Positions 1-64,000 of a stretch of DNA of 64,000 nt are shown here, one piece after another (positions within the stretch are counted from its first letter, which is position 1; each line of letters opens with the position of its first letter). The notes under the pieces were generated by a model. The model had not been told where the DNA came from, did no database searches, and saw only the letters and a program-made list of their open reading frames with translations. The position numbers were made by a program, and so were the translations under genes. This DNA is from Flavobacterium sediminilitoris. GTDB lineage: Bacteria > Bacteroidota > Bacteroidia > Flavobacteriales > Flavobacteriaceae. The DNA lies in the NCBI RefSeq assembly GCF_023008245.1, contig NZ_CP090145.1, positions 3,410,001 through 3,474,000 on the forward strand, read 5' to 3'.

Positions 1-216
1 TTGGAATCCTTTAGCAAAACCTACATCTACAAATTTTCTTTTATGATTTGGCGCTAAATAACAAAATGGTTTCTTGTTATAATAGAAATAAGGAATTCCC
101 CATTTGAAAAATAATTCTATCTCTGGTAGTTCTTGTTCTATTACTGCAATAATGTGAAATAAAATTTCTTTATATAAATCAGGTTGTTTAAATATATAAG
201 CTTCTGCTGGTTTCAT
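1..216 (-). CDS. DUF1801-like protein, 3' end outside window
   Basis: The minus strand reads 72 uninterrupted codons from an ATG at 216 to the window edge, so only the N-terminal part is seen. It starts MKPAEAYIFKQPDLYKE and contains FKWGIPYFYYNKKPFCYLAP, which fits the small soluble DUF1801/YdhG-like family (inference from motif recall). It lies 2 bp upstream of the next minus-strand gene, so the two are probably cotranscribed. No biochemical role is known to me for this family. Confidence 0.7.
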   Translation of the reverse strand, partial: MKPAEAYIFKQPDLYKEILFHIIAVIEQELPEIELFFKWGIPYFYYNKKPFCYLAPNHKRKFVDVGFAKGFQ

Positions 217-218
217 AT

Positions 219-476
219 TTATTCTGTTCCTATTTCTGTAATTTTACTTTTATTTTTTGACCTTGAAATTAATGTACTTCCAAATTTATAAAATTTATAA
301 ACCAACCAAAAAAAGAAAAGAAAAACTAGAAATACACCTAAATAATATCCTATGAAATAAGCTAAACCGTTTTCTTCATGTCTTTCATAAAATAAACTAT
401 TAATCACACTCAAAATCAGCATTAAAAATAGAAATACACTTATAACTCTAATAAGATAACCTAAAAATATTTTCAT
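219..476 (-). CDS. Small two-helix membrane protein, unknown
   Basis: This 85-residue protein has two hydrophobic segments (about residues 5-26 and 40-62) separated by a short charged loop, followed by a basic tail rich in Ser and Lys. That is all the sequence shows, and I do not recognise the family. Its stop codon lies 2 bp before the DUF1801 start and its own start is close to the end of the M28 peptidase gene, so the three minus-strand genes may form one transcript. A small integral inner-membrane protein is the safest description. Confidence 0.6.
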   Translation of the reverse strand: MKIFLGYLIRVISVFLFLMLILSVINSLFYERHEENGLAYFIGYYLGVFLVFLFFFWLVYKFYKFGSTLISRSKNKSKITEIGTE

Positions 477-496
477 TCTTTAAATTTAAAACTTCG

Positions 497-1867
497 TTAA
501 TCAATACCATATTTATCTACCAAGTAAAGCAATGAAGTCATTGTAGCAGCTCCTAGTTCTAATTCTCTTTTATTAATAGCATCAAAAGTATCTGTAGCAG
601 CATGATGATGATCAAAATAACGTTGTGAATCAGGTTTTAATCCTGCCTTAATGATATGTTTTGATTTTAAAGGCCCAATATCAACTCCTGCATGACCTAT
701 AACAAAACGGTGTACCAAATAAGGTTCAAATAAATATTTCCATTTCGTTATTTTTTCAAAATCGGCTTCATTTGCATCAATTGAAAATCCTCTAGGAGTA
801 AATCCTCCTGCATCACTTTCTAATGCAAAAATATGGTTTTCATTGTTCTTATTCGATAATTCTTCATATTTAAGTCCTCCTCTATTTCCATTTTCTTCAT
901 TCATAAACAACACCACACGAATTGTATTCTTTGGTTTATATCCTAATTTTTTAAAAGTGAATAAAGCTTCCATACTTTGCACACAACCAGCACCATCATC
1001 ATGAGATCCGTCTCCTAAATCCCAAGAATCTAAATGTCCTCCTACAACCATTATTTTATCTGGATTTACAGATCCTTTTATTTCTCCAACCACATTATAA
1101 GACAATACGTCTTCGTGAGTTTCACAAGATTGTTTAAAATAAAACTGTAGGTTTTGGTTTTCTTTTAATAAATCACTTAATAAATTAGCTCCATTTGTAC
1201 TTATTGCTGCTGCCGGAATATACATATCTTTAGGCAAATCTCCATAATTTGTATTTCCTGTATGCGGATAATCATCTATACGCAAAGTCATGGATCTTAC
1301 AATAACGCCTACAGCTCCTAACTTTGCTGCTTCCCTTGCTCCAGAAGAACGTTGATCTACACATCCACCATAAGCTTTAAAAGTTTCAATATGAATAGGT
1401 GTCATAGGTCTATTAAAAAACACTATTTTCCCTTTCACTTTTTCAGAACCTAGTTCATTCATTTCTTCAATACCTCTTACCTCTATAACCGAAGCTTTTA
1501 ATCCTTTTTTTGGTGTTGCTATAGAACTTCCTAATGCACAAATAGGAACATTTATTTTTTTACCTTTATTTTCTATATAAGCTCGTTCTTTTTCTCCTCT
1601 AACCCATTTAGGAACTATAACTTCTTGTAGATAAACACGATCTAATCCTAATTTTTCTAATTCTAATTTTGTATAGTTTACAGCTTCATCAGCAGATTTT
1701 GAACCTGATAACCTTGAACCAATGGTATTTGATAAATAATCTAACCAATCATAACACTTAGAGTTTGTTAAAGTTGATTCGTAAATATTTTTCAACATTA
1801 CTTCATCTTCAGATTGTCCGTATATTGCTAAATTACAAAGCAATAATAAAAAGGTTATCTTCTTCAT
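497..1867 (-). CDS. M28-family zinc metallopeptidase (secreted)
   Basis: A signal peptide (residues 1-18) is followed by an M28 peptidase with a PA-like insertion at roughly 110-250. Metal ligands of the di-zinc aminopeptidase fold are visible: H278 in GGHLDSW, the Asp of HDDGAG (289-294), the catalytic and ligand Glu pair in MNEENG (322-327), D352 in ESDAGG, and a late His in the DHHHAATDTFD stretch. At 456 residues it matches the usual length. The product should act in the periplasm or on the cell surface, releasing N-terminal residues or dipeptides. The exact specificity cannot be read from the sequence. Confidence 0.9.
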   Translation of the reverse strand: MKKITFLLLLCNLAIYGQSEDEVMLKNIYESTLTNSKCYDWLDYLSNTIGSRLSGSKSADEAVNYTKLELEKLGLDRVYLQEVIVPKWVRGEKERAYIENKGKKINVPICALGSSIATPKKGLKASVIEVRGIEEMNELGSEKVKGKIVFFNRPMTPIHIETFKAYGGCVDQRSSGAREAAKLGAVGVIVRSMTLRIDDYPHTGNTNYGDLPKDMYIPAAAISTNGANLLSDLLKENQNLQFYFKQSCETHEDVLSYNVVGEIKGSVNPDKIMVVGGHLDSWDLGDGSHDDGAGCVQSMEALFTFKKLGYKPKNTIRVVLFMNEENGNRGGLKYEELSNKNNENHIFALESDAGGFTPRGFSIDANEADFEKITKWKYLFEPYLVHRFVIGHAGVDIGPLKSKHIIKAGLKPDSQRYFDHHHAATDTFDAINKRELELGAATMTSLLYLVDKYGID

Positions 1868-1991
1868 TTTAATTCTTTAATGGATTACTAGTATTTAGGT
1901 TAAAAATATTATAATTATTTCATATTAAATTCAAAATCTAACATATTTAACAAATTAGAAATAAAATTTGTTTTTTTACAAATATTACTTT

Positions 1992-2008
1992 ACTTTGTAT
2001 TTCAAAGT
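1992..2008. promoter_or_regulatory. Operator-like inverted repeat ACTTTG-N5-CAAAGT, copy 1
   Basis: A perfect 6-bp inverted repeat with 5-bp spacing lies 9 bp before the start of the 2017 gene. It overlaps a likely Bacteroidota promoter: TTTG at 1967-1970 and TACTTTG at 1991-1997, with 23 bp between the two TTTG cores, as in the consensus. Binding there would block the -7 element, so repression is the natural reading. The same repeat recurs at 4285-4301. The wHTH protein at 3968-4264 is the obvious candidate binder (inference). Confidence 0.6.
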
Positions 2009-2016
2009 ACTTTAAA

Positions 2017-2625
2017 ATGGAAGCAAGTAAATATTTAAAAGACATACAAGATATTAAAGAAATGATGAGTAAATCTACTCAATTCATTTCTTTAAGTGGT
2101 TTATCTGGTATTTTAGCAGGAGTCTATGCCTTAATTGGTGCTGCTTATGTAAATTATCTTATTAACACTCATTATGGTCGTTATATTACTTTGGAAAGTA
2201 AAACTTTTAAATTAATTCTTTTAACCGCTTTTATTGTATTGGTTTTGTCATTAAGTACTGCTTATATTTTAACTGCAAAAAAAGCAAAAAAACTAGGTGA
2301 AAAAGTTTGGAATCCTGCTTCAAAACGAGTTTTAATTAATTTTGCTCTTCCTTTACTAACTGGTGGAATATTTGCTTTATTATTATTAAAAAATAAACAT
2401 TACGGATTAATTGCTCCTGTAACATTATTATTTTATGGATTAGCTTGTTTAAATGCTAGTAAATATACTCTAAGAGATGTTCGCTACTTAGGTATTACTC
2501 AAATTATTCTTGGCTTAATTGCGGTGGAATTTTCAGGTTATGGCTTGTATTTTTGGGTAATTGGCTTTGGCTTTTGTCACATTCTGTATGGAAGTATTAT
2601 GCATTTTAAATACGATAGAAAATAG
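2017..2625 (+). CDS. Polytopic membrane protein, unknown
   Basis: The 202-residue product has a soluble N-terminal stretch of about 25 residues and then five to six hydrophobic helices (near 27-50, 67-88, 108-124, 131-147, 160-175 and 178-195). I cannot name the family. It is the first gene downstream of the promoter overlapped by the ACTTTG-N5-CAAAGT repeat. The next gene starts 1 bp after its stop, so it heads an operon that appears to continue through the regulator at 3968. A role linked to that regulator is likely but unspecified. Confidence 0.7.
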   Translation: MEASKYLKDIQDIKEMMSKSTQFISLSGLSGILAGVYALIGAAYVNYLINTHYGRYITLESKTFKLILLTAFIVLVLSLSTAYILTAKKAKKLGEKVWNPASKRVLINFALPLLTGGIFALLLLKNKHYGLIAPVTLLFYGLACLNASKYTLRDVRYLGITQIILGLIAVEFSGYGLYFWVIGFGFCHILYGSIMHFKYDRK

Positions 2626-2626
2626 A

Positions 2627-3301
2627 ATGAAAACATTAAAAAAAATAACTTTTATACTTATTGGTTTCTTTATAATTGGTGCTATAATTAGTCTAAAAAA
2701 ATTATCTAATGAAGTTGAAACTGCTTTTGAGATAATAAACAAAAAGAGTCAGAATACTTATATAAATGGAGATATTATTTTTCAAACGTCAGAATCTGAA
2801 CAATGTGAAGCTGTAAAAATAGCGACTAATTCAAAATTTTCTCATTGCGGAATTATTTTTATTGAAAATGGGAAAACATACGTTTATGAAGCTGTTCAAC
2901 CTGTTAAAATGACTCTTTTGAATGAATGGATTAACAATGGAAAAAACAATAGATATGTAGTAAAACGATTAGAAAATGCTGATAAAATACTTACCGAATC
3001 TATTTTAAAAAAAATGAAATCATACGGAAAAACATTAAATGATAAAGATTATGATTTGTATTTTGAATGGTCAGATGAAAAGATATATTGTTCAGAATTA
3101 GTTTGGAAAATATATAAAGAAGGAGCAAATATTGAATTGTGTAAAACTAAAAAACTAAGTGATTTTAATTTAAAACACCCAGTAGTACAAACTATTCTGA
3201 AACAGCGTTATGGAACAAAAATACCTTATAATGAAATTGTTATTGCTCCATCTCAATTATATGATTCTAATTTATTAATAACAGTATTTGATAATTACTA
3301 A
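2627..3301 (+). CDS. YiiX/YebB-like NlpC/P60 cysteine hydrolase
   Basis: The start chosen is the ATG at 2627, just after the upstream stop. The longer frame from 2561 would overlap the previous gene and lacks the signal anchor at its front. The protein (224 residues) begins with one hydrophobic anchor. It then shows the permuted papain-like pattern: a His in KFSHCGIIF, a Glu in YVYEAVQP, and a Cys in IYCSELVWK. In this family these form the active site of amidase- or lipid-acting hydrolases facing the envelope. The substrate is not deducible. It sits inside the 2017-4264 operon. Confidence 0.75.
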   Translation: MKTLKKITFILIGFFIIGAIISLKKLSNEVETAFEIINKKSQNTYINGDIIFQTSESEQCEAVKIATNSKFSHCGIIFIENGKTYVYEAVQPVKMTLLNEWINNGKNNRYVVKRLENADKILTESILKKMKSYGKTLNDKDYDLYFEWSDEKIYCSELVWKIYKEGANIELCKTKKLSDFNLKHPVVQTILKQRYGTKIPYNEIVIAPSQLYDSNLLITVFDNY

Positions 3302-3302
3302 A

Positions 3303-3953
3303 ATGAAATACCTCATCACCATTAAAAAATACAAAAAATCTCTTTTATCACTATTTGTTCTGTTATTAATTGTAATTAGTATTTCCAATTACACTATTCA
3401 AAAGAATGCAAAAAATAAAACGTATTCAACTATTAATTCAATACAAAAAAACAAAGTTGGATTAGTACTAGGAACAAGTAAATATTTAAAAAGTGGTGCT
3501 TTAAATTTATATTTTAAATATCGAATTGATGCTACTGTTGAATTATACAAAAACAATAAAATTGATTTTATATTAATTAGTGGAGATAATGGAAATGAAA
3601 AATATGATGAACCAACTGATTTTAAGAATGAATTAATAAGCGAAGGAGTTCCTGCTAATAAGATATTTTTAGATTATGCCGGTTTTAGAACCTTAGATTC
3701 GATATTAAGAGCAAAACTTATTTTTGGATTAGATCAATTTACTATAATTTCGCAGCAATTTCATAATGAGAGAGCACTTTATTTGGCTAACAAAAACGGA
3801 ATTAATGCAATTGCTTATAATGCAAAAGATGTCTCGAAACGATATGGAATAAAAGTAAAAATTAGAGAATATTTTGCTCGAACTAAAGTATTTCTTGATA
3901 TACTTTTTAAAGTAAAACCAAAATTTCTTGGTCCAAAAATTGAAATAAAATAA
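3303..3953 (+). CDS. SanA/YdcF-type DUF218 membrane-anchored protein
   Basis: One N-terminal transmembrane helix (about 15-33) is followed by a DUF218 domain. It begins with the strand VGLVLGTSK and continues with ISGDNGNEKYDEPTDF and the late FTIISQQFHNERALYLA motif. This pattern matches SanA, a family linked to envelope barrier function in enterobacteria, although the molecular activity is not settled. The ATG at 3303 is preferred over 3288, which would overlap the upstream stop. Length (216 residues) is normal for SanA-like proteins. Confidence 0.8.
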   Translation: MKYLITIKKYKKSLLSLFVLLLIVISISNYTIQKNAKNKTYSTINSIQKNKVGLVLGTSKYLKSGALNLYFKYRIDATVELYKNNKIDFILISGDNGNEKYDEPTDFKNELISEGVPANKIFLDYAGFRTLDSILRAKLIFGLDQFTIISQQFHNERALYLANKNGINAIAYNAKDVSKRYGIKVKIREYFARTKVFLDILFKVKPKFLGPKIEIK

Positions 3954-3967
3954 TTAAATATAAAGTA

Positions 3968-4264
3968 GTGAAAAACATCATTCAAAATATTAATAAAGCC
4001 TTTGATCACCGAATTCGTTTAGGAATCATGTCGGTTTTAATGGTAAATGAAAACGCTGATTTTTCAACTTTAAAAGAATTATTAGGCGTAACCGATGGTA
4101 ATTTAGCGAGTCATGCTAAAGCATTAGAAAATGAAAACTATATTACAGTTGAAAAACAATTTATTGGTAGAAAACCAAACACAAAATATATTGCCACAAA
4201 AGAAGGAAAAAAAGCTTTTCAAGAGCATATTGAAGCACTTGAAAAATTAATATCAAACAGTTAA
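3968..4264 (+). CDS. Small winged-helix transcriptional regulator
   Basis: A 98-residue winged-helix protein (MarR/ArsR-like, similar to the stand-alone winged-helix domain family PF13601) starts with GTG. The recognition region is FSTLKELLGVTDGNLASHAKALE, followed by a wing (IGRKPNTKYIAT) and a C-terminal dimerisation helix. It lies between two copies of a perfect ACTTTG-N5-CAAAGT repeat, one ahead of its own operon (1992) and one ahead of the next gene (4285). It is therefore the probable local repressor of both units. The effector is unknown, and no sensor domain is present. Confidence 0.8.
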   Translation: MKNIIQNINKAFDHRIRLGIMSVLMVNENADFSTLKELLGVTDGNLASHAKALENENYITVEKQFIGRKPNTKYIATKEGKKAFQEHIEALEKLISNS

Positions 4265-4284
4265 GACTATTTTTTTATTCAACA

Positions 4285-4301
4285 ACTTTGAAATTCAAAG
4301 T
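4285..4301. promoter_or_regulatory. Operator-like inverted repeat ACTTTG-N5-CAAAGT, copy 2
   Basis: This second perfect copy lies between the regulator gene and the COQ4-like gene and ends 14 bp before the latter's ATG. It shares with copy 1 the arms, the 5-bp spacer length and the following ACTTTA. Two such repeats flanking one small regulator suggest that the regulator controls both transcription units. Confidence 0.6.
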
Positions 4302-4315
4302 ACTTTACATTAATT

Positions 4316-4771
4316 ATGAAAGATAAAATAATCGAAAAAATGTACGAAATCAGTAAAAAACCATATCAAAAATGGTTTAAAAAAAATGACCCTTGGAAAA
4401 CAACTCGTGAAGAACTAATTGCGTTACCTAAACAAACATTAGGTTTTCAATTAGGCCATTTCTTAATGCGTTACAATTTTGAAATTCAGGAAAAATTGGA
4501 AGATCACGATGTGATTCATGTATTAACGAACACAGGAATTTCTGTAGTAGATGAAATTGGTATGCAATACTATTTATTAGGTAATGGTAAAAGAAGTTTG
4601 TATTTATTTATGGTTATTACAACTGGTTTTCTTTTCTATCCTAGACAAAGTCATTATTTCTTAAATCAATATGATAAAGGTAAAAAGGCACATCAATTTT
4701 ATCATTTAGATTTCCAAAAAATGCTTTCTATTCCTGTTAATACTATTCGAGAATCTTTTAATATTATATAA
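4316..4771 (+). CDS. COQ4-like protein
   Basis: This soluble protein of 151 residues carries the COQ4 signature: the HDxxH-type metal motif EDHDVIHVLTNTG, followed about 10 residues on by the conserved Glu of SVVDEIGMQYYLLGNG. In eukaryotes COQ4 acts in ubiquinone synthesis. Flavobacteria normally use menaquinone, so the function here is probably different or concerns a related lipid quinone. It follows operator copy 2 and is 1 bp from the next ORF, so it leads the 4316-7441 operon. Confidence 0.75.
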   Translation: MKDKIIEKMYEISKKPYQKWFKKNDPWKTTREELIALPKQTLGFQLGHFLMRYNFEIQEKLEDHDVIHVLTNTGISVVDEIGMQYYLLGNGKRSLYLFMVITTGFLFYPRQSHYFLNQYDKGKKAHQFYHLDFQKMLSIPVNTIRESFNII

Positions 4772-4772
4772 A

Positions 4773-5426
4773 ATGAAAACGTTATCTAACATCTATTCTA
4801 CTAATAAAAAACAAAACTTATTTTTACTTTTTCTTTCTCTATATTGCGCTATCTTACTTCTTTTTAGAGCAAAAATTACGCAGTCTATATTCTATTTTTT
4901 CTTAATTTGGAATTTATTTTTAGCTGCAATTCCTTATTTGATTTTACAATTTGCCAAACAAAAAATTCAAATATTAGAAAATGTAAAAACTAGGTTTATA
5001 TTATTTACATCTTGGTTATTATTTTTACCTAATTCTTTTTACATTTTAACCGATTTTGTTCATTTAAAAAAAGGAAAACCTGAATTATTTTGGTTTGATT
5101 TGGTTTTACTTTTTTCTTTTGCTGTTCTTGGTTTTTTATTTGGCTTACTTTCATTAAAAGAGTTTAAAAATTATTTTTCGCTCTTTTATTCTAAAAAAAC
5201 ATTGCTCATTATAATACCTACTATTTGTTTTTTAAGTGGTTTTGGAGTTTACCTAGGTAGATTTCTACGATTTAACAGTTGGCACATTCTTACCAATCCT
5301 TTTTCTCTTATTCTAGAAGCTTTTCAAACGTTATTCACATCTGAAGCATTATTCTTTTCGGCTCTGTTTGGAAGTCTTATTTATATTACCTTCTTAATTC
5401 AAGATACTTACAATGGAAGACTATAA
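4773..5426 (+). CDS. DUF1361 membrane protein
   Basis: The 217-residue polytopic membrane protein has about six to seven hydrophobic helices. A conserved FLPNSFYILTDFVHL segment and a later FGVYLGRFLRFNSWH segment are typical of DUF1361. Its function is unknown. It begins 1 bp after the COQ4-like stop and overlaps the next gene by 14 bp, so it is translationally coupled in the CreD operon. Confidence 0.75.
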   Translation: MKTLSNIYSTNKKQNLFLLFLSLYCAILLLFRAKITQSIFYFFLIWNLFLAAIPYLILQFAKQKIQILENVKTRFILFTSWLLFLPNSFYILTDFVHLKKGKPELFWFDLVLLFSFAVLGFLFGLLSLKEFKNYFSLFYSKKTLLIIIPTICFLSGFGVYLGRFLRFNSWHILTNPFSLILEAFQTLFTSEALFFSALFGSLIYITFLIQDTYNGRL

Positions 5427-5742
5427 TCAAAAAGTAATTTCAGATGGAAATTTAGCTAAAATAGTATTCATTCTTTCTTTTAGCATTGGAACTCTTATTC
5501 TAGCATTGTTTAAAATTACAAAGCATGAAACTTTTATAGTTATAGGGTTTTACTATGTAATAGCTGCACTCTTTTTCAATTTCATTCTATTTGTAAATTT
5601 AGTTTATGATTTAATAGTTTATAAAACAATGCAACTTTTTCTATTAAAACACATTTTATTACTCTTAATCAATATTCCAATAGCTCTTTTTTATCTGTAT
5701 TCAGTATTCAAATCGTTTACGAATCAATTATTTAACTTTTAA
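5413..5742 (+). CDS. Small three-helix membrane protein, unknown
   Basis: The 109-residue product has hydrophobic segments near 17-36, 42-68 and 75-100. The start overlaps the upstream gene by 14 bp, which supports coexpression. No family is recognised. Its only other clue is position between DUF1361 and creD, so it is probably part of the same envelope-related unit. Confidence 0.65.
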   Translation: MEDYNQKVISDGNLAKIVFILSFSIGTLILALFKITKHETFIVIGFYYVIAALFFNFILFVNLVYDLIVYKTMQLFLLKHILLLLINIPIALFYLYSVFKSFTNQLFNF

Positions 5743-5753
5743 AAACAATAATC

Positions 5754-7115
5754 ATGGAAAATCAAACACCATCACAAAATCCGAACTCTGTTTCAAAATT
5801 CTCTTTTTTTCAAAGTAATACTGCCAAAATGATAATGGTAGGAATACTTTCTTTATTTTTATTAATTCCGTTAAATTTAGTTCAAAGTCTTATTCGAGAG
5901 CGTTCTCAACGAAAAAATGAGGTAACGAAAGAAATTACTCAATTATGGGGAAACGATATTCTATTCTATGGTCCTATTCTTAAAGTTCCATACAAAACAT
6001 ATTCTGAAACTGCGGTTGTAGATGATAAAACAAAAGTGACAACTATTCAAAAACAAGCACATTTAGAATATGCCTATTTCTTTCCTAGCGAATTAAATAA
6101 TAAAACGAATATTGAAAAAGTCGATCAATTAAAAAGAAGCTTATATAATCCTATTGTTTTTAAGGCTAATATAAAGTTTAATGGTACTTTTCAAGATGTT
6201 TCATTTGATAAAATTTCGGTTAATGAAGAAGATGTTCTTTGGGACAAAGCAACTATATTAATTAAAACCACTAACCTAAAAAGCATTAAAAGTGATTTAA
6301 AAATAAATATTAATACAAATGATTATAGTTTAGAGTCAAAAAGTGACGAAGACAATTATTTTGGTACATTAGAAACAAATTCGTTTGTTTATAAATCAAA
6401 TGAAAAACTTACTTTTTCATTTGAAATGAATTATAATGGAAGTAATAGTTTACAGTTTATTCCTGTGGGAAAAACGACAACTACATCAATCGATGCAAAT
6501 TGGGATTCACCTAGTTTCATTGGTAATTTTGCTGCAAGCGACACAACTAAGAAAGTGACAACTAAAAATTTTCATGCTGATTGGAAAATATTGCACATTA
6601 ACAGACCATTTTCTCAACAATACACTGAAAAAATTCCTAATTTAAAAGGGTATTCTTATGGTGTTAAGTTGATTGAGCCAGTAGATGAATATCAACAAAA
6701 TGAACGTGCTTCAAAGTATGGCTTTTTAGTTATTGGGCTAACTTTTCTTATTTTCTTTTTAATTCAAACTATTAGCAAAAAAAGTATTCATATTTTCCAA
6801 TACACTATGATAGGTTTGGCTTTAATCATGTTTTATACTTTATTAATCTCTATCACAGAACATTCTAGTTTCACAATAGCTTATATTATAGCTTCAAGTG
6901 CTGTTATTATCATGCTTCTACTCTATTCTTTTTCTGTTTTAAAAGAGAAAAAATTTCCATTCTTCATTAGCATATCTCTTTTAATTTTGTATAGTTTCAT
7001 ATTTGTAATAATTCAATTAGAAAATTATGCTCTACTAGTAGGAAGTATTGGCTTATTCTTTATTCTTGGAGCAGTTATGTATTTCTCAAGAAAAATAGAT
7101 TGGAATACTAATTAA
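5754..7115 (+). CDS. creD: CreD-like inner membrane protein
   Basis: At 453 residues this has the CreD layout. An N-terminal transmembrane helix (about 25-45) is followed by the characteristic RERSQRKNEVTKEITQLWG, then a large periplasmic beta-rich domain (about 60-310) and several C-terminal helices. A conserved NRPFSQQY segment precedes the second membrane region. CreD proteins are linked to envelope stress and beta-lactam or colicin tolerance in enterobacteria. In Bacteroidota they commonly lie beside a small winged-helix regulator, as here. Control by the ACTTTG repeat is inferred. Confidence 0.85.
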   Translation: MENQTPSQNPNSVSKFSFFQSNTAKMIMVGILSLFLLIPLNLVQSLIRERSQRKNEVTKEITQLWGNDILFYGPILKVPYKTYSETAVVDDKTKVTTIQKQAHLEYAYFFPSELNNKTNIEKVDQLKRSLYNPIVFKANIKFNGTFQDVSFDKISVNEEDVLWDKATILIKTTNLKSIKSDLKININTNDYSLESKSDEDNYFGTLETNSFVYKSNEKLTFSFEMNYNGSNSLQFIPVGKTTTTSIDANWDSPSFIGNFAASDTTKKVTTKNFHADWKILHINRPFSQQYTEKIPNLKGYSYGVKLIEPVDEYQQNERASKYGFLVIGLTFLIFFLIQTISKKSIHIFQYTMIGLALIMFYTLLISITEHSSFTIAYIIASSAVIIMLLLYSFSVLKEKKFPFFISISLLILYSFIFVIIQLENYALLVGSIGLFFILGAVMYFSRKIDWNTN

Positions 7116-7126
7116 AAACAAATCAT

Positions 7127-7441
7127 ATGAATACACTACATTTTTCGAATGCCTTAAAATTTGCTATCGCTGGAGCAGTTTTAGCATTAGTTTTAATTTC
7201 AATATTAGTTTTTACAGTACCAAATCCAAATCCTGAATGGGGCAAATATTGGTACATAAAACCTTTACTTATTACACCCTTTATTACTTCTATTGGCGGT
7301 GTGTGCTTCTATTTTATAAATACTAAGAAGACCCAATCCAGACTTTTGAATTTACTTATATTTTTAAGTAGTGTTTTGGTACTCTTCTTCTTTCTTTGGA
7401 TTGGAACAGTTTTAGGTTTAGATGGTACCCTTTGGAATTAA
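7127..7441 (+). CDS. Small three-helix membrane protein, unknown
   Basis: This 104-residue protein has hydrophobic stretches at about 13-32, 48-65 and 75-98. It follows creD by 11 bp and ends directly before a strong hairpin terminator, so it is the last gene of the creD operon. I do not recognise its family. Confidence 0.65.
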   Translation: MNTLHFSNALKFAIAGAVLALVLISILVFTVPNPNPEWGKYWYIKPLLITPFITSIGGVCFYFINTKKTQSRLLNLLIFLSSVLVLFFFLWIGTVLGLDGTLWN

Positions 7442-7442
7442 A

Positions 7443-7476
7443 AAAATCCTGATTACTACAACGTAATCAGGATTTT
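7443..7476. terminator. Bidirectional terminator between convergent genes
   Basis: A perfect 14-bp inverted repeat (arms 7443-7456 and 7463-7476, 6-base loop) has A-rich and T-rich ends. It can terminate both the creD operon on the plus strand and the dehydrogenase on the minus strand. Confidence 0.9.
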
Positions 7477-7497
7477 ATATTTAATTTATAAAAGAAA

Positions 7498-8703
7498 TTA
7501 TTCTTTATCGTCTACAAAATCTTGTAAATAAGCAAATCGTGGTGTTAATTTACCATTCTCAGTTACTTTGGCTCTTGCCAAAACACCATCAGCATCTTCA
7601 TTGTAAAAAGCTGGAATGACATGTTTTAAGAACATAACTCCAAATCCTTCACTAGCATCTTTAGGTAATTCACATGGAAGATTGTCAACTGCCATTACCC
7701 ATATAGCTGCTGGATGAGTCAAAGCTACTTCTTTATGTTCACTTGGTAAATACCCATAAACTGGATTTGCTATTGTACTAGGTTTAATAGTACATGCAAT
7801 TGGTCCATCAATATCACAAGAAATATCGGCTACAACCTTTAATTTACATTTTGATGATCGTAGCATTTGGTTTGATAAAATAACAGGAGCATCATTTCCA
7901 TAAAAATGTCCAGCGATAAACATATCTGAAACTTCAGCAAAACGCTCAAAATTAGATTCATATTCAGATGAATTAATATAAAAATCTTTTTTATCTAAAA
8001 TTTGCCCATCTTTTCTCTTGTTATAATCTAAAACATCAATAAAAGTGTATACTGGTTCTGTATATGTTTTAGTTAAGTAATGCTCTACTGTTACTTGTTT
8101 AATTTTCATTGCATCAAGCATTTCCTTTGCTCCATGGGCTACTTTCCCGTTTCCTGTCAATACAATTTTTATATTAGGTAAATGATTTCTTTTTAAACGT
8201 TCAATCAGAGCTTTTTGATCTGGCAAATCTTCTGCTTTTGCTAAATTAAATAATTCATATTTCATTCCAAAAGCTCTAATACCGTTATAAGCCCCTACAA
8301 TTCCCGCATAACGACCGAAACCTATTAACCTACCATTATCTTTATCTACAATGGTTTCATGATCGTATAATTCAATATTCTTTTCTAAAACTGCTCTTAA
8401 TAATTTCCTGTTATAAGGCTGCTTTTTTATAGTATGCGAAAAGAAAAAGTATTTTTTATTTGGGATTAATGATTCTATTGGCACTTCTTTTACTCCTAAT
8501 AATACATCACAATCCTCTAAATTTTCTGAAACATTAAAACCTTTTTCTTTATATTTATCATCAGAAAACACTCTAATATCAGAAGATTCAACAATTATTT
8601 CAGCTTTTGGAAATTGAGTGATAAAATTAGACAACTCATCTGGTGAAAATACGACACGTCTATCTGGTGGATTTTTACGTTCTTTAATAATTCCGAATTT
8701 CAT
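7498..8703 (-). CDS. Alanine dehydrogenase/saccharopine dehydrogenase-like NAD(P) enzyme
   Basis: The N-terminal 130 residues match the alanine dehydrogenase/transhydrogenase N-domain (MKFGIIKERKNPPDRRVVFSP, DHETIVDKDNGRLIGFG). A nucleotide-binding part follows, with IVLTGNGKVAHGAKEML (about 180-196), and the later VADISCDIDGPI and TIANPVYGY segments resemble lysine-type saccharopine dehydrogenases. It is 401 residues and soluble. It probably catalyses an NAD(P)-dependent amino-acid oxidation or reductive condensation. The nucleotide loop is not the plain GxGxxG form, so the substrate cannot be fixed. It stands alone between a terminator and the tmRNA promoter. Confidence 0.75.
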   Translation of the reverse strand: MKFGIIKERKNPPDRRVVFSPDELSNFITQFPKAEIIVESSDIRVFSDDKYKEKGFNVSENLEDCDVLLGVKEVPIESLIPNKKYFFFSHTIKKQPYNRKLLRAVLEKNIELYDHETIVDKDNGRLIGFGRYAGIVGAYNGIRAFGMKYELFNLAKAEDLPDQKALIERLKRNHLPNIKIVLTGNGKVAHGAKEMLDAMKIKQVTVEHYLTKTYTEPVYTFIDVLDYNKRKDGQILDKKDFYINSSEYESNFERFAEVSDMFIAGHFYGNDAPVILSNQMLRSSKCKLKVVADISCDIDGPIACTIKPSTIANPVYGYLPSEHKEVALTHPAAIWVMAVDNLPCELPKDASEGFGVMFLKHVIPAFYNEDADGVLARAKVTENGKLTPRFAYLQDFVDDKE

Positions 8704-8773
8704 TTGTTAATTTTATATCAAGATTATATTAATAATGTTACAAATATAACTTTATGAATCTCTAAAAACAAGA

Positions 8774-8804
8774 TTGTTTTTTCAAAAAAAACAATGTACT
8801 TTTG
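8774..8804 (+). promoter_or_regulatory. Bacteroidota-type promoter of the tmRNA gene
   Basis: A TTG-containing -33 element at 8774-8776 and a consensus -7 element TACTTTTG at 8797-8804 have consensus spacing. Transcription would start near 8810, giving a short 5' leader that is removed to make the mature tmRNA at 8855. Confidence 0.6.
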
Positions 8805-8854
8805 CGTAACTTTAAAATCATCTTTATTATTATAGATTTTTTTAAATTAAACTT

Positions 8855-9247
8855 GGGGTCGACTGGTTTTGACAGCGAGTGGAATTGAGAAGTAAGCACG
8901 TCGAGAACTGGAACAATTCTCGTTAATAAATGGTTCTAAACTTTTAAACGGCGAAAATAATTACGCTTTAGCTGCTTAATCTGAATTATAGTAAGATTTG
9001 CCTAGTCCCAACCAGGTTGGGAAGCTAGATTCACCTCGAAATCCTTGGTTTATGGAGTTTGATTTAGGTGAACCGTAAAAGTAAACCTAGAAACGGTAAT
9101 GCTTTAAATCCGTTTTGAAAATGTAAAGCTAAGCAAAAAGTGGCTGTTTTTGGTCTTGCTTTTTGTCGAAAATTTAAACAAAAACTAAACGCGTAGAAAG
9201 CTCTTCGATTGCTTGTTTGGACGAGAGTTCGATTCTCTCCGACTCCA
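8855..9247 (+). ncRNA. ssrA: Transfer-messenger RNA (tmRNA)
   Basis: The 5' end GGGGTCGACTGGTTTTGACA and the 3' tRNA-like end with the T-arm GAGTTCGATTCTCTCC are diagnostic. The acceptor arms GGGGTCG and CGACTCC pair with one G-U. CCA is not encoded. The RNA rescues stalled ribosomes by adding a degradation tag encoded at 8950-8979. The minus-strand ORF over this gene is spurious. Confidence 0.97.
8950..8979 (+). other. tmRNA tag-peptide reading frame
   Basis: The frame GGC GAA AAT AAT TAC GCT TTA GCT GCT TAA encodes GENNYALAA and a stop. With the alanine carried by the tRNA-like domain the tag would be AGENNYALAA. The hydrophobic ALAA end is the usual ClpXP degron. Confidence 0.9.
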
Positions 9248-9249
9248 CA

Positions 9250-9286
9250 AAAAAACCTGTAAAACACTTATTTTACAGGTTTTTTT
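9250..9286 (+). terminator. Intrinsic terminator of tmRNA
   Basis: Arms of about 15 bp (AACCTGTAAAA and TTTTACAGGTT with flanking A and T runs) surround a 6-base loop CACTTA and are followed by a T tract. The hairpin starts immediately after the tmRNA 3' end. Confidence 0.9.
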
Positions 9287-9287
9287 A

Positions 9288-9730
9288 TTTTCTTCCTCTA
9301 AAAAATCATTAACTAAAATCTATTGAAATCAATAACATTATTCTTTTAAATAAAAAACGACATAAACATCAAAAAACTCCTTTTCTCCCCTCAGTTAACT
9401 ACAAAGAGAAGGTATTAAAAGACTAAACTCACCTTTCAGAAGAGCATTCGTAGGATCAGAAGACCGTAAGAAGCTGTCCCAAGACCATTTTCAGGCTAAA
9501 ATTGACGTACTAAAAACTTTCCCAATACTTTTAGTAGTGCTAGAAATATAAAAAAAATTAAGTTTGTATCCATACATTCCATTTAGAAGAATAAAAAGCA
9601 ACCTTTATTAATCAATATTCACATTTAACAGAAGACAGAATATCCCCTTTAAAGTGTTTATTTATATCATTTTAGCTAATATTTAAACTTTTATCAGTAG
9701 TTTAGGTACAACAAAACAAATAAATACATC
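9288..9730. other. Gene-free stretch downstream of tmRNA
   Basis: About 440 bp of AT-rich DNA in which I find no ORF with recognisable content, RNA gene or repeat. It lies between the tmRNA terminator and the VgrG remnant and is probably eroded accessory DNA. No duplicate of the tmRNA 3' end was noticed that would mark an attachment site. Confidence 0.5.
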
Positions 9731-10270
9731 ATAGCAATAAACACTACTATACGCATCCAAATTGGAGGCGAATATCTTACGCGATTTTCTAAGTTAGTGA
9801 TATATTAAAAAGTGCATACACATCACACTTTTTCATTATTACAACCTTTACCAAAAGAATTTGTAAGTCAAGCAATAGATAAATCACAAAGCTATATTGG
9901 TCAAACCATAAAAATTGAGATACAACCTTCAACTTTAAGAACATCATCGCCATTTTGTTTAATGGGATAATAACAGAAGTACAAATGATTCGTACTTCGG
10001 GAGCAACAGGAGGAATCATAATCAATGACTATAGTCCAACCATTGTAATGGAAGGAACACCAAAAACACAATCTTTGTCAGACGATTCTTTGTCAGATAT
10101 CATAAAAAAAATCACAGGCAGCTATCCTCAAAGAGAGCTGCAACCGACAGTTGATATAAAAAACGATACAAGTTTGCCTTATGTAGTGCAATACAGAGAA
10201 AGTCAATGCTACAGAAGTAAATTATCAGCAGAAAGCTATTCTAAAGAATGATAACCCTGTAGATTGTTAA
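9731..10270 (+). pseudogene. Decayed VgrG (type VI secretion spike) fragment
   Basis: Conceptual translation across frames gives a VgrG-like N-terminal region. TIRIQIGGEYLTRFSKLVIY is followed by an in-frame TAA at 9806-9808 and then KVHTHHTFSLLQPLPKEF and AIDKSQSYIGQTIKIEIQPS. A frameshift near 9925-9955 leads to FNGIITEVQMIRTSGATGG and YSPTIVMEGTPKTQSLSD, running to 10251. After YRES the usual continuation is missing, and another frame gives VNYQQKAILKNDNPVD to a stop at 10268. The start codon position reads ATA. The central gp27-like part is deleted and no tss genes are present, so this is a relic. Confidence 0.7.
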
Positions 10271-10542
10271 TAAAATATTTTATACGAAAAATTAACACCT
10301 AACAACTCCTCACACCATCCTCAAACTCGTTATCCAAACAACGGACTTAACCCTCAACAAATTCCACAAACAAAATTATTGAACATTAATAATTCACCAT
10401 CAACAATTAGCCTTATTCTACTATCTCAAAAGGCATACCAAAAACTAATAAAAACCTTTTTTTGACCGGTTGTAACTGGTTTTGACTTAATTTGACAGGT
10501 TATGACGTATACTGATGTATTAAAAGCGGTTAAATAAGGGTT

Positions 10543-10564
10543 TTGTTCGGAAGTTGTTCGGAAG
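10543..10564 (+). repeat. 11-bp tandem duplication (TTGTTCGGAAG)x2
   Basis: Two exact head-to-tail copies occur at 10543-10553 and 10554-10564. The G+C content of this part is higher than the surrounding DNA, which suggests a different origin from the flanks. Confidence 0.7.
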
Positions 10565-10620
10565 CGCTGCGGACGAGTAGTACTAAACAGGCACTTTTTC
10601 GCAACAATCTCCGAACGAAA

Positions 10621-10642
10621 CTGCTACCAAACTGCTACCAAA
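10621..10642 (+). repeat. 11-bp tandem duplication (CTGCTACCAAA)x2
   Basis: Two exact copies occur at 10621-10631 and 10632-10642, about 60 bp after the first tandem duplication. The unit length is the same but the sequence differs. Confidence 0.7.
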
Positions 10643-10811
10643 CCTAAAAAAATAGTGATTAGTGATAGTGAAAATTAGGAATTAAGAGTTAGAAATGCCT
10701 CAAAATAGTGTTATTGATTTTAATGAAAACTGAATGCTTTGAACTTTTCAACTTTGAATTAGAAAAAAATACCCTCGAATATGGTTTCCCATAAGATAAC
10801 TATTTTTATCT

Positions 10812-11159
10812 ATGCTAAATTTTGGCTTGGAATATATATTCAATTATTCATTTGAAAATAAAAAATTATTTATTAAGAATCATTATAGTTCAGAAAAAGA
10901 AAACAGAGCTGAAATTTTAAATATCACTTCTATTATTGGTCAAAATGGAACAGAAAAAACTTCAATATTAAATTTTAAAAAAAATAATTTTGCTGAAGGT
11001 TTAGAGTTACATGAACCTATAATTTTTATTTGTAAAGAAGATTCTGTAATTACAATTTATCATACAGAAGAAATTGAGTTTAAAAATGATTTTAGTAAAT
11101 TTGATTTTAAATTAATAGAATTAAACTACATAAAGAAAAGCTTAAAGATAAAGGTGTAA
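10812..11159 (+). pseudogene. Truncated AAA-type ATPase, N-terminal fragment
   Basis: The 115-residue ORF begins like a chromosome-encoded AAA/OLD-type ATPase N-terminus and contains IIGQNGTEKTSIL. This is a Walker A (GxNGxGKTS) whose third Gly is replaced by Glu. The chain stops soon after one beta-rich segment, with no Walker B or signature motif. Short coding-like tails continue in other frames to about 11225. ATP binding is unlikely. I read it as the degraded remains of a defence- or plasmid-type ATPase in the same eroded patch as the VgrG fragment. Confidence 0.55.
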
Positions 11160-11227
11160 TAGGTAAATTTGGGTTACGGAGAAGAGCAAGTAAAAATACA
11201 TCATAAAGCGATTATAGAAAAATAGCA

Positions 11228-13216
11228 TCAAAAAGAGAAAAGGATATTTGCAAATACATTTCTTCCCATTCTTGGTATAGTATTCCAATCTGCAAAAGTA
11301 GTATACTCACTATCTAATATATTTTCAATTCCCATTTTTAAGTTGAATCTATAACTATTAAAAGTAAAAGTATAATGAGATCCAAAATTCAAAATGGCAT
11401 AATCAGGCTTTTTAATTTCTCCATAATTTGGTGCATAATGGGTATGCATCAGGTTCCCTTGAACACCTAACTCTGAACTAAATTTTCTTTTCTTAAATTG
11501 CATTTTACTCGTATAGGCTAAAGGACTTATAAATGGTAGGTTTTCATTATCGCTCCCCTTTCCATAACTATATACAATTTGATTTATCCATTTTAAATCA
11601 TTTGTAAGATACATTTCATAATCAAAAACCGATTTTATTAAAGTGGCATAATCTAGAGCATTATACATTTTCACACCATTTGCTCCAATTGTCATAGGTA
11701 AAATTGTGGCAGCTGTTGTTCCTATAATGTAATTTGAAATGTGAAAATATGAAGTTGATAATGACGTTTTCAGTTTTGATGACTTATAACGAATAGCAAA
11801 TGAGCCTTCAATAGATTGTTCGTTTTTTAAATCTGGATTTCCTACATAATCAAATTGATCAAAACTGTTAAACAAATAGAAGCCATATCCTTCTGAAACT
11901 GATGGAGCTCTTTCTCCATAAGCTAATCCGAAATTAAATGCAAGCCTCTCTTTTTTCCAATTGTAATTTGAAGCAAAGCTTTTTAAGATTCTGCTTTTAG
12001 CAGCATTCATGTTTGGATAAAAAATTCGCAAACTTTCTAATCCAAATGTGCTTTTAACTTCATTAAAGTGATTGCCTAAACTTCCTGAAATTTTTAGAGA
12101 TGAATGACAGTTAAGCTCGTAGGTATTATCCAAATAAATTCCATTATAAAAAGTAACAACATCGGGCCAAGTAAGCATGAACATTATGTTTTCATTTGGA
12201 TCACTTGGGTACATTGTCATTTCTGCTTTAGAACGATTGTAAAACGAATTAAAAGTGGCAGAAAAGGTATTCTTTTTTACTTTTCCATTCAAATTTAAAT
12301 ACATACCATACGTATCACTCCAACCCGGCATATCCATATGAATAGGCACATTAGGACGCTTAGTATCATCCATTGTATGTGTAATAGTATTGTAGTAGAC
12401 TTTTGTTTCTAGTTTGTTTATAAATGAATCTAACGGATTATATTCAAATTTTAATGATGTAATTAAAGCTTCTGCCAAAGACACATCCATAGGTAGCGCA
12501 GGATAACCTACATCTGTAGCTTTATCATAAATAACAGCCGTTTCAATATATTTATTTTTATTAAATTGATAGCCAATTGTATTTGAAATATTTAGTTTTC
12601 TAAATTGTGAGAACAGTACCTCGTTTTTGTTACCAGATATATAGTTTTCTGCTGTTCTAAACATAACATTGTTGTCTATAAAAAACAAATTATCTGTATA
12701 ATTCAATGCTGCTCCGAGTATCTTTTGTTGGTTATTAAATTCATATCCAGAATGAACATAACCGTTTATTCCTTTTTCTCCAAACTCACTTTTACTTCTT
12801 TTTAAATCAATTGAACCTCCAATAGTTGGACCATGACAGCTTCCACTCTGCCCCGAAGAAATTGCAGCTTCAGAAAGGTTGGAAATCTCAACGTAGGAAG
12901 TAATTGGATCCATTTTATCGGTACAAGCTCCAAATATTCTCATACCGTCTATAGTTATCACAGTACGTTCTGAACTCATGTTATTAATATTGGGTTCCCA
13001 AGCATAACCACCTCTTTTTATCATTTCCACAGCACCACTTTGCTGCAAATATTCATCTAGTGTAGCCAATGCTTTAAATTGCTTTTGTTCTAATGTTGCT
13101 TTTTTCCCAATAAGGAGTATCTCTTTTAATTGCACAGAAGAAAGAGTGTCCTTTTCTTGGGCAAATAAGTTGGTTAGCCAAAATAATAGTAAAACTAAAT
13201 AATATAATTTTTTCAT
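11228..13216 (-). CDS. nosA: TonB-dependent copper receptor, OprC/NosA-like
   Basis: The 662-residue outer-membrane receptor has a signal peptide (1-19), a plug domain (about 40-145) and a barrel ending in an aromatic residue (ILFSF). The plug contains FGACTDKMDPITSY, giving C98-xxx-M102. The barrel has H280-x-M282 in ITHTMDD. A CxxxM plus HxM pair is the copper site described for OprC of Pseudomonas, and NosA is the related N2O-reductase copper receptor. The nearby lipoprotein and nos operon fit copper import for NosZ and NirK. The nosA name is by similarity; a different copper TonB receptor is the main alternative. Confidence 0.8.
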   Translation of the reverse strand: MKKLYYLVLLLFWLTNLFAQEKDTLSSVQLKEILLIGKKATLEQKQFKALATLDEYLQQSGAVEMIKRGGYAWEPNINNMSSERTVITIDGMRIFGACTDKMDPITSYVEISNLSEAAISSGQSGSCHGPTIGGSIDLKRSKSEFGEKGINGYVHSGYEFNNQQKILGAALNYTDNLFFIDNNVMFRTAENYISGNKNEVLFSQFRKLNISNTIGYQFNKNKYIETAVIYDKATDVGYPALPMDVSLAEALITSLKFEYNPLDSFINKLETKVYYNTITHTMDDTKRPNVPIHMDMPGWSDTYGMYLNLNGKVKKNTFSATFNSFYNRSKAEMTMYPSDPNENIMFMLTWPDVVTFYNGIYLDNTYELNCHSSLKISGSLGNHFNEVKSTFGLESLRIFYPNMNAAKSRILKSFASNYNWKKERLAFNFGLAYGERAPSVSEGYGFYLFNSFDQFDYVGNPDLKNEQSIEGSFAIRYKSSKLKTSLSTSYFHISNYIIGTTAATILPMTIGANGVKMYNALDYATLIKSVFDYEMYLTNDLKWINQIVYSYGKGSDNENLPFISPLAYTSKMQFKKRKFSSELGVQGNLMHTHYAPNYGEIKKPDYAILNFGSHYTFTFNSYRFNLKMGIENILDSEYTTFADWNTIPRMGRNVFANILFSF

Positions 13217-13238
13217 CTTTTGAGAATAAGAGTTTCTG

Positions 13239-13261
13239 TTTTACTGTCAAAAACAGTAAAA
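13239..13261. promoter_or_regulatory. Inverted repeat upstream of the copper receptor
   Basis: A 9-bp perfect inverted repeat, TTTTACTGT and ACAGTAAAA, with a 5-base spacer lies 23 bp before the receptor start on the minus strand. It could be a metal-regulator operator or part of the mRNA leader. It does not match the TGAT-N4-ATCA boxes found elsewhere in the window. Confidence 0.4.
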
Positions 13262-13274
13262 ATTGAAGAATTAA

Positions 13275-13302
13275 AAAGGTTAAGTGGTAATTCCTAACCT
13301 TT
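13275..13302 (-). terminator. Hairpin after the Met-rich lipoprotein gene
   Basis: Arms AAAGGTTA and TAACCTTT with a 12-base loop are followed on the minus strand by a T-rich run. The hairpin lies directly downstream of the 13321-14166 gene and separates it partly from the TonB receptor. Confidence 0.6.
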
Positions 13303-13320
13303 GTTAATTAAAAAGATTTT

Positions 13321-14166
13321 TTAGAATTCTAATTCTAAATAAAGGCTACTAGCAAGGTTCGTTTCAGTAACACTTTCCCCTTTTAATACTGTATTAGTAG
13401 AGTTTAAAAGTTGAAGATTTATTTTCCAATAACCAGTCATAGTTAACGATAATTTTCCATGATACAATGCGTCAGTTCCTTGAGTTAGATTGAGATTATT
13501 GGGTGAACCATGATTTCCCATACTAGGCATTCTTGGGTCTATTTTTATTGTATAATCATCTACAATTGGAAAATTCATCATGCTTTCCATTTTAAATAAT
13601 CCGAAAGTAGCATCATTAATAGCAACTTTAGGTAGTTTTGGATCAATCAGTGCAATAATATAACGTGTCCCATCAGCACCCATAAAAGAAGTTACTCTTT
13701 GTTTAGTAGAAGCGGGTACATCAATTAATGCAGTTACAATGTAGTTAATTCCATCTATCGAATAATCGATTTTTAAATCCCAATATTCAGCACTATTCTG
13801 AGCCATTTGAAAAACAATATATCCATTATATAGAGTTTCTTTGGAAGCTGTTTTAACAATTCCTGATTTCGGACACGAATGCATCATCGATGTCATATGC
13901 ATTACAGGACTCCAACTAAGGGTTGCATTTTTTTCATATGATCCAGTCGTTTTATTTTTTATACGAAGTGAAATCGCATTATAACCTTGTTCTAATGCTC
14001 CATTGGCATTATATAACTCAATAACATGTGTATCATTTGTTATTTCTTGAATTTTATTTAGACCACTTAATTCAGTTACAGTTGTCGCTGTAATATTTTC
14101 ATCATCAGACGAGCAAGAAATTATAGTTACAAATACAAAAAGCAATGCATATTTTAGATTTTTCAT
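13321..14166 (-). CDS. Met/His-rich lipoprotein, probable copper-binding
   Basis: The start at 14166 gives a classic lipoprotein signal (MKNLKYALLFVFVTIISC-SSDD). A further ATG 27 bp upstream only adds basic residues. The mature protein (about 265 residues) has two beta-sandwich-like halves. It contains the methionine/histidine cluster PVMHMTSMMHSCPKSG and a second one near the C-terminus (DPRMPSMGNHGSP). Such clusters bind Cu(I). It is the upstream neighbour of the OprC/NosA-like receptor on the same strand, so a role as surface or periplasmic copper chaperone is likely. No experimental homologue is known to me. Confidence 0.7.
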   Translation of the reverse strand: MKNLKYALLFVFVTIISCSSDDENITATTVTELSGLNKIQEITNDTHVIELYNANGALEQGYNAISLRIKNKTTGSYEKNATLSWSPVMHMTSMMHSCPKSGIVKTASKETLYNGYIVFQMAQNSAEYWDLKIDYSIDGINYIVTALIDVPASTKQRVTSFMGADGTRYIIALIDPKLPKVAINDATFGLFKMESMMNFPIVDDYTIKIDPRMPSMGNHGSPNNLNLTQGTDALYHGKLSLTMTGYWKINLQLLNSTNTVLKGESVTETNLASSLYLELEF

Positions 14167-14260
14167 CTTTAATTTTAATTTATTTTTAGACATAAGAAGT
14201 TAGTATCAGTTATAAAATAACCAATAGATTGATAAAAATATCAATGTTGTTTTTTATAGT

Positions 14261-14629
14261 CTATACTAAAATTGGAGGATGAAATATTGAAGTAATATTT
14301 ATTCGAAAGTATATGCAATTATATTGATTTAATACCTTTTTATTAAGCTGTCTTATAGTTCTCAAACCATTTTGAATGCTATTTTGAAAAAACAATATTT
14401 CTAATGATAAGGTTGTATACTTTTTTTTATTGGAATCAGTCGTATCTTTTTTAGCTTCATTAGCCAATTCACTTTTAAGGTGACATTTACCATTACATCC
14501 TAATTCTGGCGTACTCGTATTTTCACATAATTCAGTTGCTATAAAATCATAATTAATAATATAATCTAAAATTGGAAAACCAGGTTTAAACAATATTATA
14601 ACCATTAATATGTATGCGATTTTTTTCAA
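14261..14629 (-). CDS. Small membrane-anchored cysteine protein near copper receptor
   Basis: The 122-residue protein has a hydrophobic N-terminus (residues 3-24) and a central motif TPELGCNGKCHLKSELA containing CNGKCHL. The tail is basic and aromatic. I recall similar short proteins with a C-x-GKCHL motif beside TonB receptors in Bacteroidota, without a known function (memory, not a search). It is divergent from the nos operon and upstream of the copper lipoprotein on the same strand. Metal handling through the Cys/His motif is the most likely role. Confidence 0.6.
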   Translation of the reverse strand: MKKIAYILMVIILFKPGFPILDYIINYDFIATELCENTSTPELGCNGKCHLKSELANEAKKDTTDSNKKKYTTLSLEILFFQNSIQNGLRTIRQLNKKVLNQYNCIYFRINITSIFHPPILV

Positions 14630-14677
14630 CTTATAAAATTTAATTCCACAAAACTAATAGCGAAAAATGAATTTCAA

Positions 14678-14693
14678 TATGATTACAATCATA
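14678..14693 (+). promoter_or_regulatory. Crp/Fnr-type box of the nos operon
   Basis: TATGATTACAATCATA is an inverted repeat with half-site TGAT and a 4-base spacer. The TTTG of the likely -7 element starts at 14719, exactly 33.5 bp from the box centre. That places the box near -41.5 as for class II activation. It lies 53 bp before the cytochrome c gene that opens the nos operon. Confidence 0.8.
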
Positions 14694-14746
14694 AATATAA
14701 AAGTAAATCATCCTGAAATTTGTAGTATAAATTAAAAAATGAATTT

Positions 14747-15232
14747 ATGACTAAACTAACTTTATTATTAGCGGTTTTTGCTTTGACAATTTCATGTGGA
14801 AAAAGTAAAAAAGAAGAGGGTGAAGATTTCATGCCTTCTTCAACAACAGAACAAACAACGGAACAAACAACAGATGCATCTTCTTATGATCCTAAAAGAG
14901 GGGAAGGAAAATATGAAAATGTAGATTTAGGTGCTTCCTTAGATAAGGAACTAGCTGCAGCGGGTGAAAATGTTGCAGGAGTTAAATGTACTTCATGTCA
15001 TAAAATGACAGACGAACGTTTAGTAGGACCAGGATGGAAAGGTGTAACAGAACGTAGAACACCAGAATGGATATTAAACTTCATTACTAATCCGGATCCA
15101 ATGATTGATAAAGATCCAGAACTACAAGCGCAATTAGAATTGTGTTTAGTACGTATGCCTAATCAATCCATAAACGATGACGAAGCAAGACAGATTCTTG
15201 AGTATATGCGTAAAAATGATGGCGTAAATTAA
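14747..15232 (+). CDS. Lipoprotein c-type cytochrome of the nos operon
   Basis: A lipoprotein signal (lipobox Cys17) is followed by a Thr/Gln/Glu-rich linker with a short EQTT repeat and a single haem c domain. The haem motif is C81-TS-C84-H85, and a likely Met ligand lies in the C-terminal part (VRMPNQSINDDEA). The 161-residue protein sits 13 bp before nosZ, as in other Bacteroidota nos clusters. It probably donates electrons to NosZ in the periplasm. Confidence 0.88.
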   Translation: MTKLTLLLAVFALTISCGKSKKEEGEDFMPSSTTEQTTEQTTDASSYDPKRGEGKYENVDLGASLDKELAAAGENVAGVKCTSCHKMTDERLVGPGWKGVTERRTPEWILNFITNPDPMIDKDPELQAQLELCLVRMPNQSINDDEARQILEYMRKNDGVN

Positions 15233-15245
15233 AACTAATTTTAAC

Positions 15246-17222
15246 ATGAAAAATAGATTTTTAAAAACAAGTTTTATTGCTGTTCTTATTGCTTCTTTCT
15301 TTGGTTCTTGTAAACCAAAAAACACAAACGATGCTGTAAGTGGTGATGCTGCTCAAAAAGCCTATGTTGCCCCTGGTAAATATGACGAGTTTTACAACTT
15401 TGTTTCGGGTGGTTTTAGTGGACAAATGAGTGTTTATGGATTGCCAAGTGGTAGAATGTTAAAAGTAATACCTGTATTTTCTGTTGATCCAGAAAGTGGT
15501 TGGGGATTTAGTGAAGAAACAAAACCAATGTTAAACACTTCACATGGTTTTATTCCTTGGGATGATGCCCATCATCCAGAAATGTCTCAAACCAATGGTG
15601 AAGTAGACGGTCGTTGGGTATTCATTAACGGAAACAATACCCCACGTATTGCCCGTATAGATTTAAAACGTTTTAAAACAGCTGAAATTATTGAGTTACC
15701 TAATAGTGCAGGGAATCACTCCTCTCCTTTCATTACAGAAAATACGGAGTATGTGGTTGCTGGAACACGTTTTGGAGTACCAGGAGATTATGAAGATGGA
15801 AATGTGCCTATTAACACTTATAAAGAGAATTACAAAGCACATATCAGTTTTGTAAAAGTAGGTGCTGCAGGTGAAATGGATATCGCGTTTCAATTACGTT
15901 TACCTGCTGTAAATTTTGATTTAAGTCATGCTGGTAAAGGTAAATCACATGGTTGGTTCTTCTTTTCTTGTTATAATTCAGAACAAGCTAACACGCTTTT
16001 AGAAGTTAATGCTTCGCAAAAAGATAAAGATTTTATCATGGCAGTAAACTGGAAGAAAGCAGAAGAATATATCAAGGCTGGAAAAGGCAAAAGAGAAAAA
16101 GCAAGATATGCTCATAATTATTGGGATGAAAAAACGCATACAGCAATTTCTGAAATTAAAGAAGATGTATTAGTGTTGGATGCAATGGCATTAAAAGACA
16201 TTTGTTACATGATTCCTTGCCCAAAATCGCCTCATGGTTGTGATGTTGATCCTTCTGGAGAATACATTGTAGGTTCTGGAAAACTAGCGGCTTTAATACC
16301 TGTATTTAGTTATACAAAAATGTTAGCTGCTATTGACAAAAAAACATATGAAGGAGACTATAATGGTATTCCTGTTCTTAAATATGATGCGGTACTTCAT
16401 GGTGAAGTTCAAAAACCAGGTTTAGGGCCTTTACATACAGAATTTGATGGAAAAGGAAATGCCTATTCGACAATGTTTGTTTCCTCTGAAATTGTGAAAT
16501 GGGATATTGAAACACTAAAAGTATTAGATAGAGTACCTACTTATTACTCTGTTGGTCACTTAATGATTCCAGGTGGTGATAGTAAAAAACCTTTTGGTAA
16601 ATATATGGTAGCTTATAATAAAATTACGAAAGACAGATATTTACCTACTGGACCAGAATTAACACAATCTGCACAGTTATATGATATTACTGGAGATAAA
16701 ATGCAGCTAATATTAGATTTTCCAACCATTGGAGAACCTCATTATGCACAAGCAGCACCCGCAGATTTAATTCGTAATAATGGACAATACAAATTCTATA
16801 AAATAGAAGAAAACAACCATCCCTATGCTACAAAAGGTGAAAAGGAATCAAAAGTAGTTCGTGATGGTAATACGGTTCATGTTTACATGACAAGCACACG
16901 ATCTCATTTTGCTCCAGATAATATTGAAGGCATAAAAGTTGGTGATGAAGTCTATTTTCATGTTACTAATTTAGAACAAGATTGGGATGTACCTCATGGA
17001 TTCTCTATAAAAGGAGCTAAAACAGCTGAATTGTTAATCATGCCAGGTGAAACAAGCACTTTAAAATGGATTCCAGAACAAGTTGGAACAGTACCATTCT
17101 ATTGTACCGATTTTTGTAGTGCGCTACACCAAGAAATGCAAGGTTATGTTAGAGTTTCTCCTAAAGGAAGTACAACTCCAATTACTTATAGTGTTGGTAC
17201 AAACTTTCCAGCAACTAAATAA
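15246..17222 (+). CDS. nosZ: Nitrous-oxide reductase, clade II (Sec-exported)
   Basis: NosZ reduces N2O to N2. The N-terminus is a Sec/lipoprotein-like signal (FFGSCKPKN) without a twin-arginine motif, the hallmark of clade II enzymes. The seven-bladed propeller with the CuZ histidines is seen in DAHHPEMS, SPHGCDVDPSG, GPLHTEFDGKGN, YSVGHLMIPGG and GEPHYAQAA. The C-terminal CuA cupredoxin has C620, C624, H628 and M631 in FYCTDFCSALHQEM. Length (658) is typical. It is preceded by a cytochrome c and followed by the maturation genes. Confidence 0.97.
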   Translation: MKNRFLKTSFIAVLIASFFGSCKPKNTNDAVSGDAAQKAYVAPGKYDEFYNFVSGGFSGQMSVYGLPSGRMLKVIPVFSVDPESGWGFSEETKPMLNTSHGFIPWDDAHHPEMSQTNGEVDGRWVFINGNNTPRIARIDLKRFKTAEIIELPNSAGNHSSPFITENTEYVVAGTRFGVPGDYEDGNVPINTYKENYKAHISFVKVGAAGEMDIAFQLRLPAVNFDLSHAGKGKSHGWFFFSCYNSEQANTLLEVNASQKDKDFIMAVNWKKAEEYIKAGKGKREKARYAHNYWDEKTHTAISEIKEDVLVLDAMALKDICYMIPCPKSPHGCDVDPSGEYIVGSGKLAALIPVFSYTKMLAAIDKKTYEGDYNGIPVLKYDAVLHGEVQKPGLGPLHTEFDGKGNAYSTMFVSSEIVKWDIETLKVLDRVPTYYSVGHLMIPGGDSKKPFGKYMVAYNKITKDRYLPTGPELTQSAQLYDITGDKMQLILDFPTIGEPHYAQAAPADLIRNNGQYKFYKIEENNHPYATKGEKESKVVRDGNTVHVYMTSTRSHFAPDNIEGIKVGDEVYFHVTNLEQDWDVPHGFSIKGAKTAELLIMPGETSTLKWIPEQVGTVPFYCTDFCSALHQEMQGYVRVSPKGSTTPITYSVGTNFPATK

Positions 17223-17237
17223 AATAAATTTAAAAAT

Positions 17238-17269
17238 AAAGGGAACAGTGTGTTCATTGTTCCCTTTTT
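17238..17269 (+). terminator. Hairpin between nosZ and the nosL fusion
   Basis: AAAGGGAACA and TGTTCCCTTT pair across a 10-base loop, followed by TT then A-rich sequence. It ends 13 bp before the next start codon. It could act as a partial terminator or 3' stabiliser, giving more nosZ mRNA than accessory-gene mRNA. Confidence 0.65.
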
Positions 17270-17282
17270 AAATATAGTAATT

Positions 17283-18290
17283 ATGAATACCTCTAAAATA
17301 ACAGTCTTCTCAAGAATAATCCTTGTACTAATAAGCGGATTATTCATTTTCTCTCTTTCTTTTCCAATGTGGCAAATAGAATTAGAAGCTCCACAATATC
17401 CTGAAGGCCTAATTTTAAAATTACATGCAGACAAAATTGGAGGTGATGTTGAAATTATAAATGGATTAAACCATTATATAGGGATGAAAACATTGCACAC
17501 AGAAGACTTTATTGAGTTTAAGATACTTCCATATATCATGCTGTTTTTTGGCTTTATGTCTTTACTAATGGTATTTGTGGCAAAGAGAAAAGGTGTCTTA
17601 CTATTGTTTGTTACATTTATTCTTTTCGGAATTTTAGCAGGAGTCGATTTCTATAGATGGAATTATGAATATGGACACAATTTAGATCCTAGTGCAGCAA
17701 TTATAGTTCCAGGAATGGCTTATCAACCACCACTTATTGGATACAAACAATTATTGAATTTTGGAGCCTACTCTATTCCAGATATTGGAGGATGGATATT
17801 AATAACAGCTGGATTATTATTAGGCTTTATTTTAGTGAAAGAGTTTAACTTATTGAAAAGGTTTAAAAAAAATAAGATTGCTCTAGTACTAGTAAGTATG
17901 GGATTTATGTCTTCTTGTGGAAGCACTGAACCAGAATCAATTAAATTAAATGTAGACCAATGTAGTTTTTGTAAAATGAGTATCTCAGATGGTCGATTTG
18001 GTGCTGAAATTATAACTAAAAAAGGTAGAGTCTATAAATTTGATGATGTTGCTTGTTTGTCTAATTATGTACATGAAAATACTGTTGATGCAGAAAAATT
18101 TTACGTACATGATTATGCTACAGAAAACACATTAATTCCAGCAGAAACAGCCTATTACATTAATGGTACACAAATTTCAAGCCCAATGAGAGGAAACACA
18201 GCTGCTTTTGCTTCAGAAAAAATAGCAACCGATTATATGAATAAACTAGATTCAAAATCTATAACTTGGAATGATGTTCTAAATCCGTAA
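17283..18290 (+). CDS. nosL: Membrane protein fused to NosL copper chaperone
   Basis: Residues 1-190 form a membrane domain of four hydrophobic helices. Its first periplasmic loop is rich in Tyr, His and Met (SFPMWQIELEAPQYPEGL, INGLNHYIGM). Residues 205-335 form a NosL domain with a lipobox-like start (MSSCGSTEPE) and the Cu(I) motif DQCSFCKMSISD, which delivers copper to NosZ. The start is the ATG at 17283, since the longer frame begins inside the preceding hairpin. In many nos clusters these are two genes. Here no stop or start separates them, and the internal lipobox looks like a relic of the fusion. Confidence 0.88.
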   Translation: MNTSKITVFSRIILVLISGLFIFSLSFPMWQIELEAPQYPEGLILKLHADKIGGDVEIINGLNHYIGMKTLHTEDFIEFKILPYIMLFFGFMSLLMVFVAKRKGVLLLFVTFILFGILAGVDFYRWNYEYGHNLDPSAAIIVPGMAYQPPLIGYKQLLNFGAYSIPDIGGWILITAGLLLGFILVKEFNLLKRFKKNKIALVLVSMGFMSSCGSTEPESIKLNVDQCSFCKMSISDGRFGAEIITKKGRVYKFDDVACLSNYVHENTVDAEKFYVHDYATENTLIPAETAYYINGTQISSPMRGNTAAFASEKIATDYMNKLDSKSITWNDVLNP

Positions 18291-18301
18291 AATATTTTTC
18301 A

Positions 18302-19537
18302 ATGAAAAATAAAATACACTTACTTCTTATACTCTTTTTATCAATTTCAGTACATTCTCAAATTATTGAAGTCGGACCCAAAAAAGAGATAAAAAGTATT
18401 AAAAAAGCAATAGCTTTAGCAAAAGCTGGCGATACTATTCTAGTACATAAAGGAACTTATAGAGAAGGAAATATAATAATTGATAAAAAAATTATACTTC
18501 TAGGTAAAGATTATCCAGTACTAGATGGTGAAAAAAAACATGAAATACTTTCTATTAAAACAGATAGTATAATTATAAAAGGTTTAAAATTCATCAGGTC
18601 GTCTTATGCTTCAATGGAAGATCCTGCGGCTATAAAAGTATATAGTAGTAATTTTATAACTATTGAAAATAATATTTTAGATGATAATTTTTTTGGGATA
18701 TACATTCAAAACGGAACAAATTGTCTTATAAAAAATAATAAAATTAGAGCTTACGGTAAAGAAGAGCAAAAATTAGGAAACGGAATTCACTGTTGGAAAA
18801 GCAATGACATTCAAATAATTGCAAACAATATTCAAGGTCATAGAGATGGTATTTATTTTGAATTTGTATTTGATTCCGTTATTTGGAGAAATATCAGCCA
18901 GAATAATATTCGTTATGGTTTGCATTTTATGTTTTCGCATAACGATTCCTATATAACCAACACATTTAGAAATAACGGTGCAGGAGTTGCAGTAATGTAT
19001 AGCAAAGAAGTTAAAATGATGAACAATTTATTCGATCAAAATTGGGGTCAATCCGCTTATGCTTTGTTATTAAAAGAAATAAATGATAGCTATATTTTAG
19101 GAAATAAATTTACTAAAAATACAGTTGCTGTACACATGGAAGGTTCTAACCGAATTAAATTTGAAAAGAACTTATTTCAAGAAAACGGTTGGGCAATGAA
19201 AGTTCAAGCAAGTTGTGGTGATAATGAAATTACCAGAAATAATTTTGTAGGAAACACTTTTGATATGGGTACTAATGGTAGTCTTGTTCTCAATTCTTTT
19301 AATGAAAATTATTGGGACAAATACGAAGGCTATGATTTAGATAAAAACGGAATTGGAGATGTACCTTATCATCCGTTAAGTTTATTTGCAGTTCTCTCCG
19401 AAAATACTCCTTCAACCATGTTGTTGTATCGAAGTTTTATGATTACTCTTTTAGACAAATCAGAAAAAATTTTACCAAGTATAACTCCTGATAATTTTAT
19501 TGATAATAAGCCTCTGATGAAAATGATTCCAGGTTGA
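18302..19537 (+). CDS. nosD: NosD, periplasmic copper-site maturation protein
   Basis: A signal peptide (1-19) is followed by a right-handed parallel beta-helix of CASH/NosD repeats (recurrent N-x-I/F-x-x-N patterns such as NNILDDNFFGIYIQNGTN). The end is the typical ENYWDKYEGYDLDKNGIGD segment. NosD works with the NosFY transporter to assemble the CuZ centre, probably in sulfide supply. Length of 411 is normal. It starts 11 bp after nosL. Confidence 0.93.
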   Translation: MKNKIHLLLILFLSISVHSQIIEVGPKKEIKSIKKAIALAKAGDTILVHKGTYREGNIIIDKKIILLGKDYPVLDGEKKHEILSIKTDSIIIKGLKFIRSSYASMEDPAAIKVYSSNFITIENNILDDNFFGIYIQNGTNCLIKNNKIRAYGKEEQKLGNGIHCWKSNDIQIIANNIQGHRDGIYFEFVFDSVIWRNISQNNIRYGLHFMFSHNDSYITNTFRNNGAGVAVMYSKEVKMMNNLFDQNWGQSAYALLLKEINDSYILGNKFTKNTVAVHMEGSNRIKFEKNLFQENGWAMKVQASCGDNEITRNNFVGNTFDMGTNGSLVLNSFNENYWDKYEGYDLDKNGIGDVPYHPLSLFAVLSENTPSTMLLYRSFMITLLDKSEKILPSITPDNFIDNKPLMKMIPG

Positions 19538-19686
19538 AAAGTTGTTAATTCATGGGGTTAAAATTTTAAGAGATTTATCGTAATCTTACTTTCAACAACA
19601 CGAAACCCACAACGCATTATGAATTGAAAGTCAATAAGTTCAATCAAAAACCTGTAACTTAAAACCTTTAACTCGAAACTGGAATA

Positions 19687-20397
19687 ATGATAGAAATAAA
19701 AAATATAAACAAGAAATTTGGTAAACTAGAAGTATTAAAAAACATTAACCTTTCTTTTAAACAAGGGGAATGTATTGCACTTATAGGACCAAATGGATGT
19801 GGAAAAACAACTTTAATAAAGTCTATTCTTGGTATGGTTTTACCAGATAATGGAGCAATTGAGTTTAACGAAAAATCCATAAAAAAAGAATTTCAATATC
19901 GAGATAAAATAGGATATATGCCACAAATAGGACGTTATCCAGATACGATGACAATAGGTCAAATCATTGAAATGATTAAAACCATTAGAAACTCAAATGC
20001 AATTTTAGATGAAGAATTAATTCAGGCATTTGAACTGGAAAAAATGTTCGACAAACAAATGCGAACGCTTTCTGGTGGAACTACTCAAAAAGTGAGTGCT
20101 ACTTTAGCTTTCTTGTTTAATCCAGATGTACTTATTTTAGACGAACCAACAGCGGGTTTAGATCCTTTAGCTTCAGAAATTTTAAAAGAAAAAATAATTA
20201 AGGAAAAGGAAAAAGGAAAATTAATAGTAATTACTTCACACTTATTAAGCGAATTAGACGATTTAATTACCGAAATAATATTTATGCAAGATGGAGAAGT
20301 ATATTTCCATAAAAAGATTGCTTCACTTTTAGAAGAGACTAATGAAACTAAAATCTCTAAAGCCATTGCACAAATTTTAAAGCAAAATAAAAAATGA
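19687..20397 (+). CDS. nosF: NosF, ABC transporter ATPase
   Basis: This 236-residue ABC ATPase has Walker A GPNGCGKTTL (about 34-43), the signature LSGGTTQKVS (about 128), Walker B VLILDEPTAGLDP and the switch His in TSHLLSEL. It overlaps nosY by 4 bp (ATGA), so the two are coupled. NosF powers the NosY membrane partner in CuZ maturation. A 149-bp gap separates it from nosD and holds no ORF; it contains short repeated AAACCTGTAACTTAAAACC-like words. Confidence 0.95.
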   Translation: MIEIKNINKKFGKLEVLKNINLSFKQGECIALIGPNGCGKTTLIKSILGMVLPDNGAIEFNEKSIKKEFQYRDKIGYMPQIGRYPDTMTIGQIIEMIKTIRNSNAILDEELIQAFELEKMFDKQMRTLSGGTTQKVSATLAFLFNPDVLILDEPTAGLDPLASEILKEKIIKEKEKGKLIVITSHLLSELDDLITEIIFMQDGEVYFHKKIASLLEETNETKISKAIAQILKQNKK

Positions 20398-21161
20398 ACA
20401 GAATTATAAAAATCATACTTTCTGATATTCTAAAAAACAAAATTGTATTGGCATACACTTTAATTTTAGCCATACTATCTTGGGGATCCTTTAGTTTAGA
20501 AGATAACTCGTCCAAAGGAATTTTAACTATTTTAAATGTAATATTATTTACAGTTCCTTTAGTTTCTATACTATTTGCAACCATTTATTTATATAATAGT
20601 TCAGAATTTATTGAACTTTTACTGAGTCAACCCATAAAAAGAGTAAAAATTTGGATGAGTTTATTTATTGGACTTTCCTCATCTATGGTTATTTCTTTTT
20701 TTGTAGGAGCAGGAATTCCGTTACTAATATTTGCACCAACTGCTATAGGTTTAATGATGGTTTTAGTAGGAAGTTTAATATCAATTGTCTTTGTAGCGTT
20801 AGCTTTTTTAAGTTCTATTATAACGCGTGATAAGGCAAAAGGAATTGGTATCTCCATTATGACTTGGCTTTATTTTGCCTTGCTTTTTGATGGAATAGTT
20901 TTATTCTTATTATTTCAATTTTCAGAGTATCCAATTGAAAATGCTATGGTTGGTATTACTGCATTTAGTCCAATAGATTTGGCACGCATTCAAATATTAT
21001 TACAATTAGACGTGTCTGCAATGATGGGTTATACTGGAGCAATTTTTAAAGATTTCTTTGGTACTTCACTCGGATTATTTCTATCCTTTTTGTTACTTTG
21101 CATGTGGGCTATAATTCCTTACTTTATATCCCTTTGGAAATTTAAAAATAAAGATTTATAA
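20394..21161 (+). CDS. nosY: NosY, ABC transporter permease
   Basis: The 255-residue permease has six hydrophobic segments and the conserved early motif FIELLLSQPIKRVKIW, typical of NosY/ABC2-type permeases. It overlaps nosF by 4 bp and ends the nos operon. A short palindrome (TTTCATTATGAAA) follows, but without a T tract, so termination is uncertain. Confidence 0.93.
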   Translation: MNRIIKIILSDILKNKIVLAYTLILAILSWGSFSLEDNSSKGILTILNVILFTVPLVSILFATIYLYNSSEFIELLLSQPIKRVKIWMSLFIGLSSSMVISFFVGAGIPLLIFAPTAIGLMMVLVGSLISIVFVALAFLSSIITRDKAKGIGISIMTWLYFALLFDGIVLFLLFQFSEYPIENAMVGITAFSPIDLARIQILLQLDVSAMMGYTGAIFKDFFGTSLGLFLSFLLLCMWAIIPYFISLWKFKNKDL

Positions 21162-21256
21162 TATTTCATTATGAAATCGCCATGATTCTATAACACGAAC
21201 ACTAATAAAGATTTTCATGGTGATACATATTTCCAAAATTTAAATATTATCTATAT

Positions 21257-21628
21257 ATGAAAAATGATATTCAAAACAGAAACGACATAATTCTCTTGGT
21301 AAATACTTTTTACGATACTGTAATTGCTGATGACGTTATTGGTTATTTGTTTACTGATGTAGCTAAAGTAAATTGGAATTTGCACCTACCTAAAATGTAT
21401 GATTTTTGGGAAAACATATTATTTAGTACAGGAAATTTTGAAGGAAATCCAATGATAAAACACAAGGAATTAAATCAAAAAAGCAAATTAAGTGAAGATC
21501 ATTTCAATCATTGGAATAAATTATTTAATGCTACGGTTGATACACTTTTTAAAGGAGAAAAAGCAGATGAAATTAAAAATCGTGCTATGAACATTTCGCA
21601 AATGATGATGCAAAAAGCGGTAGATTAA
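21257..21628 (+). CDS. Group III truncated haemoglobin
   Basis: The 123-residue globin begins with helices containing LVNTFYDTVIADDVIGYLFTD and has a compact FWENILFSTG segment. The likely proximal His lies in SEDHFNHWNKLF. These features fit the group III truncated haemoglobins of Campylobacter and related bacteria, which bind O2 and NO and are tied to nitrosative stress. It lies just after nosY, and its stop overlaps the convergent nadB stop by 4 bp. No clear TGAT-N4-ATCA box precedes it, although a half-site is seen at 21221. Confidence 0.8.
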   Translation: MKNDIQNRNDIILLVNTFYDTVIADDVIGYLFTDVAKVNWNLHLPKMYDFWENILFSTGNFEGNPMIKHKELNQKSKLSEDHFNHWNKLFNATVDTLFKGEKADEIKNRAMNISQMMMQKAVD

Positions 21629-23139
21629 TTTTTTATAAATCCACCTTTGTTTTCTGTTCGCTTTAAAGAATGAGAAACTACTAAAAGGGAAACATCTATC
21701 ATGTTTTCTAATTCGTATATTTCCTTAGTAACTTTATGATTTAATTTTAAACTATCAATTGCTTTTTTCCATAAATTCAACTGGTTTTTAGTTATTTCTA
21801 AATCAAGGTTATTTCTAACAATACCCACATTTTTTTGCATCATAATTTGCAATTCTTTTCTCGTTGAAACAATCCAATTTTTATTAAAATATTGTTTATT
21901 TTGATCTTTCTCTATTGAATAAACTTCAATTGAATTTGTAATGGTGTTTTCTTTTAAATAATTAAAAATTCTATCCGAGTACACTATTGCTTCTAGTAAT
22001 GAATTAGATGCTAATCTATTAGCACCATGTAAACCTGTTTGTGAACATTCACCACAAGCAAATAAATTTTCAACAGAAGTTTTACCATTTGTGTCTACTA
22101 CTACTCCACCACAAACATAATGTTGAGCAGGAATAACTGGAATCCAATCATTTTCAATAACAATTCCAATAGATTTACAACGATCATAAATCATTGGAAA
22201 ATGCTTTTTGAACTCTATTATATCTAAATGGGTACAATCTAAATACACACATTCATTACCCGATTTTTTTAATTCTTTCTCAATACATTGCGATACAATA
22301 TCACGTGATGCTAATTCACCACGTTTATCACAATCTAACATAAATCGATGTCCGTCTTTATTACGCAAATAAGCTCCAAAACCTCTAACTGCCTCCGAAA
22401 TTAAAAAAGTAGAACTTAAATCGTTACTGAATAAAGCTGTTGGATGAAATTGAATAAATTCCATATCTTTTATTGAAGCATTTGCTCTATTTGCCATTGC
22501 AATTCCATCTCCAGTAGCAATTACTGGATTAGTTGTATGTCCGTAAACCTGACCAATTCCTCCTGTTGCTAATAAAGTAAAATCAGCTTGAAAAGAGAGT
22601 AACTCATTTGTTTTTTCATCTAAAACCCTTGCCCCAAAACAAATATTGTCTTTAACAATTAAATCTGTACCAAAATGATAATCAAATATTTCTATATTTT
22701 TTTGAAGATGCGCTTTTGCTAAAATAGCACGTTCAATTTCATAACCCGTTTGGTCTTTATGATGCATTACACGATTGCTTGTATGTCCGCCTTCCCTACC
22801 CAAATCAAAAGACCCTTCTCTGTTTCTATCAAATTGCGTTCCCCAATCTATTAATTCTTGCACACGTTTTGGACCTTCAGTTACTACAATTTTTACAACT
22901 TCTTCATTACATAAACCATCTCCACAAATTAAAGTATCTTCAATATGTTTTTGAAAATTATCTTCAATTTGATTCATAACAACTGCAATGCCACCTTGTG
23001 CATATTTTGTATTCGATTCTTCTTCGTTGGCTTTCGTAACTATTGTAACCTTCTTATTTGGAAAATGTTCTGCAATTTTAATTGCAAAAGTTAATCCAGC
23101 AACGCCAGAACCTAGAACTAAATAATTGGTTTTTCTCAT
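21625..23139 (-). CDS. nadB: L-aspartate oxidase
   Basis: NadB oxidises L-aspartate to iminoaspartate with FAD, using O2 or fumarate, for NAD synthesis. The FAD-binding start is YLVLGSGVAGLTFAIKIAE. The conserved TKYAQGGIAV, the catalytic-region HPTAL and the HGANRLASNSLLEA segment are present. Length of 504 is normal. It is 2 bp downstream of nadA, forming the nadAB operon. Its ability to use fumarate makes sense in a gene set for anoxic growth. Confidence 0.95.
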   Translation of the reverse strand: MRKTNYLVLGSGVAGLTFAIKIAEHFPNKKVTIVTKANEEESNTKYAQGGIAVVMNQIEDNFQKHIEDTLICGDGLCNEEVVKIVVTEGPKRVQELIDWGTQFDRNREGSFDLGREGGHTSNRVMHHKDQTGYEIERAILAKAHLQKNIEIFDYHFGTDLIVKDNICFGARVLDEKTNELLSFQADFTLLATGGIGQVYGHTTNPVIATGDGIAMANRANASIKDMEFIQFHPTALFSNDLSSTFLISEAVRGFGAYLRNKDGHRFMLDCDKRGELASRDIVSQCIEKELKKSGNECVYLDCTHLDIIEFKKHFPMIYDRCKSIGIVIENDWIPVIPAQHYVCGGVVVDTNGKTSVENLFACGECSQTGLHGANRLASNSLLEAIVYSDRIFNYLKENTITNSIEVYSIEKDQNKQYFNKNWIVSTRKELQIMMQKNVGIVRNNLDLEITKNQLNLWKKAIDSLKLNHKVTKEIYELENMIDVSLLVVSHSLKRTENKGGFIKN

Positions 23140-23141
23140 AT

Positions 23142-24074
23142 TTACGATAATTCGAGCATTCGATTAATTGGTAATAGTGCTTTTTCTTGAATTTCTAATG
23201 GTACTTTAATTTCAGGAGATTCATTCAATAAACAATCATAGACCTTTTGTAAGGTGTTCATTTTCATAAAAGCGCATTCACTGCAAGCACAAGTATTATC
23301 TTCGTGTGAAGGAGCAGGAATAAGTATTTTATGCGGTACTTGCTGTTGCATTTTATATAGAATTCCAGCTTCGGTGGCAACAATAAACTTATTTGAAGAA
23401 GATTCTTTTACATAATTTATCATTCCAGCGGTTGAACCAATGTATTTTGCAGTTCTTAAAATATGTGTTTCCGATTCTGGATGTGCTATAATTTCAGCAT
23501 CTGGATGTAGTTTGCATAAATCTAACAGCTTTTCTATTGAAAAAGCTTCGTGCACAATACAAGAACCATCCCACAACACCATTTCTCTTCCTGTTTGTTC
23601 CATAATGTACTTACCTAAGTTTTTATCGGGTGCAAATATTATTAGTGTTTCTTTAGGAACTGAATTCACAATTTTTAACGCATTGGAAGACGTACAAACA
23701 ATATCTGACAGTGCTTTAATTTCAGCCGAACAATTCACATAGGTTATTACAATATGATTAGGATGTTCTTCTTTAAATGTCTTGAATAAATCAGGCGGAC
23801 AAGAATCGGCTAACGAGCAACCTGCTTTTAAATCAGGTAGAATAACTTTTTTATTCGGATTCAAAATTTTAGCTGTCTCAGCCATAAAATGAACTCCTGC
23901 AAACAAAATAATGTCAGCATCAACATTTACTGCTTCTTGAGATAAACCTAAACTATCACCTACATAATCAGCAATTTCTTGTATAGCCTCTTCCTGGTAA
24001 TAATGCGCTAAAATTACCGCGTTTTTCTCCTTTTTTAATTGAAGAATCTTTTCTTTTAATATATCCGTATTCAT
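23142..24074 (-). CDS. nadA: Quinolinate synthase
   Basis: NadA condenses iminoaspartate with dihydroxyacetone phosphate to quinolinate using a [4Fe-4S] cluster. Candidate cluster cysteines are in [23 protein letters not shown] and [15 protein letters not shown]. Other family motifs include [20 protein letters not shown] and PESETHI. Length of 310 is typical. It leads the nadAB operon. Confidence 0.95.
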
Positions 24075-24094
24075 TTTCTTCTTGTATTAAAAAT

Positions 24095-25057
24095 TTAATG
24101 CCAATCTAATAATCGTTGTTCCCCTTCTATTCTTTTAATATCGGTAATATCTTGCGACATTTCAATTACACCTCTGTATTTTTTATCGTTATCTCTAACC
24201 GCAAAATAGCGTATGTAAATCAATCGTTCCTTATAATTTATCCAAAACGAAGCTTCATTTTTATTTCCTTTTTTAAATTCTTCTAAAATTTTTAAAACCG
24301 TATCTACACTTTTTGGTGGATGACAAAATTTTACTTCTCTACCAATAATTCCAGCACTTCTTGGAAAAACTCTTTCTTCTCCACGATTATAAAAAATTAC
24401 CTTATCATTCTCATCTACATAAGTAATATCTAAAGGCATGGTTCTAAAAAGCAAATTAACTTGCTCCACTGTCATGTATCCTTCATCAAAATGAGAAGCC
24501 TCTTTCGAAGTAAAATCCAAATTCCGTTCAGTTAAATCTTCTGAAGGATGTATGTATTGATTTTCTGGATAATTTGGAGGAGTTTCTTTTAGCATCCAAC
24601 CAATCTCTTCTTCTCCTTTTCGCATTGTAATCCAATCTTCTTCTTTTAAAAGGTTTAACGCCATTGGAAATAACATTGTTTCTTCTATTTCCATTAATCG
24701 ATAAATACCATTTAAAAGATATTCTAAATTTATTTTTAATTTTTCAAAGTTTTTTGTTACTACATAACCTCTTAATAATCGAAATTGCTCTCTTAAAGTA
24801 TCATGAAAAGACCACATTCCTTTAGATGGACCATTCCAATTGTATTTTTCTAAAAAAGGAAATAGTTGATTCTCTTTTCGAACAAAACGTTTTTCAATTG
24901 TTTCTAATTGATTAAAAACATTAAAGAACTTTTGAAAATCATCTTCAGGATCTGATTCTACTAGTTCATTTATTAAATCATTTATTAAATCATTCTCTTG
25001 AAAATAAATACTAACTGGATGTCCTTTTTCTAAAGTAGAAATTATTTTTTCTTCCAT
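24095..25057 (-). CDS. DUF438-hemerythrin-PAS protein
   Basis: The 320-residue protein joins three parts. The first is an N-terminal DUF438-like helix bundle, and the second is a hemerythrin-like region with His/Glu residues (MWSFHDTLREQFRLL, LMEIEETMLFPM). The third is a C-terminal PAS domain (about 200-320: MPLDITYVDENDKVIFYNRGEERVF, VKFCHPPKSVDTV). Such proteins are thought to sense or handle NO or iron; the exact role is not known to me. A Crp/Fnr-type box at 25122 with a correctly spaced TTTG on this strand (25096-25093) drives it. It ends just before nadA but has its own promoter. Confidence 0.8.
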   Translation of the reverse strand: MEEKIISTLEKGHPVSIYFQENDLINDLINELVESDPEDDFQKFFNVFNQLETIEKRFVRKENQLFPFLEKYNWNGPSKGMWSFHDTLREQFRLLRGYVVTKNFEKLKINLEYLLNGIYRLMEIEETMLFPMALNLLKEEDWITMRKGEEEIGWMLKETPPNYPENQYIHPSEDLTERNLDFTSKEASHFDEGYMTVEQVNLLFRTMPLDITYVDENDKVIFYNRGEERVFPRSAGIIGREVKFCHPPKSVDTVLKILEEFKKGNKNEASFWINYKERLIYIRYFAVRDNDKKYRGVIEMSQDITDIKRIEGEQRLLDWH

Positions 25058-25121
25058 TTATTTGTCTTTTTTAATACATCATTTTTCTTCTGCAAAATAA
25101 AAGTGAATATTTAGTTCTGGT

Positions 25122-25137
25122 TATGACTTCAATCATA
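25122..25137. promoter_or_regulatory. Crp/Fnr-type box between hemerythrin-PAS gene and ric
   Basis: TATGACTTCAATCATA is an imperfect inverted repeat (TGAC/ATCA half-sites, 4-base spacer). On the minus strand TTTG starts at 25096, exactly 33.5 bp from the centre. On the plus strand only a weaker ATTG at 25164-25167 is near the expected place. It may serve both divergent genes. Confidence 0.7.
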
Positions 25138-25221
25138 AAAACTAATATGCTTTTGATTGTAATATTGTTACAGATTATAATTTAAAAATCAAGTTACAAA
25201 AACGAATAAAACATAGAAATT

Positions 25222-25950
25222 ATGAATATATTAGAAAAACAAACCATCGGAGAATATGTTGCAAACGATTTTAGAACAGCTTCTGTATTTTCTAAATATG
25301 GCATTGATTTTTGCTGTAAAGGCAATAGAACTATTGAAGAAGCTTGTAGTAAAAAAGGATTGGATGCTGAACTAATTCAAAAAGAAATTGACAAAATAGT
25401 AAAATCCAAAAATAGTAATCACACAGACTTTCAATCTTGGCCAATCGATTTCCTAATTGATTATATTAAAAAAAATCACCACCGTTATATTGAAGAAAAA
25501 ACACCTACTCTATTAGCTTATTTAGATAAACTATGTAAGGTTCATGGAAGCGCACATCCAGAATTATTGTTGATCAATGAATTATTCAAAAGTAGCGCAG
25601 GTGAATTGGCACAACACATGAAAAAAGAAGAATTAATTTTGTTTCCATTCATCGAGAAAATGTCGAATGCAATTCGTGGTAATTTTAGTTTAGAACCTCC
25701 TCATTTTGGAAAAGTAGAAAACCCAATCGCTATGATGAAAGATGAACATGAAAATGAAGGTGATCGCTTTGTTAGAATTTCTGAATTGACTAATAATTAT
25801 ACACCTCCAACAGATGCTTGTAATACCTATAAAGTTACGTTTTTAATGTTACAAGAATTCGAACAAGATTTACACAAACATATTCATTTAGAAAATAACA
25901 TTCTATTTATTAAAGCAATTGAAATGGAAAAAAAGCTTTTCGCTTCATAA
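25222..25950 (+). CDS. ric: Iron-sulfur cluster repair di-iron protein
   Basis: The N-terminal ScdA_N domain has TIGEYVANDFRTASVFSKYGIDFCCKGN, with the Cys pair in DFCCKG. The rest is a hemerythrin-like four-helix bundle with iron ligands in KNHHRYIEEKTP, HMKKEELILFPF, MKDEHENEGD and LHKHIHLENNILF. RIC/YtfE/ScdA repairs Fe-S clusters damaged by NO. It is 242 residues, a normal length, and 33 bp upstream of nrdD in the same direction. Confidence 0.93.
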   Translation: MNILEKQTIGEYVANDFRTASVFSKYGIDFCCKGNRTIEEACSKKGLDAELIQKEIDKIVKSKNSNHTDFQSWPIDFLIDYIKKNHHRYIEEKTPTLLAYLDKLCKVHGSAHPELLLINELFKSSAGELAQHMKKEELILFPFIEKMSNAIRGNFSLEPPHFGKVENPIAMMKDEHENEGDRFVRISELTNNYTPPTDACNTYKVTFLMLQEFEQDLHKHIHLENNILFIKAIEMEKKLFAS

Positions 25951-25983
25951 AATAGAACAAAAAAAATCTAAAGAAATATATAA

Positions 25984-28098
25984 ATGGAAATATATGTTAT
26001 TAAAAGAAACGGCGATTATAAACTTTATGAAAGTTATAAAATAAAAGATGCAATCGAGAAGAGCTTTAATAGTGTAACTGTTCCGTATGATGAAAGTATT
26101 TATAAAACAGTACTAAACCAAATTGAACAAAAAGAAGTTTGGGCGGTTGAAGATATTCAAGATTGCATTGAAAAAACGCTGTTTGAAAAAGGATATTTTG
26201 ATGTAATGCGTTCTTTTATGTTATTTCGTCATACTCGAAAACTACAAAGAGAACATGTAGATGGTTTAAACGATGACACTACTTATGTAGATAGCACACA
26301 AACTATTGAAGAATACATTTTTCAAACTGATTGGCGCATAAATGCAAATGCAAATACTTCCTATTCAAATGCAGGATTAGTAAACAATACTGCGGGTAAA
26401 ATAATAGCTAATTATTGGTTAGACAAAGTTTATACTAAAGAAGAAGGCTACGCACATAGAAACGGAGATATTCACATTCATGATTTAGATTGTCTAACTG
26501 GTTATTGTGCAGGTTGGAGTTTGAGAGTGCTATTAAATGAAGGTTTTAATGGCGTTAGAGGTCGTGTAGAAAGCAAGCCTCCTTCTCATTTTAGAGAAGC
26601 ACTCGGACAAATGGCTAACTTCTTGGGAATATTACAAAGTGAATGGGCAGGCGCACAAGCTTTCAGCTCATTTGACACCTATTTGGCTCCTTATGTTTTC
26701 AAAGATAATTTATCTTTTGATGAAGTTTTAAAAGCAGTTAGAAGTTTCGTTTATAATTTAAATGTTCCAGCTCGTTGGGGACAATCTCCTTTTACGAATA
26801 TTACCTTAGATTGGGTAGTTCCCTCTGACTTGAAAGAACAAGTTCCAACTAAAAATGACATTCATCTATTTAGAGGAATTAACAAACAAGTTTTATTAGA
26901 AAAAGCAAAAGAAAGAGGCGTTTCTAACTTAGAAGAAATGCGTTACGAACATTTTCAAAAAGAAATGAACCTCATCAATAAAGCTTATTATACGGTTATG
27001 ACCGAAGGCGATGCAAATGGGCAACCGTTTACTTTTCCTATTCCAACAGTAAATATCACAGAAGATTTTGATTGGGATGGAGAGAACACTGAAATCCTTT
27101 TCGAGAATACTGCTAAAATTGGTTCATCTTATTTTCAAAACTTCATAGGAAGTCAATACATTTTAAATGAAAATGGAGAAAAGATTGAAAACGAAAGTGC
27201 TTATAAACCAAATGCTGTGCGAAGTATGTGCTGTCGTTTGCAACTCGATTTACGTGAATTATTAAAACGTGGAAACGGTCTTTTTGGAAGTGCCGAAATG
27301 ACAGGAAGTATTGGTGTAGTTACTATTAATATGGCTAGACTTGGTTATCTGTACAAAAACAATAAAGAAGACTTATATCAACAATTAGATAAATTATTAG
27401 AAATTGCTAAATCTACTTTAGAGAAAAAACGTGTCTTTATTCAAGATATGTACGAAAGAGGTTTGTTTCCTTATACCAAACGTTATTTACCCCACTTTAG
27501 AAACCATTTTTCTACAATTGGAGTAAATGGAATGAACGAAATGGTTTTAAATTTTACCGATGGTATGTACGATTTAACTTCTGGTTATGGCAATGATTTT
27601 TGTTTAGACGTTTTAGATTATATCCGAAACAGAATGAAAGAATACCAAAAAGAAACAGGTAATTTGTATAATTTGGAAGCAACACCTGCCGAAGGAACTA
27701 CCTATCGATTTGCAAAAGAAGATAAAAAACGTTTTCCTGAAATTTTACAAGCAGGAATGGAAGACAATATTTATTATACGAATAGTTCACAAATACCTGT
27801 CGATTTTACTCAAGACCCATTTGAAGCTTTACTAATGCAAGATGAGTTGCAATGTAAATACACTGGAGGAACCGTACTGCATTTATACATGAATGAACGA
27901 ATAAGCTCTTCAGAAGCTTGTAAAAACTTTGTAAAAACAGTAATAACAAACTTCAAATTACCTTATATAACAGTCACACCTGTATTTAGTGTTTGTCCAA
28001 CTCATGGTTATTTAAATGGCGAACACGAATATTGTCCGAAATGCGATGAAATTTTAATTGAGAACCTTAATAACACAACTTATGAACACAAAAACTAA
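25984..28098 (+). CDS. nrdD: Anaerobic ribonucleoside-triphosphate reductase, large part
   Basis: NrdD makes deoxyribonucleotides without oxygen. The product has an ATP-cone (1-95) and the glycyl-radical barrel, with the Cys-bearing VRSMCCRLQLDLRELL segment and MTGSIGVVTINMARL. The zinc region reads VFSVCPTHGYLNGEHEYCPKCDE. It stops at residue 704, directly after the zinc region, without the C-terminal glycyl-radical loop found in ordinary NrdD. That loop is encoded in the +1 frame at 28082-28246, overlapping the end of this gene. The pair could be two subunits, a frameshifted product or a damaged gene. Confidence 0.9.
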   Translation: MEIYVIKRNGDYKLYESYKIKDAIEKSFNSVTVPYDESIYKTVLNQIEQKEVWAVEDIQDCIEKTLFEKGYFDVMRSFMLFRHTRKLQREHVDGLNDDTTYVDSTQTIEEYIFQTDWRINANANTSYSNAGLVNNTAGKIIANYWLDKVYTKEEGYAHRNGDIHIHDLDCLTGYCAGWSLRVLLNEGFNGVRGRVESKPPSHFREALGQMANFLGILQSEWAGAQAFSSFDTYLAPYVFKDNLSFDEVLKAVRSFVYNLNVPARWGQSPFTNITLDWVVPSDLKEQVPTKNDIHLFRGINKQVLLEKAKERGVSNLEEMRYEHFQKEMNLINKAYYTVMTEGDANGQPFTFPIPTVNITEDFDWDGENTEILFENTAKIGSSYFQNFIGSQYILNENGEKIENESAYKPNAVRSMCCRLQLDLRELLKRGNGLFGSAEMTGSIGVVTINMARLGYLYKNNKEDLYQQLDKLLEIAKSTLEKKRVFIQDMYERGLFPYTKRYLPHFRNHFSTIGVNGMNEMVLNFTDGMYDLTSGYGNDFCLDVLDYIRNRMKEYQKETGNLYNLEATPAEGTTYRFAKEDKKRFPEILQAGMEDNIYYTNSSQIPVDFTQDPFEALLMQDELQCKYTGGTVLHLYMNERISSSEACKNFVKTVITNFKLPYITVTPVFSVCPTHGYLNGEHEYCPKCDEILIENLNNTTYEHKN

Positions 28099-28246
28099 CG
28101 AAGTACTAGAACAAAATCAACATTTAAGAACAAAATGCTTGGTTTATACTAGAGTAATGGGATATCACAGACCTGTAGAGAGTTTCAATATTGGAAAAAA
28201 AGGCGAGCACAAACAACGTGTTCATTTTAAAGAAAATGCGTGTTAG
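28082..28246 (+). CDS. Separate glycyl-radical domain of NrdD (54 residues)
   Basis: An ATG at 28082, overlapping the nrdD 3' end by 17 bp in the +1 frame, opens a 54-codon ORF. It encodes LRTKCLVYTRVMGYHRPVES and NIGKKGEHKQRV. This aligns with the NrdD C-terminus: E. coli has RVCGYL around its radical glycine Gly681, here RVMGY with Gly27. The later N-x-GK-x-x-E-x-K-x-R-V pattern is also conserved. Reading through the frame boundary as a longer ORF from 28058 would add only eight unconserved residues. It overlaps nrdG by 7 bp, so all three are coupled. Confidence 0.8.
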   Translation: MNTKTNEVLEQNQHLRTKCLVYTRVMGYHRPVESFNIGKKGEHKQRVHFKENAC

Positions 28247-28917
28247 CAAAATCCATTTCAAATATAACACCTTTTACTCTTTTAGACTATCCACATAAAT
28301 CAGCTTGTATATTGTGGTATGCAGGCTGTAATATGAGATGTTTGTATTGTTACAATCCTGAAATAGTTTTAGGTAAAGGAACTATTTCTTTTACAGAAGT
28401 AATTTCATTTTTAAAAACAAGAATCGGATTGCTAAATGCTGTTGTTTTTAGTGGTGGAGAATGTCTTATTCATAAAAATATACTAGAACATATTGAACTA
28501 GTTAAAAAAATGGGTTTTCTTGTCAAAATAGACACAAATGGAAGTAGTCCAAAGGTTTTAAAGAAACTATTAGACGCTAGTGTAATAGATTATGTAGCCT
28601 TAGATTATAAAGCCTTACCCAATAAATTCAAAACAATTACAAAATCTAACTTGTTTGTCGAATTTGAAGCGTCATTTGAACTCTTAAAAGCTTCTAAAAT
28701 TCCATACGAAATACGAACAACTTACCATTCTGAACTTTGTACCAATGCTGATTTAATTGAAATGCAAAATTATCTTAATAACAAAGGATATACAGGTAAT
28801 TTCTATGTCCAAAATTTTAGTAACGGAAGCGAAACACTTTCTCCTTTACCTAGATCAGTCAACTTAAAAAAGAAAGATTCAGCTTCTATTAAAAATTCAA
28901 AAATTATAATTAGATAA
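28240..28917 (+). CDS. nrdG: Anaerobic ribonucleotide reductase activating enzyme
   Basis: This radical SAM enzyme of 225 residues starts with GTG. Its cluster motif C30-xxx-C34-xx-C37 (AGCNMRCLYC) is followed by the SAM-binding FSGGECLIH and the DTNG segment. NrdG generates the glycyl radical on NrdD. It overlaps the 54-residue glycyl-radical ORF and ends at a strong terminator. The sequence resembles the NrdG type with the ITPFTLLDYP start. Confidence 0.93.
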   Translation: MLAKSISNITPFTLLDYPHKSACILWYAGCNMRCLYCYNPEIVLGKGTISFTEVISFLKTRIGLLNAVVFSGGECLIHKNILEHIELVKKMGFLVKIDTNGSSPKVLKKLLDASVIDYVALDYKALPNKFKTITKSNLFVEFEASFELLKASKIPYEIRTTYHSELCTNADLIEMQNYLNNKGYTGNFYVQNFSNGSETLSPLPRSVNLKKKDSASIKNSKIIIR

Positions 28918-28950
28918 AAAATACCGAAAACAATGTTTCGGTATTTTTTT
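28916..28950. terminator. Bidirectional terminator after nrdG
   Basis: A 14-bp stem (AAAAAATACCGAAA and TTTCGGTATTTTTT, loop ACAATG) lies between the convergent nrdG and small membrane protein genes, overlapping the stop of the latter. Confidence 0.9.
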
Positions 28951-29194
28951 ATGCACTTTTATTTCCTTTTGGTAAATAATACAACCAACTAAACCCTATT
29001 AAAAACAACACTAGTGATGCTATAAAGGCAGGTATTAATATTTCCCTATTATCATCTAAAGCATTGTTTAATGCTGTATAAAGCAGCCAAATTTGCAAAG
29101 TAACATTCAGTATTAATATAAATATTAATGTTGATAATATGGTATTCAACTTATTTGGATTCGCTTTGTTCTGACTTGTTCTGAAATTACTCAT
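28949..29194 (-). CDS. Small two-helix membrane protein of the nitrate reductase operon
   Basis: The 81-residue protein has two hydrophobic helices (about 20-42 and 54-74) with short polar ends. It is the last gene of the nitrate reductase operon, 16 bp after the Rieske gene. I recall a Bacteroidota family of this shape (possibly DUF6755) beside Rieske proteins, but this is not checked. It may anchor or stabilise the membrane part of the complex. Confidence 0.65.
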   Translation of the reverse strand: MSNFRTSQNKANPNKLNTILSTLIFILILNVTLQIWLLYTALNNALDDNREILIPAFIASLVLFLIGFSWLYYLPKGNKSA

Positions 29195-29210
29195 AGTTTT
29201 ACTTTTTAAA

Positions 29211-29717
29211 TTAGCTTATCGCTTCTTGGAATGATTTTACAAAAACACCCGTTTCTTTAAAAAATACTTCTAATCTTGGTAAAGCTCTTGGCGGTGGGCC
29301 TTGTAGAACTTCTCCTGTCATAGCATCAAAATAACCTTTATGACAAGGACATTCAATTTTTCCAGAACCAGGTTCATAAAACACAGAACAAGATAAATGT
29401 GTACATTTTTGTTCGTACGCTCTAAATTCGCCATTTTCTAAATGAATAAGAATATAGGGAACTGTGCTTCCTTCAATAACAAAACCTCTAGTTCCTCCAA
29501 CAGGTATTTCCTCTTTTTCACATACATAATGTTCCCCTGCTACTTTTTCTTTAGGGTCTAAATAGGCTTTTGCAGCTACTAAACCACTTCCAACCATTAA
29601 ACCACCAGATACTAATGTTAAAAATTTAGCAAAATCACGACGGCTAACTTGTGTTGCATCTTGTTTATGAATAGGAAAATCTTTTTTCCAATTTTCATTA
29701 TTATTTTTATCAGGCAT
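29211..29717 (-). CDS. Rieske [2Fe-2S] protein with twin-arginine signal
   Basis: The 168-residue protein has a Tat motif (SRRDFAKFL, 25-33) followed by a hydrophobic stretch, then a Rieske domain. Ligands are C105-T-H107 and C123/H126. The extra cysteines C110 and C125 give the CTHLSC and CPCHKG boxes of true high-potential Rieske proteins with the internal disulfide. It should be anchored in the membrane facing the periplasm. It lies 9 bp after the ferredoxin gene in the nitrate reductase operon and may take electrons from menaquinol. Confidence 0.92.
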   Translation of the reverse strand: MPDKNNNENWKKDFPIHKQDATQVSRRDFAKFLTLVSGGLMVGSGLVAAKAYLDPKEKVAGEHYVCEKEEIPVGGTRGFVIEGSTVPYILIHLENGEFRAYEQKCTHLSCSVFYEPGSGKIECPCHKGYFDAMTGEVLQGPPPRALPRLEVFFKETGVFVKSFQEAIS

Positions 29718-29726
29718 AACTTAAGT

Positions 29727-30296
29727 TTAATATATTATTAATTCATTACTACCTTTCGGCATCATGATATTTACTTTTGTATTGACAACTTCTTTTCCAA
29801 AAACAAAAGTGTTTACTGGAGAACTGTTAGGACGCATTTCTTGAATTTCTTCTCTTGTACCATAAAATAAAGCACCACTTGGACAAACGGTTGCACACAT
29901 TGGTTTTTTACCAACGCTTGTTCTATCGTAACACATAGTACACTTCATCATTAAGTCATATTCTTCTACTTTTTTTGGTACTCCAAACGGACAAGCAATT
30001 ACACAGTTGGAACAACCAATACATCTTTCTGTATTTGCAGTATGTACAATTCCGAATTCATCTTTAGAAATAGCATCCGCAGGACAAACACTTGCACAAA
30101 CAGGATCATCGCAATGCATACAAACTTGTACTGTTGTTTGAATCGTTTCAGAACGTTCCACATAATTGACATGAATCATAGAATCTTGTCCATTTGTTTC
30201 ACATTCCGCACAAGCCATTTCACAAGCTTTACAACCAATGCAACGTTGCATATCTACAAAAAATTCTTCATTTTTATTAAAATTGGTATAATTCAT
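29727..30296 (-). CDS. Four-cluster 4Fe-4S ferredoxin subunit
   Basis: The 189-residue subunit has four cysteine groups: [40 protein letters not shown] and CTMCYDR with PMCATVCP. This is the DmsB/NrfC/FdhB type that carries electrons between a quinone-linked subunit and a molybdopterin enzyme. It has no signal peptide, so it is cytoplasmic like the catalytic subunit encoded 18 bp upstream. Confidence 0.93.
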
Positions 30297-30314
30297 ATTT
30301 TAATTTTTTATAGA

Positions 30315-32531
30315 TTAAATACTAGCGTATGCTTTCGTTTCACTTGATGGTTTTGCTTGTTGTCTTAAAGGTTCTAGTTTACAAGCAGAGACTTTAAATT
30401 CTGGAATTTTTGAAATAGGATCCAAAGTTCCAGGTGTTAATAAATTAGCCGATTTTAATCCAGACCAATGGTAAGGAATAAATACCGTGTCTTTACGAAT
30501 AGTTTCTACAATATTTGCAGGAAATATAGCTTCACCTCTTCGAGTACTTACTTTAATTAATTCATTTTGTTGAATACCATATTTTGCAGCCAATTCTGGA
30601 TGAATTTCTAATAATGGTTCTGGATATTGGTCAACTAATTTTCCAATTCTACGTGTCTGTGTTCCACTTAAATATTGTGAAACTACACGACCAGTTGTTA
30701 ATGTTACTGGATAATTTTCATCTGTAACTTCACCTGGTAATTTATAAGGAGCTGGGTTAAAGTGTGCTTTACCATCTGGTGTTTTAAACTTTTTATCTTC
30801 CCAAAGTCTTGGAGTTCCTGGATGATCTTCCGTAGGACATGGCCAAAACATTCCCATATTATCTTCAATTCTTTTATACGTAATTCCGTTATAATCGGCA
30901 GTACCTCCTTTAGAAGCAACTCTTAATTCATTAAAAATAGCTTCATTATCATCATAAGTAAACTTATCTTTTACACCTAATCTTTCTGCTAATTCTAATA
31001 GAATAGAAGTATCTGTTCTTGCATCTCCTGGTGGAGTTACTGCTTGACGAATTCTAATTACTCTACCTTCGGCAGAAGTTGTTGTTCCTTCTTCTTCTTC
31101 CTGTAATGAACCTGCTAAAACAATGTCAGCATGACGAGCCGTTTCGTTTAAGAAAAAGTCGATACATACATAATATTCTAATTTTTCTAAAGCTTCACGA
31201 ACGTAATTACTATTTGGTAAAGAAACCAATGGGTTAAAACATAAAGAAATTAAACCTTTTATTTCACCTCTATGAATGGCTTCAATAATTTCATAAGCAG
31301 ATAATCCTTTTCCAGGCAAATCTTTTTCATCTATACCCCAAACTTCAGAAATATATTTTCTGTGTTCTGGGTTTTCAATATCTCTATTTCCAGGTAATTG
31401 ATCACATTTGTGTCCGTGTTCTCTACCACCTTGACCATTTCCTTGACCAGTAATGGTTCCATAACCACAATAAGGTCTTCCAATTCTACCAGTTGCTAAT
31501 ACTAAATTGATACAACCTAAAACATTATCAACTCCTTTAGAATGATGTTCAATTCCTCTTGCATGTAATAAGAAACTTGTTTTGGCTTTACCCCAAAGTT
31601 CAGCAGCTTCTTTAATTTTTTCTTTTTTAATTCCTGTTACTTCTTCTGCCCATTCTAATGTATACTCTTTTACAGCATCGATAGTCATATCAAATCCTGA
31701 AGTATAATTATCAATAAAATCATGATCTAACATATCGTTATCAACCAAATATTTTAACATTGCCCCATATAAAGCTGAATCTGTTCCAGGTTTTACATTT
31801 AAATGCACATCAGCAGTTCTTGCTAACGGAATAACACGAGGATCAACAACAATAAGTTTTGCACCTCTATCACGTGCTTTCCATATCCAATGTGTTAATG
31901 TTGGGAAAGTTTCACTAATATTCGCTCCAGCGACAATAATAACTTCAGCATATTCTAAATCTGCATACGTATTAGAAGCTCGGTCTAAACCAAAAGCTTT
32001 TTTGTTTCCAGCACCAGCACTTACCATACACAAACGACCGTTATAATCTAGATTTTTTGTTTTAAGTGCTATACGAGCAAATTTACCAACCAAATAACTT
32101 TTTTCATTAGTTAAAGAAACTCCAGATAACATAGAAAAAGCATCATTTCCGTATTTTTCTTGAATACGTTTAATTTCTGAAACCGTTTTATCCATAGCTT
32201 CATTCCAAGAAATTGGTTCAAAACCTTTACCTTCTACTCGTTTTATAGGACTTAAAAGTCTGTCTGGATGATTATTTTGTAAGTAGCGTTGCACACCTTT
32301 TGGACACAATCTTCCTTCGTTAAAAGGAAATTCCATCCATGGTTCAAAACCTACTACTTTATTGGTTTTTACTAATAATTTTATTCCGCATTGCATACCA
32401 CAAAAGCAACAATGCGTTTCAACCACTTTATCTGGTTCGTCCCTTCCTTCATATCCATCTTTTGGTGAATAATTTAAATGAGGTCCAAATTCTTCTATAA
32501 TTTTTTCTGCTGAAACAGGTAATTTTGCCAT
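30315..32531 (-). CDS. NarB/NasC-like molybdopterin nitrate reductase catalytic subunit
   Basis: A bis-MGD oxidoreductase of 738 residues. The N-terminal [4Fe-4S] site is C41-xx-C44-xxx-C48 plus C76 (GRLCPKG). The likely Mo ligand is C168 in [12 protein letters not shown], as in Nap/Nas enzymes. No Tat signal is present, so it acts in the cytoplasm, which agrees with the two NarK transporters encoded upstream. It resembles assimilatory NarB/NasC, but the operon gives it a ferredoxin, a Rieske protein and a b-type cytochrome-like partner, implying a respiratory role. A related formate or other molybdoenzyme is the alternative. Confidence 0.85.
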
Positions 32532-32608
32532 GTCTTTATATTTTCTGTTCTTGTTTTTTTAAGTGTTCTGATTAAATCTCAACTGTAAACTATATTCACA
32601 AACTGTGT

Positions 32609-32631
32609 CTGAACACTAAAAACTGAACACT
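32609..32631. repeat. Short direct repeat CTGAACACT in intergenic spacer
   Basis: Two exact 9-bp copies (32609-32617 and 32623-32631) lie in the 113-bp gap before the nitrate reductase gene. Such CTGAACACT words are common in flavobacterial spacers from memory. No promoter box of the TGAT type is seen here. Confidence 0.4.
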
Positions 32632-32644
32632 GATTACTTATAAA

Positions 32645-33694
32645 CTATCCAAATAATTTTCCACCCTCTTGTCTAGCTTTCAAATGTGCTTGAGCTAAAC
32701 GCGATCTTTTTCCTTCTGGGCTTAAATCTAAATGTGAACTCCCATCTTCTCTATCGAAATTGAAACCTAATTCTTTTGTAACAATTTTTAAGTCATTAAC
32801 ATGAAGATTTGTTGTAAACTCTTTACCAGTATGTTCACAAATTGCCATTCCTTGCTTCATTCCTTCTTTCTTGTAAATATGAGCACCAATTTGTGCTGGT
32901 CTTTGAATAATATGAAAGAATTTTCCAAACGGAATCCAAATAAGAAACATAATTACGGTAACCGCATGCGTAACTGCAAGAAAATCAAAGGCAAAACCTT
33001 TCATAAATTGGTATGAATAGGTTAATCCCAAACCTGTTACTGAGATTGCAATTAATAAAATTAAAGGAAGTAAATCTCCTTCAAAAGTTTGTGTTGCAAT
33101 TAAACCAGGGTTTGTAAGACGTCTTCTCAAATAATAAAGAGAACCTAAAATTACCAACCAAGAAGACCAATTTAAAGCATGGAATGTTAAAAACGCAATA
33201 ACTGAACCCAACTTAAATGACATTATGTGGAAACCAAAAAAATGAGCTTCATAAATATCAATTCCTCCTGGAGCCAACGTAAAATGAATCCATCCAAAAG
33301 TCAAAGGAATTGTAATTAAAAAAGCAGAAGTACAACCAACAGCTATCATAAAATGGGCAATCCAACGGTACTTTCCTCTAGGATAAATAAATTTTTGGAA
33401 AGCAATATTTTCAATCGATTCTTTAGAAACAAACCAAAGATGAGAAAACACTTTTCCTGTTACTAAGTAACTAACTCCTCTTTTAAAATATATCCATGTT
33501 GGAGGACGTTGTAACCAAACAGAATAGCGATATACAATACCAAAAAAAGCAAATAGTGTCCCAAATAAATAGGTAATTAATGCAGCATCGAAGTTTTGTA
33601 AATTTCTAGATCCGAAAAACACCAAAGAAATCATAAAAACAGATAAAGCTGTAGCTATGAGCAATGCTTTTGTATTAAATGTTTTGTTCTTCAT
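32645..33694 (-). CDS. Membrane cytochrome b-like (NarI/DsrM-like) subunit
   Basis: The ATG at 33694 is preferred; the longer frame adds 22 charged residues before the first helix. The protein (349 residues) has six to seven hydrophobic helices. Paired histidines could bind haem b: HFMIAVGCTS, EAHFFGFHIMSF, FHALNWSSW and HAVTVIMF, followed by FGKFFHIIQRPAQ, typical of NarI/HdrE/DsrM proteins. A cytoplasmic tail of about 75 residues follows. It is probably the quinone-reactive membrane part of the nitrate reductase complex. Confidence 0.75.
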   Translation of the reverse strand: MKNKTFNTKALLIATALSVFMISLVFFGSRNLQNFDAALITYLFGTLFAFFGIVYRYSVWLQRPPTWIYFKRGVSYLVTGKVFSHLWFVSKESIENIAFQKFIYPRGKYRWIAHFMIAVGCTSAFLITIPLTFGWIHFTLAPGGIDIYEAHFFGFHIMSFKLGSVIAFLTFHALNWSSWLVILGSLYYLRRRLTNPGLIATQTFEGDLLPLILLIAISVTGLGLTYSYQFMKGFAFDFLAVTHAVTVIMFLIWIPFGKFFHIIQRPAQIGAHIYKKEGMKQGMAICEHTGKEFTTNLHVNDLKIVTKELGFNFDREDGSSHLDLSPEGKRSRLAQAHLKARQEGGKLFG

Positions 33695-33832
33695 TTGTAT
33701 ACTATAATTTGTTTTAGTGAGATAAAATTCATCTTCAAAAAAGACAAATTTTACCATCATTTAAATATAATAAAAATTTATAACTTATTCTTTCACAAAC
33801 ACTTCTGTTATGAAAAGAATTATTATAATTAT

Positions 33833-35461
33833 TTATGGATTATCCACTTCTCTTTTAGGTCCTTGATAATACCACCAGTTCAGAATTAAGCAAATTAAAT
33901 AATAAACTGCAAAACCATATAACGCATATTCAGGCGTTCCAGCAGTTACTTGTTGTCCAAATACATTAGGAATAATAAATGCTCCATAAGCAGCAATTGC
34001 AGCTGTCCAGCCTAATACAGGACCTGCTTTTTCTTTACTAAAAATATAAGGAATACTTCTAAAAGTAGATCCGTTTCCAATACCAGTTGTTAAGAATAAA
34101 ACCATAAATGCACCGAAAAATGGCCACCAATATGATTCTGGAGTTTCAGAACCTCTTGCTTGTACAACATAATAAGCAACTGTTAATGCAGCTATAATTT
34201 GAAAAATAGTACTCCACATTGTAATTTTTGCTCCACTATTCACTTTATCAGAAAGAATTCCTCCAATTGGTCTAACTAAAGCGCCAAAGAGTGGTCCTAA
34301 GAATGCCCAAAGCATAATGTTAGGAGCATTAGGGTTTACCCATTCTGGATCAACTGGATTTGAATACACAAATATATCTTGCGCTAATTTTGGAAATACC
34401 ATTGAAAACCCAATAAATGAACCGAAAGTCATGGTATAAATAATTGTCATTATCCAATTGTGTTTGTCACCCAATATTGAAAATTGTTTATTAAGATTCT
34501 CTTTTATATCAGCAGGAGTTCCATATTTCATTAATAAAACAGTAAGAACAATTACTATGGGAAGTACTATCCACATTGCAGAATCTTTCATTCCAAATGA
34601 TTCCCAAGGAATTCCAACTAACATAAAAGCACCAATACCAGCTGCTATTAAACCTAACATTATCATATATAATGTTTTTGAAATTCCTTTTGCAGTATTT
34701 GGCATACTTGGAGTTCCTGTAGATACATTATTCATTCCGAAAAATGCAGCTAAAGAAGCTAATATAATAAGCGGAACCCAAATCCATGCTGCATTTTGCA
34801 TCCCTTCAAAAGGAGCTCCTTTCGCTGTTGCAATTGCACCAGCTGTTCCACCAAATAAAGAGAATGTTACAATAAACGGAATTGTTTTTTGCATCACTGC
34901 AACTCCCAAGTTACCTAGTCCTGCATTCATACCTAATGCATATCCTTGTGCTTTTTTAGGGAAAAAGAATGAGATATTACTCATTGAAGAAGAGAAATTA
35001 CCACCACCAAGTCCAGATAATAAGGCCATAATAGCAAAGAATAAATATGGTGAATTTACATCAGACAAGGCTATTCCTGTTCCTACTGCTGGAATAAGTA
35101 ATAATGCGGTTGTTATAAAAACTACATTTCTACCACCACCTAATGAAATCAAAAAAGAGTTAGGTAATCGCAAAGTTGCTCCTGCTAAACCTGCAATTGC
35201 TGGTAACGTATAGTAAAGATTATTTACTTCTTTTAATGCATTTACATAGGCTTCAGTTCCTACCACAAGTCCATCGGTCATTCCGAAATTGAAGCCAAAT
35301 TCTTTCATGTACTTAATAAGTACGCCCCACATAATCCATACAGAGAATGCAAGTAATAATGCAGGAATAGAAGTCCATAGATTTTTATCGGCTATCTTTT
35401 TCCCTGTAGACTTCCAAAAGCCTTCGTCATCTACGTTCCAATCTTTAATATTTACTGACAT
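33833..35461 (-). CDS. narK: NarK-type nitrate/nitrite transporter (longer copy)
   Basis: The 542-residue MFS protein has about 12 helices and the nitrate signatures GGGNFSSSMSNISFFFPKKAQG and GMNAGLGNLGVAV. NarK proteins move nitrate in and nitrite out across the inner membrane. An extended loop after helix 1 (about 60-75) is present. It is the second narK of the operon, 49 bp after the first. Confidence 0.92.
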   Translation of the reverse strand: MSVNIKDWNVDDEGFWKSTGKKIADKNLWTSIPALLLAFSVWIMWGVLIKYMKEFGFNFGMTDGLVVGTEAYVNALKEVNNLYYTLPAIAGLAGATLRLPNSFLISLGGGRNVVFITTALLLIPAVGTGIALSDVNSPYLFFAIMALLSGLGGGNFSSSMSNISFFFPKKAQGYALGMNAGLGNLGVAVMQKTIPFIVTFSLFGGTAGAIATAKGAPFEGMQNAAWIWVPLIILASLAAFFGMNNVSTGTPSMPNTAKGISKTLYMIMLGLIAAGIGAFMLVGIPWESFGMKDSAMWIVLPIVIVLTVLLMKYGTPADIKENLNKQFSILGDKHNWIMTIIYTMTFGSFIGFSMVFPKLAQDIFVYSNPVDPEWVNPNAPNIMLWAFLGPLFGALVRPIGGILSDKVNSGAKITMWSTIFQIIAALTVAYYVVQARGSETPESYWWPFFGAFMVLFLTTGIGNGSTFRSIPYIFSKEKAGPVLGWTAAIAAYGAFIIPNVFGQQVTAGTPEYALYGFAVYYLICLILNWWYYQGPKREVDNP

Positions 35462-35509
35462 AAAATTATTATTAAATTTATAACTAATTAGGTAGCATTA
35501 ATTGTACTA

Positions 35510-36982
35510 TTATTTTTGTTCGATTTGCGTTGTAAATTCAGGGTTGTTTTTACGAATTGCTTTAATAATGGTTTTATGCATCCATATTAAACAGATTGTT
35601 GATACTGCAAAAATGAAGAACCAAGAACTTGTCCAGAATCCTGTGGAAGTTAACAAGTAACCAAAAACAATTGGTCCGAAAAATCCACCAAGTCCACCTA
35701 TAAGTCCGACCATTCCTCCAACAACACCAATTTCATTTGGAAAATATTCAGGAATATGTTTGTAAACAGCAGCTTTACCAATTCCCCAACATACACCAAT
35801 AAGGACAACTAAAACCAAATACACCCACATGTTTGCTTCAAATTGAATATGAGTAACACCTTTTGCTAATAATTCTTTCTTTTTAACTGTTTGGTTTTCT
35901 GCAACAATTACTTCTTGCCAAGATGATTTTACAGGAAAAATTGGTTTATTTGTTATTTGTTTTTCTGTTTTTGGAGTAATAACATATTCTTTATCATTAA
36001 CCATTAATTTCTCTGAAGAAACATTGGTAACAATACCATTATTTCCTGCTAAAACTCCAGGACCAGCAGTAAAAACTTCCATTTTAGGAAACATTAATAA
36101 GAAGCTGATAACCATTGAAGTTCCTAAAACCCAATACATTACTTTTCTTGCCCCAAACTTATCTGATAAATAGCCTCCAAATGCTCTAATAATACCCGAT
36201 GGTAAACTGAATAAGGTTGCAAATACACCTCCCATAACTAAAGTTGTATGGTAAACGTTCATGAAGTTTGGTAATAACCATTGAGAGTAAGCTACAAAAC
36301 ATCCAAAAACGAGGAAGTAGTACATTCCAAATCTCCAAACTCTCATCGATTTTAGAGGCTGTAAAAGGGTTTTGATATTTTTTGTTTCTCCTTGAACAAT
36401 TTTTTCTTTTGTCAAGAAAACAAATAAAAAGCCTATAACTACAAGTACAATACCGTAAGTAATTGGTAAAAGTTTCCAACCATTTTCTGGGTCACTTTCT
36501 GAAAAATAATTTAATAAAGAAGGAGCTAAAAAAGTAGTTAATGCTGCACCTGCATTTCCCATTCCAAAAATACCTAAAGCTCTTCCTTGCCATTCTTTTG
36601 GGTACCAAATAGAAGTATATCCAATTCCAACAGCAAAACTAGCTCCAACAACTCCAAATAGTAAACTTAAAATGGCAAATCCCCAAAATGAATCTGCAAA
36701 TGGAATTAAAAATAAAGGAATGGCACATAAAAATAATAACCATGTAAATACTTTTTTACCACCATATTTATCAGTTAAAATACCTATTGGTAATCTTGTT
36801 AATGCTCCAGATAAAATAGGAATTCCCATTAACCAACCTGCTTCAATAACAGTCCAATTGAAAATTCCTTTGTCTATTAAATAGGTTACTAAAACACCGT
36901 TTAGTGTCCAACAAGCAAAACACATTGTAAACGCGAGAGTGTTTATAAATAATATCTTGTGTGATTGTGATAAATTACTCAT
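35510..36982 (-). CDS. narK: NarK-type transporter with an inserted soluble domain
   Basis: The 490-residue MFS protein has the NarK motifs FGMGNAGAALTTFLAP and IGLIGGLGGFFGPIVFG. Residues about 303-383 form a soluble insertion between two helices, containing KLMVNDKEYVITP and VIVAENQTVKKKELLAKG. The latter looks like a barrel-sandwich (biotinyl/lipoyl-like) hairpin. It leads the nitrate reductase operon and is preceded by a Crp/Fnr-type box at 37042. It probably imports nitrate in symport or exchange. Confidence 0.9.
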   Translation of the reverse strand: MSNLSQSHKILFINTLAFTMCFACWTLNGVLVTYLIDKGIFNWTVIEAGWLMGIPILSGALTRLPIGILTDKYGGKKVFTWLLFLCAIPLFLIPFADSFWGFAILSLLFGVVGASFAVGIGYTSIWYPKEWQGRALGIFGMGNAGAALTTFLAPSLLNYFSESDPENGWKLLPITYGIVLVVIGFLFVFLTKEKIVQGETKNIKTLLQPLKSMRVWRFGMYYFLVFGCFVAYSQWLLPNFMNVYHTTLVMGGVFATLFSLPSGIIRAFGGYLSDKFGARKVMYWVLGTSMVISFLLMFPKMEVFTAGPGVLAGNNGIVTNVSSEKLMVNDKEYVITPKTEKQITNKPIFPVKSSWQEVIVAENQTVKKKELLAKGVTHIQFEANMWVYLVLVVLIGVCWGIGKAAVYKHIPEYFPNEIGVVGGMVGLIGGLGGFFGPIVFGYLLTSTGFWTSSWFFIFAVSTICLIWMHKTIIKAIRKNNPEFTTQIEQK

Positions 36983-37041
36983 ACCATTACCCTTAAATAA
37001 TTAACTTTGTGTAAAATTAGTACTCTAGAGCTGCAAATTTT

Positions 37042-37055
37042 ATGACAATTATCAG
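37042..37055 (-). promoter_or_regulatory. Crp/Fnr-type box of the nitrate reductase operon
   Basis: ATGACAATTATCAG has TGAC/ATCA half-sites with a 4-base spacer, 60 bp before the narK start. The -7 core at the expected 33.5-bp distance is TTTA (37015-37012), a 3/4 match to TTTG. Confidence 0.65.
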
Positions 37056-37072
37056 TAAATGTTAATTTTTTC

Positions 37073-38065
37073 TTAACCTCCTATTTTTATCATGCTTCTG
37101 TTTTTAGAAAAAAGCTTCGGGTTTTGAAATTCAGTATCATTTTCCATTCCACCTCTTACTAGAAATTTAGATTTAATATTTTCTTCTATAATAGGAAGTA
37201 TGCTTTCTCCATTTCGTAAAGCATCTAAAAGAGAATTTTCAGTATTGGAAAACAAACAGTTTTTTAATTTTCCATCCGCAGTTAAGCGAATTCTATTACA
37301 AGTGCTACAAAACGGATTAGAAACAGAGCTAATTACGGAAAAACTTCCTTTAAAGGACTCTATTTTATGATTTCGAGCTGTGTCATTTATTTTATCATTT
37401 ATTCGGAGAATAGTTTTCTCTTCAAAATGATTATCTACTTTTTCTAAAATTTCTGCATAAGTTACCAATTTCGATTTGTCCCATTGGTTTCCGTTAAAAG
37501 GCATAAATTCTATAAAACGAATTTGGATATTTAAGGCTTTGGTAAGGTTTATAAAGTCAATAATTTCACAATCATTAAAACCTTTTATTAAAACAACATT
37601 TAGTTTTACTATGAAATTATTTTCTAAAAGCAATTTGATATTTTTCCAAAGTACCTCAAAATGATCGCGTCTGGTAATTTGCTTGTATTTTTCTTTTTGT
37701 AAAGTATCTAAACTTATGTTTAAAGATGTAATTCCTGCTTCTTTAAACGTATCTATATATTCATGAACTAAAAGTCCGTTAGTAGTAATATTTAAATCAA
37801 TATTTAATTTTCCAAGACGTTCAATAATATCTCGAGCATCTTTTCTAACTAATGGTTCTCCTCCAGTTAAACGAATTTTTTTTACACCAAGTGACACAAA
37901 TGTTGTGGCAATAGTTTCAATTTCATCAGCCGTCATTATATGTGCTTTTGGAGTTAAGTTTATTCCTTCAGCAGGCATACAATAAGTACAACGAAGGTTA
38001 CAATTTTCAGTAATTGAAATTCGCAAATAATCATGCACTCGACCTTGTAAATCTTCTATTTTCAT
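37073..38065 (-). CDS. moaA: GTP 3',8-cyclase (molybdenum cofactor step 1)
   Basis: This radical SAM enzyme of 330 residues has C22-xxx-C26-xx-C29 (ENCNLRCTYCMPAEG). The second cluster is in PFCSTCNRIRL and KNCLFSNTE. The required C-terminal GG is present (MIKIGG). MoaA turns GTP into the precursor of cyclic pyranopterin. It is 81 bp downstream of moaCB and ends the cofactor operon. Confidence 0.96.
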   Translation of the reverse strand: MKIEDLQGRVHDYLRISITENCNLRCTYCMPAEGINLTPKAHIMTADEIETIATTFVSLGVKKIRLTGGEPLVRKDARDIIERLGKLNIDLNITTNGLLVHEYIDTFKEAGITSLNISLDTLQKEKYKQITRRDHFEVLWKNIKLLLENNFIVKLNVVLIKGFNDCEIIDFINLTKALNIQIRFIEFMPFNGNQWDKSKLVTYAEILEKVDNHFEEKTILRINDKINDTARNHKIESFKGSFSVISSVSNPFCSTCNRIRLTADGKLKNCLFSNTENSLLDALRNGESILPIIEENIKSKFLVRGGMENDTEFQNPKLFSKNRSMIKIGG

Positions 38066-38146
38066 GTATGTTTTTTTTTAATGGTCACATGGAATCGCTT
38101 ATATTAATTATTTTTTATGATATGCAATCAAGGTAATTTCAACATA

Positions 38147-39061
38147 TTATTTTCCGTGGTTAAAACCATTAATTATTTTGAATAAATGCAATACAGATGG
38201 GAAAATAGCGTCAATCGATTCGCTTGCTCCATTTGTAGAGCCTGGTAAAGCAATTACTAAAGTAGTTCCAATGAATCCAACCACACTTCGAGATAACATT
38301 GCATAAGGTGTTCTTTCTTGTCCATACGAACGAATTGCTTCTTCAATACCAGGAATTCTTCTGTCTAATAATGGAATTAGTGCTTCAGGAGTTACATCTC
38401 TGTTCGATAAACCAGTTCCTCCAGTCAAAATAACTAAATCCGTTTTACCGTCTTTTAATGTGTTTACTGTTTTTTGAATATCTGTAATTTCATCAGGAAT
38501 GATACTATAATTTGAAACTTTTAAACCCAATGTATTCAATTTAGAAGTGATTACTTTCCCTGCTTTGTCTTCTTTTTTCCCATTAGAAACACTATCGGAA
38601 CAGACAATCACTGCAACATCTAAATTTAAACTTTTAGCATCATTAAAGTCAGATTTTCCACCTTTTTTATGCAGTAATTTAATCGTTGAAATTTCTACAT
38701 TTTTATCGATAGGTTTCAGCATGTCGTACATTGTTAAAGCAACAATACTTGCTCCATGCATGGCTTCTACTTCAACTCCTGTTTTATAAATCGTTTTAAC
38801 TGTAATTTCAATATGAATTTCCATTTCTTGAATATCATAAGCAATTGCTGTGTATTCAATAGGTAATGGATGACAATCTGGAATAGCGTTTGAAGTATTT
38901 TTCACCGCAAATAAGCCAGCAGTTCTTGCCACTTCTAAAACATCTCCTTTTGGAACGGTTTTATTTTTGATTGCTTCTATAGTTGCTGCACTTCCAACTT
39001 TCACAATTGCTTGAGCCGTTGCAGTTCTTTGCGTGATTATTTTATGCGTAATATCGACCAT
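38147..39061 (-). CDS. moaCB: Bifunctional MoaC-MoaB/MogA protein
   Basis: Residues 1-150 are MoaC (DITHKIITQRTATAQAIVKV, DCHPLPIEYTAI, EVEAMHGASIVALTMYDM), which forms cyclic pyranopterin monophosphate. Residues 155-304 are a MoaB/MogA domain (VIVCSDSVSNGKKEDKAGK, TGGTGLSNRDVTPEA, LPGSTNGASES), which binds molybdopterin for adenylylation. The fusion is known in several phyla. It starts 2 bp after moaE. Confidence 0.95.
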   Translation of the reverse strand: MVDITHKIITQRTATAQAIVKVGSAATIEAIKNKTVPKGDVLEVARTAGLFAVKNTSNAIPDCHPLPIEYTAIAYDIQEMEIHIEITVKTIYKTGVEVEAMHGASIVALTMYDMLKPIDKNVEISTIKLLHKKGGKSDFNDAKSLNLDVAVIVCSDSVSNGKKEDKAGKVITSKLNTLGLKVSNYSIIPDEITDIQKTVNTLKDGKTDLVILTGGTGLSNRDVTPEALIPLLDRRIPGIEEAIRSYGQERTPYAMLSRSVVGFIGTTLVIALPGSTNGASESIDAIFPSVLHLFKIINGFNHGK

Positions 39062-39063
39062 GA

Positions 39064-39510
39064 TTAGTTATTTTTTTTCCAAGTATAGGTTTCGTCTTCA
39101 AATATTTCTTTACCAAAAATGGCTACTTTTTCTTTAATTTCTTCTACCAAATAGTTCAATGCTTCATATACTACTTTTCTTCTTGGAGCCGAAACAAATA
39201 CAAACAGGCAAATTTCACCAGCTTTTACGAGACCTAAACTATGGTAAATATGTAAACATGTTAGATCGTACTTTTCAAAAGCAGCTTCACGAATTTCATA
39301 AAAATTTTGCTCTGCCATTTCTTCATAAGCTGAATAGTCAATTGCTGCAACTGTTTTTCCATCTATTTCATCAGCACGAACTTGACCTAAAAAAATATTA
39401 TGTGCTCCAATAGAAGTTTTAGTTTGGTGCTTAGCAATTGAGTTACCAATAAATTCTGCTGAAATTGGTCCTTGAACAAATGATTTTTTTTTAGGTTTTG
39501 ATGTTTCCAT
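39064..39510 (-). CDS. moaE: Molybdopterin synthase large subunit
   Basis: This 148-residue MoaE has the motifs HNIFLGQVRADEIDGKTVAAIDYSAYEEMAE, LCLFVFVSAPRRKVVYEALNYLVEEIKEKVAIFGKE-like segments and a C-terminal YTWK. With MoaD it inserts the dithiolene sulfurs. It lies between moeB and moaCB with short gaps. Confidence 0.95.
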   Translation of the reverse strand: METSKPKKKSFVQGPISAEFIGNSIAKHQTKTSIGAHNIFLGQVRADEIDGKTVAAIDYSAYEEMAEQNFYEIREAAFEKYDLTCLHIYHSLGLVKAGEICLFVFVSAPRRKVVYEALNYLVEEIKEKVAIFGKEIFEDETYTWKKNN

Positions 39511-39520
39511 TTTTCTTTGT

Positions 39521-40588
39521 TTAAATAACTTCTAATTGTATGTTTTGAATGCCTTTTTGTAAATGTGCTATGTTTGTAAATCCGTTTTCTAAAAATAAGT
39601 CTAACGCTTTTTTACTGCGAATTCCACTCTGGCAAAAAAGAACAATAGGTTGATCTTTATTAAATTTCTTAATATGTTTTTCTATTTCTAAAAACGATAT
39701 ATTGATGACGCTTTCATATTTTAATTTTGGTGTTTCATGTGCTTCACGTAAATCGATAATCGTATAGTTTTCATTCGAACAAAGATCTAAAAAAGCCTCT
39801 TTACCAATTTCATGATTCTGCTTTTTTGAACTTTCTAATTCGATACCTTTTTTAGTTCCAATACGAATTTGTTCTTCGTTTCTACTAAATTCTAATTCGT
39901 TAAAAGACATGTTCAAAGCGTTATAAATAAGTAGTTTTCCTGAAAGAACTTTTCCAATTCCTAAGATAATTTTCAATATTTCCGTTGCTTGAAGCATTCC
40001 TAAAGTATTAGGTAAAACACCTAAAACTCCTGTAGTTATACAATTTGGAACTTCTTGAGCATTTTTCTCAGGAAACAAACATCGATAACTTGGTCCACTT
40101 TGGTAATTAAAAACACTTATTTGTCCTTCAAATTTATGTATAGAAGCATAAATCATTGGCTTACCCAAATGAATGCTTATATCGTTAATAAGATATCGCG
40201 TTACAATAGTATCGGTACAATCTACCAATATTTCATAATCTTTTGAAATAATTGCAATATTACTTTCGGAAATAAATTCTGGATAAACATTTACTTTTAC
40301 ATCTGAATTTATTTTTTGAATTGAATTAGCTGCTACATCCACTTTATTTTTCCCACAATCATTAGTTGTATAAAGCAATTGACGGTGTAAATTCGTTTCA
40401 TCCACAACATCACCATCCACAATTCCAAGTGTTCCAACTCCAGAAGCTGCCAACATTTGTAAAACAGGACAACCTAAACCACCAGCACCAATGACCAACA
40501 CTTTTGCGTTTAGTAATTTTTGCTGACCTAGACTTCCTATTTCTGGAAGAGCCATTTGTCGTGTATATCGTTTTGAATGTTCCATCAT
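39521..40588 (-). CDS. moeB: MoeB/ThiF-type adenylyltransferase with rhodanese domain
   Basis: The N-terminal E1-like domain (1-240) has VIGAGGLGCPVLQMLAASG and the DETNLHRQLLY loop, with the adenylation Asp in VDCTDTIVTRYLIND. The C-terminal rhodanese domain (about 260-355) has the active-site Cys in VLFCQSGIRSKKAL. It activates the C-terminal glycine of MoaD. The usual two CxxC zinc pairs are not obvious (only YRCLFP and PNC are seen), which is a small deviation. Confidence 0.92.
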   Translation of the reverse strand: MMEHSKRYTRQMALPEIGSLGQQKLLNAKVLVIGAGGLGCPVLQMLAASGVGTLGIVDGDVVDETNLHRQLLYTTNDCGKNKVDVAANSIQKINSDVKVNVYPEFISESNIAIISKDYEILVDCTDTIVTRYLINDISIHLGKPMIYASIHKFEGQISVFNYQSGPSYRCLFPEKNAQEVPNCITTGVLGVLPNTLGMLQATEILKIILGIGKVLSGKLLIYNALNMSFNELEFSRNEEQIRIGTKKGIELESSKKQNHEIGKEAFLDLCSNENYTIIDLREAHETPKLKYESVINISFLEIEKHIKKFNKDQPIVLFCQSGIRSKKALDLFLENGFTNIAHLQKGIQNIQLEVI

Positions 40589-40594
40589 TGTTTT

Positions 40595-40837
40595 TTAACC
40601 ACCTGCAAAAGGAGGTAATAATGCTATTATGTCGTTATTGTTTAAATTAATTGCTGTTGTTGTAATTGATTTATTCACCGCAATAGCAAAAGAAATATTC
40701 TGTAAACCTATATATCTTTTATTTAATTCTTTTATCAAATCGTTTGTTGTAAAATCTGATTTTTCAAGACTATACAACTCTTCGTTTGTGTTTGTGATAT
40801 CAGCTATTAAGCCAAAATATTTTAGTGTTATCGTCAT
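40595..40837 (-). CDS. moaD: Molybdopterin synthase sulfur-carrier subunit
   Basis: The 80-residue ubiquitin-like protein begins MTITLKYFGLIADITN at 40837 (the longer frame to 40894 lies in mobA) and ends with the thiocarboxylate-forming PPFAGG. It overlaps the mobA stop by 4 bp and is 6 bp before moeB, its activating enzyme. Confidence 0.93.
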   Translation of the reverse strand: MTITLKYFGLIADITNTNEELYSLEKSDFTTNDLIKELNKRYIGLQNISFAIAVNKSITTTAINLNNNDIIALLPPFAGG

Positions 40838-41400
40838 TTTATTAAATTTTGATAGTCCTCTTTGGTATTTATATTTTGTAATAAAGCACACCACTTATCA
40901 GGAACTTCAATTGTTTTATGTGGAATTGCTTCAACAACCATTCGTAATCTTAATTGCTCACTTTTTAAATGTTCTTCAAAAACAGTTACTGCTTTTCGAT
41001 TATAAACCGCAATTAGCGGACTTGTTTTATCTGCGATTTTTACTTGTGTAATTAGTTTTTCGTTATCTATATTATTAATCAGCCAAGTAATAATTTCTGC
41101 TGAAATTAATGGAACATCAACACTCAAAATTATATTTTGTTCTGTTTGTGAATGCGATAAAGCTGTAAAGATTCCACCAACTGGTCCTTTATCAGGATAA
41201 ATATCTTCGATTCGATTACAGTTTAAAAAATCATAATCTGAATTGGTTGAAACAATCGTTATATTTTGAATAGTGGCTTCTTGTAATGCTTTTACAATAT
41301 GTGCAATAAATACAGTTTCGTTTAAAAGTAGCATACCTTTATCAGAACCCATTCTAGAACTTTTTCCACCTGCTATTATGTATGCTGATATAGTCGCCAT
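40834..41400 (-). CDS. mobA: Molybdenum cofactor guanylyltransferase
   Basis: This 188-residue nucleotidyltransferase has AYIIAGGKSSRMGSDKGMLLLN, YPDKGPVGGIFTAL and the metal-binding SVDVPLIS. MobA adds GMP to molybdopterin, giving the MGD form needed by the nitrate reductase of this window. It overlaps both neighbours by 1-4 bp. Confidence 0.95.
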   Translation of the reverse strand: MATISAYIIAGGKSSRMGSDKGMLLLNETVFIAHIVKALQEATIQNITIVSTNSDYDFLNCNRIEDIYPDKGPVGGIFTALSHSQTEQNIILSVDVPLISAEIITWLINNIDNEKLITQVKIADKTSPLIAVYNRKAVTVFEEHLKSEQLRLRMVVEAIPHKTIEVPDKWCALLQNINTKEDYQNLIK

Positions 41401-42146
41401 TAAATAGTGTAGAGTTTAATAATTGCTATTCCTAAAACGAAAGCCAAGACATTTCGTAATACAATATTGTTGAATTTTTTACTTCCGTAATATGCTCCCA
41501 ATAATCCACCGATGAAAACAATTCCAATTAATAGAGTTGATGAACTTGGTATTTCGCCTCCTTTTGATAGAAACCCAAAGATTCCAGAAATTGAATTTAC
41601 AAATATGAATAAAGCAGAAACTGCTGCAGTTTGTTTCATATTTGCCCAGCCTAATAAAAGTAAAACCGGGCTCAATACAATTCCTCCGCCAATACCAATT
41701 AAGCCAGATAAGAATCCGATTATTGCTCCAATTAGTAATGCGTATTTTATGTTTATTTCTTTTAATTCAGCCTTTTCTTTCCCGAAGAAACCTAATAATC
41801 GAAATACAGCAAATAATAATAATGTTCCTAATATGATTTTATAAATTTTAGAATCCACTGTTAAAAATCCGCCTAAAAAAGAGAACGGTATAGATGTAAT
41901 AGCAAACGGATAAAATAAGTTCCATTTAAAGTTTTTCTCTCTGTAATAAAAGTAAAATGAAATTCCTGAAACTAAAATATTCAAAATTAAAGCCGTTGGT
42001 TTCATGAATGCAATTGGTAAAGCAAACAAACTCATTAAAGCCAAATAACCACTTGCTCCACCGTGTCCAACACTTGCATATAAAAAGGCTACTATTGGTA
42101 ATAGTAAAAGTAATAATGGTGAATTTATGATTTCTGAGACTAACAT
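41400..42146 (-). CDS. TSUP/TauE-SafE family membrane transporter
   Basis: The 248-residue protein has about eight helices and the family motifs VGHGGASGYLALMSLF and LIGIGGGIVLSPVLLLLGW with ISG repeats. TauE/SafE proteins export or import sulfur anions or small organic acids. In a molybdenum operon between modE and mobA it may move an oxyanion such as molybdate or sulfite (inference from position only). It overlaps modE by 7 bp. Confidence 0.85.
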   Translation of the reverse strand: MLVSEIINSPLLLLLLPIVAFLYASVGHGGASGYLALMSLFALPIAFMKPTALILNILVSGISFYFYYREKNFKWNLFYPFAITSIPFSFLGGFLTVDSKIYKIILGTLLLFAVFRLLGFFGKEKAELKEINIKYALLIGAIIGFLSGLIGIGGGIVLSPVLLLLGWANMKQTAAVSALFIFVNSISGIFGFLSKGGEIPSSSTLLIGIVFIGGLLGAYYGSKKFNNIVLRNVLAFVLGIAIIKLYTI

Positions 42147-42472
42147 AAAGAATGCTTTTTTAATTGTTCATCTAGAAACTGCCAGCAATCTTTATTTATC
42201 GTTTCGAAAATAATAATTAAAGATTTTCCATAAGGTGTTAATGAAGTTCCACCTCCTTTTACTCCACCGATCTTGGTTTCAATAATAGGTTTATTTGTGG
42301 TTTTACTTACTTCATCAATTAAACGCCAAGCTTTTTGGTACGAAATTTTTAAAGCCTTAGACGCTTTATTAAGAGAACCTGTTTCATCAATCATTTTAAG
42401 TAATTGCACGCGACCTTCACTTAAAAGAATTCCGTTATTAGATTCTATCCAAATTTTACTCTTGATTCGCAA
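42140..42472 (-). CDS. modE: ModE-like single-domain regulator
   Basis: The 110-residue protein has the ModE N-terminal winged helix (LLKMIDETGSLNKASKALKISYQKAWRLIDEV, GGVKGGGTSLTPYGKSLI). It lacks the C-terminal molybdate-binding domains, so any metal response would be indirect. It is the first gene of the moa/mob operon, 58 bp after a Crp/Fnr-type box. Confidence 0.87.
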   Translation of the reverse strand: MRIKSKIWIESNNGILLSEGRVQLLKMIDETGSLNKASKALKISYQKAWRLIDEVSKTTNKPIIETKIGGVKGGGTSLTPYGKSLIIIFETINKDCWQFLDEQLKKHSLC

Positions 42473-42520
42473 AATAAACTTCTTTCGTTATACTTTTACA
42501 AAGATAACGAAATGAGAACA

Positions 42521-43693
42521 TCATAAAATATGATAAATATCAACTTTTGAACCTTTTTCTAATTCGTAATTTCCTTCTGGAAGATGAATTAGACAATTTG
42601 AAAGCGCAAAAGTATTTAACATAGAGGATTGCTGGTGCGATAATACTGAGACATCATTATCTGAAAAAATAGCTTTTAAAAATTGACTTCGCGTATTATT
42701 TACTGCTAAATTATGCGTCAATTCTTTTTGAACAAGATTGTTTTTAGGATTTGTCTTTCCTGTAATACTGTGTAAAATAGGTTCTACATATATATAATAA
42801 CAAGTTAAACTTGCAGCCGGATTTCCTGGTAAAGCAAAAATCAACTTATTCTCTATTCTACCTGCTAATAAAGGTTTTCCTGGCTTTTGATTAACTTTAT
42901 AAAATAATGTTTCCACCTTTAACTCTTCCAAAGCGCTTTTAACAAAATCATAATCACCAACAGAAATTCCACCAGAAATTAATACTATATCATTTTCTTT
43001 AAGTGTCTTTTCAATACTCTTTTTTGTATTTGAGAAATCATCATTTACTTCGTAAGTGTTAATTTCATCAAAATTAGCATTCAATAAAGCAGCTTGTAAC
43101 ATTATTGAATTACTCTCAAAAACTTTACCGTGTTCTAACACATTTCCTGGTTTAATTAATTCATTTCCTGTTACTAGAATTCCAATACTTGGTTTTTTAA
43201 ATACGGTAACTGTTGTAATTCCTAATCCAGCTAAAAAACCAATTGCTGCTGCATTTAAAATTGTACCTTTTGTAAGCGCTATTTCATTTTCTTTAATCTG
43301 TTCACCAATAGGTCGAATATTAGTATGTAAAGCAACACGTTCGTTTAAAAGAACTGTTTCCTTTGTACAAGTAGTTTTTTCAATCTGAATAACTGCATTT
43401 GCAGAATCTGGAACTGCAGCACCAGTAAATATTTTAATAGCTTCACCTGGTTTTAAAACCATTTTATGTGCATCTCCAGCTTTAATTTCTCCTATTAAAC
43501 GATACGATAGAGAATCGTGTAAATTTAAAGCATATCCATCCATCGCAGATTGTCTAAATGGTGGCATATTTATGGAAGAATACACATCATTTGCTAAACA
43601 ATAATTTAAGGCTTTTAGCAAAGGAAGTTCAACTTCTTTAGAGTTAGGAATAGCATTATTTAATATTGTTCTAGCTTGATGTACAGAAATCAT
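42521..43693 (-). CDS. moeA: Molybdopterin molybdotransferase
   Basis: MoeA inserts molybdenum into adenylylated molybdopterin. Motifs seen are MPPFRQSAMDGYAL, IFTGAAVPDSANAVIQIE, GILVTGNEL, ISGGISVGDYDFV and LPGNPAASLTCYYIYVEP. The ATG at 43693 fits the family start (MISVHQARTIL) better than 43714. Length of 390 is typical. It precedes modE with a 48-bp gap that, with its own 3' end, carries the modE promoter and box. Confidence 0.95.
   Translation of the reverse strand: MISVHQARTILNNAIPNSKEVELPLLKALNYCLANDVYSSINMPPFRQSAMDGYALNLHDSLSYRLIGEIKAGDAHKMVLKPGEAIKIFTGAAVPDSANAVIQIEKTTCTKETVLLNERVALHTNIRPIGEQIKENEIALTKGTILNAAAIGFLAGLGITTVTVFKKPSIGILVTGNELIKPGNVLEHGKVFESNSIMLQAALLNANFDEINTYEVNDDFSNTKKSIEKTLKENDIVLISGGISVGDYDFVKSALEELKVETLFYKVNQKPGKPLLAGRIENKLIFALPGNPAASLTCYYIYVEPILHSITGKTNPKNNLVQKELTHNLAVNNTRSQFLKAIFSDNDVSVLSHQQSSMLNTFALSNCLIHLPEGNYELEKGSKVDIYHIL
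42530..42543 (-). promoter_or_regulatory. Crp/Fnr-type box of the modE-moa operon
   Basis: ATGATAAATATCAA has exact TGAT/ATCA half-sites with 4-base spacer, 58 bp before the modE start and inside the moeA 3' end. A TTTG core at 42502-42499 lies 34.5 bp from the centre, one base further than in the other promoters. Confidence 0.65.
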
Positions 43694-43759
43694 AATGGTG
43701 GTTTTGAATTTCAAATTTAAGATAAAATGAGGACAAAATTGAAAAAGTTATAAATCGAA

Positions 43760-43793
43760 AAAAGACTATGCCTTATGAATGACATAGTCTTTT
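43760..43793 (-). terminator. Terminator after the porin gene
   Basis: AAAAGACTATG and CATAGTCTTTT pair as an 11-bp stem with a 12-base loop, followed by T residues on the minus strand. It separates the porin from moeA. Confidence 0.85.
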
Positions 43794-43812
43794 ATCTCTA
43801 ACAACCAATTAA

Positions 43813-45096
43813 CTATTTTGAAGAATTAAATATTCTTGGATTAATATTAATCATAACAAAAACCCAATTATTATCTAATCCTTTATTTCCAGCTTTTAAA
43901 ACTTCTAAAGTCTCTGAACCAAACATTTGTGAGTATCCTGCTGAAATTCCGATATTTTTATGTAATTCATAAGAAGCAACTAAATCAATCTCTGTCCCTA
44001 AATAACTATCCATTGTTCTTGTAATATAGGATGGATCAATTACATCTGCTGCGGTCATAAACATATGAGGTGTTACACTAAATTTCCATTTATCTGAAAC
44101 GTAATTAAATTTCAAGAAAAAATCTTGTAAACCAACCGTATTTTTATGATTTCCAACATAGAAGTAATCCATTAAACCATTGAAAGCGTGGTTTGTTCCA
44201 AAAATAGGATTGAATGATTTAATTTTATCATCAGTATCCGTTTGATCTTTACCCGATAATAATTCGTAACCAAGACCTGCTTTTACCTTTTCTGTGAAGG
44301 CATAATTTACATTTAACCCAATATTATAAGCACTTACAGAAGTATTATTTGTAGCTAATCTGCTTTTACCTGTTTGTGCATAAATACCTAAATCGGCATC
44401 TAATTTATTTTTTTTGTATTTTAAAAACGTTCCAAAAGTTTGCATATAATCTACTTTCAAATCGGTAGTGATAGGCTCTTCATATTGAAACCCAGTATTT
44501 AATGCTAACAAACTCATTTGCAAATCACTAAAAACTGTATGATACCAAGCATATTGCATATTTTTATAATTAGTAACATATAAATCACGATATAAACCTT
44601 CTGTATCTGCATTTAAAGCAGCTCCTAAGTCTAATTGATTTTTATCTTTTTTATAAGACACAACTAGCGCATCATGACTTTGTCCTTGTTGGATCCAATC
44701 AATTTCTCCGAAAATTCTTTGATTATCGTAGGATATAACTTGTCTACCTAAACGAGCATTCCAAGAATCATTGAAGCTATATTGTCCCCAAGCTTCAAAT
44801 AGCATTACACCATTTTTGTCATTAGTTGCCGTTGTTTTAACATCTCCCCAAGTTCTAACGTTTTGTAATGTAAGTTTTGCAGATATTTTTTCTTGTTTAA
44901 AATTAAAATTTAATCGAGTTCTTTGCGAAATAAATGAAGTTGGTAATTCATTATCTAGCATTAACCCTTTAAAACCATTTCTATATTCGTAACGTGGTCT
45001 CATTTGTAAATTTACATCAATTTCTTGCGCAAATGATGTTACACCCATTAAGACAAATATAGATAATGAAACCTTTTTTATATAACTTGTTTTCAT
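43813..45096 (-). CDS. Alginate-export-type outer-membrane porin
   Basis: A signal peptide (1-23) and a 400-residue beta-barrel of alternating strands end in IFNSSK. The start of the barrel (NLQMRPRYEYRNGF, SFISQRTRLNFNF, WGQYSFNDSWNARLGRQVISYDNQRIFGEIDW) is typical of the Alginate_exp/OprE-like family. A Crp/Fnr-type box lies 62 bp upstream. Control with the denitrification genes suggests that it admits nitrate or nitrite through the outer membrane (inference). Confidence 0.82.
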   Translation of the reverse strand: MKTSYIKKVSLSIFVLMGVTSFAQEIDVNLQMRPRYEYRNGFKGLMLDNELPTSFISQRTRLNFNFKQEKISAKLTLQNVRTWGDVKTTATNDKNGVMLFEAWGQYSFNDSWNARLGRQVISYDNQRIFGEIDWIQQGQSHDALVVSYKKDKNQLDLGAALNADTEGLYRDLYVTNYKNMQYAWYHTVFSDLQMSLLALNTGFQYEEPITTDLKVDYMQTFGTFLKYKKNKLDADLGIYAQTGKSRLATNNTSVSAYNIGLNVNYAFTEKVKAGLGYELLSGKDQTDTDDKIKSFNPIFGTNHAFNGLMDYFYVGNHKNTVGLQDFFLKFNYVSDKWKFSVTPHMFMTAADVIDPSYITRTMDSYLGTEIDLVASYELHKNIGISAGYSQMFGSETLEVLKAGNKGLDNNWVFVMININPRIFNSSK

Positions 45097-45157
45097 ATGT
45101 GATTATTTATTATTTTAATTTATAAGACAAAATTAAAGTTAAGAATTATGCTATTTG

Positions 45158-45171
45158 ATGACATTTATCAG
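45158..45171 (-). promoter_or_regulatory. Crp/Fnr-type box of the porin gene
   Basis: ATGACATTTATCAG has TGAC/ATCA half-sites, almost the same as the narK box (37042). TTTG on the minus strand starts at 45131, exactly 33.5 bp from the centre. Confidence 0.75.
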
Positions 45172-45264
45172 GCATTAGGATATTTTATTTTATTTTATAA
45201 AATGCTGATTTATATTATTTTAAAAAAAGAGTTTTTTACTTTTAAATATTAAAATAAAACTTGT

Positions 45265-46494
45265 TTAAATAGTTCCTAAGCTTGATATAAATTCATTTAA
45301 ACTATCAACCTCTACATGTTCCATTAACACAATTTTATACCATTTGTTATCGTTATTATGCGATTCGGGAACCAAACCAAATTTAGATGCTATATCTGTT
45401 GAAATAAATTCAGATTTTATAGTAACAATATTCATAAAAGATTCTCTAAAATAGGTTATGTTCAAATGGTCTAGTTGCTTGCACAGCCAATCGGTTCTCA
45501 ATTCCAGAATCTTTACTTTTTCAAACCAACCATTTTTACCATAGGTTTTTAAAATCATCCAAACAGCAACAGCGTTTGCTCCAGAACGGCTACCACTTAA
45601 TGTTAAATCCATGCCTTCAACGTATGCCGCTTCTTTGGTTAACACATTTTCAATCAAATTTTTTCTACATATAAATATTCCTGTTCCATAAGGAGCTTGA
45701 AGCATTTTATGTGCATCAATGGTTATCGAGGAAACATGTTGATTAGTAAAATCTAAATGATTTTTAGGAGTCAAAAATGGATATACAAAACCACCATAAG
45801 CAGCATCAATATGAAGTTTGAAAAGTTGGTTGTATTTTGCTAAGAGATTGGTATATATATCGGGATTGTCTACTGAACCAAACATGGTTGTACCCATGTT
45901 TGCGACTATTATAAAATATTTTTTACCTTTTGAAATCGCTTCTTGTAATAGTGTTTCTAATTTAATTTCATCAATAGTTCTATCCTCAAAGTTAACTTCA
46001 ACTCTTAACCAGTCAATCATTAGCAAGTTAGCACCTTTTGCAATTGAATAATGAGTGTCCTCTGAAGCTAAAATACTGATTTCTGATAATTTTGCTTGAT
46101 AGGTATTCATGAAATGATTTCTATAAATCCATAAAGCTTCGATATTTGCTTCTGTTCCACCAGTTGCAATATAACCATCATAATCATCAGTTGTGGCATT
46201 AAAAATATCAACTGCAAGAATTTCGAGAACTTCTCGTTCAATTTCTTGTGTTCCTTTAAAAGCTTTTTCGGAAATACCGATAGTATGACAGCCAATATTG
46301 TTTGGATTCGCTACATAGGTCATTAAAACGGGAGCGTCTTTTAAAAAAGAAGCATCATCATAAAATACTTTTCCATCTAATTTTGAAGCTGGGTAACCTA
46401 AGGAGACATCTTTTGAAAAGTTAATATTTTCATTTAAAGCTTTAGTAATACGTTCTAATCTATCGTTTTGTGTGGATTTATGCCAGTTGCTCAT
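45265..46494 (-). CDS. PLP-dependent group II decarboxylase
   Basis: This fold-type I PLP enzyme of 409 residues has YIATGGTEANIEALW (109-123), a stacking His at 148, D230 in HIDAAYGG and the Schiff-base Lys263 in IDAHKML. It resembles histidine and tyrosine/glutamate decarboxylases, but the substrate cannot be assigned. Its start is 1 bp from the stop of the TIM-barrel protein gene upstream, so both are made from one transcript under a Crp/Fnr-type box. Confidence 0.87.
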   Translation of the reverse strand: MSNWHKSTQNDRLERITKALNENINFSKDVSLGYPASKLDGKVFYDDASFLKDAPVLMTYVANPNNIGCHTIGISEKAFKGTQEIEREVLEILAVDIFNATTDDYDGYIATGGTEANIEALWIYRNHFMNTYQAKLSEISILASEDTHYSIAKGANLLMIDWLRVEVNFEDRTIDEIKLETLLQEAISKGKKYFIIVANMGTTMFGSVDNPDIYTNLLAKYNQLFKLHIDAAYGGFVYPFLTPKNHLDFTNQHVSSITIDAHKMLQAPYGTGIFICRKNLIENVLTKEAAYVEGMDLTLSGSRSGANAVAVWMILKTYGKNGWFEKVKILELRTDWLCKQLDHLNITYFRESFMNIVTIKSEFISTDIASKFGLVPESHNNDNKWYKIVLMEHVEVDSLNEFISSLGTI

Positions 46495-46495
46495 A

Positions 46496-48289
46496 TTAAT
46501 AAGATATTGAGTTAATTTCTGCTTTATAAAGATTTAACTGTTGATTAATTGTGTCTTGATTATTTTTCAAAAAAGAAGTGTTTTTAAATAAATTTTGATA
46601 ATATTCTATACCTTGATTAATGTTATTTCTGTATAAATTCCATTTCTTTATTTGACTTGCTGTTACATCATTAGTTAAAGTATTAACTTCATTTCTCAAA
46701 TAATCTACATACATTTTTAATTCTTTGATGAACAAATTAGGTCTATCTGATTGAAGCACTATATTCGCGTTACCGTAAATATGTTGCACCATCTCTTTTA
46801 GTGAAACTTCTTTGTTAAAATAGGCCAAATTTGGTCCTGGACAGATAACTACTCCTTGTTGTTGCCCTTTTATATCCATACCATTTTCCAAATAGGAAGC
46901 ATTGGCTAAGCCAACACAAAGACAGGCTTTATCGGTAATCAACGATTTTTGATTTATAAACTCATTCAATGATAATTTCTTTTTGTTTTCTTCTAGTTCT
47001 TTTAACTTAATGTCTTGGTATTTTTTGGAAGCAGTACAAAGTCCAACGTCATCATATTGTTTGTTTAGGGCTAAAAACTTCTTCGGACAAGAGCTTCCTG
47101 CTTTATTATCGCTAATTCTTTTTTCTTTCCAAAAATCATTAGAAACGCCTTTAATAGAATTAAATGGAACACCAAGCGGAGAAATATTACTCAAATAAAA
47201 ATCATCTTCTTTTGCATTTGCTAACAATTTTCGAGTTTCTGTGTCTACTGAAGTAGCTTCTGGAACTAAAAGAAAAGGAGAACCCCAACCCACCGATTCT
47301 AAATTGTAATTTTCTAATAAAAACTCGTGTTCTTCAGCCGTTCCAACTCCGCCTTGAGCAGTAATTTTTAAAGGCAAAGGTTCTTTTGGAATTGGCATTT
47401 GTTTTATTTCTAATGCTTTTACAAATAAATCGTGAGTAGCATTAATTAATTCGGTTTTTTTTGTTTTAAACTCTTCTAAAATTGGTCCTAATAATAAGCC
47501 ATCCGTAGCAAATGCATGTCCGCCACAATTTAAACCAGATTCAATTCGATATTCAGAAACCCAAAGTCCTTTTTTAGCTAAAAAACTACCTTGGATTAAA
47601 GCCGAACGATAATCACTTACTTTTAAAATTATTTTTTTCTTAAGAAATGCATTTTCATTTGGAAAGAAATCTGGGAAATTTTCAAAATAACTATATAATC
47701 TAGGATTCATTCCAGCTGAAAGTACAACTGAAGATCTTAAATTACTGTTAGCAAAACCACGTAGAGCAGCATGTGCATCATTAAATTCTGTTGGTAATTT
47801 TTCTTTTCCTTCATAATTATCTTTATCAACTTTTGTCATGATATTGACATCTATTTCACCTAATGAACTATTTTTTTCTAAAAACTTCCTTAAGGCATCT
47901 TTAAAACAGATACCTTCATCTATAAATTTTTGCAACGTTTTTTTTACGTCTGATTTATTAGGAAGTAAAGCAATGTAGTTTTCTAAAGCTGATTTACTTT
48001 CTGTTAATTCGGTTTTAAATTTTTCAAATTTATCATTTACAATAGTATCCATTAAATTTAGATAATGGGTAATTCTTTCAGCACGATAATCATGAAATTT
48101 TTGCGTAATTTCTTGATAAGGAAGGCTGAATTTTTTGCTATAAAAGGCACGCATTTTTTCTATTAAATCATCGTCAGTTATAGAGACAACAGAAGAGATA
48201 CCGAAATGTGCAATTCTAATTGGACTGTCTATTGTATACGCCAAGCCCATTACTGGAATATGGAAAGTATGATTGTTTTGTATTTTCAT
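46496..48289 (-). CDS. Uncharacterised TIM-barrel, possibly FMN-binding protein with six cysteines
   Basis: The start at 48289 gives 597 residues beginning MKIQNNHTFHIPVMGLAYTI; the longer frame adds 14 atypical residues. I do not know the family. The segment ITAQGGVGTAEEHEFL (309-324), then VGWGSPFLLVPE (333-344), is like the phosphate-binding end of FMN TIM barrels such as nitronate monooxygenases or glutamate synthase. Cysteines at 255 (GLNCGGHAF), 401, 418, 456, 458 and 483 could bind an Fe-S cluster. A palindromic box lies 54 bp upstream. It pairs with the PLP decarboxylase. Confidence 0.6.
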   Translation of the reverse strand: MKIQNNHTFHIPVMGLAYTIDSPIRIAHFGISSVVSITDDDLIEKMRAFYSKKFSLPYQEITQKFHDYRAERITHYLNLMDTIVNDKFEKFKTELTESKSALENYIALLPNKSDVKKTLQKFIDEGICFKDALRKFLEKNSSLGEIDVNIMTKVDKDNYEGKEKLPTEFNDAHAALRGFANSNLRSSVVLSAGMNPRLYSYFENFPDFFPNENAFLKKKIILKVSDYRSALIQGSFLAKKGLWVSEYRIESGLNCGGHAFATDGLLLGPILEEFKTKKTELINATHDLFVKALEIKQMPIPKEPLPLKITAQGGVGTAEEHEFLLENYNLESVGWGSPFLLVPEATSVDTETRKLLANAKEDDFYLSNISPLGVPFNSIKGVSNDFWKEKRISDNKAGSSCPKKFLALNKQYDDVGLCTASKKYQDIKLKELEENKKKLSLNEFINQKSLITDKACLCVGLANASYLENGMDIKGQQQGVVICPGPNLAYFNKEVSLKEMVQHIYGNANIVLQSDRPNLFIKELKMYVDYLRNEVNTLTNDVTASQIKKWNLYRNNINQGIEYYQNLFKNTSFLKNNQDTINQQLNLYKAEINSISY

Positions 48290-48342
48290 ATAATTGTTCA
48301 GTTTTGAAGCTACGAAAGTTGTAAAAATCATTGGAGTAAAGA

Positions 48343-48356
48343 ATGATAATTATCAT
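48343..48356 (-). promoter_or_regulatory. Crp/Fnr-type box of the TIM-barrel/decarboxylase operon
   Basis: ATGATAATTATCAT is a perfect palindrome with TGAT/ATCA and a 4-base spacer, 54 bp before the start at 48289. The expected -7 core reads TTTCG (48317-48313), a near match to TTTG. Confidence 0.7.
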
Positions 48357-48400
48357 ACTTACTGCACAAAAGAGAATAACTTATATTATTTTCTAGATTT

Positions 48401-48835
48401 CTATTCAAATTTAAAGGTAGGATGTACTAAAACGTCTGTTTTAATAGAGTTTGAAATCAAACAAGCTTTTTCAGATTTTTGCAATATGCGTTCTGCTTTT
48501 TCAGTATCGTTTGGATCGCTAATTGTAAGTACTGGTTTAATAATAACTTGTGTCATTAAATATTTGCCTTCTACTTTCTCTAAAATTCCGTCTGAACTAC
48601 ATTCAAAATCTATAAAGTCAAATTTTGAAAATTCGGCAATAGCCAAAAAAGTAGTCATAAAACAACTTAAAATGGACGCTGTGTATAAATGCTCTGGTGA
48701 CCAAATATTTGGAATTCCTTTGTCAAATTCTGGTGGAGTTGCGACTTCTATTATAGTTGGTAATTCGTTTGATGATAAAGTTCCTTTTCTATCTGAATTC
48801 CATTTTAAATTTACATTATAGCTATGCTTTTCCAT
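48401..48835 (-). CDS. OsmC-family protein
   Basis: The start at 48835 (MEKHSYNVNLKW) gives 144 residues of the OsmC/Ohr fold. Motifs are TPPEFDKGIPNIWSPEHLYTASILSCFMTTFLA with one Cys in the central helix, and a second Cys in EKACLISNSIKT. OsmC proteins reduce organic or other hydroperoxides through such a Cys pair. It has its own Crp/Fnr-type box with ideal spacing, which ties it to the denitrification response. Confidence 0.85.
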   Translation of the reverse strand: MEKHSYNVNLKWNSDRKGTLSSNELPTIIEVATPPEFDKGIPNIWSPEHLYTASILSCFMTTFLAIAEFSKFDFIDFECSSDGILEKVEGKYLMTQVIIKPVLTISDPNDTEKAERILQKSEKACLISNSIKTDVLVHPTFKFE

Positions 48836-48891
48836 TTTATATGTGTTAATTTTTGAATAACACAAATGAACGAATTAGTATTTTTTTTGAT

Positions 48892-48907
48892 TATGATTTA
48901 AATCACA
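48892..48907 (-). promoter_or_regulatory. Crp/Fnr-type box of the osmC-like gene
   Basis: TATGATTTAAATCACA contains the perfect palindrome TGATTTAAATCA. TTTG on the minus strand starts at 48866, exactly 33.5 bp from the centre, and the gene starts 57 bp from the box. Confidence 0.78.
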
Positions 48908-48912
48908 AAATA

Positions 48913-49152
48913 TTAAATTATTAATGTTATAATTCCAATCAAAACGAATAAAAACAGACTTAAACTTACTTTCCAAGCTGAGTTTGCCTTTTTTAATTCC
49001 ATAAACTGAAAAGTTACAACTAAAAACTTGATACTTGAAATTAGTAAAATTGCAATTGTTATAATTTTAGAGGTATTATTATTGGATAAAAAAGCAGTAA
49101 GTACTGTAAGAATGATAAGTACTATATATACTTTTGTTAATTGTTTTTTCAT
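48913..49152 (-). CDS. norF: Cytochrome oxidase subunit IV-like protein (NorF-like)
   Basis: The 79-residue protein has three short hydrophobic helices and the segment LLISSIKFLVVTFQFMELKKANSAWK, typical of prokaryotic cytochrome c oxidase subunit IV (PF03626-like). It follows norE by 91 bp in the nor operon. NorF-type proteins improve NO reductase activity without being catalytic. The gene symbol is assigned by position. Confidence 0.75.
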   Translation of the reverse strand: MKKQLTKVYIVLIILTVLTAFLSNNNTSKIITIAILLISSIKFLVVTFQFMELKKANSAWKVSLSLFLFVLIGIITLII

Positions 49153-49243
49153 ATGTAAATATTTATTGTTTTTTATTGGTCATATGCAATTTACAAGTCT
49201 TATTTTGTGTTTATGACCAAAAACGTACATGCTTATTTCATTA

Positions 49244-49819
49244 CTAAAAGATTAAATAAAGGATAGGAAAAAGCAATAACCAAATGATATCGCACATATG
49301 CCAAAATGTAGCTGAAGCTTCCACATCTTCAAGTTTTGCATTGTTTTTACGAATACTTTTCCCTGTTATAAAAAGAATTATAAGTCCTATTAAAACATGA
49401 ATAATATGAAAACCTGTTAGCAACCAATAAAAAAAGAAAAAAGTATTTGTTTCTAAAGTAATTCCGTTTTCAATTTTTGTATAGTATTCAAAGCTTTTAA
49501 GTAATAAAAACAATACGCCTCCTAACATAGCAAGTTTAAAAAACAAATTCGTTTTCTTAGTATTCCCATCTTTATAAAAACTTACAGCATTTGCAATAAA
49601 CAGACCGCTAGTAAGTAAAAATAAGGTGTTAATTGCTCCAATAGTTGTGTTAAGTTGTAATTTTGATTGATGAAAAACTTCTGGTTCTTGTGTACCATAA
49701 TGTACAAATGCAATAAGTGCCATTCCAAAAGTAATTAGCTCTAAAAAGATGATTATCCACATTAAAATTCCTCCAGGGGGATAATAAATATTTTTATAAT
49801 CAATTGCTGTTTTATTCAT
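49244..49819 (-). CDS. norE: Cytochrome oxidase subunit III-like NorE
   Basis: This 191-residue, five-helix protein of the CoxC/NorE family has WIIIFLELITFGMALIAF, TSGLFIANAVSF, FLLLKSFEYY and the C-terminal GFHIIHVLIGLI and ATFWHMCDIIWLLLFPILYL. It lies between norD (3 bp) and norF. NorE supports the NO reductase assembly or activity. Confidence 0.88.
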   Translation of the reverse strand: MNKTAIDYKNIYYPPGGILMWIIIFLELITFGMALIAFVHYGTQEPEVFHQSKLQLNTTIGAINTLFLLTSGLFIANAVSFYKDGNTKKTNLFFKLAMLGGVLFLLLKSFEYYTKIENGITLETNTFFFFYWLLTGFHIIHVLIGLIILFITGKSIRKNNAKLEDVEASATFWHMCDIIWLLLFPILYLIF

Positions 49820-49822
49820 TAT

Positions 49823-51571
49823 TTAATGTTTAATTTTTTCGTAAAGCTTTACTAATGATTTTAATAAATCTTCTGGATGTGTTAATATTTGATAATGATT
49901 TTGTCCAAACATTAAAGGCAAATAATATTTTGCTTGTGCTTCTATAGCTAAAGCATACGTGTTTATTTGCTTTTGTTTTAATTCTTTTAGCGTTTGTTTT
50001 ACATCGTGAATACCATACTTTCCTTCGTATTTATCATAATCGTTTGGTTTACCATCTGAAAGAAAAATAATCCATTTATTTTTAGAATCTCTTTTCTCTA
50101 ACAAAGCACCAGAGTGACGAAGCGCAGCTCCAATTCTTGTATAACCTTGCGGTTCTGCAGCACCAATTTTATTTTTGGCTTTTTGCCAATCTTCATCAAA
50201 ATCTTTTAAGGTTAAATAAGAAGCATAATTCCTTGTTTTAGAGTAAAAGCAATTGATAGAAAAATCAATATCAAATTCATTTAATATTTCTCCAAACAGA
50301 ATAGAAACCTGTTTTTCTACATCAATAATTTTATTTCCAGCAGCATAAGAGTCACTTGAAAGACTAATATCTAAAAGCAATAAAATAGAAATGTCTTTTT
50401 CTTTTTTTCGGTTAGATAAATAGATGTTTTCAGAAGGTGTTCTTTTTGATAACACATCGATAATCATATCAGTAGTTGCATCAATATCAAATACATCACC
50501 TTGTGATTGCCTATGATGTTGTTGCATTTTATTATTAACATTGGTCAACATTTTACGCAAGCCATTTAAAACAGAAGCCTTCTCTGTGATTGTTTTTTTA
50601 TAATAGTTAACATCCGTTTTTACTTGTGAAATTGGATATACTTTACAAAAGGAGTCTTTATATGCTTTTGAAGAATAATCCCATTCATTGTATTTTATGT
50701 GATAGCCTTTCTCATCTCTTTCTGCACTTTCAGAAATGGTTGTATTTTCAATGAAATCAGCTTGATAAACAGAATGTGTAGTATCATTTACACGAACTGT
50801 AAATTTCATATTTAGTTCTTCTAAAGCTTCTTGGTGTTTTTCTAATTCATCTGAACCATCAAAATCTCTCCAATTACCATTAAATTCTTCAGCTGTTTCT
50901 ACTTTTTCGAAACTATGTAGCAATACGTAATCTTCTTGTTGTTTTTTATCAATTGTAAGACTTTTTATTTCTTCAACCGGATTTGCTTTTAAAACGGTTG
51001 GTTCTTTTTCACCCGTTGCCTTTTTTGTTAGATCAGAAAAATTATTTAATGTTTTATCTACTTCAACTTCTGCACTATTTCGCATCCATTTTCCATACAA
51101 CCAACTATAATCAATTTCTTCTTTTGCAGCATAAAAAGTATAAAAATCATTGTGAAGAGAATTTGTAATTGGGAATTCTTCAAATAAACTTTTTAAAACA
51201 ATTTCAGAACATTCTAAAGCTTTAAGTTGCGAATTATCAAGCGTTTCATCTTTGTTTTCCTTCCAATTAAATCCTAACTTTCTTTGTTCCGTTAAGTACA
51301 AAAGTCTAAAAAAGTAAAAAGAAAGGTTTGCTTCGTAAGTAGAAAAATCTCCGAATGAAATAGGAAAAAAAAAGTTATTATTTTTATAACCGCCTTCGCG
51401 TTCTGCGGGAAATATTTCAATTACATCCGCAGTAATGGCTCTTGCTAAAATGGTTAAACGTGATTTTATATCTTCTAAATGAACCATACGATTAACTAAA
51501 TCAGCATCAACCTTTTTATTCTTTTTAAAGAATTGCAAAACCTTGCTATATACTATTTCGTCAAGTTCCAT
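49823..51571 (-). CDS. norD: NorD, VWA-domain NO reductase activation protein
   Basis: The 582-residue protein carries a C-terminal von Willebrand A domain with the MIDAS motif DISLSS (in LLLLDISLSSDSYAAG) and the later TRIGAALRHSG and FLSDGKPNDYDKYEG. The N-terminal part is helical. NorD works with the AAA+ protein NorQ to insert or activate the metal centre of NorB. It overlaps norQ by 1 bp. Confidence 0.93.
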   Translation of the reverse strand: MELDEIVYSKVLQFFKKNKKVDADLVNRMVHLEDIKSRLTILARAITADVIEIFPAEREGGYKNNNFFFPISFGDFSTYEANLSFYFFRLLYLTEQRKLGFNWKENKDETLDNSQLKALECSEIVLKSLFEEFPITNSLHNDFYTFYAAKEEIDYSWLYGKWMRNSAEVEVDKTLNNFSDLTKKATGEKEPTVLKANPVEEIKSLTIDKKQQEDYVLLHSFEKVETAEEFNGNWRDFDGSDELEKHQEALEELNMKFTVRVNDTTHSVYQADFIENTTISESAERDEKGYHIKYNEWDYSSKAYKDSFCKVYPISQVKTDVNYYKKTITEKASVLNGLRKMLTNVNNKMQQHHRQSQGDVFDIDATTDMIIDVLSKRTPSENIYLSNRKKEKDISILLLLDISLSSDSYAAGNKIIDVEKQVSILFGEILNEFDIDFSINCFYSKTRNYASYLTLKDFDEDWQKAKNKIGAAEPQGYTRIGAALRHSGALLEKRDSKNKWIIFLSDGKPNDYDKYEGKYGIHDVKQTLKELKQKQINTYALAIEAQAKYYLPLMFGQNHYQILTHPEDLLKSLVKLYEKIKH

Positions 51572-52350
51572 TAAATCATCAAGTTACACAAATCGGTTAA
51601 GGCTTCTGCTATTTCCAAATCGTCCGTTAAAGGTTCTACGATAGCTACTTTTACAGCTAGTCTTTTAGGTAAATTGGTATGTATTAATTTTGCTGCGTCT
51701 ACTAATAAACGTGTAGAAACGGTTTCTGCTAAACCTAATTCGGTAAGATTTCTAATTTTATTACCAATTTTAACTAGTTTTTTAGCAATATCTGGGTCAA
51801 TATTTGTTTCCTGAATAAGGATTTCAATTTCCTGAGAAGCTTCTGGATAAGCAAAAGACAAAGCAGTAAATCGCTGTTTTGTAGAAGGTTTTAGTTCTTT
51901 AAATCCTCTTTGGTATCCTGGATTAAAAGAAGCAACCAACATAAAATCTTCGTGCGCTTTTATGGTTTCTCCTAGTTTATCAATATAAATTTCTCTTCTA
52001 TGATCGGTTAAGGAGTGAATGGCAACAATAACATCTGGGCGTGCTTCTGCAATTTCATCTAAATATAAAATAGAACCTTCTTTTACTGCTTTTGTTAATG
52101 GTCCGTCTATCCAAATAGTTTCAGCACCTTTAATGATAAATCGTCCTATTAAATCTGTTGAAGATGTTTCTTCGTGGCAACTTATTGTAATTAACTTTTT
52201 ATCTAATTTATGTGCCATGTATTCTACAAATCGCGACTTTCCTGTTCCTGTAGGACCTTTTAATAAAAACGGAATCTTGTTTTGGTATACATTTTCAAAA
52301 ACCTCAACTTCTTTGTCTATTGGATGATAAAATGGAATATTTACGCTCAT
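51571..52350 (-). CDS. norQ: NorQ, MoxR-type AAA+ ATPase
   Basis: The 259-residue AAA+ ATPase has Walker A LLKGPTGTGKSRFVEYMA, Walker B ILYLDEIAEARPDV, sensor VASFNPGY and the family segment LKPSTKQRFTALSF. It partners the VWA protein NorD in maturation of NO reductase. Confidence 0.95.
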   Translation of the reverse strand: MSVNIPFYHPIDKEVEVFENVYQNKIPFLLKGPTGTGKSRFVEYMAHKLDKKLITISCHEETSSTDLIGRFIIKGAETIWIDGPLTKAVKEGSILYLDEIAEARPDVIVAIHSLTDHRREIYIDKLGETIKAHEDFMLVASFNPGYQRGFKELKPSTKQRFTALSFAYPEASQEIEILIQETNIDPDIAKKLVKIGNKIRNLTELGLAETVSTRLLVDAAKLIHTNLPKRLAVKVAIVEPLTDDLEIAEALTDLCNLMI

Positions 52351-52380
52351 TTTGTTCTTTTTTGGATAAAATGGATTTAG

Positions 52381-52965
52381 TTACTTTTTAACGGTTTCTA
52401 ATATTTTATCTATCGTTTCTTTATTATTTACACCTAAACCTTCTTGTTGATGAATCAATTCTCCTTCTCTATTAAACACACTTATAATATTGGAATGTGA
52501 AAAATCTATAGGAGTAATTTTTTTATATTTTACAGCTAAAACGTTAGCAAATTCTTGAACTGTAGCTGGTGTTCCTTGTAAGAATGTCCAGTGTTTATCA
52601 TCCATAAAATTATCTTTTGCAAACACTTTTAATCTTTTTGGTGTATCGGTTATTGGATCGATACTGACTAAAATGAAGTTTAAATCTTTTAATTGTTCTT
52701 TAGGAATTTTAGATTCAATATCACGCATATCAGCTACTAATCTCGGGCAAGCAGCTTTACAACTAGTATAAATCATAACCATTACCGAAACTTTTCCTCT
52801 GAAATCTTTTATTTCAACAGTTTTGTCGTCTTGGGTTTTCCATTTACTAGATAAATTAAAGATTGACTCTTCAGAAATTGGTGTTTCTTTAACTTCCTTT
52901 TCTTCTTGTTTACAACCTAATAGAAGTAAACTTGTAATTACGAGTACTATTCTATATTTTTTCAT
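52381..52965 (-). CDS. SCO1/SenC-type copper chaperone
   Basis: A lipoprotein (signal ending LLLLGC) with a thioredoxin fold. The copper motif CxxxC is seen in YTSCKAACPRLV, and the conserved His in IDFSHSNIISVF. SCO proteins load CuA sites. Here it could serve NosZ CuA or NirK. It overlaps the nirV start region by 4 bp and is in the nor-nir operon. Confidence 0.92.
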   Translation of the reverse strand: MKKYRIVLVITSLLLLGCKQEEKEVKETPISEESIFNLSSKWKTQDDKTVEIKDFRGKVSVMVMIYTSCKAACPRLVADMRDIESKIPKEQLKDLNFILVSIDPITDTPKRLKVFAKDNFMDDKHWTFLQGTPATVQEFANVLAVKYKKITPIDFSHSNIISVFNREGELIHQQEGLGVNNKETIDKILETVKK

Positions 52966-53822
52966 TTTTCAATATCTTTTACACATCTAAAACCTAAATT
53001 TTGTATCGAATAATTTGCCTTAATACTTCCTCTAAAAGCATATCTCATAAAAGCAGCATAGTTCATTAAATCAGTAGCGTTTAAAGAACCACTTCCACAG
53101 AATAGATTATTGTTTTCTGCTGAATCACTTCTAGATTCACCTGTAATTAAAATAGAGTTGAAATCGGAAGTCCATTCCCAAACCAAACCATGCAAATCAT
53201 AAATTCCATAATAATTTTTGAAAGTATGACCAACTTCATTTTGGTAGGTTTTTGGTTTTTCGTACCAATCTAAAATATTTTGGTTATAGGATTCAATTTC
53301 TCTTGCATCTGCCTTTGTTTCGTTTGCCATTGCTACATATTCCCATTCATCTACTGTTGCTAATCGTTTACCTTGGCAATCGCAATAGGCATTTGCTGCA
53401 TACCAAGATACGTTTGTAACAGGACTGTTTGGTTTTGAATTTGTACTTAACAAAGTATCATTTTTCCATTTTACAAGATAATTTCCATCTGCAAATATTT
53501 TTTTAACTTTTGATTTTTGCCATTTTTCATTTTTCTTTACAAAATCAAGAAATTCTTCATTTGTAACAGGATATATATCCATAAATAAATCATTTACAAT
53601 TACTTGCTCTTGATTTTTCCCATATAAAGGAACATAACTTCCACCTTTTACTAAAACCATTTCAGTTGTAACTTTAAAAGAGCTATATTGTTCTTGTTCT
53701 ATAATTACATTTGAAATAGGATTAATTTCAGTAGTTGTTTGTTCTTTACTTTTTTGACAAGAAACGATAAGTGTGAAGATTAATATGAATACTATTCTAT
53801 ACATTAATTTATGTTTTTTCAT
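52962..53822 (-). CDS. nirV: NirV-like formylglycine-generating-enzyme-fold lipoprotein
   Basis: The start at 53822 is preferred because an upstream ATG (53864) lies inside a hairpin; it gives a lipoprotein signal ending FTLIVSC. The SUMF1/FGE fold is shown by MVLVKGGSYVP, MDIYPVTNEEFLDFV, VSWYAANAYCDCQGKRLATVDEWEYVA, LVWEWTSDF and LGFRCVKD. NirV is found next to nirK in several denitrifiers, with an unclear role in nitrite reductase maturation. It is directly downstream of nirK here. Confidence 0.85.
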   Translation of the reverse strand: MKKHKLMYRIVFILIFTLIVSCQKSKEQTTTEINPISNVIIEQEQYSSFKVTTEMVLVKGGSYVPLYGKNQEQVIVNDLFMDIYPVTNEEFLDFVKKNEKWQKSKVKKIFADGNYLVKWKNDTLLSTNSKPNSPVTNVSWYAANAYCDCQGKRLATVDEWEYVAMANETKADAREIESYNQNILDWYEKPKTYQNEVGHTFKNYYGIYDLHGLVWEWTSDFNSILITGESRSDSAENNNLFCGSGSLNATDLMNYAAFMRYAFRGSIKANYSIQNLGFRCVKDIEK

Positions 53823-53832
53823 TATTAAAAAA

Positions 53833-53869
53833 TAACCATGATAGTCACAATCAAGTACTATCATGGTTA
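53833..53869 (-). terminator. Hairpin between nirK and nirV
   Basis: A 12-bp inverted repeat (TAACCATGATAG and CTATCATGGTTA, 13-base loop) follows the nirK stop. On the minus strand it is followed by T-poor sequence, so it is a partial terminator or RNA-stability element rather than a strong stop. Confidence 0.6.
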
Positions 53870-53882
53870 ATAATAGTACTAA

Positions 53883-55328
53883 CTATTTATTCTCTTGTCT
53901 TATTTTAGCTACCATTTCTTTAGTAACTTCTTTTTTACTGTTATCCCAAGTACTATACACATACGTTAAAACGTTTGCAATTTCCTCATCTGTTAATGTT
54001 TGTGCCGTCATAACACTATTGTATTTTTTACCATTAACTGTCATTTCTCCCGTTTTACCTCTAAGTACTATTTCAATTGCTCGATTTACATCTGCATTTA
54101 AATAATCTGATTTAGCAAGAGGTGGAAAAGCATTTGGTAAACCTTCTCCGTTTGGTTGATGACATGCAAAACAAGTTGTTGAGTAAATTGATTTCCCTTC
54201 TGCAATTCTTTCAGGTAAAGTGACAGCTATTGTAGGAGAAGCAGATTTATTTCCTGGCATTGTTTGAATTGTTCCTCCTTCTGGTAAATACACATTATCT
54301 GATTGTGTTCCAGAATAAATGGTTTTATTTTCATCTCCAGTTACTTTTAAAATTCCTAAACTACCTTTGTTAAATGTTCTAAAAATAGAATGATCTACAA
54401 TTACTAATGATCCAGGCACATCTACTTTAAAGTCTACAATTACTGCTCCTCCTGCAGGAACTAAAGTAGTTTGCACATTTTTATTAATCATGGATCCTCC
54501 TTCTATATGTACATTGTCGAAAATTTCACCAATAACATGGAATGAAGACACTAAGTTTGGACCTCCATTACCTACATACAAACGTACAGTTTCTCCAACT
54601 TTTGCTGTTATTTCATTATCTCCTGTTAGTGATCCTGTTTTTCCGTTGAAAACTACATAATCGGGTTCTTCTTTAATTGCTTTTGCCATATCGAAAGGTT
54701 GTAATCCTTTTTCTCCATAAGCACCTTTTGTATAGAAATCTCCTTGCATAACGTAGTACTCTTTGTCTACTTTTGGAAGTCCACCTGCTGGTTCAACCAA
54801 AATTAAACCATACATACCATTAGCAATATGCATTCCTACTGGAGCAGTAGCACAATGGTACACAAATAGACCTTCATTTAAAACTTTAAAAGAAAAAGTA
54901 ACTTCGTGCCCTGGAGCAACAAATGAAGATGCTGCACCACCACCTGGTCCTGTTACTGCATGTAAATCAATATTATGAGGTAATTTATTGTCTGGGTGAT
55001 TTTTTAAATGAAATTCAACTTCATCACCAACTCTAGTCCTAATAAAACTTCCTGGAACAGTACCTCCAAATGTCCAATACATATACTTAACACCATCGGC
55101 CATTTCGCCTTCTTGTTCTAATATTTCTAAATTGACAATTAATTTTTTAGCTGGTCTATCCCCTACAGGTTTTGGAACAAATGGCGGAGAAGTTAATTCT
55201 GCAATAATTGGTGCTCCTTCTGTTTTTATATTTGAAGGATCAATGACTACTTCGTTCTTCTCATTTGATTTACAACTTGCTAATAAGGTGATTACTGTAA
55301 TAGCAAGTATTAATTTCATGCTTTTCAT
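53883..55328 (-). CDS. nirK: Copper nitrite reductase with C-terminal cytochrome c domain
   Basis: NirK reduces nitrite to NO. The lipoprotein signal ends at Cys19. The two cupredoxin domains carry type 1 copper ligands H118, C159, H167 and M172, and type 2 ligands H123, H158 and H313. Catalytic D121 and H264 are present ([39 protein letters not shown]). A C-terminal haem c domain has C386-FA-C389-H390. An in-frame ATG 3 codons in is an equally possible start. It lies 9 bp after norB. Confidence 0.96.
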
Positions 55329-55337
55329 ATATAAATT

Positions 55338-56672
55338 TTAATTAGTTTCTAAAGCTTCGTCTGTTGGTAAGCCGTATTTTATAAATTCGTAGATATACAT
55401 TCCTATACCTACAGTAAACATTGTTGCACAGATTAATAAAACTACAAAGTGAATTGCAATTTCATTTTGAACATCCATGAAATCCATTTTTAATTTTCTT
55501 TCCATATACACTTGTGCAACTCCAGCTACACCAAAAGCTACAGTCATTCCAAGTATACCAATATTGGAAATCCAAAATGCCATTTGTCCTGTTGTATTGT
55601 TATAGCGTTTACGACCAGTTAAGTTTGGTAATGCATAACTAATAATAGCTAAAACTATCATTGCATAAGCTCCCCAGAAAGCATAATGACCATGCATTGC
55701 TGTTACTAAAGTACCATGTGTGTATAAATTAGTTTGTGGTAAAGTATGTGCAAAACCTAATAAACCTGCACCTATAAAAGATACAATTGCTGCACCTATT
55801 GTCCAAAATAATGCTAATTTATTTGGATGACTTTTTTCTCCTTTACGATACATATTTACTGCAAATAATGCCATGGCTAAGAAAGCTAAAGGTTCTAATG
55901 CAGAAAATATACCGCCAACAATTAACCAAATTTTGTTTACACCAATGTAGTAATAATGGTGACCAGTACCTAATACTCCAGATAAGAAAGTTAATCCGAC
56001 AATTACATATAACCATTTTTCAATAACCTCTCTATCTACACCAGTAAGTTTAATTAATAAGTAAGATAAAATACCTCCCATAATTAACTCCCATACACCT
56101 TCAACCCATAAATGAACAACCCACCATCTAAAGAATGAATCCATTACTTGACTATCGAACCAAATCATTCCTGGAATGTAAAGTAAAGCTGCAAATACTA
56201 ATCCCATTGTTAGTACTAAAGCAGTAGTTGTTTTTCGTTTTCCTTTAAATAGAGTTCCTAAAATTAATCCTAAGAAAACTAATACGTTAACAACTACTAA
56301 GAAATCTAGTTCTCTTGGAATTTCTAAAAATTTCCTTCCTTCCCAATGATTAAAATGAAATCCTGCTATTGCAATTACACCTACAACTGCAAGAGAAATC
56401 AATTGAATATACGCCCATTTTATACTTATTAATTCGCGTTGCGCTTCTTCTGGAATTATATAATATGCTGCACCCATAAATCCAGTTAAAAGCCATACTA
56501 CAAGCAAATTTGTATGAACAGCTCTTGCTGTATTGAATGGAATTATATCGTGTAAGCCTTGTAATCCTATTCGATCAAAGCCCATTATAAAGCCATAAAT
56601 AATTTGCAACGAAAACAAGAGCATGCATAATGCAAAAAACCAATAGGCTACTTTTTGTGATTTATATTTCAT
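55338..56672 (-). CDS. norB: Nitric oxide reductase catalytic subunit (cNOR)
   Basis: NorB is the haem b/b3-FeB subunit that turns NO into N2O. Twelve helices carry the ligands in RAVHTNLLVVW, RWWVVHLWVEGVWE, LGTGHHYYYIGV and VTAMHGHYAFWGAYAM. The Glu in VEGVWE marks the cNOR type. It is 444 residues, a normal length, and 4 bp from norC. Confidence 0.96.
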   Translation of the reverse strand: MKYKSQKVAYWFFALCMLLFSLQIIYGFIMGFDRIGLQGLHDIIPFNTARAVHTNLLVVWLLTGFMGAAYYIIPEEAQRELISIKWAYIQLISLAVVGVIAIAGFHFNHWEGRKFLEIPRELDFLVVVNVLVFLGLILGTLFKGKRKTTTALVLTMGLVFAALLYIPGMIWFDSQVMDSFFRWWVVHLWVEGVWELIMGGILSYLLIKLTGVDREVIEKWLYVIVGLTFLSGVLGTGHHYYYIGVNKIWLIVGGIFSALEPLAFLAMALFAVNMYRKGEKSHPNKLALFWTIGAAIVSFIGAGLLGFAHTLPQTNLYTHGTLVTAMHGHYAFWGAYAMIVLAIISYALPNLTGRKRYNNTTGQMAFWISNIGILGMTVAFGVAGVAQVYMERKLKMDFMDVQNEIAIHFVVLLICATMFTVGIGMYIYEFIKYGLPTDEALETN

Positions 56673-56676
56673 ATTC

Positions 56677-57132
56677 TTATTTTATTTTATGTTGATCTTT
56701 CATTTTATCTTTTGCTAATGGAGAAACAATTCTGTCGAATCCATTTAAATCAATATTGCCTATCCATTTAAAATAAGCTACCATTGCATCTGCATCTTCA
56801 GCGCTCATTTTGTATGCAACCATTTTTCTACCTTTTGGAGCCCAAGGTATTGGAGACATTAGGACTGCTTTTATGTAACCTTCTCCCCTCCGTTCAATTA
56901 CTTTAGTTAATTCAGGAGCATAATAGCCACCTTCTCCCATTATACTATGACAACCCATACAGTTATTGGATTCCCATATTTCTTTCCCCTTAACAACATT
57001 TTTATCAATGTCTTTGTAGTTGGTTTGGTCATTTCTAGGCATAAAAGAATAAATAGTCAATCCAATAAATATTAGAAAAGTAACTACTGTTCCGCCTAAA
57101 AAAAACGCTCTTGCTTGAGATTTTGAAAGCAT
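56677..57132 (-). CDS. norC: Nitric oxide reductase cytochrome c subunit
   Basis: A single N-terminal membrane anchor (10-30) is followed by a haem c domain with C58-MG-C61-H62 and a likely Met ligand in MSAEDADAM. NorC passes electrons to NorB. It opens the norCB-nirK-nirV-sco-norQDEF operon and is preceded by a Crp/Fnr-type box 87 bp upstream. Confidence 0.95.
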   Translation of the reverse strand: MLSKSQARAFFLGGTVVTFLIFIGLTIYSFMPRNDQTNYKDIDKNVVKGKEIWESNNCMGCHSIMGEGGYYAPELTKVIERRGEGYIKAVLMSPIPWAPKGRKMVAYKMSAEDADAMVAYFKWIGNIDLNGFDRIVSPLAKDKMKDQHKIK

Positions 57133-57218
57133 AGATTTATAGTTTTAGTTAGTATTTTATATAAAGGACTTATCTGTCTTTTATATAATCAAATTTCCCT
57201 ATTTTATTCATTAAAAAA

Positions 57219-57234
57219 TATGATTAGAATCATA
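57219..57234 (-). promoter_or_regulatory. Crp/Fnr-type box of the norCB-nirK operon
   Basis: TATGATTAGAATCATA is nearly identical to the nos box (14678), with 14 of 16 bases shared. TTTG on the minus strand starts at 57193, exactly 33.5 bp from the centre. This is the key promoter for nitrite and NO reduction. Confidence 0.82.
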
Positions 57235-57305
57235 GTAACAGAAAAAACAGGTACAAAAGTTGTTTTTATGAAATTTATTTTTATGGTCGTGAAGCTAAAA
57301 TGAAA

Positions 57306-57336
57306 AAAAGCATAGACTACGACAATCTATGCTTTT
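57306..57336 (-). terminator. Terminator after the fasciclin gene
   Basis: An 11-bp stem AAAAGCATAGA/TCTATGCTTTT with a 9-base loop is followed by T residues on the minus strand, between the fasciclin gene and norC. Confidence 0.85.
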
Positions 57337-57378
57337 CAACTAAAAAAGAAGAATTGTATGAATTAATAATTAACTTTT

Positions 57379-57936
57379 TTATTTAGGTAATAGAACATCT
57401 CCAATTACATGGATTAAACCGTTTGAAGTTTCAATTGTTGCTACAACTTCTGAACCATTTACGAATGTTTTCTCCCCTTGTTTTGTGATTTTTACTTTTC
57501 CTCCATAGACCATATCATACTCTTGACCGTCTTGCATGTATTCTGTTTTTAAATTCCCTACATAAGTATGATAACCTAAAATGTTTTCCAAATCACTTTT
57601 TTTCTCTGGTTTTAAAAGTCCTTCAACTGTTCCTGCAGGCAATTTTTCAAATGCTGCATTAGTTGGTGCAAAAACTGTAAATGGACCAGCATTACTTAAT
57701 GAAGTTACCAAATCCGCAGCTTTTACGGCTGCAACCAATGTTGTATGATCCTTACTTCCTGAAGCAACTTGAACAATATTTGGATTAGAAACATCATCTT
57801 GCACTCCTTCTTGACCAATACTTAGATCGACTGCATTTTCTGAAGATGGAGCTTCTTGTGGAGTTTCAATATTTTCTTTACAACTAGAAGAAAGAAATAT
57901 AAATGCTAGTGCTAAAAAGGAAAATGTTTTTTTCAT
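57379..57936 (-). CDS. Fasciclin-domain lipoprotein
   Basis: A lipoprotein signal (lipobox around SSSC) is followed by one FAS1 domain (about 50-185) with HTTLVAAVKAADLVTSLSN, PFTVFAPTNAAFEKLP, GYHTYVGN and NGLIHVIGDVLLPK. FAS1 proteins mediate adhesion or protein contacts. It has its own box at 57993 with ideal spacing, so it belongs to the denitrification regulon, though its job there is unknown. Confidence 0.88.
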   Translation of the reverse strand: MKKTFSFLALAFIFLSSSCKENIETPQEAPSSENAVDLSIGQEGVQDDVSNPNIVQVASGSKDHTTLVAAVKAADLVTSLSNAGPFTVFAPTNAAFEKLPAGTVEGLLKPEKKSDLENILGYHTYVGNLKTEYMQDGQEYDMVYGGKVKITKQGEKTFVNGSEVVATIETSNGLIHVIGDVLLPK

Positions 57937-57992
57937 AATAGTAGAGCTTTAAATTTTACTGTACAAAGTACCAACATAAAGACTACATATTT

Positions 57993-58008
57993 TATGAGTC
58001 AAATCATA
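57993..58008 (-). promoter_or_regulatory. Crp/Fnr-type box of the fasciclin gene
   Basis: TATGAGTCAAATCATA has one degenerate half-site (TGAG) and one exact (ATCA). The -7 element TACTTTG has its TTTG starting at 57967, exactly 33.5 bp from the centre. The gene starts 57 bp from the box. Confidence 0.75.
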
Positions 58009-58022
58009 AGAAAATAAGAATT

Positions 58023-59234
58023 TTATTTTTCTTTACGATTAAAACTAACTATTGCCAAAATACCTATAAACAATATAAATGCAATGCATAATAATACTTC
58101 ATTTACATAAGGAAGTATTATATAGTTAAACGAGGTTATACCTTGAATTGCTAAAACAAATTCGTTCAAAAAAATTCCAATTATAAAAATTGCTAATCCA
58201 TTTCTTGTGAAACGATTTAATACTAATAATTTGTTTGTATATATATAGACTAATAAGAATGATGAGATAATTGCTAATAAAACTAGGTGTAAATAGGCAA
58301 TAACTATTGGTCTAAATCCGAATGCTAACTTTCCTATTAATGGAACAGTTGAGCCCAATTGAAGAAACAGTTTAATAAACACACATAATAAGATGCTTAC
58401 ATATATATATTTAAAAAGAGAAGAATGTGAAAACTTCGAATTAAATGAATTAACAATTATTTTATAAAATTTTATAAATGCTACAATTTGTAATATTGCA
58501 GCAAATATTGCAATTAAATAAACCCAAAATGGAAGTTTTATCCAAAGAATAGACAGTAGGAAAGCTGGAATACAACTAATGAAAAACCAATTAAATGTTG
58601 TTCTATTTGCTTTTTCGAGTTGAAGATCTGGAACCAATTGACTCACAAAAAGACCTATACATGCAAACCAAAACCATCCATTATATTGAAAGTGTAAATA
58701 AAAATATATGGAAGACAAATAATAATCTTGTTGAATATTTTTAGTTGCCATCATGAATGCCAATGCAAAAGTTCCAAAAGAAGAAATAATATTAAAAAAT
58801 AACGAAGCCTTAAACCAATCTTTACTTAATGTTGACTTCTTTATTAATTTTAAATCTTTTAAAAATAAATAGGCAAACCAAAAAGAAACGAAAAGAGATA
58901 GTGTAGAAAATGCAATTGAAATAAAGTTATATCCATTAAAGATAAAACTAAAAAGCATAATATAAGAACATACCAAATTGGCTATCAAAACTTTATTATA
59001 TTTATTACTATCAAAATCGACACTGATTTTTGATAGAAAATGTACCATCAATACAAACAATGTTTGAGTAACCCAACCTGAAAAAGCAAAATGAGAATGA
59101 GAATGTTGTATGTTTTTTTGATGTATAAAAGGCAATTCAAAAACTATTTTATATCGCATTAAGAGTCCTAAAATTGCAACTAACAATAAATTTAATAATG
59201 AAAATTTAATCCAATTTGAAATTCGAAAATTCAT
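58023..59234 (-). CDS. NorB/CcoN-like 12-helix membrane protein, unknown
   Basis: The 403-residue protein has about 12 helices. Histidines lie in places that recall haem-copper oxidases: H44-x-H46-x-H48 in QHSHSHFAFSGWVTQ, H181 in YLHFQYNGWFWF and H316 in RPIVIAYLHLVLL. These align loosely with haem and FeB ligand helices of the NorB encoded nearby, but the HH pair and the ligand set of a full oxidase are missing. It may bind haem and sense or assist NO metabolism, as NnrS does. It is 1 bp after the regulator gene and cotranscribed. Confidence 0.6.
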   Translation of the reverse strand: MNFRISNWIKFSLLNLLLVAILGLLMRYKIVFELPFIHQKNIQHSHSHFAFSGWVTQTLFVLMVHFLSKISVDFDSNKYNKVLIANLVCSYIMLFSFIFNGYNFISIAFSTLSLFVSFWFAYLFLKDLKLIKKSTLSKDWFKASLFFNIISSFGTFALAFMMATKNIQQDYYLSSIYFYLHFQYNGWFWFACIGLFVSQLVPDLQLEKANRTTFNWFFISCIPAFLLSILWIKLPFWVYLIAIFAAILQIVAFIKFYKIIVNSFNSKFSHSSLFKYIYVSILLCVFIKLFLQLGSTVPLIGKLAFGFRPIVIAYLHLVLLAIISSFLLVYIYTNKLLVLNRFTRNGLAIFIIGIFLNEFVLAIQGITSFNYIILPYVNEVLLCIAFILFIGILAIVSFNRKEK

Positions 59235-59235
59235 A

Positions 59236-59829
59236 TCAATAAAATAATTTATGATTAGTTATCTCTACTTTTTTATCTTTCTTCATCTTTGTTAATGTTC
59301 GGATTACTGTTTCTACTCTTAAGCCTGTAAAATCTGCAATCTCTTGTCGAGTAAAAGGAATTTGCACTTTAACAGTTGGAGTTGTACAGCTTTTTTTATA
59401 ATTGTCTAAAAATGCATTTATTCTAAATTCAGGCTTTTGATTAATAATCTGTCTACTCGTAACCGCTTTTCTGTAGGCTTTAAATGCTAAAAGCTCTAAT
59501 ATTTTCTGATTAATTGCTGGATATTCATGAATAATCGTTAGAAATTTGTCTTTTGAAATTTTAATAACAACACAATCTTCGATAGCAATTGCTGTGCAAG
59601 GATATACTTCATTTATTAAAAGTGGTGGTTCACCAAAACTATTTCCTTTATAGAAAAGACCTTGAGTAAACTCTTTACCATCTTCATTTGTATTAAACAT
59701 CTTTACCGTACCTTGAATAATTTGGTAATAAAATAATGCTAAATCTTCCTCATAAAAGATAACTTCATCTTTTTGATATTTTTTGGAAACTGCTCCCCAT
59801 GTAAATAGTAAATCTAAATCTATTTGCAT
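59236..59829 (-). CDS. Crp/Fnr-family regulator of the denitrification genes
   Basis: An N-terminal cyclic-nucleotide-type beta-barrel (about 10-115) and a C-terminal winged helix (IPFTRQEIADFTGLRVETVIRTLTKM-like region) give 197 residues. The start at 59829 matches the family better than 59850. The recognition helix V-E-T-x-x-R resembles FNR, which binds TTGAT-type half-sites. The N-terminal Cys cluster of FNR is absent, so it is more like DNR/NnrR (haem/NO type). A perfect TGAT-N4-ATCA box precedes it, so it probably regulates itself and the other nine boxed units. Confidence 0.85.
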   Translation of the reverse strand: MQIDLDLLFTWGAVSKKYQKDEVIFYEEDLALFYYQIIQGTVKMFNTNEDGKEFTQGLFYKGNSFGEPPLLINEVYPCTAIAIEDCVVIKISKDKFLTIIHEYPAINQKILELLAFKAYRKAVTSRQIINQKPEFRINAFLDNYKKSCTTPTVKVQIPFTRQEIADFTGLRVETVIRTLTKMKKDKKVEITNHKLFY

Positions 59830-59882
59830 TACTAAACATTTTTTTGTCAATACAAATATTATTTTCCTTCTTAAAATAAAAA

Positions 59883-59896
59883 ATGATATTTATCAT
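59883..59896 (-). promoter_or_regulatory. Crp/Fnr-type box of the regulator gene
   Basis: ATGATATTTATCAT has perfect outer arms ATGATA/TATCAT. TTTG on the minus strand starts at 59856, exactly 33.5 bp from the centre, and 54 bp separate box and start codon. This suggests autoregulation. Confidence 0.78.
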
Positions 59897-59898
59897 AT

Positions 59899-60052
59899 CT
59901 AATGTCTCAAATAAGAAAAATATGTTAAATAGAAGCAATAAAAGGAGTAAATAACAATTCTACTAGTATCAATACCTCCTTTCTCACGAGCCAAATGACC
60001 ATCTTGGGTTTTGTAAAAAATAATATCCTCGATAGTACCTTTCAATTTAATT
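59899..60052 (-). pseudogene. Remnant of a phage/transposon-type protein (N-terminal piece)
   Basis: The minus-strand frame reads IKLKGTIEDIIFYKTQDGHL and AREKGGIDTSRI, then unrelated residues to a TAG at 59899-59901. This matches, from memory, the start of a family of about 200 residues common in flavobacterial prophage-like regions (KGT..D..FYK..DG.L.R.KGG). No start codon is seen in frame and the rest of the protein is missing. It is a truncated relic beside the regulator gene. Confidence 0.55.
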
Positions 60053-60829
60053 ATGCTTTTTTGTCTAGTTATAACATCGAAAAATTTAATAAATAAATCC
60101 CTTAATCATAATCCATATTGCAAAATTTCCGATTGATTATAAAGCAAAATTAAGGTAAAATTAGAAGCAAAAATTAAGCACCTACTCAGATGTCACCCAA
60201 TAAAATAAATGTCATTATAAGCCCTAAGAATAATTAATAAACGAACTTATAACCATTAAAAACCAATTGAAAAGTATAGGTTATTAGTATTTATAGAGTT
60301 CTGTAAGTATATTGGTTTAAAAGTAAAACATGTAGAACCGTATATTATATAAAAAAGCTAGTTTAAAAATTAAACAATTTACTTTCAATTCTCTAATATA
60401 ATTCGTCAATTTATCCCATATAATTTAAGTCAATTTGAATACTATAATGAGGTAATAAAATTGGTTACCCTAAAAAACATTGTAAAGTCTTATAAAATAT
60501 GGATCAATTAGAGTAGACTGTTTCTCTCCAACTCTACTATTAAAAACACTGTGATCCCTTAATATTAAAGAGCTAACGATTTTAAAGTTTTATACAAAAC
60601 TGTGCGAATTTCTCAACTTGTTTAAGTACCTCAAAATTATAGTGATATGAAAATTTATTTTACTGAACCAAGTTTTATAATACAACTATAAAAGTAAACA
60701 AATCTATAATACTTATAAAATATATCAAGATATTGAAAGTAAATATTTATTATGTGACATCTTTTTACTAGATTCACTTATTATTATTTTACTTTGCTTC
60801 TGATTTTAAAAAAAAGAAAATATAATAAA
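60053..60829. other. Gene-free AT-rich stretch
   Basis: About 780 bp with no ORF of recognisable content, RNA gene or clear repeat on either strand. Together with the remnant at 59899-60052 it suggests an old insertion point or degraded element between the denitrification island and the TPR/gyrA genes. Confidence 0.5.
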
Positions 60830-60860
60830 AAAACTGAGCAAAATAATTTTGCTCAGTTTT
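60830..60860 (-). terminator. Terminator after the TPR protein gene
   Basis: A 14-bp stem AAAACTGAGCAAAA/TTTTGCTCAGTTTT with a 3-base loop is flanked by A and T runs. It ends transcription of the 60897-62003 gene. Confidence 0.9.
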
Positions 60861-60896
60861 AACTTTTTTAATCAACTAAAAATTTAAATAAAATTT

Positions 60897-62003
60897 TTAT
60901 TGATTTAATGCTTCAGCCTTGTCTTTCATTTCTAAAACTTCATAAGACATTTTTAATACTTTTTTTGTATTTTGATCTTCAGGACTAAGTTCTAAAGCTT
61001 TTTCAAAATAAGGCAACGATTTCTTAAATAGTTCCTTACGTTTATTCATCAATTCATCAAACTTTTGTTTATTTTCAAGATTTTTATTAATCTCATCAAC
61101 TATTTCTTTATCTTTAACAACAATATCATAACCTAGACTGAAATACATTTGAAATTCTCCATTTATCAATTGCTCATCATTTACATTTAAAGATTTTGCT
61201 ATTTCAAATGCTTCTTTTGCTTTATCAATATTCTTATTTTGTAAAGCAACCAAAGCTATCATTTTATAAACCTCTCCTTTTTTCTCTTCTAATTTTTCAT
61301 CTCTTGGTTTTTCGTAAGTCCCTAAAGAGACCATATTATCACGAGCTTCTTTGTTAGGAAATAAATCTTCAGTATTATCCATTTTATTAATCGCATAATA
61401 ACTAACACTCTTTAAATAATCACTATTCTTCAATTCATCATAAAATCTATCTGCTAATAAATAATCTCCAGCTTGTATAGACAATTGTGCTGAATTTTCA
61501 AGTGCTAACCCTTCATTTTTGGTATCAAATATGTATAAATTATGAAACATTAATGAGGCTTCTCTAAACTTATTTTCTTTATATAACTTTGTAGCTGTAT
61601 TATTCAACAATTCTCTAAAATCAGCTTTTTTATTTTTTAAATCGTCTGAATATATATATTTTCCATTATTTTGTTCTAATTCAATTATTCTGTCTATAGT
61701 TTTTCCATATTCTTCTAAAAAGTCTGGATTAAAAAGTTTTATTTGATCTTCCATAGTAGCATTCACTCCTTTTGAAGCTAAATCTATAGTTGGATAAATA
61801 ACTTTAAAAAAATGCGCATACTTTTTATCCGATTCAGAAGAAGCAATTGATATTAGTTTATCAGAAGATTCTTTATATTTTTTTAAATCTTCATTTGAAA
61901 TATTTTCTTTAAAATAAATTTTCTTAAGTGTTTTTAACTCATCTTTTTGAGCAAAAGTAGTCATTGATACAAACAACACTACTGTTAAAAATAATGATTT
62001 CAT
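60897..62003 (-). CDS. Secreted TPR-like repeat protein
   Basis: A signal peptide (1-18) is followed by an all-helical, Lys/Glu-rich protein (368 residues) with TPR-like pairs. Examples are EASLMFHNLYIFDTKNEG, YKMIALVALQNKNIDKAKEAF and SLPYFEKALELSPEDQNTKK. It likely forms a periplasmic scaffold; no partner can be named. It lies downstream of gyrA on the same strand, separated by a terminator. Confidence 0.8.
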   Translation of the reverse strand: MKSLFLTVVLFVSMTTFAQKDELKTLKKIYFKENISNEDLKKYKESSDKLISIASSESDKKYAHFFKVIYPTIDLASKGVNATMEDQIKLFNPDFLEEYGKTIDRIIELEQNNGKYIYSDDLKNKKADFRELLNNTATKLYKENKFREASLMFHNLYIFDTKNEGLALENSAQLSIQAGDYLLADRFYDELKNSDYLKSVSYYAINKMDNTEDLFPNKEARDNMVSLGTYEKPRDEKLEEKKGEVYKMIALVALQNKNIDKAKEAFEIAKSLNVNDEQLINGEFQMYFSLGYDIVVKDKEIVDEINKNLENKQKFDELMNKRKELFKKSLPYFEKALELSPEDQNTKKVLKMSYEVLEMKDKAEALNQ

Positions 62004-62023
62004 TTCGTTTGATAGTTTTTAAT

Positions 62024-62058
62024 TTTAAAGCCCAAAACTAATCATTTTGGGCTTTAAA
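62024..62058 (-). terminator. Terminator after gyrA
   Basis: A 14-bp stem centred on AAAGCCCAAAA/TTTTGGGCTTT, with a 7-base loop, lies just after the gyrA stop on the minus strand. Confidence 0.9.
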
Positions 62059-62061
62059 TAA

Positions 62062-64000
62062 TTATTCATTTGTTTCTGTGTTTTCTGTTGAATCAAGCTC
62101 TATATTGGTAATTTCTTCTGCATCTACAACTTCTGCATCTTCTTCTCTAAGAACTTTCGTTACAGCTGCAATAGAATCTTTCCCTTTAATATTAATTAAG
62201 CGAACTCCTTGAGTTGCTCTTCCCATAACTCTTAAATCTGAAATTTCCATTCTAATAGTTAATCCAGACTTGTTAATAATCATTAAATCATCTTCATCTG
62301 TTACAGCATTAATAGCAATTAAAGCTCCTGTTTTCTCGGTTAAATTAAGTGTTTTAACACCTTTTCCACCACGATTTGTAACTCTATAAACTGGTTCTCC
62401 ATCTTCTTCTAATTTTGTACGTTTACCATAACCATTTTCGGTAACTACTAAAATTTGAGAATCATTAATATCTTTTTCATCAATTGATACCATTCCTATC
62501 ACTTCATCTTTTTCATCTGCTAAAGTGATTCCACGAACTCCAGAAGCAGTTCTTCCCATTGGACGCGTCTTACTTTCTTCAAAACGAACTAATTTACCTG
62601 ATTTTACTGCTAATAAAACATGGCTATTTCCTGTAGTTAATTTTGCTTCTAATAATTCGTCGTCTTCTTTAATTGTAATTGCATTAATTCCATTTTGACG
62701 TGGACGAGAATATTGCTCTAAAGAAGTTTTCTTAACTTGACCTTGTTTAGTTGCCATAATCACATAGTGACTATTAATATATTCTTCATCTTTTAAATCT
62801 TTAGTACAGATAAATGCTTTTACTTTATCATCTTTCTCTATATTAATCAAATTTTGGATAGCTCTTCCTTTGCTTGCTTTTGTTCCTTCAGGAATTTCAA
62901 ACACTCTCATCCAATAGCATTTTCCTTTTTGAGTAAAATACATTAAGTATTGATGATTTGTTGCTACAAATAAATGTTCTAAGAAATCTTGATCTCTTGT
63001 TGCAGCACTTTTTTGCCCAACTCCACCTCTATTTTGAGTTTTATACTCTGTCAATGATGTACGTTTAATATAACCTGCATGTGATATAGTAACTACAACT
63101 TGTTCATCTGCAATTAAATCTTCAATACTTACATCTCCTCCAGCATATTCTATTATTGAACGTCTTTCATCTCCATACTTCTCTTTAATTTCTGCTAATT
63201 CAGTTTTGATAAGTTCCATTCGCAATTCTTTACTTGCTAATAATTCTTTCAATCCTGTAATTAATTTCATTATCTCATCGTATTCAGCACGAAGTTTATC
63301 TTGCTCTAGTCCTGTTAATTGACGTAAACGCATTTCTACGATGGCACGAGCTTGAATTTCCGATAATTTAAATCGTTCAATTAATTTATTTCTTGCTTCT
63401 TCCCCATCTTTAGAAGAACGAATTAATGCAATTACTTCATCAATATTATCAGAAGCAATGATTAAACCTTCTAATATGTGTGCTCTTTCTTCTGCTTTTC
63501 TTAATTCATATTGTGCTCTACGAATTACAACTTCATGACGATGTTCAACGAAATGATGAATTAAATCTTTAAGATTTAACATTTCTGGTCTTCCATTTAC
63601 AAGTGCAATATTATTCACACTAAACGAAGATTGTAATTGAGTATATTTGTATAATGTATTTAAAACTACATTTGGAACCGCATCTCTTTTTAATTCATAA
63701 ACAATTCGCATCCCATTTCTATCCGATTCATCACGAATAGTTGCAATACCTTCAATTTTTTTCTCATTAACCAAGTCAGCCGTTTTTTTAATCATGTCGG
63801 CTTTGTTAACTTGATATGGAATTTCAGTTACAATAATAGCTTCTCTATTATTTGATTCTTCAAAACCTGCTTTAGCTCGCATAACAATACGTCCTCTACC
63901 AGTTTTAAAAGCTTCTCTTACTCCTTCATATCCATAAATAACACCTCCTGTAGGAAAGTCGGGTGCTTTTACATGTTGCATTAACTCATCAATTTCAATA
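62062..64000 (-). CDS. gyrA: DNA gyrase subunit A, C-terminal part (5' end outside window)
   Basis: The open frame runs off the window edge and starts with IDELMQHVKAPDFPTGG. It covers the end of the breakage-reunion domain (PTGGVIYGYEGVREAFKTGRG, FVEHRHEVVIRRAQYELRKAEERAHILEGL) and the beta-pinwheel domain. A GyrA-box-like NRGGKGVKTL follows. The tail is acidic (about 30 residues rich in Glu, Asp and Thr). Gyrase supercoils DNA. The pinwheel plus GyrA box favours GyrA over ParC. Confidence 0.93.
   Translation of the reverse strand, partial: IEIDELMQHVKAPDFPTGGVIYGYEGVREAFKTGRGRIVMRAKAGFEESNNREAIIVTEIPYQVNKADMIKKTADLVNEKKIEGIATIRDESDRNGMRIVYELKRDAVPNVVLNTLYKYTQLQSSFSVNNIALVNGRPEMLNLKDLIHHFVEHRHEVVIRRAQYELRKAEERAHILEGLIIASDNIDEVIALIRSSKDGEEARNKLIERFKLSEIQARAIVEMRLRQLTGLEQDKLRAEYDEIMKLITGLKELLASKELRMELIKTELAEIKEKYGDERRSIIEYAGGDVSIEDLIADEQVVVTISHAGYIKRTSLTEYKTQNRGGVGQKSAATRDQDFLEHLFVATNHQYLMYFTQKGKCYWMRVFEIPEGTKASKGRAIQNLINIEKDDKVKAFICTKDLKDEEYINSHYVIMATKQGQVKKTSLEQYSRPRQNGINAITIKEDDELLEAKLTTGNSHVLLAVKSGKLVRFEESKTRPMGRTASGVRGITLADEKDEVIGMVSIDEKDINDSQILVVTENGYGKRTKLEEDGEPVYRVTNRGGKGVKTLNLTEKTGALIAINAVTDEDDLMIINKSGLTIRMEISDLRVMGRATQGVRLINIKGKDSIAAVTKVLREEDAEVVDAEEITNIELDSTENTETNE

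Follow-up and report, generated by a model that had tools for sequence, protein, structure and literature searches.

The class III ribonucleotide reductase of Flavobacterium sediminilitoris appears to be an obligate two-subunit enzyme, in which a small subunit carrying the radical glycine would be activated by NrdG and dock in trans into the large chain; we put the probability of this reading at about 0.9. Sequence comparison establishes that the radical glycine loop is encoded by a gene of its own, usually adjoining nrdG, with the other conserved parts on the large chain. The two-gene form is very well supported, and we strongly infer that the small protein acts in trans.

The reductase locus

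The window, i.e. the whole stretch of 64,000 nucleotides analysed (contig NZ_CP090145.1), carries nrdD, a small open reading frame (ORF) and nrdG2 as three overlapping genes on the + strand, with the following features.

25984..28098, + strand: nrdD large chain, 704 aa, with ATP-cone and catalytic barrel (PF13597 2-528/562, PF03477, NF006126)
25990..26241, + strand: ATP-cone, residues 3-86 of the large chain (PF03477, E 1.9e-15)
27229..27234, + strand: adjacent cysteines C416/C417 (SMCCR), presumed finger loop, invariant in a 74-row alignment of split and fused NrdDs
27994..28044, + strand: zinc motif C-P-T-H-G-x8-C-P-K-C, with its four presumed ligands together on the large chain
28082..28246, + strand: separate radical-domain gene, 54 aa, its ATG within the nrdD 3' end and its frame +1 relative to nrdD
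28160..28162, + strand: codon GGA of the presumed radical Gly27 (RVMGYHRP), glycine in 273/273 stand-alone proteins
28240..28917, + strand: nrdG2, radical-SAM activase, 225 aa, GTG start (TIGR02495, 187.7 bits, above cut-off)

The large chain scored 1073 bits against NF006126 (PRK08270; cut-off 548) and matched PF13597 (NRDD) over profile positions 2-528 of 562 with an E value of 2.2e-162. Positions 532-562 of the same profile, absent from the large chain, match the small ORF (E 3e-7), for which PF13597 was the sole Pfam match up to E 1, with no match to PF01228, the PFL-type glycyl-radical domain. With its C-terminus reading CPTHGYLNGEHEYCPKCDEILIENLNNTTYEHKN, the large chain extends 17 residues past the last zinc cysteine and lacks the radical glycine loop. 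Across the 74-row alignment of split and fused NrdDs, C416, C417, C671, C684 and C687 are invariant and H674 is present in at least 90% of rows; the finger-loop role of C416/C417 is presumed from the family. The NRDD barrel, the barrel cysteines and zinc motif, and the NrdG activase partner of a class III NrdD are all found, but the radical glycine is not on the same chain, its loop lying on the 54-aa ORF. The original prediction, made from the DNA letters, had nrdD stopping at 28098 just past its zinc motif (the PF13597 match indeed ends at 528/562) and placed the radical loop, with Gly27, on a 54-residue ORF that starts at ATG 28082 in the +1 frame and overlaps nrdG by 7 bp; on both counts it was accurate.

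The genome is a single 3.9 Mb contig. It holds two NRDD pieces in total, a third NrdD piece and any match to PF01228 not being found in it, and one class I/II-type reductase match (PF02867). An iron-sulfur repair protein gene lies upstream of nrdD. Downstream, at 29211-35461 on the - strand, genes for a Rieske protein, a 4Fe-4S protein, a molybdopterin oxidoreductase, a 371-aa protein without a Pfam match and an MFS transporter stand in a row. The genes around the reductase operon look like an anaerobic-respiration neighbourhood, and the - strand row perhaps serves nitrate respiration.

Because the large chain itself lacks a radical glycine loop, the small protein is best taken as an obligate subunit and not as a spare. 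A YfiD/GrcA-type part, which would merely repair a damaged NrdD having its own glycine, would be of similar size and logic, and lone extra copies in phages and some bacteria (see below) are in keeping with it; we nevertheless consider it very unlikely, as this genome has no other NrdD radical loop and no PF01228 match, and the large chain has no glycine loop to be replaced. Neither the PF01228 domain of GrcA/YfiD nor a partner enzyme with its own radical glycine was found. The precedent of YfiD/GrcA, cited in the original prediction, is an apt analogy up to this point, where the small protein proves to be no spare.

Junctions, linkage and selection

Homologues of the small ORF, which the original prediction had proposed to seek next to NrdD in relatives, were found in 72 of 199 genomes of the genus (68/167 among those of good quality), and all 73 genus matches lie inside open frames of 53-94 aa. 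Junctions were compared in a set consisting of the genus loci, five loci from outside the genus and the window; 78 of 80 were measured, L120 and L158 being left out, and G046, with its match at a contig edge, was not included in the set. Relative to nrdD, the small frame was +1 in 59 loci, 0 behind stop codons in 16 and +2 in 3. Its ATG lay between -29 and +631 bp from the end of the nrdD stop, the two genes overlapping in 45 loci and lying apart in 33, and nrdG was downstream of the small gene in all 78. A second set, from named genomes (72 measured of 80, 8 left out) and having genomes in common with the first, gave +1/0/+2 counts of 47/10/15, i.e. 25/72 loci with a frame other than +1.

Two loci (L166 in G292, and L254 in Sinomicrobium) have a 631-bp spacer before the small gene with a non-coding, repeat-type look, both genes being kept. 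In L179 the zinc motif and the start of the radical loop are partly duplicated in the spacer from nrdD to the small gene (~3770-4000).

A one-piece NrdD in close relatives had been named at the outset as evidence that would speak against a two-piece enzyme. None of the same subfamily was met in the genus, family and order searches, where all were two-piece. Two open frames considered as fused NrdDs were rejected: in G228 (802 aa) a stop follows codon 721 at the DNA level and the small ORF comes after it (L035), and G1320 (775 aa) likewise shows a stop and then the small ORF (L301).

The small gene also occurs away from nrdD. On near-complete contigs of G1507, G1483 and G1393 it lies beside nrdG, about 59, 125 and 95 kb, respectively, from nrdD. 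In the order of the Holosporaceae MAG, where the small gene is on a contig other than that of nrdD, nrdG stands beside it in 20/20 cases and nrdD in 0/20, all of them draft genomes in which contig separation gives no true distance to nrdD.

These data bear on a programmed +1 frameshift, in which a ribosomal shift at the overlap would yield one NrdD protein, as the original prediction had also envisaged. The +1 frame of the window and of 59/78 loci and the overlap in 45/78 are in its favour, but 16/78 loci are in frame behind stops, 3/78 are +2, gaps reach 631 bp, 25/72 named loci are not +1, and in some genomes the small gene is unlinked to nrdD. Fused relatives, moreover, have exactly 6 residues from the last zinc cysteine to YSRVVGY in 120/120 of those listed, whereas both sides are extended here: split large chains run a median of 17 residues beyond the last zinc cysteine (9-39, 150 chains), and in small chains the motif is preceded by a median of 21 residues (10-52). 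The constant +1 overlap of a programmed frameshift was not seen in the relatives. With frames and spacing as varied as this, a fixed ribosomal shift cannot explain the split; it is refuted as a general mechanism, and we regard it as extremely improbable. A two-piece NrdD in which a small protein would carry the radical, the other form foreseen in the original prediction, is strongly supported.

Between the small gene of the window and its nearest relative, pS was 0.46 and pN 0.023, and dN/dS had a median of 0.149 and a highest value of 0.496 over 1254 comparable pairs. The leader before RTKC is variable (pN 0.321) and the core constrained (pN 0.079); 25 positions, the radical glycine included, are invariant in 25 aligned small proteins, and the gene retains its start codon and leader. 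All 273 distinct stand-alone proteins have glycine at the radical position, a count that gives support and not an independent test, because these proteins were gathered by similarity. Being carried by 72/199 genus genomes and under purifying selection, the small ORF is not a chance ORF, and the early judgement that simple decay does not account for it is upheld by this conservation and selection. Decay or sequencing error, by which a recent frameshift would have broken nrdD and left the halves as remnants, is next to impossible: although the break falls at one junction, as from a single indel, the same form recurs in 72/199 genus genomes and in other phyla, selection is purifying with the gene's own start codon and leader kept, and the single finished contig of 3.9 Mb together with the same arrangement in many species excludes a base-calling error.

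Distribution and evolutionary history

Searched against 5.8 billion proteins, the small ORF gave 2414 relatives of like length; for a Chitinophagaceae query the number was 1671, and the matches listed include Marivirga, Cytophaga and Cyclobacterium. A scan of named genomes gave at least 589 matching stretches, of which the best 80 were analysed; these come from Flavobacterium, Algoriphagus, Cyclobacterium, Parapedobacter, Campylobacter, Sulfurospirillum, Sulfurimonas, Nautiliaceae, an Aliarcobacter MAG, a PVC-group MAG and a Holosporaceae MAG, with nrdG in 80/80 of these loci and nrdD in 77/80. Two records bear the titles of MAGs from Klebsiella pneumoniae and Bifidobacterium breve, probably because the bins were mislabelled. 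NRDD matches were present in 100/200 genomes of the phylum of Sulfurospirillum and in 47/49 of the order of the Holosporaceae MAG. Plasmid records contributed 29 further matches: an identical three-gene layout is annotated in Cupriavidus necator H16 and Bradyrhizobium ottawaense, and in the DNA of C. metallidurans and Paracoccus denitrificans large frames (587 and 648 aa) end at the zinc motif with a small ORF behind. The hosts with recognised names are, we assume, mostly facultative or microaerophilic; the fused relatives include Coprothermobacter and Chloroherpeton, which are anaerobes.

Most NrdD-like families are one-chain. A tree was built on 77 rows of NrdD cores without the split region (317 frames thinned to 102, of which 25 were removed by hand as other subfamilies or near-duplicates), with a program warning that long branches meet among the fused rows from other subfamilies. 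In it one clade unites 49 split and 2 fused rows (SH-aLRT 99), 2 more split rows falling elsewhere, and the split/fused label changes 4 times, against a mean of 21.7 in shuffles (0/500 as low). A mixture-model tree of 43 hand-chosen rows agrees with it. On these 43 rows, AU tests with groups defined after seeing a tree rejected a split clade excluding the two fused rows (p 2e-35) and a single clade of all split rows (p 1e-4). The split clade spans Bacteroidota, Campylobacterota and Pseudomonadota, the NrdDs of Cupriavidus, Bradyrhizobium and Paracoccus falling inside it in a set of 44 hand-chosen rows. Most simply, NrdD would have split once long ago, been re-fused twice later within Campylobacterota and split independently a second time, the direction of change resting on parsimony because the root of the tree was not inferred. 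Of sixty further loci, 18 were fused, namely the 2 re-fusions and 16 loci of a different NrdD subfamily. In 16 split loci the small gene was close by, and in the remaining 26, also split, a motif scan of the stretch covered did not find it. At the independent split (L385:2389-2553 and L395:1634-1816) the large chain has ...CPVHG...CP(LEA) as its C-terminus and the small chain MAKCG as its N-terminus; the small chain would then supply the fourth zinc ligand, making the zinc site an interchain one.

Extra copies of the small gene were seen at L371 and L372 (G1393), L373 (G1488), L378 (Campylobacter concisus) and L379 (G1429), neither nrdD nor nrdG being found in the stretch around them; the C. 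concisus copy adjoins an endolysin-like gene. Since some genomes have such extra copies, not every copy need be an obligate subunit, and those elsewhere may well be spares. In repeats of ~1.2 to 3.4 kb with 96-98% identity (L390, L391 and L392 in G1571; L396 and L397 in G1609) a stand-alone radical domain is found among AAA_24/Sak4-like, DUF669 and RusA genes, a prophage-module-like setting. On plasmid pALVIN01 of Allochromatium vinosum (L507:3480-3689) a lone 69-aa ORF annotated nrdD adjoins a CHAP-domain gene, with no large nrdD within the 7 kb shown.

Viral copies were examined in IMG/VR as the best 80 of 132 relatives (L426-L505), in stretches of 4 to 10 kb. In 75 of these 80 loci the small frame was alone, neither nrdD nor nrdG being found in the 4 to 10 kb around it; the others comprised one with nrdD nearby, three in longer frames and one without the motif. 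Examples at L438 (~5057), L448 (~5048) and L428 (~5063) lie near holin, endolysin or tail genes, and ten neighbouring ORFs scanned included a holin, endolysins, tail proteins and a Sak4-like protein, two being without a PHROG match. Matches to phrog_4132, a family listed without a known function, were obtained for the window ORF and for four other copies; for L390, the weakest of these (E 0.003), the NrdD-like phrog_487 is the better match. Neither the window ORF nor one phage copy had a match among the INPHARED phage records, although IMG/VR contigs match.

Proposed mechanism and relation to known systems

In an obligate two-subunit reductase the small protein would be translated from its own ATG, here coupled to nrdD through the overlap, and NrdG2 would take hydrogen from Gly27 of the small protein, either alone or bound to NrdD. 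The loop would dock in trans into the NrdD barrel, at the site of the fused domain in other NrdDs, and, next to the barrel cysteines C416/C417, would start catalysis. More tentatively, the benefit might be that oxygen damage costs a 54-residue subunit and not an enzyme of >700 residues, after which the large chain could take on a fresh small subunit. A structure model of both chains, in which they are joined through a stop codon, was built on 74 rows (56 of them fused) and has the same fold as the one-chain NrdD; the fused rows aided it, and a model from 32 similar rows lacking them was poor (pLDDT 67.0, radical loop <50). The small ORF on its own had no sequence match in the PDB. A removable radical domain would fit known behaviour, since that of P. 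copri NrdD is described, in the relevant part of PMC11226230, as mobile and as disordered once dATP is bound.

Glycyl-radical chains are cut by oxygen at the glycine and YfiD repairs cut PFL, according to the account of spare parts in PMC8683613, which also has T4 Y06I able to act as a radical spare part for pyruvate formate-lyase; spare parts for further enzymes are there thought possible, with only two, both for PFL, validated. A wider proposal, to which we would give somewhat less than even odds, is a free, exchangeable radical cartridge for NrdD: oxygen-exposed denitrifiers and microaerophiles would keep it separate and co-inherited with the activase, damage would be repaired by swapping ~50 residues, and phages, whose copies lie in tail, lysis and recombination neighbourhoods, would bring their own cartridge for the anaerobic reductase of the host during infection, much as T4 Y06I can serve pyruvate formate-lyase.

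A separate radical subunit in several phyla, well-known denitrifiers included, alters the annotation and counting of class III enzymes. By the procedure given in PMC9531940, a large survey discarded sequences of <400 residues, and the small half would therefore be lost. The two-gene form is a simple system for radical transfer between two polypeptides, makes it testable whether glycyl-radical enzymes other than PFL are repairable by swapping the radical-bearing piece, and offers a proposed function for the phage family phrog_4132. No report of a separate gene for the NrdD radical domain was found in the open-licence PubMed Central literature, a scope that leaves Siedow et al. 1999 outside and is no proof of absence.

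Class III reductases are described as bearing the glycyl radical on the catalytic chain, and the split NrdD is a variant form of this known enzyme class. The system for comparison is the one-chain NrdD (PDB 8p23/8p2s, P. copri; 4coi, T. maritima; 1h78, T4; NF006126/PRK08270), which shares the ATP-cone, NRDD barrel, zinc motif, radical loop sequence and NrdG partner; here, in contrast, the radical loop is on its own gene, the large chain runs past the zinc motif and the small chain has a leader. YfiD/GrcA and T4 Y06I, as portrayed in PMC8683613, are likewise small stand-alone proteins carrying a radical glycine for a large enzyme, but unlike these PFL spare parts the small protein is a member of NRDD rather than PF01228, replaces nothing, and is encoded by a gene that travels with nrdG. 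Class II NrdJa/NrdJb, in the description of PMC9669993, is also a reductase in two chains, although of another class. Phage nrdD genes in pieces are recorded in PMC3653736 for six cases, there put down to introns, inteins or a cause not known, whereas here a conserved radical-domain gene is found in cells. The genome paper of C. metallidurans, in its passage on NrdDG, gives Rmet_5137 and Rmet_5139 and names none between them (PMC2864759). The NrdD/NrdG of plasmid pHG1 of Cupriavidus necator H16 (Siedow et al. 1999, as cited in PMC2864759) has the same layout as the reductase locus described here, with a 676-aa large chain, the 66-aa ORF H16_RS32675, annotated nrdD, and the activase, and is itself a member of the split clade.
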